NCBI GenBank assembly: GCA_947630085.1
Contig: CANRGP010000017.1
Location: 1-34,332 of the forward strand
Origin: an uncultured Lachnospiraceae bacterium
GTDB lineage: Bacteria; Bacillota; Clostridia; Lachnospirales; Lachnospiraceae
Length of the DNA stretch: 34,332 nucleotides
Direction of reading: 5' to 3'
In this document: positions 1-34,332 of the stretch, piece after piece
Layout of the letters: the number at the start of each line of letters is the position of its first letter
Numbering within the stretch: the stretch's first letter is position 1
Position numbers and translations under genes: made by a program
Notes under the pieces: generated by a model
What the model was told of the DNA's origin: nothing
Databases searched by the model: none
The model's input: only the letters and a program-made list of their open reading frames with translations

Positions 1-40
1 GAGGATCCACGCCAGAATCCGCTCGCTTTAAAAGAAAACG

Positions 41-73
41 TGCCTCGCAAGATGTCTCGCGGGGCATATTTTT
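41..73 (+). terminator. Intrinsic terminator of a gene left of the window
   Basis: Inverted repeat TGCCTCGC / GCGGGGCA (8 pairs, one G-U) with a 10-nt loop, followed by a T-rich tract reading rightward. It would end a plus-strand transcript entering from the left edge. One frame has a TAA at 29-31, which could be that gene's stop, but too little is present to name it. Confidence 0.6.
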
Positions 74-104
74 TAATTTTATTTCTTTTTTTTCGGTCGA
101 TTTA

Positions 105-133
105 TTGCATTTCTTTTCCAGTAGTAGTATAAT
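105..133 (+). promoter_or_regulatory. Promoter-like sequence with no obvious gene
   Basis: TTGCAT, a 17-bp spacer and a perfect TATAAT read rightward. The predicted transcript would start near 140 and run straight into the 167-199 hairpin and then antisense to nfnB. No plus-strand ORF here looks real. It could make a short RNA, or be chance in an AT-rich spacer. Confidence 0.35.
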
Positions 134-157
134 AAGACACGAAAAAGTAAGAAACGG

Positions 158-203
158 TAAAAAAAGGCATTTCGCAGAGTATACACATCTGCGAAATGCT
201 TTA
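158..203 (-). terminator. Terminator of the nfnAB operon
   Basis: A 12-bp perfect inverted repeat (GCATTTCGCAGA / TCTGCGAAATGC, loop of 9) is followed on the minus strand by a T-run. It lies about 35 bp past the nfnB stop codon, as expected for the end of this operon. Confidence 0.8.
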
Positions 204-234
204 AATTATAGATGAAAAAACGGCATGACCTCGG

Positions 235-1626
235 TTATTCCTTTTCGGAAAGGTACTGGTGGATGCCTCTGGCTCCTGCCCGGCCGGCCTCCATAGCCAG
301 GATCACCGTCGCGGCTCCAGTAACGGCGTCGCCTCCGGCAAAAACGCCGTCCTTGGTGGTCTTTCCCGTATCTCCCTCCGCCACGATACATTTTTTCCTG
401 TTCGTCTCAAGGCCGGGTGTCGTGCCGGAGATCAGCGGGTTGGGGGATGTCCCCAGCGACATGATCACCGTATCCAGCTCCATCTCAAATTCCGATCCCT
501 CTATGGGAACGGGTCTTCTTCTCCCCGATGCGTCAGGCTCGCCTAACTCCATCCGGATGCATCTCATCCCGCGGACCCATCCCTTCTCGTTCGTCAGGAT
601 CTCCACAGGATTGGTGAGAAGATCGAAAATGATTCCCTCTTCCTTTGCGTGGTGGACCTCCTCCGCCCTGGCGGGAAGCTCCGCCTCGCTCCTGCGGTAC
701 ACGATATGTACGTCCGCGCCCAGGCGCAGGGCCGTCCGCGCCGCATCCATCGCCACGTTGCCTCCCCCTACGACGGCAACCTTCTTTCCGGCCGCGATAG
801 GCGTATCGTAATCGTCCCGGTATGCCTTCATCAGATTGCTTCTCGTGAGGTACTCGTTGGCGGAAAATACTCCGTTGGCATTTTCACCGGGGATCCCCAT
901 GAACATGGGAAGTCCTGCCCCTGAGCCGATAAATACGGCGTCGAAGCCCTCCTCCTCCAGAAGCTGGTCGATGGTGACGCTCTTGCCGACGATCACATCC
1001 GTCTCGATCTTCACGCCCAGCTTCTTTACATTTTCGATCTCGGTCTTTACCACGGTGTCCTTCGGCAGACGGAACTCCGGGATGCCGTAGATCAGAACGC
1101 CGCCCGGCTGGTGCAGGGCCTCGAAGATGGTCACCTCATATCCCAGCTTCGCCAGATCTCCGGCGCAGGTCAGGCCGGAGGGGCCCGATCCGATCACAGC
1201 CACCTTCCTGCCGTTCGTCTTCTCCGGCGCCTTCGGGACGATCCCGTGCTCTCTCGACCAGTCGGCCACGAAGCGCTCCAGCTTGCCGATGGAGACGGCC
1301 TCTCCCTTGATCCCGCGCACGCAGACCCCCTCGCACTGTGTCTCCTGCGGACAGACACGGCCGCAGACCGCCGGAAGCGCCGACGCCTGGGCAATGACTC
1401 CTGCCGCCGCTTCAAAATCCCCGTTCTCTATTTCCTTTATGAAACCGGGAATATTGATCGATACGGGGCATCCTCCCATACAGCGGGCGTTCCTGCACTT
1501 TAAGCAGCGCGACGCCTCCTGCATGGCCTCCTCCTGACTGTATCCCAGGCAGACCTCGTCAAAATTGGCCGCCCTTACCTTCGGGTCCTGTTCGCGGACA
1601 GGCACCTTTTTTGTCATATCCATCAT
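235..1626 (-). CDS. nfnB: NfnB-type NADPH-binding subunit / glutamate synthase small-subunit family (463 aa)
   Basis: This is a flavin- and FeS-containing oxidoreductase of the glutamate synthase small-chain family. The N-terminal Fe-S domain carries CLKCRNARCMGGCP (Cys41, 44, 49, 53) and a second group, CGRVCPQETQCEGVC (Cys88-102). Two Rossmann folds follow: an FAD-type GSGPSG near residue 146 and an NADPH-type GGGNVAMD near 288. The partner gene upstream is nfnA, overlapping by 4 nt (ATGA), so the pair is translationally coupled. That pairing favours NfnAB, the electron-bifurcating NADH-dependent ferredoxin:NADP+ oxidoreductase, over a glutamate synthase, since no large GltB subunit is present. 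A GGAGGTGA ribosome site supports the start. Automatic pipelines often label this protein gltA. The function is inferred from family and context. Confidence 0.9.
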   Translation of the reverse strand: MMDMTKKVPVREQDPKVRAANFDEVCLGYSQEEAMQEASRCLKCRNARCMGGCPVSINIPGFIKEIENGDFEAAAGVIAQASALPAVCGRVCPQETQCEGVCVRGIKGEAVSIGKLERFVADWSREHGIVPKAPEKTNGRKVAVIGSGPSGLTCAGDLAKLGYEVTIFEALHQPGGVLIYGIPEFRLPKDTVVKTEIENVKKLGVKIETDVIVGKSVTIDQLLEEEGFDAVFIGSGAGLPMFMGIPGENANGVFSANEYLTRSNLMKAYRDDYDTPIAAGKKVAVVGGGNVAMDAARTALRLGADVHIVYRRSEAELPARAEEVHHAKEEGIIFDLLTNPVEILTNEKGWVRGMRCIRMELGEPDASGRRRPVPIEGSEFEMELDTVIMSLGTSPNPLISGTTPGLETNRKKCIVAEGDTGKTTKDGVFAGGDAVTGAATVILAMEAGRAGARGIHQYLSEKE

Positions 1627-2513
1627 CTGTCACCTCCGCAGTTCCCGCAGCCCCCGTGATGCGTATCTCCCTCCTGCTGTCTGAGGAGAGCACGCCCTTC
1701 CTGGGTCTTATACATCTGCTGCCGTTTCATAGCTTCGTCAAAATCTACCAGATGCCCGTCAAACTCCGGCCCGTCCACGCAGGCGAATTTTACCTTTCCT
1801 CCCACGCTCAGGCGGCAGGCCCCGCACATTCCGGTACCGTCCACCATGATGGGATTCATGCTGACAACCGTGGGGATCCCCAGCTCCTTTGTCAGCAGGC
1901 AGACGAATTTCATCATGATCATGGGGCCGATGGCTATACAGACATCGTACTTCTTTCCCTGCTTTTCAACGAGCTCGCGCAGGACGTCCGTACCCATGCC
2001 TTTTCTTACATAGGAGCCATCGTCGGTAGTCAGATAGAGATTGCCGGCCACGGCGCGCATCTCGTTCTCCAGAATGATCATCTCCCTGTTCCGCGCGCCC
2101 ACGATCACATCTGCGCTGACGCCGTGCTCATGGAGCCACTTGACCTGCGGGTAAACAGGCGCGGCTCCCAGCCCGCCGGCTACAAAGACTATCCTTTTAT
2201 TCTTCAGGGTCCCGGGATCCTCTTTTATGAGCTCCGACGGATTGCCCAGCGGGCCGGCAAAATCCGCAAACGCGTCCCCGGCCTTCAGCCTGCACATCCG
2301 GACGGTAGAGGCTCCCACCTCCTGGATGACGATGGTAACCGTCCCCTTCTCCCGGTCATAGTCACAGATGGTCAGCGGGATCCTCTCCCCGGCTTCATCC
2401 GTCCTTACGATCACAAACTCGCCCGGCTGACAGGATCTGGCCACACGCGGTGCCTGAACCTCCATCAGGTAGATCCTGTCGGCAAGTTTCTCTGCTTTTA
2501 CAATAGGAAACAT
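1623..2513 (-). CDS. nfnA: NfnA-type FAD/NAD-binding, [2Fe-2S] subunit (296 aa)
   Basis: Sulfide dehydrogenase/dihydroorotate dehydrogenase electron-transfer-like subunit. It has an N-terminal flavin-binding barrel (RIPLTICDYD, the RxYS/T-type FAD site, near residue 55), a NAD-binding fold (FVAGGLGAAPVYPQ near 110), and a C-terminal [2Fe-2S] site (MCGACR plus a later Cys). In NfnAB this subunit binds NADH and FAD and passes electrons to ferredoxin and NfnB. The start is set at MFPIVKAE because AGGAGGAAAACT precedes that ATG; the ORF-track start 11 codons upstream has no ribosome site. The protein ends in an unusual extra Cys/Gly tail (HHGGCGNCGGDR). It is first in the operon, behind its own promoter. 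Confidence 0.9.
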   Translation of the reverse strand: MFPIVKAEKLADRIYLMEVQAPRVARSCQPGEFVIVRTDEAGERIPLTICDYDREKGTVTIVIQEVGASTVRMCRLKAGDAFADFAGPLGNPSELIKEDPGTLKNKRIVFVAGGLGAAPVYPQVKWLHEHGVSADVIVGARNREMIILENEMRAVAGNLYLTTDDGSYVRKGMGTDVLRELVEKQGKKYDVCIAIGPMIMMKFVCLLTKELGIPTVVSMNPIMVDGTGMCGACRLSVGGKVKFACVDGPEFDGHLVDFDEAMKRQQMYKTQEGRALLRQQEGDTHHGGCGNCGGDR

Positions 2514-2545
2514 AGTTTTCCTCCTGCCTGATATGTACTGTTTCA

Positions 2546-2561
2546 CCGGTCCGCGGACCGG
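2546..2561. promoter_or_regulatory. 16-bp perfect palindrome in the nfnA leader
   Basis: CCGGTCCGCGGACCGG is perfectly self-complementary and sits between the nfnA -10 and its start codon. It is flanked by two copies of CTGCCTGAT (2524-2532 and 2563-2571), one abutting the ribosome site. It could be a repressor operator or a small leader hairpin. It is not the TTGTGA-type Rex site. Confidence 0.45.
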
Positions 2562-2579
2562 GCTGCCTGATTCTTTCTT

Positions 2580-2608
2580 ATCTTATCATTATTACTCCGA
2601 TCTGGCAA
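2580..2608 (-). promoter_or_regulatory. Promoter of nfnAB
   Basis: On the minus strand TTGCCA, a 17-bp spacer and TAAGAT lie about 65 bp before the nfnA start. The -35 matches consensus at 5 of 6 positions and the -10 at 4 of 6. It is divergent from the MoxR promoter. Confidence 0.65.
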
Positions 2609-2642
2609 TGATATTTTTATTTCTTCTTTTTTGAAAAAGTGT

Positions 2643-2648
2643 TATAAT
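2643..2648 (+). promoter_or_regulatory. -10 element of the MoxR operon promoter
   Basis: A perfect TATAAT sits 62 bp before the chosen MoxR start. The -35 region (TTTCTT at 17-bp spacing) is poor, so the promoter may be weak or activated. Confidence 0.5.
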
Positions 2649-2710
2649 GTAACAAGTTCGGACGGCCGGAGCGCCGTATGAGAATCCTGATAAGAACGAG
2701 GTGGCGGCGA

Positions 2711-3661
2711 ATGGAAGCGGAAAAACAGATATCGGCAATGCGTGACAATATCGGAAAAGTGATCGTCGGGAGAAAGGAAAGCGTGGATCTGGTGCTGACG
2801 GCTCTTCTTGCCGGCGGACATATCCTGCTGGAGGATGTGCCGGGTACAGGAAAGACCATGCTCGCCAAATCCCTGGCCAAAAGCCTGGATCTGCAGTTTT
2901 CACGGATCCAGTTTACGCCGGATCTTCTCCCCTCCGATGTGACCGGACTCAACTATTTCAATCAGGCGCAGAACCGGTTCGTCCTGCGCAGGGGCCCCGT
3001 ATTCACCAATATTCTCCTGGCCGACGAGATCAACCGGGCCACTCCCCGCACCCAGTCCAGCCTTCTCGAATCCATGGAGGAGCGCCAGGTCACCATCGAC
3101 GGAGAAACCTATCCGCTGGCCGATCCGTTTCTTGTGATCGCCACCCAGAATCCCATAGAGACGGCGGGGACCTATCCCCTCCCGGAAGCGCAGATGGACC
3201 GGTTCATGATGCAGATCTCCATGGGATATCCGGATAAGGACGAAGAGCTGTCCATTTTGCGGCGGTTCGGACAGGCAAGCCCGCTTTCCGCCCTGACGCC
3301 CGTCTGCGGCGCCGGGCAGATCAAAGAGCTGAAACAGGCCGCCGCCAACGTATATATCCATCCGGCTCTGGAGAGCTACCTCGTAGATATCGTGTCCGCC
3401 ACCCGCAGCGACCCGCAGATCGCAGCCGGAGCAAGCCCCAGAGGAAGCCTGGCCTATCTCTGCGCCGCGCGGGCGTTCGCGCTTGTAAACGGACGCGGCT
3501 ATGTGGTCCCGGAGGATCTCAAAGCCCTTGCCGTCCCGGTTCTGGCTCACCGCCTGGTCCCGGCGCGCACCTTCGGCGCCGCCTCCTGTGCCGCGGAGGC
3601 CATAACCCGTATTCTTTCCACCGTACCTCTTCCGACGGAAGACTGGAGCAAACGCCTATGA
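2711..3661 (+). CDS. MoxR-family AAA+ ATPase (316 aa)
   Basis: AAA+ ATPase of the MoxR group, chaperone-like ATPases that usually act on proteins encoded next to them. Walker A is PGTGKTMLAK, Walker B is ILLADEINRA, and sensor 1 is VIATQNPIE, followed by PLPEAQMDRFMM. The C-terminal lid domain contains ASPRGS. The length is normal for the family. The start is placed at MEAEKQIS because an AGGTGG site precedes it; the ORF-track start 11 codons upstream is less likely. Its stop overlaps the DUF58 start by 4 nt (ATGA). The MoxR-DUF58 pairing is common, and its cellular role is poorly known (assembly or maturation at the membrane). Confidence 0.92.
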   Translation: MEAEKQISAMRDNIGKVIVGRKESVDLVLTALLAGGHILLEDVPGTGKTMLAKSLAKSLDLQFSRIQFTPDLLPSDVTGLNYFNQAQNRFVLRRGPVFTNILLADEINRATPRTQSSLLESMEERQVTIDGETYPLADPFLVIATQNPIETAGTYPLPEAQMDRFMMQISMGYPDKDEELSILRRFGQASPLSALTPVCGAGQIKELKQAAANVYIHPALESYLVDIVSATRSDPQIAAGASPRGSLAYLCAARAFALVNGRGYVVPEDLKALAVPVLAHRLVPARTFGAASCAAEAITRILSTVPLPTEDWSKRL

Positions 3662-4869
3662 AGCTTTTTGTCGTTCTGGCCGTATGTCTGGCCGCTCTGG
3701 CGCTTCAGGGAGCGCTCTTCCGGCGGTTGTGGAGCCGGGGCCTTACGGCGGATCTTTCCTTTTCCGATACGGCCGCCGTGGAGGGCGAGACGTCCCGCCT
3801 GGTGGAAACCGTAAGCAACCGGAAGTTTCTGCCTCTCCCCATCCTGCACGTCAAATTCCGGATGGGAAAAGAGCTCCCGTTCCTGTCCGGCTCCAATTCC
3901 AGGATCACGGACCAGAATTACCGCAGCGATGTTTTTTCCTGTATGCCCTGGCAGGAAATCCGGCGGACGCTGGAATTCTCCTGCACCAAAAGAGGCTACT
4001 ATCCGATCCGGGAGATGGATCTCGTCAGCTATGATCTCTTCTTTCTCCACCACTGCGCGGCCAATGTCCCGGTTGACACTGCCCTGTACGTTTATCCGCG
4101 TCCCGCGGACCCGTTCCGTCTTGAGCTTCCCCTCCGGGATCTTCTGGGACAGCTGCTGGCAAGGCGCGCCCTCCTTTCGGATCCCTTTGAAATACGGTCC
4201 GTTCGTCCCTATGAGACATACGACCCGCTCAGGACCGTCAACTGGAAGGCGACCGCCCGCACCGGAGAGCTTCAGGTCAACGTCTACTCTCCTGCCTCAT
4301 CGCAGAAGGCCGCGATCCTTCTGGATATCGAATCCGACCGGATTTTTGCCGACACGGACCTGACCGAAGAGTCGATCCGTCTCTGCGGCTCCATAGCCGC
4401 GTTCCTGATCGGCCGGGGAATCCCCGCCGCCATTTACAGCAACGGGGCCGACTGCCTGACGGGGGAGCCGTCCCGGCTGGAAGCAGGCGCGGGCAGCGGA
4501 CATCTTCATGCCGTCATGGAGCTTCTGGCGCGCATCCAGGTCTCGGCCGGCTCCACCGGATCGAAAACCGCCGTCAACGGGGCTCGGATCGCCGGTTCCC
4601 TGCAGGACGCGGATACGTCCATGGAAAACCTGATCTCCATGCTCTGCCGCGGGCGGGAAAAGGTGCTTGCCCCCGACTCCCTTTACATTCTAATCTCTCC
4701 CGGCCAGAGGAAGTCCCTCTCGGACGCCTTTGGCGCGGCCGCCGTACACTCTCCCGGCTCCGTCTGGATACTTCCCATGCGTCCGGGTGAAAAGCTCCGC
4801 ATCCCCGGCCCCGGCCCGATCCGGATATACGAATGGGAGGTTCCTTATGGTCATTCGCAAATGGTTTAA
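3658..4869 (+). CDS. DUF58 domain protein (403 aa)
   Basis: Membrane-anchored DUF58 protein, the standard partner of MoxR. An N-terminal hydrophobic helix (about residues 3-25) is followed by a beta-rich region. The DUF58 signature near residue 180 is RPYETYDPLRTVNWKATART, corresponding to the family's YxxGDxxRxIdW with the usual Gly replaced. The C-terminal half resembles a von Willebrand A-like fold, typical of this family. It overlaps MoxR by 4 nt and the next gene by 23 nt, so the three are translationally coupled. The molecular function is unknown. Confidence 0.88.
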   Translation: MKLFVVLAVCLAALALQGALFRRLWSRGLTADLSFSDTAAVEGETSRLVETVSNRKFLPLPILHVKFRMGKELPFLSGSNSRITDQNYRSDVFSCMPWQEIRRTLEFSCTKRGYYPIREMDLVSYDLFFLHHCAANVPVDTALYVYPRPADPFRLELPLRDLLGQLLARRALLSDPFEIRSVRPYETYDPLRTVNWKATARTGELQVNVYSPASSQKAAILLDIESDRIFADTDLTEESIRLCGSIAAFLIGRGIPAAIYSNGADCLTGEPSRLEAGAGSGHLHAVMELLARIQVSAGSTGSKTAVNGARIAGSLQDADTSMENLISMLCRGREKVLAPDSLYILISPGQRKSLSDAFGAAAVHSPGSVWILPMRPGEKLRIPGPGPIRIYEWEVPYGHSQMV

Positions 4870-5794
4870 TTACTGGATATCCAAGCCCCGCAGCGGTTTT
4901 TTTTCCCTGATCGCCTTTTTTCTCGTCTCCTGCTATATCGCCGGAAGCGGGGTCGGGGCGTACGGCCTCGAGGGCCCTTCGCTCTTTCTGAAGCGGGCGG
5001 CCTTTATCGGAAGCCTTGTCCTTGCCCTTGCCGTTCTGATCCACAAGAATCTCCATGCTTCCTACCGGTTTCTGGAGCTGAACCGCGATACGGACCGTCT
5101 TCCGGTCAGACAGATCTCTCATGTAAATTCCTTCTGCATGACGGTCTTTCTCATCGGCGTATTCCTGTCCATTGTCCTGCTCACAGCGGCCACAGATCCG
5201 CTCTGGAAGGCCATTGCCGACTGGCTTGCGGACCGTCCTCCCATAGAAATTCCTGAAGAGACCCGGTATATGGGATATTTTCCGGAGGGTGACGCCGCCG
5301 CGCTGCCATTGCCGGAGATTCTCGGCGAGCCGTCTCCGCCCAGCCCGGCGATGCAGAACTTCAGCCGGATCGTGGAGGTCCTGGGCTATGTGCTGATCGG
5401 AGCGTTTCTTATTCTGATCCTCCGGGAAGCCGTGATCGCGGTCCTTCGCTTCTTTACCCGGCCCCGGAACTGGGACCGGGACGAAAAGATCTATCTGAAG
5501 CCCACTCTGCGCATCAACGCCCACCCGGAAAGGGACGTCTCCGACAAAAAGGAGACGGAAGGGGGTTCCCGCCTCTCCTTCTCCGCCCGGATACGCAGGC
5601 TTTATAAAAAAAGAATCCTGAATGCCAGAAAACAAAAAAAGGCCCCCTCGGTTCCGCCGCAATGGGCTTCCCCCAGGGAGCTGGAATCGGACTCGGGTAT
5701 TTTCGATGAAAATCTGCACCGTCTCTACGAAAAAGCCCGTTACAGCCGCGAAGAATGTACGGGTTCGGACTGGTCGCAGCTGAACGGCCCTTAA
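4847..5794 (+). CDS. Four-helix membrane protein of the MoxR operon, possibly DUF4129-like at the C-terminus (315 aa)
   Basis: Four predicted membrane helices are visible: near residues 14-35 and 45-65, then one containing MTVFLIGVFLSIVLLT, and one containing GYVLIGAFLILILREAV. A Pro-rich loop lies between helices 3 and 4, and a basic cytoplasmic tail follows. The extreme C-terminus (LHRLYEKARYSREE) resembles the end of DUF4129 proteins from MoxR-DUF58-transglutaminase operons, but no transglutaminase core is present. The start is the ATG preceded by GGGAGG, inside the DUF58 gene. The ORF-track start 39 codons earlier is not supported. Its TAA overlaps the metH stop on the other strand. Function unknown. 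Confidence 0.78.
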   Translation: MVIRKWFNYWISKPRSGFFSLIAFFLVSCYIAGSGVGAYGLEGPSLFLKRAAFIGSLVLALAVLIHKNLHASYRFLELNRDTDRLPVRQISHVNSFCMTVFLIGVFLSIVLLTAATDPLWKAIADWLADRPPIEIPEETRYMGYFPEGDAAALPLPEILGEPSPPSPAMQNFSRIVEVLGYVLIGAFLILILREAVIAVLRFFTRPRNWDRDEKIYLKPTLRINAHPERDVSDKKETEGGSRLSFSARIRRLYKKRILNARKQKKAPSVPPQWASPRELESDSGIFDENLHRLYEKARYSREECTGSDWSQLNGP

Positions 5795-6687
5795 TCCCGC
5801 GGCTCCGCAAATATGCTCTCCGCATAATTGACCGAGGCCATTGCGTCCCTGCAGTACCGGTCCGCTCCGATGGCCGCGGCATAATCGGCCGTCAGCACGG
5901 CGCCCCCCACCATCACCTTCACCCAGGGTGTCCTCTTTCTGAGAAGCGCGATGGTTTCCTCCATTCCGGGAACCGTGGTGGTCATCAGGGCGCTCAGGCC
6001 CACAAGCGGGACATGGTACGCTTCCGCCGCCTCCGCCACCGTCTCCGGCGGCACATCTCTTCCCAGGTCGATCACCTCATAATCATAATTTTCCAGAAGC
6101 ACCTTCACAATATTCTTCCCGATATCATGAATATCGCCCTTCACCGTGGCCAGGATGATCCTGCCCTTCTTCTGCCGGGACTGGCCCGTCCGGCTCATCT
6201 GCTCCTTGATGACCTCAAACGCCGCCTTGGCCGCCTCAGCGCTCATGAGCAGCTGGGGGAGAAAAACCGTTCCTTTCTCAAATCCCTTGCCCACCCGATC
6301 CAGGGCCGGGATCATTTCCCTGTTGATGATATCCAGAGGATCCCTCTCCGGAAGAAGCTCACGCACCGCCTCCCGGGCCCGCTCCTTAAGGCCGCGCCCG
6401 ATACTGTCGGACAGAGATACCCCGCCCGCCGTTTCGCCGCCGGCAGCCGCGGTCTGTCCTCCATACGCGGAAATGTATCCCGCGCACTGAGGATCCTGGT
6501 CCATCAGCACCCTGGAGCCGTAATAGGCGCGCATCATCGCCTCCGAATTGGGGTTGATGATGGCCGCGTTCAGGCCGTTCTGCAGCGCCATCGTGAAAAA
6601 CGCTGCATTGATGATCTCCCTCTGCGGCAGACCGAACGAAATATTGGATACGCCCAGGACCGTCCTGCCGTGCAGCTCATCCCGCAC
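5791..6687 (-). CDS. metH: Methionine synthase MetH, C-terminal fragment: end of folate barrel plus cobalamin-binding domains (298 aa shown)
   Basis: This ORF continues the upstream MetH frame after one TAG codon. Homology resumes immediately after the stop (ISETAEGRIRIAKKIYRT), 54 codons before the first ATG, so the real coding homology spans 5791-6849. It contains the last part of the pterin-binding barrel (SNISFGLPQREIIN), the four-helix cap, and the B12-binding domain with the cobalt-ligating motif GDIHDIGKNIV. The C-terminal AdoMet reactivation domain of long MetH is absent, as in short anaerobe MetH, and is supplied by the separate gene at 8295-8936. The ATG at 6687 has no good ribosome site. 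Independent translation is therefore doubtful. Readthrough, a pseudogene or a sequence error are all possible. Confidence 0.8.
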   Translation of the reverse strand: MRDELHGRTVLGVSNISFGLPQREIINAAFFTMALQNGLNAAIINPNSEAMMRAYYGSRVLMDQDPQCAGYISAYGGQTAAAGGETAGGVSLSDSIGRGLKERAREAVRELLPERDPLDIINREMIPALDRVGKGFEKGTVFLPQLLMSAEAAKAAFEVIKEQMSRTGQSRQKKGRIILATVKGDIHDIGKNIVKVLLENYDYEVIDLGRDVPPETVAEAAEAYHVPLVGLSALMTTTVPGMEETIALLRKRTPWVKVMVGGAVLTADYAAAIGADRYCRDAMASVNYAESIFAEPRD

Positions 6688-6849
6688 GCGCCTCAGCGTC
6701 TCCAGCGTGGTCAGCGCCCCTCTGCTGTCGGAGCTGACCGTCAGGCACAGTGCGTCGATCAGGATGTCCTTCCGGGCGATCCCGTACCCTTCCGCCGTCC
6801 GGTAAATCTTTTTCGCGATCCGGATCCTTCCCTCCGCCGTCTCGGAGAT

Positions 6850-6852
6850 CTA
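6850..6852 (-). other. In-frame TAG interrupting metH
   Basis: The minus-strand frame reads ...LTLDES-TAG-ISETAEGR... MetH relatives normally have Gly here followed by Ile-Pro-Glu, so the neighbouring Ser codon is also altered. Frame is kept on both sides (449 codons before, 352 after, no indel). TAG is the normal stop of metF, hflC, topB, the TPM gene, the GHKL kinase and the LytTR gene in this window. Confidence 0.9.
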
Positions 6853-8199
6853 CGATTCATCCAGCGTCAGGGCAACAACGACTCCTCCGTATTTCTTCAC
6901 CAGCGGGAACACCGCTTTCATGGACTCCTCCTTGCCGTTGACCGAATTGACCAGAGGCTTGCCATTGTAGATCCGCATAGCGCGTTCCAGAGCGGAGGCG
7001 TCCGAAGTATCGATCTGCAGGGGAAGGTCGATAACGCTCTGCAGCTCGCGAACCGTTTCCTCCATCACGGAGGGCTCATCGATCTCCGGAAGCCCTACAT
7101 TCACATCCAGGATATGGGCCCCGTGATCCTGCTGCGTCACCCCCTCCCGCAGGATGTATTCCATGTCGTGCTCCCGGAGAGCCTGTTTGAATCTGGATTT
7201 GCCCGTGGGATTGATCCGCTCCCCGATCAGCACCGGGGAAGATCCGATGACCACGGTCCGGGCATAGGAAGAAACGACCGTCCGGTCCTTGTCCGCGGGA
7301 AGGATCTGTTTCTTGCCGCGGCATCTGGACACCAGCCCGGCAATATGTTTCGGGGTGGTCCCGCAGCAGCCTCCCAGAACATTGGCGCCCATATCCGCCA
7401 TTTCCTCCATCACGGCCGCGAACTCGTCCGCGTCAATGTCGTAGACCGTCCTGCCGTTCTCGCTCCTGGGAAGTCCGGCGTTCGGATTAACGATCACCGG
7501 GACCGACGCCACTCTAAGAAGCTCTCTCAGGATCTCTTTCATCTGAACCGGGCCGAGTCCGCAGTTGGCTCCCAGCATATCCACCCCAAGGCCCTCCAGA
7601 AGGGCGGTCGCGGATTCCACATCCCCGCCGGTCAGAAGCTTTCCGTTTTTATCAAAGATCATGGTGGCGCACACCGGAAGATCACAGTTCTCCCTGGCCG
7701 CCAGAACAGCCGCCTTCGCCTCATAGCAGTCGCTCATGGTCTCCACAAGAACGAAATCGGCGCCCGCCTCCACGCCGCAGATCACTACTTCCCTGTAGAG
7801 CTCATATGCTTCTGCAAAGTCGAGATCTCCCAGAGGCTTTAAGAGCTTTCCCGTAGGACCCAGGTCGAGACCGATATATACAGGGGAGGCGTCTCCGCTC
7901 TCCGACGCATACCGTTCCCTGGCGGCTTTTGCGTTCTCCACCGCAGCCTTCACCAGCCTTTTCAGGGAAAACTCCCCTTCCCTCCCGAATTTCAGTCCGT
8001 TGGCCCCGAACGTATTCGTCGTGATCTCATTGCTTCCGGCGCGCAGATACTCCATATGGATCTCCTGGATCACATCCGGATGCGTTACATTCCACGTCTC
8101 CGGAAGCTCTCCCGGAGCCAGCCCTCTCTCTACCAGGAGGCTTCCCATTCCTCCGTCAAAAAACAGTTTTTTCTCTCTTACCGTCTCCAGTATTCCCAT
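6850..8199 (-). CDS. metH: Methionine synthase MetH, N-terminal fragment: homocysteine domain plus start of folate barrel (449 aa)
   Basis: Cobalamin-dependent methionine synthase transfers a methyl group from methyl-tetrahydrofolate to homocysteine through B12. Residues 1 to about 285 form the homocysteine-binding barrel with its zinc cysteines in GANCGLGP and GGCCGTTPKHI. From about residue 315 (IGERINPTGK) the pterin-binding barrel begins and is cut by TAG after LTLDES, in mid-barrel. With the downstream ORF the total would be about 802 residues, matching short MetH. GAGAGG precedes the start. It is third in the metF-activator-metH order. If the break is real, this fragment alone might bind homocysteine but could not complete the reaction. 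Confidence 0.88.
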   Translation of the reverse strand: MGILETVREKKLFFDGGMGSLLVERGLAPGELPETWNVTHPDVIQEIHMEYLRAGSNEITTNTFGANGLKFGREGEFSLKRLVKAAVENAKAARERYASESGDASPVYIGLDLGPTGKLLKPLGDLDFAEAYELYREVVICGVEAGADFVLVETMSDCYEAKAAVLAARENCDLPVCATMIFDKNGKLLTGGDVESATALLEGLGVDMLGANCGLGPVQMKEILRELLRVASVPVIVNPNAGLPRSENGRTVYDIDADEFAAVMEEMADMGANVLGGCCGTTPKHIAGLVSRCRGKKQILPADKDRTVVSSYARTVVIGSSPVLIGERINPTGKSRFKQALREHDMEYILREGVTQQDHGAHILDVNVGLPEIDEPSVMEETVRELQSVIDLPLQIDTSDASALERAMRIYNGKPLVNSVNGKEESMKAVFPLVKKYGGVVVALTLDES

Positions 8200-8245
8200 A
8201 GCCCGATTCCTCTCTTATATATCAGGGATATTCCTCTCCCGCCGT

Positions 8246-8282
8246 CCGGATATGTGCCGTGCCGCTTTTGCGGCGCATCCGG
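8246..8282 (-). repeat. GC-rich hairpin between the activator gene and metH
   Basis: A nested inverted repeat: outer CCGGAT/ATCCGG and inner GCCGC-TTTT-GCGGC. It lies in the 95-bp gap inside the methionine operon and has no T-run after it. It could be an mRNA-processing or stability element rather than a terminator. Confidence 0.45.
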
Positions 8283-8294
8283 GCCGTCCGGGAT

Positions 8295-8936
8295 TCACGC
8301 CGTCCGAAACGCGCAGTCGGTTTTCCCGCAGGCCGCGCATCCCTGTTTTCCGCACGCAGGCGGTGTCCTTCCCACGCCGATCACCGCCGTTACCGACTTG
8401 GACGGAACCATCTGGAGATTGTCCGTGAGAGTGATCCCCACGCGCTTGCCCGCTTCCAGGCATCCGACGATCTCCCGCTGGCACTCCAGAGAAAAGTCCC
8501 CGTAGCCCGGGCTGAAGCGCGGGCGAAGGTACCGTCCGTCCGCCTCATATCGCTGCCGGATCTCTTCGTTCACCCGGTCGCAATAATCCTCCAGATACGC
8601 TGCCGCAGCTGCCTGGAGCACCACCGCCCTGCTCATCTGCAGCTTCTCGTACCGCCGGATCAGCAGATCGGCCGCGCCTCCCAGCGACGCCGCAAATATC
8701 AGGAGCTGCCCGCATCCGCGAAGATTTCTGGCAAGCGCCCTGCTCTTCGTCCGAAAAACATAGGCATCGATCTCGTCCCCCGCCACCGAAAGCGGATATT
8801 CCCGCCAAAAAGAGCGCGGCGACGACGCCTGCTCCAGCTCCTCCCAGCACTGCCGGACCATGGCAAGCACCGCTTCGTCGGCGGGCCGATCCTTATATCC
8901 CAGATATCTCAGTGTCTCTCTGTAATTGACATCCAT
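8295..8936 (-). CDS. Stand-alone vitamin B12-dependent methionine synthase activation-domain protein (213 aa)
   Basis: It resembles the C-terminal reactivation domain of long MetH enzymes, which binds AdoMet and reductively remethylates cob(II)alamin. Visible traits are a basic AdoMet/cobalamin-facing motif (RPRFSPGYGDFSLECQ, matching the conserved RxSPGYxxxP/SL region) and a Cys-rich C-terminus (CGKQGCAACGKTDC). Separate reactivation proteins beside short MetH are known, for example in Thermotoga. The start is moved to MDVNYRETL, where GAGGG precedes the ATG; the ORF-track start 24 codons upstream overlaps metF. The neighbours metF and metH fix its role. Confidence 0.88.
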   Translation of the reverse strand: MDVNYRETLRYLGYKDRPADEAVLAMVRQCWEELEQASSPRSFWREYPLSVAGDEIDAYVFRTKSRALARNLRGCGQLLIFAASLGGAADLLIRRYEKLQMSRAVVLQAAAAAYLEDYCDRVNEEIRQRYEADGRYLRPRFSPGYGDFSLECQREIVGCLEAGKRVGITLTDNLQMVPSKSVTAVIGVGRTPPACGKQGCAACGKTDCAFRTA

Positions 8937-8964
8937 TCCGTCCCTCACGATCTCCTGCCGCGCC

Positions 8965-9822
8965 CTACAGGATCTCCGACAGATTCTCCCGGATCTTTTC
9001 CGCCACATCCGGATGGTTCATGGAGTACACATGAATATGCTCCACCCCGTTCGCCACCAGATCGATGATCTGCTCCGCCGCATAGGCGATCCCCGCCTGC
9101 TTCATGGCCGCCGGCCGGTCCCCGAACCGGTCCACCAGCGCCTTAAACCGTTCCGGCAGATAGGTACCCGACATCCGGCAGATATTCGCAACCTGCTTTA
9201 CATGGGTCACAGGCATGATCCCCGCTACCACCGGCACGGTGATCCCTCTTTCCCGGATCCGATACAGGAAATTGTACAGAATATGGTTGTCAAAAAACAT
9301 CTGTGTCGTCAGAAAATCACACCCGGCCTCCACCTTTTCCTTCAAAAACCCGATATCCGCCGTTTTGTTCGCCGACTCTACGTGTCCCTCGGGATAGCAG
9401 GCGGCTCCCACGCAGAAATCCCCGCCGCTCCTGATCTCCCGGACCAGCTCCGCCGCATACCGGAAATCCGTCTCCACGCGGCCGTCCCCGGGAATATCTC
9501 CCCGCAGGGCCAGGATGTTCTCGATCCCGCGTTTGTTAAGCTCGTCCATGATCTCATGCACACGCTCCCGCGTCGAAGAAACACAGGTCAGATGCGCCAG
9601 CGTCGGAACCTGGTATTCATTGTTCAGTGTGTCCGCGATATCAATGGTGTAACGTCTGGTCCCGCCCCCGGCGCCGTAGGTCACGCTCATAAAATCCGGC
9701 TTCAGAAGCGCGATTTTTTTGGCTGCCGCCTCCACATTCTCATAATTGTCCGCCGTCTTGGGCGGAAATACTTCAAAGGAAATCGTAGGCCGCCCCTGGG
9801 CCAGAATATCTTTTATCTTCAT
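8965..9822 (-). CDS. metF: Methylenetetrahydrofolate reductase (285 aa)
   Basis: MetF reduces 5,10-methylene-THF to 5-methyl-THF, the methyl donor for the MetH encoded downstream. The sequence opens with the family motif ISFEVFPPKT (the FEFFPPK region). SVTYGAGGG follows, then LALRGD and TTQMFFDN, all parts of the FAD-binding TIM barrel. The length (285) is typical of bacterial MetF. GGGAGG precedes the ATG, and the gene ends in TAG. It is first in the operon, behind a near-consensus promoter. No SAM riboswitch is visible in the short leader. Confidence 0.94.
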   Translation of the reverse strand: MKIKDILAQGRPTISFEVFPPKTADNYENVEAAAKKIALLKPDFMSVTYGAGGGTRRYTIDIADTLNNEYQVPTLAHLTCVSSTRERVHEIMDELNKRGIENILALRGDIPGDGRVETDFRYAAELVREIRSGGDFCVGAACYPEGHVESANKTADIGFLKEKVEAGCDFLTTQMFFDNHILYNFLYRIRERGITVPVVAGIMPVTHVKQVANICRMSGTYLPERFKALVDRFGDRPAAMKQAGIAYAAEQIIDLVANGVEHIHVYSMNHPDVAEKIRENLSEIL

Positions 9823-9895
9823 GCTGTGATTCCTCCCGCCTGCAGATCTTCATTTGCCGGCCGCATTTGTCCGCAGCTCTGCCCTGCACCCGTTC

Positions 9896-9924
9896 ATCAT
9901 ATCACAATCCGGGCAAAAGTACAA
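9896..9924 (-). promoter_or_regulatory. Promoter of the metF operon
   Basis: Minus-strand TTGTAC, a 17-bp spacer and TATGAT lie about 75 bp before metF. The leader of roughly 70 nt is too short for a SAM or T-box riboswitch. Confidence 0.75.
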
Positions 9925-9958
9925 TCTTTCTGTCTTTCCCATAAACGGCGGATCTGTC

Positions 9959-10828
9959 CTACTGCATGAAAATACTTGCGATCGGCGAGTCCGCCGGCAG
10001 GATCAGTGTGTTGCTGCTGCCGGTCAGAGAAGCCCTCGCCGCCTCCAGCGACCTGGTAAACGCATAGAATTCCGCCCGGTCCTCCGTGCTGTATGCATCC
10101 GCCAGGATCCTCATGTATTCTGCCTCCCCCTCGGCCGTTACCGCAGCGGCCTGGGCTTCGGCGTTTGAGATGTTGATGGCAATCTCGCGGTCGGTCGTAT
10201 TGCGGATCACCTGGGCCTCGGATTTTCCCTCCGCGGTAAAAGTAGCCGCGATCTTGTCGCGCTCGGAAATCATTCTTTCATAAACGGCTTCTTTATTGTC
10301 CGCCGGCAGATCCAGCTTCTTTGTCTCCACCGCCAGAAGGCTGATGCCGTACTGATCCACGCTGGTTCCGATGTTTTTCATGATCGCTTCGGAGAGCTCG
10401 CCGTCCCGGCCGCTGATCACCTCGTTCTGGCTCAGGCTGCTGATCACATTCTTGATGGAGTTATAGACCACGGCGTCGATCCTGCGCTCCGCGTTGGTCA
10501 CGGAGGAGTTCAGCGTCTGAGCAAATTTTAGCGGATCCGTGATCTTCCACAGCACATAGCTGTCGGTCAGCATGGTTTTTTTGTCCATCGTGATGACGTC
10601 CGACGGCGCGAGGTCATAGATCAGGATCTCCCTCGGCAGCGTATCCGCCGTCTGCACAAAAGGAACCTTAAAGGATATGCCGGCCGTGTCGATGATCCGC
10701 TCCACACGTCCGAACTGGCGGATCAGCTTATATTCATTTTCCCTTGTGACGACCAGAGAACTGCATAAGGTCACAACCGCCGCCAGTATGATGATGATTG
10801 CAGCTGCTTTTGATATTGTCTTTTTCAT
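9959..10828 (-). CDS. hflC: HflC-like SPFH/band-7 membrane protein (289 aa)
   Basis: SPFH (prohibitin/stomatin) protein. One N-terminal membrane helix (about residues 8-28) precedes an SPFH domain with PREILIYDLAPSDVITMDKK and a coiled-coil region rich in Glu/Ala (TAEGEAEYMRILADAY). HflC pairs with HflK to form a cage around the FtsH protease that modulates turnover of membrane proteins. The start is preceded by AAAGGAAAACC and the stop is TAG. It is last in the operon hflK - small membrane protein - hflC. Confidence 0.9.
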   Translation of the reverse strand: MKKTISKAAAIIIILAAVVTLCSSLVVTRENEYKLIRQFGRVERIIDTAGISFKVPFVQTADTLPREILIYDLAPSDVITMDKKTMLTDSYVLWKITDPLKFAQTLNSSVTNAERRIDAVVYNSIKNVISSLSQNEVISGRDGELSEAIMKNIGTSVDQYGISLLAVETKKLDLPADNKEAVYERMISERDKIAATFTAEGKSEAQVIRNTTDREIAINISNAEAQAAAVTAEGEAEYMRILADAYSTEDRAEFYAFTRSLEAARASLTGSSNTLILPADSPIASIFMQ

Positions 10829-10867
10829 AACGGTTTTCCTTTCCCAGGATATTTTCTCAAGATATTG

Positions 10868-11218
10868 TTATCCCTCTGTCTTTTTTTCTTTTCCTCGATA
10901 TTTCTTCTCGATGACCAATGTATACACACACATCGCCGCGATCGTCGCGGCCATCACGCCCGGCACGCTCACCAGTACGATCAGCGGGGAATTCTGCCCC
11001 GCCAGAAGCGGCAGCCCCAGCAAGATAAATGCAGCGCCGTAAACAGTCCACAGCTTTCCAAGCGCACGGTTGTAGCCCTTCACGTCGTCCACCGCAAATG
11101 TCTCCGCGTTCGCCCAGAATCCCAGCGGCTTCTTCGCAAACAAGCTGAAAATGCCGATCCCGATAAACACCGCGCCGCAAACCGTCCATAAAAAGAATCC
11201 GAGAGCCGTTCCTTTCAT
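10868..11218 (-). CDS. Small three-helix membrane protein between hflK and hflC (116 aa)
   Basis: Three hydrophobic helices: near residues 5-26 (LGFFLWTVCGAVFIGIGIF), 50-70 (LWTVYGAAFILLGLPLLAG) and 76-100. The first and second are separated by a polar stretch containing NAETFAVDDVKGYNRALGKLW. The layout and the GYNRALGKLW motif recall DUF3784/SdpI-type small membrane proteins, but I cannot place it firmly. The start is set at MKGTALGF because GGAGGAAAAC precedes it. It lies 26 nt after hflK and 39 nt before hflC, so it is probably co-transcribed with both. Standard hflKC operons do not have a gene between the two. Confidence 0.8.
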   Translation of the reverse strand: MKGTALGFFLWTVCGAVFIGIGIFSLFAKKPLGFWANAETFAVDDVKGYNRALGKLWTVYGAAFILLGLPLLAGQNSPLIVLVSVPGVMAATIAAMCVYTLVIEKKYRGKEKKTEG

Positions 11219-11244
11219 AGCGTTTTCCTCCGCACAGTGCACGG

Positions 11245-12261
11245 TTATTCCGCGTTTCCTTCGCCTGCGCCGGTGCTTCCCGCCGCGGCCGCGTTTCCGC
11301 TGCCGGTGCCTGCGCCCGTGGTAGCTGTGAAGCTGTCAAGCGGCAGGATCGTCTCCGTTCCGTCGGTCCCGTCGATGATCACCTTCATCCGGGGCAGCAC
11401 ATCCTCCATCGTCTCGTAGAACATTCTGCGGCGGGTCACCTCCGGATTCTTGACATACTCCTCATACATGGCGTTAAATATGGCCACCTCCGCGTTCGCC
11501 TCGTTGATGCGCTCGGTCTTCTGCGCCTCGGCCTCCTGCATGATCTTGTCGATCTGCGCCTCCGCTTCCGGAAGCTTCTCGTTGCGGTACTTATTGGCGT
11601 CGTTGACGGCCGTCTCCTTTCCCTGGCGCGCCGTCTCCACGGCCTTAAAGGCTTCCATGACTTCTGTTGTCGGCGGCTCGGAATCCTGGATCGTCACATT
11701 CATCACCTGCAGGCCGATGTCATACTGCTCCAGCTTTTCCGCGATCTGCTCCCGCACTTTCGACTGGATCTCATTCTTCCCCGTGGTCAGCACCGAATCC
11801 ACATCGTAGCTTCCGATCACGCTCCGGATGCAGCTGCGGCTGATATTCTGCAGGATCAGCAGCGGATCCTCGGACGCGTAGACCGCTTTCACCGGATCGG
11901 ATACTTTGTATTCCACGAAGAAATCCACATTGACAAAATTGTAATCGCTGGTGATCATCAGGGAGTCGTCCTCCTGACTTTCATTGCTGCTGGGATCATA
12001 GCCGATGGCGAATCCCTGGATGGTGGTATTGACCTTCTGCACTCTCTGGATCAGCGGGATCTTAAAATGCAGTCCCGGCTCCGTAACGCTCGTGGCTACG
12101 CCAAAGGTAGTCAGCACTGCCTGCTCCTGCTCCTCGATATTATAAAACGAGTTCAGAACAAGGATCAGCGCGGCAATCCCGCAGACGGCGATCAGTCCGC
12201 CGCGCCCCACTTTTTTCATGGTACGCTTCATTTTTTCTTTCATCTCATCATAGACTTCCAT
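11245..12261 (-). CDS. hflK: HflK-like SPFH/band-7 membrane protein (338 aa)
   Basis: N-terminal basic segment, then one membrane helix (about residues 20-42, GLIAVCGIAALILVLNSFYN). The SPFH core follows: EEQEQAVLTTFG, KIPLIQRV and VNVDFFVEYKVSDPVKAVYA. Next come a long coiled coil (AEAQIDKIMQEAEAQKTERI) and a low-complexity Gly/Ala/Thr tail. It is shorter than E. coli HflK (about 420 aa) and lacks the long Gly/Pro N-terminus. AAAGGTGG precedes the start. It is first in the operon; a Mn2+-type riboswitch with its own promoter lies about 290 nt upstream with no gene between. Confidence 0.9.
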   Translation of the reverse strand: MEVYDEMKEKMKRTMKKVGRGGLIAVCGIAALILVLNSFYNIEEQEQAVLTTFGVATSVTEPGLHFKIPLIQRVQKVNTTIQGFAIGYDPSSNESQEDDSLMITSDYNFVNVDFFVEYKVSDPVKAVYASEDPLLILQNISRSCIRSVIGSYDVDSVLTTGKNEIQSKVREQIAEKLEQYDIGLQVMNVTIQDSEPPTTEVMEAFKAVETARQGKETAVNDANKYRNEKLPEAEAQIDKIMQEAEAQKTERINEANAEVAIFNAMYEEYVKNPEVTRRRMFYETMEDVLPRMKVIIDGTDGTETILPLDSFTATTGAGTGSGNAAAAGSTGAGEGNAE

Positions 12262-12419
12262 TCTTTTCCACCTTTCTTCATGTGATCTGCGCCGGACCTG
12301 TCCGGGTCACGGCAATTTTTCTGTGTCACAGATTCCGCGCATCTTCCCCCGCTCCCTTTATCCGCGTAAGCGTCCGCGCATCCGCAAGAGTTCCCGGCGT
12401 CCTTCCTATACCTTCCTTC

Positions 12420-12428
12420 ATCATACCA
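12420..12428 (-). promoter_or_regulatory. Possible extended -10 promoter of hflK
   Basis: Minus-strand TGGTATGAT fits an extended -10 (TGnTATRAT) but has no clear -35. It lies about 160 bp before hflK inside the 500-bp gap. It would give hflK a riboswitch-independent transcript. The rest of 12262-12518 shows no ORF or RNA gene I can support, only a small GC-rich CCGGAC-CT-GTCCGG hairpin at 12292-12305. Confidence 0.35.
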
Positions 12429-12518
12429 CGGATCCGCCAGAATTCATACACCAAATGCGTCCCCGGGCAGAATCTTGTATCCCGCGGCGCATTCCGTCCC
12501 GCCAATCCGAGCCGAGCG

Positions 12519-12557
12519 TTTTTTATCCCGCGGGATGATCTCCCGGCGGATAAAAAA
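12519..12557. repeat. Inverted repeat overlapping the riboswitch terminator tail
   Basis: TTTTTTATCC and GGATAAAAAA flank an inner CGGGA-TGATC-TCCCG hairpin. On the minus strand the T-run that ends the riboswitch terminator forms its first arm, so the two structures are mutually exclusive. It has an A-run, not a T-run, on its 3' side and is not itself a terminator. Confidence 0.5.
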
Positions 12558-12685
12558 AGACCTTTACTGACGCCGATATGGCTTCAGTAAAAGTCTTGCA
12601 ATCTCACAAGCAGATGCGGATAGGTTCCTATCGTCCTGACGTCGTCTGCTCACCGTTTCCGGTGTGCTACTCCCTCTTACGTTGT
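12550..12685 (-). ncRNA. yybP-ykoY (Mn2+-sensing) riboswitch with intrinsic terminator
   Basis: The minus strand carries the family's conserved blocks in order: GAGGGAGTAGC (loop L1), a CACCGGAAACGGTG hairpin, CGTCAGGACGATAGG (matching the B. subtilis-type CGTCAGTACGAAAGG loop), and GCAAGACTTTTACTGA. P1 forms from GTAAGAG and CTTTTAC. The same CTTTTACTGA is the 5' arm of a 14-bp terminator stem (AAGACTTTTACTGA / TCAGTAAAGGTCTT) followed by seven T's. Ligand-stabilised P1 would therefore block the terminator: an ON switch, as known for Mn2+. The downstream gene is hflK, not an obvious Mn exporter. I am confident of the family; the controlled gene is inferred. Confidence 0.87.
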
Positions 12686-12689
12686 CCCC

Positions 12690-12718
12690 ACTATAGCACG
12701 GACCGGATCATTTGTCAA
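12690..12718 (-). promoter_or_regulatory. Promoter of the riboswitch transcript
   Basis: Consensus TTGACA, a 17-bp spacer and TATAGT end about 6 nt before the expected transcript start, which falls just ahead of the P1 stem. This is the strongest promoter in the window. Confidence 0.85.
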
Positions 12719-12760
12719 GATGTTTGTTAAAAAATTATCGTTATCAATTTAACAAGCATC
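12719..12760. repeat. AT-rich inverted repeat after the SDR gene, with Fur-box-like hexamers in the loop
   Basis: GATGTTTGTTAAA and TTTAACAAGCATC pair at 12 of 13 positions. The loop, read on the minus strand, contains GATAACGATAAT, two hexamers similar to those of a Fur site. It sits between the SDR stop and the -35 of the riboswitch promoter. It may act as terminator of the upstream operon (no T-run follows the stem) or as an operator. Confidence 0.4.
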
Positions 12761-12762
12761 TG

Positions 12763-13773
12763 TCAATCCAGTTCCCGAAGGCCGCACCCAGGGTCCTGCA
12801 TCGACCGCAGGATCGCCCGGATCCCGTCCGCGAAGGTCGTCTCGGGCTTCCATCCCGTGTCCCGGCAAAGGGCGGAAATATCCGCGCAAAGGTACATGGA
12901 CTGGCCGGGGGCATAGGGAAGCTTCCCGATCCCCAGGCTGCTTCCCGGAGCGGCGATATCCCGTATCTGCCGGATATATTCCGCCAGCGGCCTGGCCCGG
13001 CCGCTTCCCAGGACATAGATGCGGCCGTCAGGACGCGTATCCGGCGTCTGTCCCGCCTCACCGCCTGTTCCGGCCTCCCCGCCTCTTCCGGCCTCCCCGC
13101 CTCTTCCGGCCTCGCCGAGCATCCGCAGTGCCTTCGCGGCATCCCCGCTGTACAGATAATCCCACAGCTGTTCCGCTTTCGTAAACTCCGGCACGATACC
13201 GTCCCGCAGCTTCCGGATGGTAGACATGACCATCGACTGGGCTCCGTCACAGGGGCCGTAGACGCTCAGGATGCGCACCCAGATATGTCCGATCCCCAGC
13301 TGACGGGCATAGTCCCGGGTCATCTGTCCCGCGCACAGCTTCGCATAGCCGTAGCCCATCTGCGGGTGTACCGGGGTTTCCGGGGTAAGCTTCTCACCGC
13401 AGCTTCCGTACTCTGCCTGGGAACCCGCGCCGACAAACAGCCGGCAGCCGAACCGCGCGGCGGCCGCCACGGCGTCAAGCGCAAACGTTACGTTGCGGTT
13501 CTGCAGATACATATCGTTCCTGCCCGGCCCGGACGCTCCTGCCCAGGCAAGATGATAAAACACATCCCAGTCCTGTCCGGTGGTATTCCGGAGCCCGGAC
13601 AGATCCTCCATCGCGCAGGAGATCCGCTTCACCAGCGGGTGCTCCGGGATATTCCGGCTGCGCGGGGAATCGTCCCTCACCAGAACCAGCACCTGCACCC
13701 CGGCCTCGGCCAGCTCCCGCACCAGGGCTGTCCCGATAGCGCCGGTAGCCCCCGTTACAATCGCTCGCGTCAT
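12763..13773 (-). CDS. NAD-dependent epimerase/dehydratase, extended SDR family (336 aa)
   Basis: Rossmann nucleotide-binding motif VTGATGAIG at residues 5-13 and the catalytic YGYAK (Tyr-x3-Lys) near residue 150. VYHLAWAG-type and FVGAGSQAEYG segments are characteristic of nucleotide-sugar epimerases and reductases. A Gly/Glu/Ala-rich insert (EAGRGGEAGRGGEAGTGGEAGQ region, about residues 220-243) comes from an 18-bp tandem repeat. The start is MTRAIVTG, preceded by GGGAGAAGAG. The longer ORF-track start lies inside the ThDP gene, 16 nt upstream. It is the last gene of the topB-linked cassette and probably reduces or epimerises the sugar-like product of the upstream enzymes. The substrate is unknown. 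Confidence 0.85.
   Translation of the reverse strand: MTRAIVTGATGAIGTALVRELAEAGVQVLVLVRDDSPRSRNIPEHPLVKRISCAMEDLSGLRNTTGQDWDVFYHLAWAGASGPGRNDMYLQNRNVTFALDAVAAAARFGCRLFVGAGSQAEYGSCGEKLTPETPVHPQMGYGYAKLCAGQMTRDYARQLGIGHIWVRILSVYGPCDGAQSMVMSTIRKLRDGIVPEFTKAEQLWDYLYSGDAAKALRMLGEAGRGGEAGRGGEAGTGGEAGQTPDTRPDGRIYVLGSGRARPLAEYIRQIRDIAAPGSSLGIGKLPYAPGQSMYLCADISALCRDTGWKPETTFADGIRAILRSMQDPGCGLRELD
13045..13116. repeat. 18-bp in-frame tandem repeat in the SDR gene
   Basis: Three near-identical units of GCCTCTTCCGGCCTCCCC, plus one diverged unit to the left, encode a repeated GGEAGR hexapeptide. The unit length is a multiple of three, so copy-number change would alter length but not frame. Confidence 0.8.
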
Positions 13774-13789
13774 CGCATCTCTTCTCCCA

Positions 13790-15622
13790 TCAGATTTCTT
13801 TTCGGCAGACGGTATCGCTCCCGGAGCCGTACCGTATCTTTTCAAATTCCTCCCGGTCAAGGAACGGCGCCATATCGTCAAGCGACGGTGATACGATGCG
13901 CCCGTCAGGGAGCACCCTGGAGGAGGACTTGGGTGCAAAGTTCTGTTCCGGATCCACCACGGCCTCGCAGATACAGGGGCCGTCACAGTTAAGCGCCTCC
14001 TCGAGCACGGGTCCGCAGTTTTCCTCACTGTCCAGCATGAAATATGCAAGTCCGAACGCCTGGGCCAGCTTTCCGAAATCCGGGAACCCGACGCCGCTTT
14101 CCGGGTCGATGCCGATCAGGGGCGGTTGGAAGAGGTTTCTCTGCGTCTGGCGGATCGAATGGTACCCGTTGTTGTTAAGGACTATGATCTTCACATTCAG
14201 GCGGTTGTGGGCAATGGTGGCCAGCTCCTGGAGGTTCATCATGATGCTTCCGTCGCCGTCGATGCAGACGGTCCTTCGGCTGTTGTCGGAGACCGCCACG
14301 CCGAGGGCGGCCGGAAGCCCGTATCCCATCGCCGCGCATCCGGAATTGGTAAACATCCGCTGCCCCTGCCTGATCTTTGCCGCCTGGAACGTGATCACAC
14401 AGGCGCTTCCGTTTCCGCAGATGATCCTCTCATCCTCCCGGAGCCTGTCAAACAGGCTGTCCATAAAGATATACGGATTGACAGGACCGCCGTCCCGCCT
14501 GTGATAATCCGGCAGCGCCGCCGGATACGTCTTCATCAGGCTGCGGCACCAGACCACCCAGGCTTCATGCTTCTTCTGCGGCTCATAGTCCGCCGCCAAG
14601 AGACGCCCGATCAGATCCTTTACATCGGCGTTTACCGGCATATCGGGACGCACCGTGGGTTTTAAGAGCTCCCGCGGATCAATATCCACGATGATCTTAT
14701 ATGCGTTCTTTGCAAAATCAAAATGGTTGTATCCAATCATACGGATGTTCAGCCGGCATCCCAGGCTCAAAAGCAGATCGCAGTTCTGCACCGCGAAATT
14801 TCCCGGACGCGTTCCCACAGTCCCGGGCATCCCCGCAAAATACGGATTATCATAGGCCACCGTATCATTGGCGTTCCAGGCGGTAACGACCGGGATCCGG
14901 AGCTTTTCTATCAGCCGCAAAAGCCCGTCCTCCGCATCGCCCAGGCGGATCCCCGTTCCCGCTAACAGAAGAGGCGAGCGGGCCTCGCGGATCTTTTCGA
15001 GAATGGCCTGCACCGTATCGTCCGTGAGCTCCGGAAGCTTCCGGGATTCCTCCGCGGCCGGGTCAAAATGGACCAGCTCCTCCGTCTCCACCACCGCCCC
15101 CTGGACATCCAGGGGCACATCGATCCAACCCGGCCCGCCCCTGCCGTCAAGCGCCAGGTAGAGGGCCTTCTCCAGATGGTAAGCGCAGCGGGCGGGATCC
15201 GTCATCATCACCGCATATTTCGTCATGTTGGACACCGAGCGGATAATGTCAAATTCCTGGTCCCCCAGCTGACGGAGCCCAAGCTCCGGACACGACCAGA
15301 CCGTCGTTTCGCGCTTCACCTGCCCGGACAGCACAAACATGGGGATGGAATCCAGCCAGCCGCCCATAACCCCGGTAATGGCGTTGGTCCCGCCGGGTCC
15401 GCTGGTCACGCAGACCGCCGCCAGGCGTCCGGTCATACGGGTATATGCCTCCGCCGCGATGGCGCACGCCTGCTCGTGGTGGTTGAAAATGCACCGCAGT
15501 CCCTCCTGGTGGCCTATGGCGTCATCCAGGTGCATCGCGCCCCCTCCGGTAACCATAAAGCAGTCCGTAATGCCGTGCTCCTTCAAAAAAAGTGAAATGT
15601 ATTTCGCAACTTTTATTTTCAT
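13790..15622 (-). CDS. Acetolactate-synthase-like ThDP-dependent enzyme (610 aa)
   Basis: Full-length three-domain ThDP enzyme. The N-terminal Pyr domain carries the catalytic Glu in NHHEQACAIAAEAY (Glu50). It is followed by TSGPGGTNAITGV, a central Rossmann-like domain, and the PP domain with the ThDP motif GDGSIMMNLQELATIAHN...NNNGY. It resembles IlvB, but no small regulatory subunit is present and the neighbours are an aldolase, a HAD phosphatase and an SDR. That suggests a specialised carboligase or decarboxylase, for example a two-carbon transfer from pyruvate onto a keto-sugar as known for YerE in yersiniose synthesis. This role is inference. The start is ATG directly after a GAGAGG-type site; the spacing to both neighbours is short (16 and 39 nt). 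Confidence 0.87.
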   Translation of the reverse strand: MKIKVAKYISLFLKEHGITDCFMVTGGGAMHLDDAIGHQEGLRCIFNHHEQACAIAAEAYTRMTGRLAAVCVTSGPGGTNAITGVMGGWLDSIPMFVLSGQVKRETTVWSCPELGLRQLGDQEFDIIRSVSNMTKYAVMMTDPARCAYHLEKALYLALDGRGGPGWIDVPLDVQGAVVETEELVHFDPAAEESRKLPELTDDTVQAILEKIREARSPLLLAGTGIRLGDAEDGLLRLIEKLRIPVVTAWNANDTVAYDNPYFAGMPGTVGTRPGNFAVQNCDLLLSLGCRLNIRMIGYNHFDFAKNAYKIIVDIDPRELLKPTVRPDMPVNADVKDLIGRLLAADYEPQKKHEAWVVWCRSLMKTYPAALPDYHRRDGGPVNPYIFMDSLFDRLREDERIICGNGSACVITFQAAKIRQGQRMFTNSGCAAMGYGLPAALGVAVSDNSRRTVCIDGDGSIMMNLQELATIAHNRLNVKIIVLNNNGYHSIRQTQRNLFQPPLIGIDPESGVGFPDFGKLAQAFGLAYFMLDSEENCGPVLEEALNCDGPCICEAVVDPEQNFAPKSSSRVLPDGRIVSPSLDDMAPFLDREEFEKIRYGSGSDTVCRKEI

Positions 15623-15661
15623 GGTCTTTCACCTCTCCCGTATCGTTTTCCCGGTCCTGCC

Positions 15662-16351
15662 TCACGCGCCGCAGAGCAGGCCGAGGATATCCGACGGTTT
15701 TTCCGCGATCCCCACATTGGGCACGCCGTCCAGGTCCTTCGCCTCACGGAAGCCGAATCCGTAGGTCACCGCCAGGAAATCCACCCCCAGCTTCGCGGCC
15801 CCCTCCGCGTCGTGCACGGTGTCTCCTATCATCACCACGCGGCGCAGATCCGTCACTCCGGCTTCGGCGATGCACATTCGGATGATATCCTGTTTCTTCA
15901 GCCGGTTCTCATGATCCGCTCCGTGCATGACCTTCATATATTTCCCGAAGCCGTAATGTTCAAGGAGCGTCACCGCGTAATCCTCCCGCTTGTAGGTAGC
16001 CACGGCCGGAACGATGCCCCGATCCAGAAGCCCCCGGCAGAGGTCATAGATCCCCTCATACGGTCTGGCCTTCAGAAGATCCACATCCTTGTAGCGGTCG
16101 CGAAAAACCGTGGCGATCTCCTGGAGGACGGGGCCCGACAGGCCGTAGGCCGCCGCAAAGGAATCCTGGATCGGCGGCCCGATAAAGGCAGCCAGACGCT
16201 CCTCGGAAAGCATGGGATATCCCATCTTTTCGATGGTGTACCGGGCAGCGGCCAGCACCCCCTCCGTTGTGTCCAGAAGCGTGCCGTCCAGATCAAAGAC
16301 CGCCGCGTCATACCGCCCTCCCCCGCGGATCTTTTTCTCATTTTCCGTCAT
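15662..16351 (-). CDS. HAD-superfamily hydrolase, phosphoglycolate phosphatase-like (229 aa)
   Basis: HAD motif I is FDLDGTLLDTT (nucleophile Asp20, acid Asp22), motif II is in VATYK (Thr in place of the common Ser), and motif IV is VMIGDTVHDAEGA. A helical C1 cap lies between I and II (MGYPMLSEERLAAFIGPP), as in the Gph/PGP branch. The protein is typical in length and soluble. Placed between the aldolase (24 nt upstream) and the ThDP gene (39 nt downstream), it likely dephosphorylates an intermediate of the cassette's pathway. GAGAGGAAAC precedes the ATG. The substrate cannot be read from the sequence. Confidence 0.88.
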   Translation of the reverse strand: MTENEKKIRGGGRYDAAVFDLDGTLLDTTEGVLAAARYTIEKMGYPMLSEERLAAFIGPPIQDSFAAAYGLSGPVLQEIATVFRDRYKDVDLLKARPYEGIYDLCRGLLDRGIVPAVATYKREDYAVTLLEHYGFGKYMKVMHGADHENRLKKQDIIRMCIAEAGVTDLRRVVMIGDTVHDAEGAAKLGVDFLAVTYGFGFREAKDLDGVPNVGIAEKPSDILGLLCGA

Positions 16352-16375
16352 TTTCTGTTTCCTCTCCCGCCGTTT

Positions 16376-17986
16376 TCAGCACGTTTTTTCTTCCGGTACC
16401 TCATAGCGTGTATCCGTCAGAAAAGTCACCCGGATCCGGTCCCGGATCCCGCTCAGGAAATCGCGGATATAGCGGTTCAGATACCGGGCCTTGCTCTTCA
16501 CAAAATCATACTCCATATCCATGTTGTGATAATTGTCCGTCTCGCTGGAATAGCCGTCAAATCCGGCAAGGGATACTTCGGTGCACCCCACCGAGATCAG
16601 TGTTTTCAGGAGCATGACCAGAGAGTTGTCCGGGATCTCCTCCCCCGCGTCGATCAGGCTGCTGTAATTCAGCGTATAGTCAAACGCGTCCTCGCTTGTC
16701 CCGGTCACGTTGGATGTGGCGATCACACGGTATCTCTCCTGGCTGAGCCGGGTAGCCAAATGCAGATAGCGCTTGGAATTGCTCAGAAAAATGTATTCCG
16801 GACGGAAATCCTCCGGCACATAATTGATGGAGATCACGACCGGATCGTTTTCCCGCAGATATCTCCGGATCCGGTCCTGCTGGGTCTTTACCGTCACGCC
16901 CGGCCCGATGACCAGGATCTTTTTCCCGGCCAGGGCAGCCTTGAGGCGCTTCCGGTCGGTCTCGTCGTTGACCTCGTTTTTCTGATATTCCACATACAGC
17001 TGCTCGATATAGTTTTTGTCGTAGAGCAGCTTCTTTTCACCCTCCAGCTTCCGGAGCACCGCCAGGATGGATTTGACGGACAGGGTCCTCTTGTCCATCA
17101 GATAGGCCACATAGTTGGGATGGCAGTCGCTGGACGCGGCAATGTAGTAGAACATATTGTAGCCCCAGCTGGCCGGATGGTAAAACTGGGACAGGCTGGA
17201 GTCGATCGCCTCCAGGATCTGGCTGATATGGTAGCGCTTGCCGAGCACATTGTTCATGTGCATGGCGATCAGCTCGATCGGCGCATTTCCGGCGCTTTTT
17301 CCCATACCATAGATCGTTCCGTCCACCACCATCGTCCTCTGCGTCTCCATGGACAGCATTGCGATGCAGTTCGCATAGCCCATCTGAAAATTGTTGTGGG
17401 CATGATAACCGAGTCCGATCTCCGGATCCAGGTGCTCGTCGAGCAGACGAAAATAATGCATCAGATTATTCTGGTGCATCAGGCCATAGGTATCCACCAT
17501 GGATACGGCATAGGGTCTGACCTCGTTAGCCAGCCGGATCAGATCCATCATCTCCTCATCGCTGTAGCTGGTCACGCTTACCAGCTGGGCGAAGACCTTG
17601 TAGCCGAGCTCCTTGAGCCGGCTGCAGAACTCCAGCGCCGGACGGCGCAGATGCTTTTTGAAGATCACCCGGATCCCGTCAAGATAGCTTTCCCGGCAGG
17701 GCTGGATCTGTCCGATCCCGCAGGTCCCGTAATCGATCATTCCCACGACCGTCGCCTGCTTCCTGTCCAGGCGCCCGTAGATCCTTTCCGCGCTGGCCGT
17801 ATCCGGCATGATGCTCCGATCCATATCGAAAGGACGCCTTTCGTCCAGGAATCCTATCTCGATGATATCCACGCCCGCGTCTACCAGGCGTTCAAAGATG
17901 TTCACCAGATTGTCGTGACCGAATTTCCAGTCGTTCAGGTATCCGCCGTCCCGCAGCGTACAGTCCAAAAGCCTCACATCGCCCAT
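16376..17986 (-). CDS. DRE-TIM (HMGL-like) aldolase domain fused to a Rossmann-like domain (536 aa)
   Basis: The N-terminal ~300 residues form an HMGL/4-hydroxy-2-oxovalerate-aldolase-type barrel. Metal and catalytic residues are in LLDCTLRDGGY (residues 6-16) and in the metal-binding HxH of GYHAHNNFQMG, followed by VDGTIYGMGKSAGNAP. From about residue 355 a second domain starts with KKILVIGPGVTVKTQQDRI, a glycine-rich Rossmann-like fold reminiscent of MptE/DUF115 domains seen in glycan-related proteins. This assignment is tentative. Such fusions occur in surface-polysaccharide loci. The start is MGDVRLLDC, preceded by GGGGAGGAG; the ORF-track start 29 codons upstream overlaps topB. It probably makes or breaks a C-C bond with a pyruvate-like substrate. 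Confidence 0.85.
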   Translation of the reverse strand: MGDVRLLDCTLRDGGYLNDWKFGHDNLVNIFERLVDAGVDIIEIGFLDERRPFDMDRSIMPDTASAERIYGRLDRKQATVVGMIDYGTCGIGQIQPCRESYLDGIRVIFKKHLRRPALEFCSRLKELGYKVFAQLVSVTSYSDEEMMDLIRLANEVRPYAVSMVDTYGLMHQNNLMHYFRLLDEHLDPEIGLGYHAHNNFQMGYANCIAMLSMETQRTMVVDGTIYGMGKSAGNAPIELIAMHMNNVLGKRYHISQILEAIDSSLSQFYHPASWGYNMFYYIAASSDCHPNYVAYLMDKRTLSVKSILAVLRKLEGEKKLLYDKNYIEQLYVEYQKNEVNDETDRKRLKAALAGKKILVIGPGVTVKTQQDRIRRYLRENDPVVISINYVPEDFRPEYIFLSNSKRYLHLATRLSQERYRVIATSNVTGTSEDAFDYTLNYSSLIDAGEEIPDNSLVMLLKTLISVGCTEVSLAGFDGYSSETDNYHNMDMEYDFVKSKARYLNRYIRDFLSGIRDRIRVTFLTDTRYEVPEEKTC

Positions 17987-18032
17987 ATGTCTTCTCCTCC
18001 CCGTGCCGGCGCCCTGCCGTCGCCGGTCCCGT

Positions 18033-20177
18033 CTACTTTCCCGGTTTTTTATAGAACCGTGCCGCCGCTTCAAAACGGTCCCGCAGCCGGTTCCTGTCGT
18101 TCAGGCGCAGAACGCTTCCGGTGCGCCCCGCCACAAAACGTTCCAGTTTTTCCATGTATTCCTCGGATGTGATGCTCCCCTCCGCCACATAAGCCAGTCC
18201 CTTTTCCCAGCTGGCCGTCAGATCCGGATTCAGGAGAGGCCGGATGGAAGCGTCCACCACCTCATATACCAGTTCGCCCAGAAGCGTGGGCGTGATCACC
18301 TGGGTTTTATGATTTAAAGACAGATATTTGATATTGACCAGCTTTTTCAGGATCTCCGCCCGGGTGGCGCTGGTCCCGATACCGCTCCCCCGGATCTGCG
18401 CCCGCAGCTCCTCGTCCTCGATCAGCTGTCCCGCATTCTCCATGGCAAGGATCATCGATCCGGACGAATAGCGCCTGGGCGGCGAAGTCTCTCCTTCTTT
18501 TACGGAAAAGCCCCGGATCTCCAGTTTCATACCCTTTCTGAGCGACGCAAGCATCTTCAGGAACTCCGGATTTTCCAGGTTCCGGCGGTTCCGGTCGGAA
18601 TCACCGGCTTCTCCGCCTTTTTTGCCGGAGGTCTCATCACCCTCGGAGCCGCTCCCGCCGTCCTCTCTGACAGCGCCGTCCCTCTCTTTTTTTCCGTACC
18701 CGCCGGCTACTTTCAGGTATCCCGGCTCCGCAAGCACTTTAAAGGCCGCAAAAAAATGCTCCCCCTTTTCCGTCAGCTCCAGGGAAGTCTTCTGATAGAC
18801 CGCCGCCGGATAAAAAATACTCAGGAACCGCCTGGCGATGATCTCATAGACCCGGACAGCCAGCGGTTTCAGTCCCGGAAGAGCTCCGAATCCCTGTCCC
18901 GTCGGAATGACGGCATAGTGGTCCGTAATCTGTCCGTCATTGACGTAGCGGGTCCTGGCTATGTTCTTGTAGCTCCCCGCCTGCAGGATCTCTCTTGCGA
19001 AATCTCCCAGAGGATCGAAACGGCACAGGCCCTCGATGTTTCTGCGGATCTCCTTTGCCACTGCCGTGGAGAGCACTCTGGCATCCGTTCTGGGATAGGT
19101 GACCAGTTTTTTTTCGTAAAGCTCCTGCACGATCTGCAGCGTCTGGTCGGGGCTGATCTTGAACATCTTGGAACAGTCGTTCTGCAGCTCCGCCAGATTA
19201 TAGAGAAGCGGCGGATTTTTCGTCTCTTTTCTGCGCTCCGTCGCGGACACGACCGCCGTCAGGGAGCGTTCCGTCTGTCCCGCTCCGTCCGCCGTACCGG
19301 GAAAACCGGCGGCGTCCGCCCCGGCGCCTGTCTGTCCTCCGGACAGATACGCGATCAGCTCCTCCGCTGTCCTTCTCTCCCGAAAGCCGTTGTCTTTATA
19401 TAAAGCCGGCGTACCGAAATATCTCGATCCCTCCACGCAGCGCCATTCCCCGTCAAACTCCTGTCCTTTCCCGCCGAAGGTCCCGATCACCCGATAGAAG
19501 GGCGTCTTCACGAAGGAGCGGATCTCCCGCTCCCTGCGCACGACCATCCCCAGCACACAGGTCATGACGCGGCCCACGCTGACCACGGTACGGTCCCGCT
19601 TCAGAAAACCCGAAAGCTCATTACCGTACCGGAGCGTCAGGAGTCTTGAAAAGTTGATTCCCATCAGATAGTCCTCTTTGGCCCGCAGATAAGCGGAGGC
19701 GGAGAGATTGTCATACTCCGTCCAGTCCTTCGCCTCCCGGATGCCTCTGAGTATCTCCTCCTCGGTCTGGGAATCGATCCAGACGCGCTTTCGCGTCTTG
19801 TCCTTCACGCCGGCCATCTGGTCCACCAGCCGGTAGATATATTCTCCCTCCCGTCCGGAATCGGTACAGATATAGATCACATCCACATCCGGACGGTTCA
19901 GCAGGCCGCTGACAATGCCGAACTGCCTGGCCGTGCTGTCGATGACCTGGTATTTGAATTCCTTCGGAAGAAAAGGCAGCGTCTGAAGGCTCCAGCGCTT
20001 ATACGCCGGATCATACGCCTCCGGATAACTCATGGTTACCAGATGTCCCACGCACCACGTCACAATGGCGTCGTCCGCCTCCTGGTAGCCGTCGAACCGC
20101 CGCCAGTTCTTCTTCAGCGCCGCGGCGAACTGCTGGGCGACGCTTGGCTTTTCCGCGATAAACAGTGATTTTGCCAT
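18033..20177 (-). CDS. topB: DNA topoisomerase III (714 aa)
   Basis: Type IA topoisomerase, which relaxes and decatenates DNA by single-strand passage. The N-terminal TOPRIM domain has FIAEKPSVAQQFA and the acidic motif CTDSGREGEYIYR. The active-site Tyr361 is in LVTYPRTDARVLS. Late motifs IGTSATRAEILKKL and SITSEEYMEKLE complete the core. No C-terminal zinc fingers are seen, as in many Firmicute TopB. Two low-complexity linkers rich in Gly/Ala/Asp/Glu interrupt the core. The gene ends in TAG. It follows galM by 62 nt and precedes the aldolase by 46 nt, so it may share a transcript with them although functionally unrelated. Confidence 0.94.
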   Translation of the reverse strand: MAKSLFIAEKPSVAQQFAAALKKNWRRFDGYQEADDAIVTWCVGHLVTMSYPEAYDPAYKRWSLQTLPFLPKEFKYQVIDSTARQFGIVSGLLNRPDVDVIYICTDSGREGEYIYRLVDQMAGVKDKTRKRVWIDSQTEEEILRGIREAKDWTEYDNLSASAYLRAKEDYLMGINFSRLLTLRYGNELSGFLKRDRTVVSVGRVMTCVLGMVVRREREIRSFVKTPFYRVIGTFGGKGQEFDGEWRCVEGSRYFGTPALYKDNGFRERRTAEELIAYLSGGQTGAGADAAGFPGTADGAGQTERSLTAVVSATERRKETKNPPLLYNLAELQNDCSKMFKISPDQTLQIVQELYEKKLVTYPRTDARVLSTAVAKEIRRNIEGLCRFDPLGDFAREILQAGSYKNIARTRYVNDGQITDHYAVIPTGQGFGALPGLKPLAVRVYEIIARRFLSIFYPAAVYQKTSLELTEKGEHFFAAFKVLAEPGYLKVAGGYGKKERDGAVREDGGSGSEGDETSGKKGGEAGDSDRNRRNLENPEFLKMLASLRKGMKLEIRGFSVKEGETSPPRRYSSGSMILAMENAGQLIEDEELRAQIRGSGIGTSATRAEILKKLVNIKYLSLNHKTQVITPTLLGELVYEVVDASIRPLLNPDLTASWEKGLAYVAEGSITSEEYMEKLERFVAGRTGSVLRLNDRNRLRDRFEAAARFYKKPGK

Positions 20178-20239
20178 GTATTGCTCTGCTCCGTACTGAT
20201 GATTTGCCGTATAGCTTTATCCGCCCCTCCGCGTATCGC

Positions 20240-21295
20240 TCATTCCGCCCCGAACTGATAGACCGTCGTCGTCTTATACTCGTCGCCCGCTTTCAGCACC
20301 GAGGAAGCAAAGCCCGGACAGTTCAGGTTGTTGGGGAAAAACTGGGACTCGAAGCAGTATCCGTACCGGTCATGGTAGGCCGCACCGTTCTTGCCCAGAT
20401 CCGTAGACAGGGAATTCCCCGCGTAGAGCTGCAGTCCCGGAAGATCCGTGTAGACCTCCATGAAACGCCCGCTCTTCGGATCATACGCCCGTGCCGCCAG
20501 GGCCAGCTCGCCCGGCGCATGGTTCAGAACAAAGTTATTGTCGTAGCCGCCGCAGACGGCTACCTGGCGGAAATCGGTGTCGATCTCCGCTCCCAGGGGC
20601 TTCGCGGTGCGAAAATCCAGCGGCGTCCCTTCCACCGGCGCGATCTCCCCTGTGGGGACGCTCCCGTCGTTGGTCACCGTATAGCGGTCCGCGTTGATCC
20701 AGACCAGCTGATCCGTGGCAGGGCCGGAATCGTGGCCGGCCAGATTAAAATAGGCATGGTTTGTCATATTGAACACGGTATCCGAATCACAGACGGCACG
20801 GTATTCGATCCGGAGCGCGTTGTCCTCCGTCAGCGTATAGGTCACCGTGATCCTGGCATTGCCCGGAAATCCCTGGTCCCCGTCGGGGCTGAACAGAGAG
20901 AACGCGGCCGCGGTGCCCAGAGCTGTCTCCTTCACTTCCGCCTCCCACCTCCGGAAACGGTAATAATCCGGCCCGCTGTGAAGGTTGCTGCTGCCGTTGT
21001 TCCGCGAAAGCCGGTAGGTCACGCCGTTTAACGTAAACTGCGCGCCTCCGATCCGGTTGGCATTGCGGCCGACGATCTCGCCCATATGCCCGGGGTTCAC
21101 CCTGAGCGCCTCCACAGTGTCCACACCCAGAACCACGTCCGCCATCCGTCCGTCCCTGTCCGGCACCTCCATGGTCAGCCACACGGCTCCCATATCCGTA
21201 AACGACGCCGTCGCGCCCGAACCGTTTTTAAGCGTATAGCGGTACACCTCCGAACCGTCGTCCATTTTTCCAAATACTGTCTTCGTATAGCTCAC
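20240..21295 (-). CDS. galM: Aldose 1-epimerase (galactose mutarotase), GTG start (351 aa)
   Basis: Mutarotase interconverting alpha and beta anomers of aldohexoses. Family hallmarks are GRNANRIGGAQFTLNG, then LHSGP, the catalytic His in MTNHAYFNLAG, and the C-terminal catalytic Glu region ESQFFPNNLNCPGF. The start is taken as GTG (VSYTKTVFG) because AAGGAG lies 7 nt upstream; the nearby ATG is out of frame and the ORF-track start about 100 codons upstream crosses the promoter and terminator. It has a near-consensus promoter and probably leads the galM-topB-cassette transcript. Confidence 0.92.
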   Translation of the reverse strand: MSYTKTVFGKMDDGSEVYRYTLKNGSGATASFTDMGAVWLTMEVPDRDGRMADVVLGVDTVEALRVNPGHMGEIVGRNANRIGGAQFTLNGVTYRLSRNNGSSNLHSGPDYYRFRRWEAEVKETALGTAAAFSLFSPDGDQGFPGNARITVTYTLTEDNALRIEYRAVCDSDTVFNMTNHAYFNLAGHDSGPATDQLVWINADRYTVTNDGSVPTGEIAPVEGTPLDFRTAKPLGAEIDTDFRQVAVCGGYDNNFVLNHAPGELALAARAYDPKSGRFMEVYTDLPGLQLYAGNSLSTDLGKNGAAYHDRYGYCFESQFFPNNLNCPGFASSVLKAGDEYKTTTVYQFGAE

Positions 21296-21382
21296 GCCGC
21301 ATCTCCTTATCCGATATAAACCGTATCTTCTCCGCCCCGGCATTTCCATTCCGCCGGAGCGTCCGTTTCGCTTCTGGAATCT

Positions 21383-21411
21383 ATTATATAAAGGTCGGGC
21401 TGCAAATTCAA
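21383..21411 (-). promoter_or_regulatory. Promoter of galM (and probably topB and the cassette)
   Basis: Minus-strand TTGAAT, a 17-bp spacer and a perfect TATAAT lie about 90 bp before the GTG start. No other convincing promoter is seen between here and 12.7 kb, so the genes to 12763 may be one transcript. Confidence 0.75.
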
Positions 21412-21427
21412 GTGAATTCCATAAAAT

Positions 21428-21478
21428 AGGGGCTGTGAAAAAAGCAGAGCACCCCGGCTCCCTTTCTTCACAGCCCCT
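21428..21478 (-). terminator. Terminator after asd
   Basis: A 12-bp perfect inverted repeat, AGGGGCTGTGAA / TTCACAGCCCCT, encloses a second small hairpin (GAGC-CGGGGT-GCTC) that is followed on the minus strand by six T's. It lies just past asd and before the galM promoter. Confidence 0.75.
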
Positions 21479-21555
21479 CCGGTTTCGGGCCGTATGAAAT
21501 ATCCGCCGCCCGGGCGGAACGCCTTTGATCCCGGCGGGACGGGCGCGGCATACGG

Positions 21556-22641
21556 TTATTTCGCGGAAATGTATCCCTGCGCCGTCAGAAGCTCCGCGCA
21601 CAGCACGGCTCCGCCCGCGGCGCCGCGGATCGTATTGTGAGACAGGCCCACAAACTTGTAATCATAGATCGTATCCTCGCGCAGACGCCCCACAGACACG
21701 CCCATGCCGTTCTCGTAGTCCACGTCCAGAGCGATCTGGGGCCGGTCGTTCTCCTCCATATAGCGGAGGAACTGCTTCGGAGCGCTGGGGAGCCCGAGTT
21801 TCTGAGGAAGCCCGGAAAATGTGTTCAGTTTTTCGATCAGCTGCGCCTTCTCGGGTTTTTTGCGGAACTTAACAAATACGGCCGCCGTATGTCCGTTGAG
21901 TATGGGCACGCGCAGACACTGGCAGGTGATGCGCGGCTCGGACGCCTTCACGATCACTCCGTTTTCGATCTTTCCCCACAGGCGCAGAGGCTCCTGCTCG
22001 CTCTTTTCCTCCTCGCCGGAAATAAAGGGGATCAGATTGCCCACCATCTCGGGCCAGTCCTTAAATGTCTTGCCGGCCCCGGAAATAGCCTGGTAGGTAG
22101 TGGCCGCCACCTCATAGGGCTCGAATTCCCTCCATGCCGTCAGTACCGGCGCGTAGCTCTGGATGGAACAGTTGGGTTTTACCGCCACAAACCCGCGCTC
22201 CGTCCCCAGACGCCTGCGCTGATATTCGATAACTGCGGCGTGCTCGGGATTGATCTCCGGAATCATCATGGGCACGTCCGGTGTCCAGCGGTGGGCGCTG
22301 TTGTTGGAAACCACGGGCGTCTCCGTCTTCGCGTAGGCTTCTTCGATCGCGCGGATCTCATCCTTGCTCATATCCACGGCGCTGAAAACAAAATCCACCT
22401 CCGACGCCACGCTCTCCACTTCATTTACATTGCGGACCACCATATTGCGAACGGCCTCGGGCATAGGGGTATCGAGCTTCCAGCGTCCGCCTATGGCTTC
22501 CTCATAGGTCTTTCCCGCAGAGCGGGGGCTGGCCGCAACGCTGGTTACCTCGAACCAGGGATGCTTCTCCAAAAGTGTGATAAAACGCTGCCCTACCATT
22601 CCCGTAGCGCCTAATACGCCGACTTTCAGCTTCTTTTCCAT
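21556..22641 (-). CDS. asd: Aspartate-semialdehyde dehydrogenase (361 aa)
   Basis: Reduces aspartyl phosphate to aspartate semialdehyde, the branch point to lysine/diaminopimelate, threonine and methionine. The NADP-binding motif is GVLGATGMVGQRF (residues 8-20), the catalytic Cys is in KPNCSIQSY, and the active-site His region is in ILNGHTAAVFVKF. The length and the QAISGAGK segment fit the archaeal/fungal-like ASADH branch found in many anaerobes. AGGAG precedes the ATG. It is monocistronic here, with its own promoter and terminator, and no lysine riboswitch in its short leader. Confidence 0.95.
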   Translation of the reverse strand: MEKKLKVGVLGATGMVGQRFITLLEKHPWFEVTSVAASPRSAGKTYEEAIGGRWKLDTPMPEAVRNMVVRNVNEVESVASEVDFVFSAVDMSKDEIRAIEEAYAKTETPVVSNNSAHRWTPDVPMMIPEINPEHAAVIEYQRRRLGTERGFVAVKPNCSIQSYAPVLTAWREFEPYEVAATTYQAISGAGKTFKDWPEMVGNLIPFISGEEEKSEQEPLRLWGKIENGVIVKASEPRITCQCLRVPILNGHTAAVFVKFRKKPEKAQLIEKLNTFSGLPQKLGLPSAPKQFLRYMEENDRPQIALDVDYENGMGVSVGRLREDTIYDYKFVGLSHNTIRGAAGGAVLCAELLTAQGYISAK

Positions 22642-22676
22642 AACTTATCTCCTCGCCTTCCTGTAACATCTCACCT

Positions 22677-22705
22677 ATCCTACACAAAACTTTCGGAAAA
22701 GTCAA
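22677..22705 (-). promoter_or_regulatory. Promoter of asd
   Basis: Minus-strand TTGACT, a 17-bp spacer and TAGGAT. The start point falls only about 30 nt before the asd ATG. Confidence 0.78.
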
Positions 22706-22750
22706 TAGGAATTCGCAAGAAAAATACATTTGTACGCGTATGGCGAACAT

Positions 22751-23302
22751 TCATTTTTTTCGCCCGCAGCAGTCGCATTCCGCTCCGTGCGCATTCAATA
22801 CGCCGATCGCCTGGAGATATGAATAAACGATCGTGGATCCTGCAAACTTCATGCCGCGGCGGATCAGGTCCTTCGATATCCGGTCCGAGAGCGGCGACGT
22901 GGTCCGGAGCCGATAATCCTCCACAAGGGTCCGTCCCTCGGTAAAGCCCCAGATATACGCGTCAAATGAGCCGAATTCCTTCTGGATCTGCCAGAACACA
23001 GCGCTGTTGGCAATGCTGGCCCGCACCTTCCGCTCGTTTCGGATGATCCCGGCATCCGACAGGAGGCGGGCAATATCCTCTTCGCCATAATTCATAACCT
23101 TCCCGATCTCAAAACCGTCATAAGCCTGTCGGAACGCCTCCCGCTTATTGAGGACACATTCCCAGGAAAGACCTGCCTGGAAGCCCTCCAGGATAAAAAG
23201 CTCGTAAAGGCCGTGGTCGTCATGCAGCGGCACGCCCCACTCCTCGTCATGGTATCGGATATAAACCGGATTTCCGGGATTCACCCATGCGCAGCGTTTC
23301 AT
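22751..23302 (-). CDS. tag: DNA-3-methyladenine glycosylase I (183 aa)
   Basis: Removes 3-methyladenine from alkylated DNA in base excision repair. The N-terminus RCAWVNPGNPVYIRYHDEEW carries the first zinc ligands (Cys4, His18), and the C-terminal AHGAECDCC supplies the others, as in the zinc-snap of E. coli Tag. The substrate-pocket segment EGFQAGLSWECVLNKREAFR is conserved. Length is typical. A GGGGGGAAC site precedes the ATG. It lies 15 nt after the TPM gene and is probably the last gene of the pro operon. Confidence 0.94.
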   Translation of the reverse strand: MKRCAWVNPGNPVYIRYHDEEWGVPLHDDHGLYELFILEGFQAGLSWECVLNKREAFRQAYDGFEIGKVMNYGEEDIARLLSDAGIIRNERKVRASIANSAVFWQIQKEFGSFDAYIWGFTEGRTLVEDYRLRTTSPLSDRISKDLIRRGMKFAGSTIVYSYLQAIGVLNAHGAECDCCGRKK

Positions 23303-23317
23303 AAACCGTTCCCCCCG

Positions 23318-24190
23318 CTAAAATTTGTGGCCGCCGCCTCCGCCGCTGTGACCGCCGCTGCTTCCGCCGCTGTGACCGCCTCCGCCGCCTCCGCTGCTGC
23401 TTCCGCCGTCTCCTTTGAAGATCGGGTCATAATCTTTTGTCTGATGCGTATAGATCGCGCCAATACCTGAATACAAAAACTGCCTGCGGATGTTGGCCAA
23501 TATGGTCCTTTCTGCCGGCCCGCGCCGCATACTGAGAGAAGCGGCCAGCCCGTAATTGATCAGGAGAGCAAGGAGCATGGCCAGCAGGGCATTGCTGATA
23601 TATTTCATGGGCTGGGCGATCCGCCGCCCTTCCAGAAGCGCGTGGATCTCTTTAAACGCCTCGCTGGCACATCCGTAATAATCTTCTTCTGACGCGTAGC
23701 GGTACACGTTGTCCGTCACGGTATTGGCATAATCGGTGGTTACCACATCCCAGACAGCCCCGTCACTGTATATCCAGATGTTGCGGTTATCCATATCGAT
23801 CACAAATACCGTTCCGCTGTCGGTTCCAAACCATTTCCGATAACAGCGCCGGGCAAAATCCTCCGTGGAGGATCTGTTGCTGTCCGTTGTCACAAACGCG
23901 GCGTTTCCGTAATCGGTGATCTTCTCCATCTCCCCGGACAGCTTCTCGCGCTGCCCTGCGGTAAGCAGTCCTGCCCGATCCTCCAGCCTGACCTCATATC
24001 CGGTATCCGGGTTTCGGAAGACGGCATCCGCTCCGGAGGAATCCGCCTCTTTCGCGCCTGCCGCCAGACAGAAAGTTCCTCCCCTTCCCAGGATAACGGC
24101 AAAAAATACAGCCGCGGCAAGGAAGACCCGAAGAAGCCCGGAACGGCTTCCCCGTACCTTTCGCATTTTTCCGTCAGACATCCGATCCAT
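23318..24190 (-). CDS. TPM-domain membrane/extracytoplasmic protein with Gly/Ser/His-rich tail (290 aa)
   Basis: A signal peptide or anchor near residues 20-45 (VFLAAAVFFAVILG) is followed by a TPM domain (about 65-190). That domain includes EDRAGLLTAGQREKLSGEM and WIYSDGAVWDVV. A second membrane helix (AMLLALLINYGLA) comes next, and the tail is repetitive (SSSGGGGGGHSGGSS...GGGGHKF). TPM domains occur in membrane-associated proteins of quality-control or phosphatase-like role. The ATG at 24190 has GGAGG at 8 nt, whereas the one at 24196 has it at 2 nt, so I chose the former. It overlaps the upstream zinc-ribbon gene by 17 nt, indicating coupling. The stop is TAG. Confidence 0.82.
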   Translation of the reverse strand: MDRMSDGKMRKVRGSRSGLLRVFLAAAVFFAVILGRGGTFCLAAGAKEADSSGADAVFRNPDTGYEVRLEDRAGLLTAGQREKLSGEMEKITDYGNAAFVTTDSNRSSTEDFARRCYRKWFGTDSGTVFVIDMDNRNIWIYSDGAVWDVVTTDYANTVTDNVYRYASEEDYYGCASEAFKEIHALLEGRRIAQPMKYISNALLAMLLALLINYGLAASLSMRRGPAERTILANIRRQFLYSGIGAIYTHQTKDYDPIFKGDGGSSSGGGGGGHSGGSSGGHSGGGGGHKF

Positions 24191-25859
24191 CTTCATCGCC
24201 TCCCCGTCTGTTCAGCTGCGGCAGTTTGCGGGTCGCAAGCAGATTGTACTGCCGAATGATATCCAGGATCGCCCACAGGGCCGTTCCCATGCAGATCAGC
24301 GCTCCTATGTAATAAAACCAGTCGGAAACCGGATTCCAGATGCAGATGACAAGCGCGCAGCCGATGCCTGCCAGCGGTTTTCTTAAAACCGGCCATTTTT
24401 CCTTGAAATGTCCCCCGCCGAAGGGCCCCTTCTTCTTGGAGGGCGCCCGATCCCTCACATTCCTGCGCCGCTTAAAAAACACCGCGCGTACCACCTGCCA
24501 AAAAAGAACCAAAGGAAATATAACGTTTATCAGAGTCATCCAGGCCACGTCGTTCTCGCCCGATACCCGATTTAAAAGCCCCTGTAATCCCCCGATAAGA
24601 AGCGGAGCGAGGAAATTCAGGAAAACCAGACAAAGGGCAATTCCTATGACGTTCATCAGCGGTCCCCGCAGCCGGCTCAGTTCCCGCGTTTTTTGTTCCT
24701 TCCCGTCTTCCCCGGGCGCCGGCCTGACGGAGGCAAGCCCCTTGTCGTCTTCTCCGGTTTCCCCTGCTATGATCCGGGTAAGCTGGTCATTGGAAATCAG
24801 GACGCAGATGAAGGCCGGCAGGATCGCCAGGAGCAGAAGAAGCTCCGGTTTTAATGTCAGGAAAAGATTGAGCAGGATAAACAGCGGAACAGCAAGCAAA
24901 AACGAGCCCGCCAGGAACCGCTTCCCGTCAACCGGAAGATCGGCCGCCGCCTTTCCGGTCTGGCCGTTCACCACCGCGTAGCTGACCCGGTCCCCGTTCC
25001 GGTAAGAGAGGAACCATACCGGCAGCATGGCAAGCTCTATGCTTCTCTCGGCCGGACGCAGCGCTTCCCGGATCGCTTCCTGCCGGATCTGATATTTTCT
25101 GCACGCTGAGTCGCCCGAGAGCTCCCGGACGGCGTCCCGGACGACCGTTTCCTCCGCCTCTTCCAGATAGACCTGCTTTTCCACATCATTGGTGTCCGCG
25201 TAAAAGCCGCTGAGAAAGGACGGCGTGAACTCCTTCGCCTCCTTCATGTCAAACGGCCCTATGGCGCCGCTCAGACTGTCCGAAAACGTGGAGGAGGCAT
25301 CGTAAGCCAATCCGTCATAATCCTCATCGATCTCGTATTCTATATCGTAATTGTTCGTGATCTGATAATCGCCCTTCCGGGAGGAGCGCTCCCCCGGCAT
25401 GGTGACCGTTCCCTTTTTCCGGAACGAGTAGACCCAGTACGGCATATAGATCCCTCTGAATTTTTCGATCAGAGACTCGTCCTTCAATTCCTTCGGCGCA
25501 AAAAAGGCACGTCCGAGCAGCCTCCGGTAAGCGGCCCTGCAGTCCTCCCGGGTCCTGGTAAAGGGAATGATGCGGGACGGGCGGCGCTCCTTTCTGACAC
25601 GGCTGTCCAGTATGACCGACCCTCCGCAGAAGCTGCAGAAGGTAGCCGCCGTAGTATCTTCGCTGAGGATCTCCGCTCCGCACTGCGGACAGGTAAAGAC
25701 CGTCACCTCATATTCCCCGGATGACGGCCCGCTCTCTTCTGCGTCCTTCTCTTTGTGAAAATCATAGGGATCCACCTGTGTGCCGCAGAAGTCACAGTAC
25801 AGCTGTTGCCGCGCAATGTCAAACTTCAGGTTTCCTCCGCAATTCGGACATTCATACAT
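24174..25859 (-). CDS. Zinc-ribbon membrane protein (561 aa)
   Basis: Two N-terminal zinc ribbons: Cys4/7/22/25 (CPNC...CDFC) and Cys57/60/75/78 (CPQC...CSFC). A soluble beta-rich region of about 230 residues follows, with YMPYWVYSF and MLPVWFLSYRNGDRVSYA, then at least four membrane segments between about 315 and 540. Pipelines sometimes call such proteins 'PriA-like' because of the zinc ribbons; there is no helicase domain here. It is coupled to a TPM-domain gene, a pairing I regard as a typical arrangement in related Clostridia (from memory). It may sense or handle membrane proteins. Function is unknown. AGGAGG precedes the ATG. Confidence 0.82.
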   Translation of the reverse strand: MYECPNCGGNLKFDIARQQLYCDFCGTQVDPYDFHKEKDAEESGPSSGEYEVTVFTCPQCGAEILSEDTTAATFCSFCGGSVILDSRVRKERRPSRIIPFTRTREDCRAAYRRLLGRAFFAPKELKDESLIEKFRGIYMPYWVYSFRKKGTVTMPGERSSRKGDYQITNNYDIEYEIDEDYDGLAYDASSTFSDSLSGAIGPFDMKEAKEFTPSFLSGFYADTNDVEKQVYLEEAEETVVRDAVRELSGDSACRKYQIRQEAIREALRPAERSIELAMLPVWFLSYRNGDRVSYAVVNGQTGKAAADLPVDGKRFLAGSFLLAVPLFILLNLFLTLKPELLLLLAILPAFICVLISNDQLTRIIAGETGEDDKGLASVRPAPGEDGKEQKTRELSRLRGPLMNVIGIALCLVFLNFLAPLLIGGLQGLLNRVSGENDVAWMTLINVIFPLVLFWQVVRAVFFKRRRNVRDRAPSKKKGPFGGGHFKEKWPVLRKPLAGIGCALVICIWNPVSDWFYYIGALICMGTALWAILDIIRQYNLLATRKLPQLNRRGGDEDGSDV

Positions 25860-25900
25860 CGCTCTTTCCTCCTGTCTCCTGCCCGTTCCATCCTCCGCTC

Positions 25901-26707
25901 TTACTTTTCCCTGCCGAGCTCCACGGTCCGCTCATAGGAAGCGCGGACGGCCTTTTCCACCTCTCCGGCAAACTCCCCGGCTTCAAGAGAACGCACGCCC
26001 TCGATCGTAGAGCCTCCCGGCGAGCAGACCTGGCTGCAGAGCACTTCGGGAGCTTCCCCCGACTCGACCGCAAGCCTTGCGGCGCCAAGTACCGTCTGCC
26101 CGGCCAGACGCGCGGCGATATCCGGCGCCAGCCCTACGCTCTCTCCGGCTTTTGCGAAAGCGATGATGAATTGGTACACAAAAGCGGGTCCGCAGCCGGA
26201 TATGGCGCATCCCGCGTCAATAAGCTCCTCCGGAAGCCCGCAAAGCTGCCCGGTAAGGCGGAGGCTGTCCAGGATCGCGTTTTTTCCCTCATCCGCCAGT
26301 TTTCCGTTTCCCGCGTACAGCATACAGCCTTCTCCCACCGCGGCAGGCGTATTGGGCATGATCCGCAGTACCGGCGCCTCAAAGCCCAGCATCCCGCAGA
26401 TGGCCTTTGTCGTGATCCCGGCGGCCATAGTCACAAGAGAGAAATCCTGCCGGCGGGCCAGGACCGGGCCGATAGTCTCCAGAAGCTCCCGCATATTCTG
26501 AGGCTTTACACCGAGATAAATGTATCTGCAGTCCGCCGCAAGCTCCCCGGCGTTCATGACGGTGCAGCCCGTCTGCTGCGCAAACGGGCCGACCCTCACG
26601 GCATCCGCGTCACACAAAACCACATTTTCCGCTCCCTCGGCCCTGATCACGGCCTCCGCGAGGGTTTTTCCCATATGCCCCACTCCGATAAATCCAAACC
26701 GATGCAT
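25901..26707 (-). CDS. proC: Pyrroline-5-carboxylate reductase (268 aa)
   Basis: Last step of proline synthesis: P5C + NAD(P)H to proline. The N-terminal nucleotide-binding motif is GFIGVGHMG, then GVKPQNM and RIMPNTPAAVGEG. The C-terminal substrate-binding region is SGCGPAFVYQF and SPGGSTIEGVRSLE, all family hallmarks. Length is normal. GAGGAGGG precedes the start, 12 nt after proA. It completes the proBAC pathway in one operon. Confidence 0.96.
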   Translation of the reverse strand: MHRFGFIGVGHMGKTLAEAVIRAEGAENVVLCDADAVRVGPFAQQTGCTVMNAGELAADCRYIYLGVKPQNMRELLETIGPVLARRQDFSLVTMAAGITTKAICGMLGFEAPVLRIMPNTPAAVGEGCMLYAGNGKLADEGKNAILDSLRLTGQLCGLPEELIDAGCAISGCGPAFVYQFIIAFAKAGESVGLAPDIAARLAGQTVLGAARLAVESGEAPEVLCSQVCSPGGSTIEGVRSLEAGEFAGEVEKAVRASYERTVELGREK

Positions 26708-26719
26708 TCCTTTCCCTCC

Positions 26720-27976
26720 TCATCTGATGTGTCCGTCGCCGTGGATCACATATTTGCAGGTCGTCAGTTCCCTCAATCCCACCGGTCCCCTGGCGTGAAG
26801 CTTCTGGGTGGAGATCCCCATCTCACACCCGAGTCCGAATTCGCCTCCGTCGGTAAAGCGGGTGGACGCGTTCACATACACCGCCGCGCTGTCGACGCCG
26901 GCAATGAAGAGCTTCTGATTTTCCGCATTTTCCGTAACAATGGCGTCGGAGTGGTGCGTGGAATGGGCCGCGATATGCGCGATCGCCTCCTCTATGGAAT
27001 CCACCACCCTGACCGCCAGGATGTAGTCCAGAAATTCCGTGTCAAAATCCTTGTCCGATGCCGGCACACCGTCAATGACCGCGCGGGCCCCGGCGTCAAG
27101 GCGCAGCTCTACCGGCGTTTTTCCGGCCGCCGCACGGCTGTCCGTCAGCGCTCTCTTCAGCATCGGCAGAAACGCATCCGCCACGGCGGCATGAACCAGG
27201 CATACCTCCTCGGCGTTGCAGACGCTGGGACGGCTCGTTTTGGCGTTTTCGATTATCTTCACGGCCTTTTCCAGATCCGCATACTCATCCACATATACGC
27301 TGCATATCCCCGTCCCCGTCTCCAGGCACGGAACCGTGGCATTCTCCACGCAGGCCCGTATCAGGCCCGCGCCTCCCCGCGGGATCAGCAGGTCGATATA
27401 CCCGGACGCGGTCATCAGTTCATTGGCCGAGGCCCGGCTCGTGTCTTCGATCAGATTGATGTAATCGGCGTTGAGCCCGGCCTTCACGAGTCCGCGCCGC
27501 AAAGCGTTCGTCACGGCGTTGGCGCTGCGCCAGGCTTCCTTTCCGGAGCGCAGCACGCACACGTTCCCGCTCTTAAACGCGAGGACCGCGGCATCGCTTG
27601 TCACATTCGGCCTGGATTCATAGATGATCGCAATCACCCCCAGCGGCACGGAGATCTTCTCGATCCGAAGTCCGTCCTCCCGTGTAAAGGACTCCAAAAC
27701 CCTTCCCACAGGATCCGGGAGCTTGGCTACCGCCAGCATCCCTTCGGCCATCGCCTTGATCCTGTTCTCATCCAGCCGCAGTCTGTCAAGCATGACCTCG
27801 GAGATCCGTCCCCGCGCGGCGTCCATATCCTCCCTGTTCGCGGCCAGTATTTCCGCCGCGGCTCCCGTAAGCTCATCCGCCATCACGCCGATCGCGGCGT
27901 TCTTTGCCGCGGTGTCCAGTGTTCCCAGGCCCGCGGAAGCCTTCTTCGCCCGCTTTATGATTTCTAATGTCGTCAT
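26720..27976 (-). CDS. proA: Glutamate-5-semialdehyde dehydrogenase (gamma-glutamyl phosphate reductase) (418 aa)
   Basis: Reduces gamma-glutamyl phosphate to glutamate semialdehyde in proline synthesis. It is an aldehyde-dehydrogenase fold; the catalytic Cys is in SRPSVCNAEEVCLVH, and IIYESRPNVTSD, LRSGKEAWRSANA and HSTHHSDAIVT are family signatures. Length is typical. It overlaps proB by 4 nt, which couples the kinase and reductase that share an unstable acyl phosphate. Confidence 0.96.
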   Translation of the reverse strand: MTTLEIIKRAKKASAGLGTLDTAAKNAAIGVMADELTGAAAEILAANREDMDAARGRISEVMLDRLRLDENRIKAMAEGMLAVAKLPDPVGRVLESFTREDGLRIEKISVPLGVIAIIYESRPNVTSDAAVLAFKSGNVCVLRSGKEAWRSANAVTNALRRGLVKAGLNADYINLIEDTSRASANELMTASGYIDLLIPRGGAGLIRACVENATVPCLETGTGICSVYVDEYADLEKAVKIIENAKTSRPSVCNAEEVCLVHAAVADAFLPMLKRALTDSRAAAGKTPVELRLDAGARAVIDGVPASDKDFDTEFLDYILAVRVVDSIEEAIAHIAAHSTHHSDAIVTENAENQKLFIAGVDSAAVYVNASTRFTDGGEFGLGCEMGISTQKLHARGPVGLRELTTCKYVIHGDGHIR

Positions 27977-28743
27977 TTTTTCCTCCCGATAAATCTTGTC
28001 CCGACGGGCTTTCCGTCCACGATGTCATACAGACTTTCCGGTTTCGCCCCGCTTGTAATGACCATATCGATCCCGGCCTCCACAGCCGTCCTGGCCGCAT
28101 GGAGCTTGGTTTTCATGCCCCCGGTTCCGAGCGGGCTCCCCGCGCCTCTGGCCGCCTCCATGATCTCAGGAGTGATCTCCCGCACCACCCGGATCCGGTC
28201 GGCGTTCTTGTTTTCTCTGGGATCCGAGGTGTAAAGCCCGTCTATGTCCGTTAAAAGCACCAGAAGATCCGCCCCCACAGATACCGCCACTACCGCCGCG
28301 AGCGTATCATTATCGCCGATGACGATCTCCTCCGTGGCCACGGTATCGTTTTCGTTGACGACCGGGACCGCCCCGATCTCGAGAAGCCGCAGGATCGTGT
28401 TGCGGAAATTCTCATGCCTGTTCTCGTCCTCAATGTCCGCGGCTGTCAGGAGGATCTGCGCCACGGTGTGGGAATATTCGGAAAACAGCTTGTCGTATGT
28501 GTACATCAGCTCACACTGGCCCACCGCCGCGGCCGCCTGCTTTCCGGGGATATCCTCCGGCCTTTCCGCAAGCCCCAGCTTTCCCACGCCCATGGCTATG
28601 GCGCCTGACGATACAAAAATGATCTCGTGCCCTGCATTTTTCAGATCGCTTAAGACCCTCACAAGGCTTTCCACCCGGCGGATGTTCATCCGCCCTGTCG
28701 TATAGGATAATGTGGAGGATCCCACTTTCACAACAATCCGCAT
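27973..28743 (-). CDS. proB: Glutamate 5-kinase without PUA domain (256 aa)
   Basis: Phosphorylates glutamate to gamma-glutamyl phosphate, the committed and proline-inhibited step. Amino-acid kinase fold motifs are KVGSSTLSY, FVSSGAIAMGVGKL, NENDTVATEEI and GDNDTLAAVVA, ending with GTGGMKTKLHAA. At 256 residues it stops after the kinase domain; E. coli ProB (367 aa) has an additional C-terminal PUA domain. Short ProB is known in several Firmicutes. It is first gene of the pro operon, behind a good promoter. Confidence 0.95.
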   Translation of the reverse strand: MRIVVKVGSSTLSYTTGRMNIRRVESLVRVLSDLKNAGHEIIFVSSGAIAMGVGKLGLAERPEDIPGKQAAAAVGQCELMYTYDKLFSEYSHTVAQILLTAADIEDENRHENFRNTILRLLEIGAVPVVNENDTVATEEIVIGDNDTLAAVVAVSVGADLLVLLTDIDGLYTSDPRENKNADRIRVVREITPEIMEAARGAGSPLGTGGMKTKLHAARTAVEAGIDMVITSGAKPESLYDIVDGKPVGTRFIGRKK

Positions 28744-28798
28744 CGCAATCCCTTTCTCAATATATGGTCTTCTTCCCTAAAATCTCACATTCTTTTCT

Positions 28799-28827
28799 AT
28801 TATAGCGAATCCGGTCCTAATATTCAA
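28799..28827 (-). promoter_or_regulatory. Promoter of the proBAC operon
   Basis: Minus-strand TTGAAT, a 17-bp spacer and a perfect TATAAT. The -35 lies 24 bp from the stop of the upstream kinase gene; no terminator is visible between them. Confidence 0.78.
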
Positions 28828-28850
28828 CAATAAATCTCTTTCCTTCATGC

Positions 28851-30197
28851 CTATGCGCGGTCTGTGTCCCGAAGCGGGCAAAGCGGCAGCATAAACACCG
28901 TCCTGTAATAATTCGCCTCAAGCCCCATCTGCAGGATTCCGTCGCTGTGGCGGATCGTCTCCCTGACGATACGCAGTCCCAGACCATGTTGATTTACATC
29001 CTGCTTCGTCGTTTGCATTTGGGGATTTCCGGTGATTTTTTCGGTCCTCACCTTGTTGGATATCTCGCAGTGAAGATAATTCTGCACACATTTCAGCGAG
29101 ATATGGATATCGGGATTCTCCTCATCCGCGCTTGCTTCGATTGCATTGTCGATCAGATTCAAAAAGATCGTGCAGAAATCGGCGTCATCCACCGGCAGGG
29201 CGGCCGGGATCAGGATCTCCGAATAAATCTTAATGCCCGCCTCCTGCGCCTGACGGATCTTCTGGGTGAGAACATAATCGATGGTAGGATTTCCCGTGGA
29301 AACCATGGACAGCGAATCCATGCGCTGGCCGATCTTTTCCTCGAGATAAGCGTCCAGCTGATCGTATTTCTTCTGCCTGAGAAGCGTATGGATATACAGA
29401 TACCGGTTCTTCAGCTCATGACGCTCCATCCGCAGCCTCTCCTCCATTTCCGCCGACAGACGGTACATCCCTGCCTGGGCGTTGGCCCTGGATAATGCCT
29501 GATCTATGCGGCGCTGGTCCGCAAAGGAATTCAGCAGAGAGGCAAACAGGTAATAGAGCAGCGGCATGGCGATCAGGATGATCGCGGCAAGATATTGTTC
29601 AATGTAGTCCTGCAGGAAATCCGCCCCGGAAAACCGGATCGCGTAAAACAGGAGCAGCGCCACCGGAAAATAAAGCGTGATCCAAAAGCCGCGCGCAAAA
29701 ATCTTCCCGGTATCCGGCAGCTTCACGCGGCGGCACAGCACATAGAAGAGGTAGAGAAGAAGATAAAGGAGCACGGACGTAGCCAGATCCAGCCTTCTGT
29801 ACAGGAGCGGGTCCATCGTATACTCCGCCGAATACAGGGGACCGCAGACCACCTTATAGAGCTGTACGAAAGAAATATAAAACAAAGTATATACCAGCTT
29901 GCTTGCAAAGGAGCCGTCAAGACAGAGACAGGCCATCGTCATCGCCGAGACCGTCGTGCAGAGGAAACCGTACCAGTAGGGATGCAGACGCGGGAAAACT
30001 CCGGGAATAAAAAAGGGTTCCGAAACGAAAAGAAATGTCAGATAATACAGCGCTGTATAGAGGAGCATACCGCCAAGCATATAGCGGACAAAGCTCTTCC
30101 CTTTCTGAAGCCCAAACAGGGATCGCAGGATCAGAAGAAGCAAAAACATCAGAATACAGCCTTCAAATTCACTCTCGCGATAGATATTGTAGAGCAT
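28851..30197 (-). CDS. GHKL-type sensor histidine kinase, AgrC-like (448 aa)
   Basis: The N-terminal half (about residues 1-225) has six or so membrane helices, as in AgrC-like receptors for peptides or other extracellular signals. A dimerisation helix with the probable phospho-acceptor His (MERHELKNRY) follows. Next comes a HATPase_c_5/GHKL ATP-binding domain with the N-box NLIDNAIEAS and the G-box HGLGLRIVRETI. The start is MLYNIYRES, preceded by GGGGGAG; it lies 10 nt after the LytTR regulator's stop, so both are one operon. No AgrB/AgrD-like peptide maker is seen here. The ligand is unknown. Confidence 0.9.
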   Translation of the reverse strand: MLYNIYRESEFEGCILMFLLLLILRSLFGLQKGKSFVRYMLGGMLLYTALYYLTFLFVSEPFFIPGVFPRLHPYWYGFLCTTVSAMTMACLCLDGSFASKLVYTLFYISFVQLYKVVCGPLYSAEYTMDPLLYRRLDLATSVLLYLLLYLFYVLCRRVKLPDTGKIFARGFWITLYFPVALLLFYAIRFSGADFLQDYIEQYLAAIILIAMPLLYYLFASLLNSFADQRRIDQALSRANAQAGMYRLSAEMEERLRMERHELKNRYLYIHTLLRQKKYDQLDAYLEEKIGQRMDSLSMVSTGNPTIDYVLTQKIRQAQEAGIKIYSEILIPAALPVDDADFCTIFLNLIDNAIEASADEENPDIHISLKCVQNYLHCEISNKVRTEKITGNPQMQTTKQDVNQHGLGLRIVRETIRHSDGILQMGLEANYYRTVFMLPLCPLRDTDRA

Positions 30198-30207
30198 ATG
30201 TCTCCCC

Positions 30208-30924
30208 CTACCCAATGGTATACAGCATGAACTGCTGCTTGACCGCCTCCTGCTTGCCCCGGCTGACCGGAACCGTGCCCCGGTCTGTCAGCATGATCTC
30301 GTTTTTGCCGATATAAAAGATATACCGGCAGTTGACCAGATAACTGCGGTGAGGTTTGAGGAAATGATGCCCCGCAAGCTCTTTTTCCAAATCCATCAGC
30401 CTGCAGCGCACGATCGTATCCGTGCTTCCCGTCACGATCCTGCAGATCTTCCCCTGTGCCTCGATGTAGCGGATGGTGTTAATGTCGAAAGAATACAGGT
30501 CCCCGGAACGTGCCTCCACGATTTTGAGTATACTGGGATTCCTTTTCGCCAGCTCCGCACACACGGAATCCGTGAGCGCCGAGACCAGCAAGTCAAACTG
30601 GCTCTTTCGGATGAACCGGAACGGCTGGACCTCAAAAGTCTGAAATACCAGTTCTTTCTTATTTGAGATAAACACGACCAGCGTCCCGGGCGCGACCTCC
30701 CGGACACGCCGGCAGACGGTAATGCCGTCGATATCCGGCATCTCGATGTCCAGAAAGACCATATCATAGTGATAATGTTCCGACACCATTCCAAGAAAAC
30801 CCTTCCCGGACGAAAACAGGTCAAAAGAGACGGGCAGGCTCCGCGCCGTAAACTCCCGTTCCATCCGCTCCTTCATATATCGGAGCATCTCCCGCTCGTC
30901 CTCCACAATCGCCGCCTGATACAT
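30208..30924 (-). CDS. LytTR-family response regulator (238 aa)
   Basis: The receiver domain (about 1-120) has an acidic pocket in VEDERE, the phospho-acceptor Asp in MVFLDIEMPDIDG, and a switch-region FISNKKE. The C-terminal LytTR DNA-binding domain (about 135-235) has IRYIEAQGKICRI and FLKPHRSYLVNCRYI. It is the partner of the downstream GHKL kinase. LytTR proteins typically bind paired direct repeats about two helical turns apart. Such a repeat lies immediately upstream, between this gene and the GH3 gene. ATG is chosen over the in-frame GTG one codon earlier since AGGAGG is 7 nt upstream of it. Confidence 0.92.
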   Translation of the reverse strand: MYQAAIVEDEREMLRYMKERMEREFTARSLPVSFDLFSSGKGFLGMVSEHYHYDMVFLDIEMPDIDGITVCRRVREVAPGTLVVFISNKKELVFQTFEVQPFRFIRKSQFDLLVSALTDSVCAELAKRNPSILKIVEARSGDLYSFDINTIRYIEAQGKICRIVTGSTDTIVRCRLMDLEKELAGHHFLKPHRSYLVNCRYIFYIGKNEIMLTDRGTVPVSRGKQEAVKQQFMLYTIG

Positions 30925-30953
30925 CACGCACCCTCCTATAAGAACCTGATTTC

Positions 30954-30982
30954 ATTTTACAGTATCCGCGCAAAATTGGAAA
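30954..30982 (-). promoter_or_regulatory. Promoter of the LytTR-GHKL operon
   Basis: Minus-strand TTTCCA, a 17-bp spacer and TAAAAT. It is divergent from the GH3 promoter, and the direct repeat at 30986-31016 abuts its -35. Confidence 0.5.
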
Positions 30983-30985
30983 GTG

Positions 30986-31016
30986 CATTTCATACCATAT
31001 TTTCTCATTTCATACC
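30986..31016. promoter_or_regulatory. Candidate LytTR operator: 11-bp perfect direct repeat
   Basis: CATTTCATACC occurs at 30986-30996 and 31006-31016, a period of 20 bp, about two helical turns. This is the geometry of LytTR sites such as those of AgrA. It lies between the divergent promoters, ending about 5 bp before the poor -35 of the GH3 promoter. The exact motif differs from the AgrA consensus. The regulator is inferred from proximity. Confidence 0.6.
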
Positions 31017-31041
31017 GTTTTCCCGAATTCCGAATTTTTTC

Positions 31042-31050
31042 TGCTATAAT
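31042..31050 (+). promoter_or_regulatory. Extended -10 promoter of the GH3 gene
   Basis: TGCTATAAT is a perfect extended -10. The hexamer at 17-bp spacing (CCCGAA) does not resemble a -35, which fits dependence on an activator bound at the direct repeat just upstream. Confidence 0.65.
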
Positions 31051-31107
31051 AAAAAAACCTTATAGAGAACCGGAACCGGTTTTCATTACAATGAAAGGAG
31101 ATCCATC

Positions 31108-33723
31108 ATGAAAAAAAGAACAATTTCCCTGATGCTCGCCCTGACCGTAGTGCTGGCCCAAACTGCCTGCAGCGGCGCGCCGGGCACTCCGGATGCCCCT
31201 CCTGCTTCCAATAGCGCGGCCGCATCCGGCGAATCCGGCGAGGCCGAAACCTCCAACAATCCTTATGCCAACCCCTACGCCAATCCCTATGCTAATCCCT
31301 ATGCCAATCCGAACGAAGGGGAAAGCAGCGCCCCCGCAGAGCCCGCGCAGGCATTCGGCGCCGAGAAATATGTCCCTGTTCCCGGGGCGGACGCCAAGTA
31401 TACCGTCGAGGAAACCTCGGACGGATGGCTCAAGATCGTCAATGACGGCGGCGAAACCCTCGGCCTTTCTCCCATTTCCGGCGTTCACATTGTCGAGGCA
31501 GACGGCTACGCATTTAAGGATCTCAATCAGAACGGCGCACTGGATCCCTACGAAGACTGGCGGCTTTCCAGCGAAGAACGTACGACCGACCTGATCGGAC
31601 GGATGGAGGGCACCGAGAAAGCTACTATTCTTCTCCACAGCAACAGTCTGGCCGACGCATACAGCACCGCGCCGGTAACCACTCAGGATCTGACGTATAC
31701 GATCCTGACGGGCGGAGCGCGCGGCGGCGTGACCCGCAACGCACTTCGCGGAGCCGACCATGCCGTCTGGGCCAACAACGCCCAGGCCGTAGCCGAGAGC
31801 AGCTGGTACGGAATCCCCGTCATGATCTCCATTGATCCTTCCTTTATCTCCGGCATGGTGGAATCCGTTTCCCTGGCCTCAACCATGGATCCTGAACTTG
31901 CCGCCAAAATCGGGCAGGAAACTTCAAAGCAGTACCGCTCCGTTGGCGTCACGGCTCTTCTCGGCCCCCAGGTCGATATCGCATCTCCCACCCAGGAGCG
32001 CGCCGACGGAACCTACGGAGAAGATCCGCAGCTGACTCTGGATTTGGCGACCGCCTATGTCAACGCCATGCAGTCCACCTATGACGCCTCCGGAAAGGAC
32101 CTTGGCTGGGGCACGGATTCCGTTTTCTGTTTTACCAAGCATTTCGGAGGAGCAGGCGCAACCGAGGGCGGACGCAACGATCACTCTCCCACCGGACGCT
32201 ACGCCGTGTTCCCCGGCGATAACCTTGAGGCTCACCTGATCACCTACTTTGACGGTGTTTTCCATCTGCCCGGTCTGACCGGTTCCTCCGGAGTCATGAC
32301 AGAGTACGCCATCAACGTTGACGGAGAGGGCAAGCCTTATGGCGGCGAGTGGGCAGGAGCCTACAATCCCTACCTGTACGGTCTGCTGGACGAATACGGA
32401 TTTGACAGCCTGAAGATCACCGACTGGGGCGTCTATGAATTCGCCGGTGTCTGGGGCGCGGAAGATCTGACGCAGCCTGAGCGCGTGGCCTTAAGCTGGG
32501 AGCGCGGCGCCAACCTGCTTGGCGGATTTGACTCAGTGGATGTTGTAAAAGAAGCCTATGAACTGATGGTTTCCCGTGACGGCCAGGAACAGGCCGACGC
32601 GATCATCGACAAGGCTGCCTCCCACTTTATCCTGGCAATGATGAATCTGAATATGTTCGATCAGCCCTATGTGGACACAGCCACAGCCAAGGAGCTTGTG
32701 GGAAGCGCTTCCTCCAACGCTTTTGGACTGGAGACGCAGCGGGATTCTGTCGTCATGATCAAGAACGACGGCACGATCAGCGCCGACGGCGCTTCTTCCG
32801 ATAAGCCCACCGTGTATGTCCCCTATGTCTATCATACCGGCTTCAGCGTCAGCTGGATGGGCGGCATCAGCGCGGGTACGCCCTCCTGGGCCCCCGGCCT
32901 GGATCTGGATGCTCTCGGAAAATATTTTAACATCGTCACCGACACCGTAGGGGATCCTACGGGCCCGGCGGATGACAGCGGCAACCCCACCTATGCATCC
33001 ACGGACATCGTCCGCGCCTCCGCCGATCAGATCGCAGCCTGCGATTATGTACTGGTAGGTATGGAGAATCCGTACAGCGTCTCCTATGACGATAATTACG
33101 TCGTCGCGTGGATCTACCAGATGTCTTATGACAACGGTCTCTTCTTTGAAGACACCACATGGTATCCCGTCTCCCTGCAGTACAAGGCGTATACCGCCGA
33201 TACAGCCAGGGAAGTCTCGATCAGCGGTCTGACCCTTCCGGACGGCACGAAGCAGAACCGCTCCTATAAGGGCGTCACTGCTCCCGAAGCTTCCAACTAC
33301 GGTGATCTGGAGGCTCTCGAGTATGCGGCCAATGCTGCCGGTGATGTGCCGGTGATCGTATCCATGAGCATGGGACGCGATATGGTATGGTCTGAGGTCG
33401 AACCCCTGGCGGATGTGATCCTGGTCAACTACAACAGCCAGAAGCCGGATGTCATCGCCGAAATCATCCTGGGCAAGACCGAACCGAACGGTTTGCTGGT
33501 CTTCCAGCAGCCCGCTTCCATGGAAGCCGTCGAGGCGCAGCTTGAGGACGTTCCGCGTGATATGGAGTGCTACGTAGACGCCAACGGCAATACCTATGAC
33601 TTTGCATTCGGTTTGAACTGGAGCGGCGTCATCCGCGACGACCGCGTCAGCAAATATTCCAAGGCCCCGCTGACCAAGATCCAGAATCTGGACTACGACG
33701 CATACGAAGCGGCAAACAAATAA
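31108..33723 (+). CDS. Glycoside hydrolase family 3 lipoprotein, beta-glucosidase-like (871 aa)
   Basis: Secreted, probably lipid-anchored GH3 enzyme that cleaves beta-linked glycosides. The signal peptide ends at Cys21 (VVLAQTAC). A low-complexity linker with (NPYA)4 follows at residues 51-68, then an EF-hand-like calcium loop DLNQNGALDPYE (138-149). The GH3 barrel has CFTKHFGGAG (the KHF motif), then the nucleophile Asp439 in LKITDWGVYE. The GH3 C-terminal domain includes DVILVNYNSQKPD and ends with FAFGLNWSG. AAAGGAG precedes the ATG. It is one of few plus-strand genes here, divergent from the LytTR/GHKL pair that probably controls it. The substrate cannot be told from the sequence. Confidence 0.92.
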   Translation: MKKRTISLMLALTVVLAQTACSGAPGTPDAPPASNSAAASGESGEAETSNNPYANPYANPYANPYANPNEGESSAPAEPAQAFGAEKYVPVPGADAKYTVEETSDGWLKIVNDGGETLGLSPISGVHIVEADGYAFKDLNQNGALDPYEDWRLSSEERTTDLIGRMEGTEKATILLHSNSLADAYSTAPVTTQDLTYTILTGGARGGVTRNALRGADHAVWANNAQAVAESSWYGIPVMISIDPSFISGMVESVSLASTMDPELAAKIGQETSKQYRSVGVTALLGPQVDIASPTQERADGTYGEDPQLTLDLATAYVNAMQSTYDASGKDLGWGTDSVFCFTKHFGGAGATEGGRNDHSPTGRYAVFPGDNLEAHLITYFDGVFHLPGLTGSSGVMTEYAINVDGEGKPYGGEWAGAYNPYLYGLLDEYGFDSLKITDWGVYEFAGVWGAEDLTQPERVALSWERGANLLGGFDSVDVVKEAYELMVSRDGQEQADAIIDKAASHFILAMMNLNMFDQPYVDTATAKELVGSASSNAFGLETQRDSVVMIKNDGTISADGASSDKPTVYVPYVYHTGFSVSWMGGISAGTPSWAPGLDLDALGKYFNIVTDTVGDPTGPADDSGNPTYASTDIVRASADQIAACDYVLVGMENPYSVSYDDNYVVAWIYQMSYDNGLFFEDTTWYPVSLQYKAYTADTAREVSISGLTLPDGTKQNRSYKGVTAPEASNYGDLEALEYAANAAGDVPVIVSMSMGRDMVWSEVEPLADVILVNYNSQKPDVIAEIILGKTEPNGLLVFQQPASMEAVEAQLEDVPRDMECYVDANGNTYDFAFGLNWSGVIRDDRVSKYSKAPLTKIQNLDYDAYEAANK
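31258..31311 (+). repeat. 12-bp tandem repeat encoding (NPYA)4 in the lipoprotein linker
   Basis: Four and a half in-frame copies of AAYCCYTAYGCC just after the lipid-anchored Cys. Codons vary between copies at third positions, so the peptide is conserved more than the DNA. It likely spaces the enzyme from the membrane through the wall. Confidence 0.85.
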
Positions 33724-33738
33724 ACAATTTCCTGATAG

Positions 33739-33777
33739 AAAAAGGAGACGCGGTTTTTCAGGCCGCGTCTCCTTTTT
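33739..33777. terminator. Bidirectional terminator between the GH3 gene and deoD
   Basis: A 15-bp perfect inverted repeat AAAAAGGAGACGCGG / CCGCGTCTCCTTTTT with a 9-nt loop. It has an A-run before and a T-run after in both directions, and ends both convergent genes. Confidence 0.92.
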
Positions 33778-33786
33778 CTCTTAATT

Positions 33787-34332
33787 TCACGCCAGCGCCA
33801 GGGCTACCTTCATCATGTCCGTGAACGTCTTCTGCCGTTCCTCCGCCGTCGTCACCTCGCCGGTGATCGCGGAATCCGAGATCGTGCAGATACACAGCGC
33901 GTTAGCTCCCGCCGCGGCCGCGTTGCTGTAGAGGGCGGCCGCCTCCATCTCCACGGCCAGGACGCCCATGTCCGACCAGGTCATGCCGCCGCTCACCTGC
34001 TTGTCCGGCGCGTAGAACATATCGGAGCTTAAGACGTTTCCCACATGGTACGTGATCCCCAGCTCTCTCGCCGCCGCCACGGCCTTCTCCAGGAGCTCGA
34101 AGCTTGCGATGCAGGAGTAATCCCCCGGCAGGCCGAAGAGCCGCACATAGTTGGAGGTGGTGCAGGCGCCCATGCCGATGACCATATCGCGGACCCTGCA
34201 CTTGGGGCTTAAAGCGCCGGCGGTGCCTACGCGGATCAGGTTCTTCACTCCGTAGAAATGGATCAGCTCGTAGGAATAGATCCCGATGGACGGGCAGCCC
34301 ATGCCGGTCCCCATGACCGAGACCCGCCTGCC
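33787..34332 (-). CDS. deoD: Purine-nucleoside phosphorylase, DeoD type (partial; N-terminus beyond the window)
   Basis: Phosphorolysis of purine (deoxy)nucleosides to base plus (deoxy)ribose-1-phosphate. The visible part begins in [22 protein letters not shown], matching E. coli DeoD near residue 60. It continues with the phosphate/ribose-site Arg in IRVGTAGA and the nucleoside-binding VEMEAAALY. It ends with the catalytic-Asp region [10 protein letters not shown] (Asp in ISDS). About 180 codons are present, and the frame is open to the right edge, so the ATG at 34314 is internal. It is convergent with the GH3 gene across a shared terminator. Confidence 0.94.

Follow-up and report, generated by a model that had tools for sequence, protein, structure and literature searches.

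What product might be made by a four-gene operon in an uncultured Lachnospiraceae bacterium that encodes a fused aldolase, a HAD-type phosphatase, a ThDP-dependent enzyme and an SDR? We analyzed the window, a 34,332-nucleotide stretch of contig CANRGP010000017.1 (assembly GCA_947630085.1), together with related loci. The original prediction, made from the letters of the window, held that the product could not be foretold from sequence alone. Its class becomes partly predictable once genomic context is added, as a C-branched CDP-3,6-dideoxyhexose, and the exact product can only be inferred.

Gene content and conservation of the operon

The four complete open reading frames lie on the minus strand (17986-12763) and form one operon, with gaps of 24, 39 and 16 bp between aldolase and HAD, HAD and ThDP, and ThDP and SDR genes, respectively (Table 1). 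The end of topB lies 46 bp away on the upstream side, and 501 bp separate the SDR gene from the next gene. A purine-rich, RBS-like stretch precedes each of the four starts. The tight spacing and the domain families of the original prediction were thus confirmed, the latter by Pfam (HMGL-like, HAD_2, TPP_enzyme N/M/C and Epimerase). The sole coordinate correction concerns the SDR gene, whose start was listed as TTG 14049; the conserved start is the ATG at 13773, and the TTG-extended frame would overlap the ThDP gene. The HAD protein falls under all equivalog cut-offs. Relatives of the SDR lack the GEAGRG-rich insert encoded by its tandem repeat or carry a different form.

Table 1. Features of the operon and their supporting evidence
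Feature	Coordinates	Strand	Evidence
Fused aldolase, DRE-TIM/HMGL-like N-domain and MptE/SteA-like C-domain, 536 aa	16376..17986	-	Pfam HMGL-like, 92.6 bits
C-terminal domain of the fused aldolase, residues 343-531	16394..16960	-	Foldseek MptE/SteA; conserved motifs
HAD-type phosphatase, phosphoglycolate-phosphatase-like, 229 aa	15662..16351	-	Pfam HAD_2, 100 bits
YerE-like ThDP-dependent carboligase, 610 aa	13790..15622	-	Pfam TPP_enzyme N/M/C; JanthE 8rph, E 6e-124
SDR/NAD-dependent epimerase-family protein, 336 aa	12763..13773	-	Pfam Epimerase, 119.7 bits
18-bp tandem repeat inside the SDR gene, encoding a GEAGRG-type insert	13051..13117	-	TRF, 3.7 copies, 91% matches

A scan of 84,980 genomes yielded 69 loci, mainly from Clostridia such as Lachnospiraceae and Oscillospiraceae, with Treponema and one Bacteroides besides. 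Where the aldolase is flanked by 5 kb or more in both directions (45 loci), a ThDP gene lies near in 43, an SDR gene in 32 and a HAD gene in 21, and rfbF, rfbG and rfbH are near in 24, 24 and 26; these counts take in near-duplicate genomes and are uncorrected for relatedness. Aldolase and ThDP genes occur together in 55 related loci, 38 of which keep the SDR. A cultured strain, Roseburia inulinivorans DSM 16841, is among the carriers of the cassette (cluster L077). The grouping of these four genes goes beyond chance; the search across genomes proposed with the original prediction finds the set conserved elsewhere. Within a genus sample of 26 genomes that included the window's own, copies above 80% identity were present in four, and the cassette is therefore an accessory trait.

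The ThDP enzyme and the fused aldolase

The closest solved relative of the ThDP enzyme is 8rph, far ahead of AHAS I (E 3e-71). This structure is JanthE, a YerE-like enzyme (PMC12188165). The protein is 36% identical to JanthE and about 30% identical to AHAS, with alignment scores of 417.7 and 243.8 bits, respectively. The alignment with JanthE reaches residue 599, whereas those with two AHAS chains end at 564 and 557, so that the C-terminal extension past the AHAS alignments is common to the window protein and JanthE. In a maximum-likelihood tree, JanthE falls with the window protein and the relatives of that protein, apart from AHAS (including IlvB of family members), at a split with 100/100 support. 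JanthE, rather than YerE or ErwE, was the characterised reference in these comparisons, and its long branch leaves its exact placement among the window relatives unsure. Of five hot-spot residues in JanthE, the enzyme keeps only two (by our own alignment, with a one-residue numbering offset).

Could the protein nevertheless be an acetolactate synthase for amino-acid or acetoin metabolism? Its best NCBIfam model by score is acolac_lg (TIGR00118), and its own genome, a MAG that is 79% complete, shows IlvN and no second IlvB. However, the score of 332.0 bits is far below the cut-off of 538.35, JanthE is nearer in alignment and in the C-terminal extension, and the tree splits the protein from the IlvB of sister genomes. 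The two sister genomes (G001 and G002) hold this ThDP gene plus a separate true IlvB, and also IlvN, which for those relatives speaks against the possibility, raised at the outset, that it is the organism's only acetolactate synthase with IlvN encoded elsewhere. With IlvB it has three TPP domains and roughly 30% identity in common; it differs in its sub-cut-off score, separate clade, extra C-terminal segment and an operon without IlvN. We rejected acetolactate synthase on the score, the tree and the sister genomes, and consider this reading highly improbable; by sequence, the enzyme belongs with the YerE-like carboligases. In a separate plasmid search with the ThDP enzyme, the 25 matches listed were mostly annotated as AHAS.

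Both sequence and predicted structure (mean pLDDT 89) place the aldolase N-domain with 4-hydroxy-2-oxovalerate aldolases, the top Foldseek matches being 4jn6 and 1nvm; together with the HMGL-like Pfam hit, this upholds the DRE-TIM assignment. R12, D13, H195 and H197 are invariant across 31 relatives, and we take D13, H195 and H197 to be the metal-ligand positions (Asp and HxH) of DRE-TIM aldolases. Tyr16 stands at the position of His21, the catalytic His of DmpG. DmpG, BphI and MhpE have the DRE-TIM fold and the metal-ligand motifs in common with the N-domain, for which they are the best structural match. In contrast to them, the window protein carries an extra C-domain and the Tyr, its TIGR03217 score is 81 against a cut-off of 286 bits, and its operon has no acetaldehyde dehydrogenase partner. 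A dedicated HOA aldolase of meta-cleavage pathways was rejected on the sub-equivalog score and the lack of a DmpF-type partner in the operon.

No Pfam family matched the C-domain of the window protein; PF01973 likewise gave no match there, and matched two of the 31 relatives weakly (best E 0.036). Foldseek searches with the C-domain model (pLDDT 90) placed archaeal HPPK (MptE) and SteA best, with E 2e-5 and TM of about 0.49. Instead of the generic Rossmann-like domain first described, the model resembles MptE-type HPPK and SteA, a likeness of fold only and at low similarity. A GT42 sialyltransferase identity was rejected, with a profile E of only 0.083 and no place among the listed fold matches. 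The motifs AGFDGY, NSKRY and TSN are conserved and several residues are invariant, suggesting that the C-domain is probably functional.

The CDP-keto-sugar genes and a proposed phosphate step

The products of rfbF, rfbG and rfbH make CDP-4-keto-3,6-dideoxyglucose. This nucleotide sugar is the acceptor of YerE and YerE-like enzymes (PMC12247030). At least one rfb gene lies within 7.5 kb in 38 of the 55 aldolase-ThDP loci, and in 34 of the 43 that are well flanked, spanning Bacillota, Treponema and Bacteroides; about one fifth of the well-flanked loci have none nearby. A GT2 or GtrA gene is present in 22 of the 55. The GT2 resembles PgfS/ArnC (polyprenyl-phosphate-sugar GT2), and GtrA matches PF04138.

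The genome that carries the window also has the three rfb genes, all above their NCBIfam cut-offs (RfbF 330.7 against 300.25, RfbG 440.4 against 278.45, RfbH 714.6 against 423). rfbG and rfbH lie on contig C6 in a surface-glycan cluster that also holds HddA/HddC-like (heptose-nucleotide) genes, and whose sister-genome counterpart contains SIS, HAD, LicD and GT2 families. rfbF is apart from them on contig C20, where it stands alone among other genes (L098, 9970-10734). In this 79% complete MAG, rfbFGH do not lie next to the window cassette, and these genes could alternatively serve an ordinary 3,6-dideoxyhexose. Since the rfb and glycan genes are on other contigs, the cassette probably supplies a sugar used elsewhere, in line with the precursor role envisaged in the original prediction.

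The HAD gene is present in 27 of the 55 loci, and 12 others carry an AroB-like putative phospholyase gene (TIGR04425), always with a second SDR. The two never share a locus (naive hypergeometric P 7e-5, uncorrected for relatedness). The AroB label falls in several places on the ThDP tree and needs at least four to five changes; one event thus does not account for the alternation. Loci with the AroB-like gene and a classical SDR in place of HAD are L027, L041, L046, L052, L056, L057, L065, L068, L073, L074, L076 and L085; this version could give a cyclised or deoxy-ended branch, and the ten-carbon bicyclic sugar bradyrhizose may offer a comparison. Neither gene occurs in 14 of the 43 well-flanked loci, indicating that phosphate removal is not universal or that another enzyme performs it.

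Diverged fused aldolases (25-36% identical) adjoin KdsB on a Leisingera plasmid (262.6 bits against 255), CTP_transf_3 cytidylyltransferases in L012 and L013, and a KdsC-type phosphatase in L123 (149.7 against 106.95). These neighbours suggest, by family and for distant relatives, that such aldolases make phosphorylated 3-deoxy-2-ulosonic acids. Together, the HAD and AroB-like genes and the ulosonate-gene company of the diverged aldolases suggest a phosphorylated intermediate in the window pathway as well, an argument limited by the 14 well-flanked loci that lack both genes.

Other arrangements of these families were also seen. On the Leisingera caerulea plasmid (L124, 9001-12003), a fused aldolase, a CMP-Kdo-synthetase-like gene and a HAD gene stand in a row, a candidate pathway for some ulosonic acid. 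Close aldolase and HAD relatives accompany an epimerase and no ThDP gene in L066 (10001-14328), where an ATP-grasp gene also lies beside them, and in L067 (2708-7061); this would be another use of the fused aldolase. On a Desulfobaculum bizertense plasmid (L125, 5846-10014), rfbH, a split transketolase and a single-domain aldolase are consecutive genes, possibly a parallel route with a different ThDP enzyme.

A proposed route to a C-branched sugar

Taken together, we consider it likely that the product of the operon is a C-branched 3,6-dideoxyhexose, linked to CDP and destined for a glycan of the cell surface, and that it is built in four steps. The aldolase would condense pyruvate with a hydroxyaldehyde, probably phosphorylated, to yield the phosphate of a 4-hydroxy-2-oxo (3-deoxy-2-ulosonic) acid, from which the HAD enzyme would strip the phosphate. 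The YerE-like enzyme would then decarboxylate the acid and place the acyl chain on C4 of CDP-4-keto-3,6-dideoxyglucose, which RfbF, RfbG and RfbH, encoded elsewhere in the genome, would supply; the addition would create a tertiary alcohol. Finally, we propose that the SDR reduces the ketone thus formed in the side chain. Many relatives have GT2 and GtrA, which would probably load the sugar onto polyprenyl phosphate and flip it. The genes and their families, their recurring association and the rfb genes of the same genome are observed; we infer all of these reactions, along with which aldehyde is used, how long the chain is and which sugar results.

Donors of the 4-hydroxy-2-oxo acid class are preferred by ErwE, and JanthE takes 4-hydroxy-2-oxovalerate (PMC12247030, PMC12188165); acids of this class are what the nearest relatives of the aldolase produce, a point in favour of the route. 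In caryophyllose, a C12 sugar, C4 bears a hydroxylated C6 chain (PMC7821131), as would result from a hexose and a C7 2-oxo acid that has lost CO2. Against the route we counted the Tyr at the His21 position, the 36% identity to JanthE and its long branch, the two of five hot-spot residues, the 14 of 43 loci lacking both HAD and AroB-like genes, the position of the window cassette away from rfbFGH in an incomplete MAG, and the possible use of these rfb genes for an ordinary 3,6-dideoxyhexose. Genomic context supports the originally envisaged sequence of C-C bond formation, dephosphorylation, ThDP chemistry and reduction to a branched sugar as a probable reading; the two-carbon unit proposed with it is probably too small, because the aldolase would supply a longer 2-oxo acid.

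A more tentative idea, which we put at somewhat under an even chance, is that the acyl donor is a 3-deoxy-2-ulosonic acid of the Kdo or KDN type that, instead of being CMP-activated, is grafted in decarboxylated form onto the CDP-keto-sugar by the YerE-like enzyme. If so, an AroB-like enzyme in place of HAD would alter the chain end or close a second ring, and long-branched sugars built by this route would be widespread in glycans of gut Firmicutes. Genes of the Kdo, KDN and pseudaminic-acid pathways (KdsC, KdsB, PseF) offer a parallel in that KdsC-type or CMP-ulosonate cytidylyltransferase genes adjoin the diverged fused aldolases. In contrast to those pathways, the window operon has no cytidylyltransferase, and its acid would be decarboxylated and grafted by the ThDP enzyme.

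The shared occurrence of aldolase and ThDP genes also bears on a yersiniose-type alternative, in which the ThDP enzyme adds only an acetyl branch, from pyruvate, and a separate decoration comes from aldolase and HAD. Pyruvate is the donor of YerE itself (PMC12247030), and the 14 loci without HAD and AroB-like genes would fit; the pairing of the two genes in 43 of 45 well-flanked loci, usually side by side, and the 4-hydroxy-2-oxo acid donors of ErwE and JanthE make this reading unlikely. We give slightly less credence to a non-sugar product, a hydroxy acid or other small metabolite, with the rfb link a coincidence of glycan-gene clustering. The separation of the window cassette from rfb genes, and their absence near about a fifth of the well-flanked loci, agree with it, but it sits poorly with the 34 of 43 loci that have them across three bacterial groups and with the GT2/GtrA genes in 22 of 55.

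The C-branched sugar that we favour would resemble erwiniose or caryophyllose in its chemistry; these and yersiniose are C4-branched sugars. The window operon has the ThDP family, the CDP-4-keto-3,6-dideoxyglucose genes and the tertiary-alcohol branch logic in common with the YerE, ErwE and JanthE systems, and the 4-hydroxy-2-oxo acid-type donor proposed for it is that of ErwE and JanthE. It appears to differ in its fused aldolase, and differs in the HAD or AroB-like step and in a canonical GDG motif where JanthE has CDG; window-type loci are mostly from gut Firmicutes with GT2/GtrA, whereas those systems belong to Gram-negative LPS.

Chemistry of this general kind is known in a few other bacteria; its aldolase-phosphatase form in gut Firmicutes seems to be a variant that has gone unstudied. 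In the literature examined, which did not extend to the main survey of YerE-like enzymes, we met no account of a fused aldolase combined with a HAD or AroB-like step and GT2/GtrA in gut Firmicutes, so the novelty of this variant is provisional. For the vast majority of the more than 200 predicted YerE-like enzymes, structures are unknown (PMC12247030). The operons would also supply new pairs of aldolase and carboligase for tertiary-alcohol synthesis, and might give a function to a fused C-domain that no Pfam family matches. If the proposed route is correct, it would provide a pathway open to testing for branched sugars of higher carbon number, whose biosynthesis mostly lacks assignment, and common gut bacteria, among them the cultured Roseburia inulinivorans, would carry such sugars.
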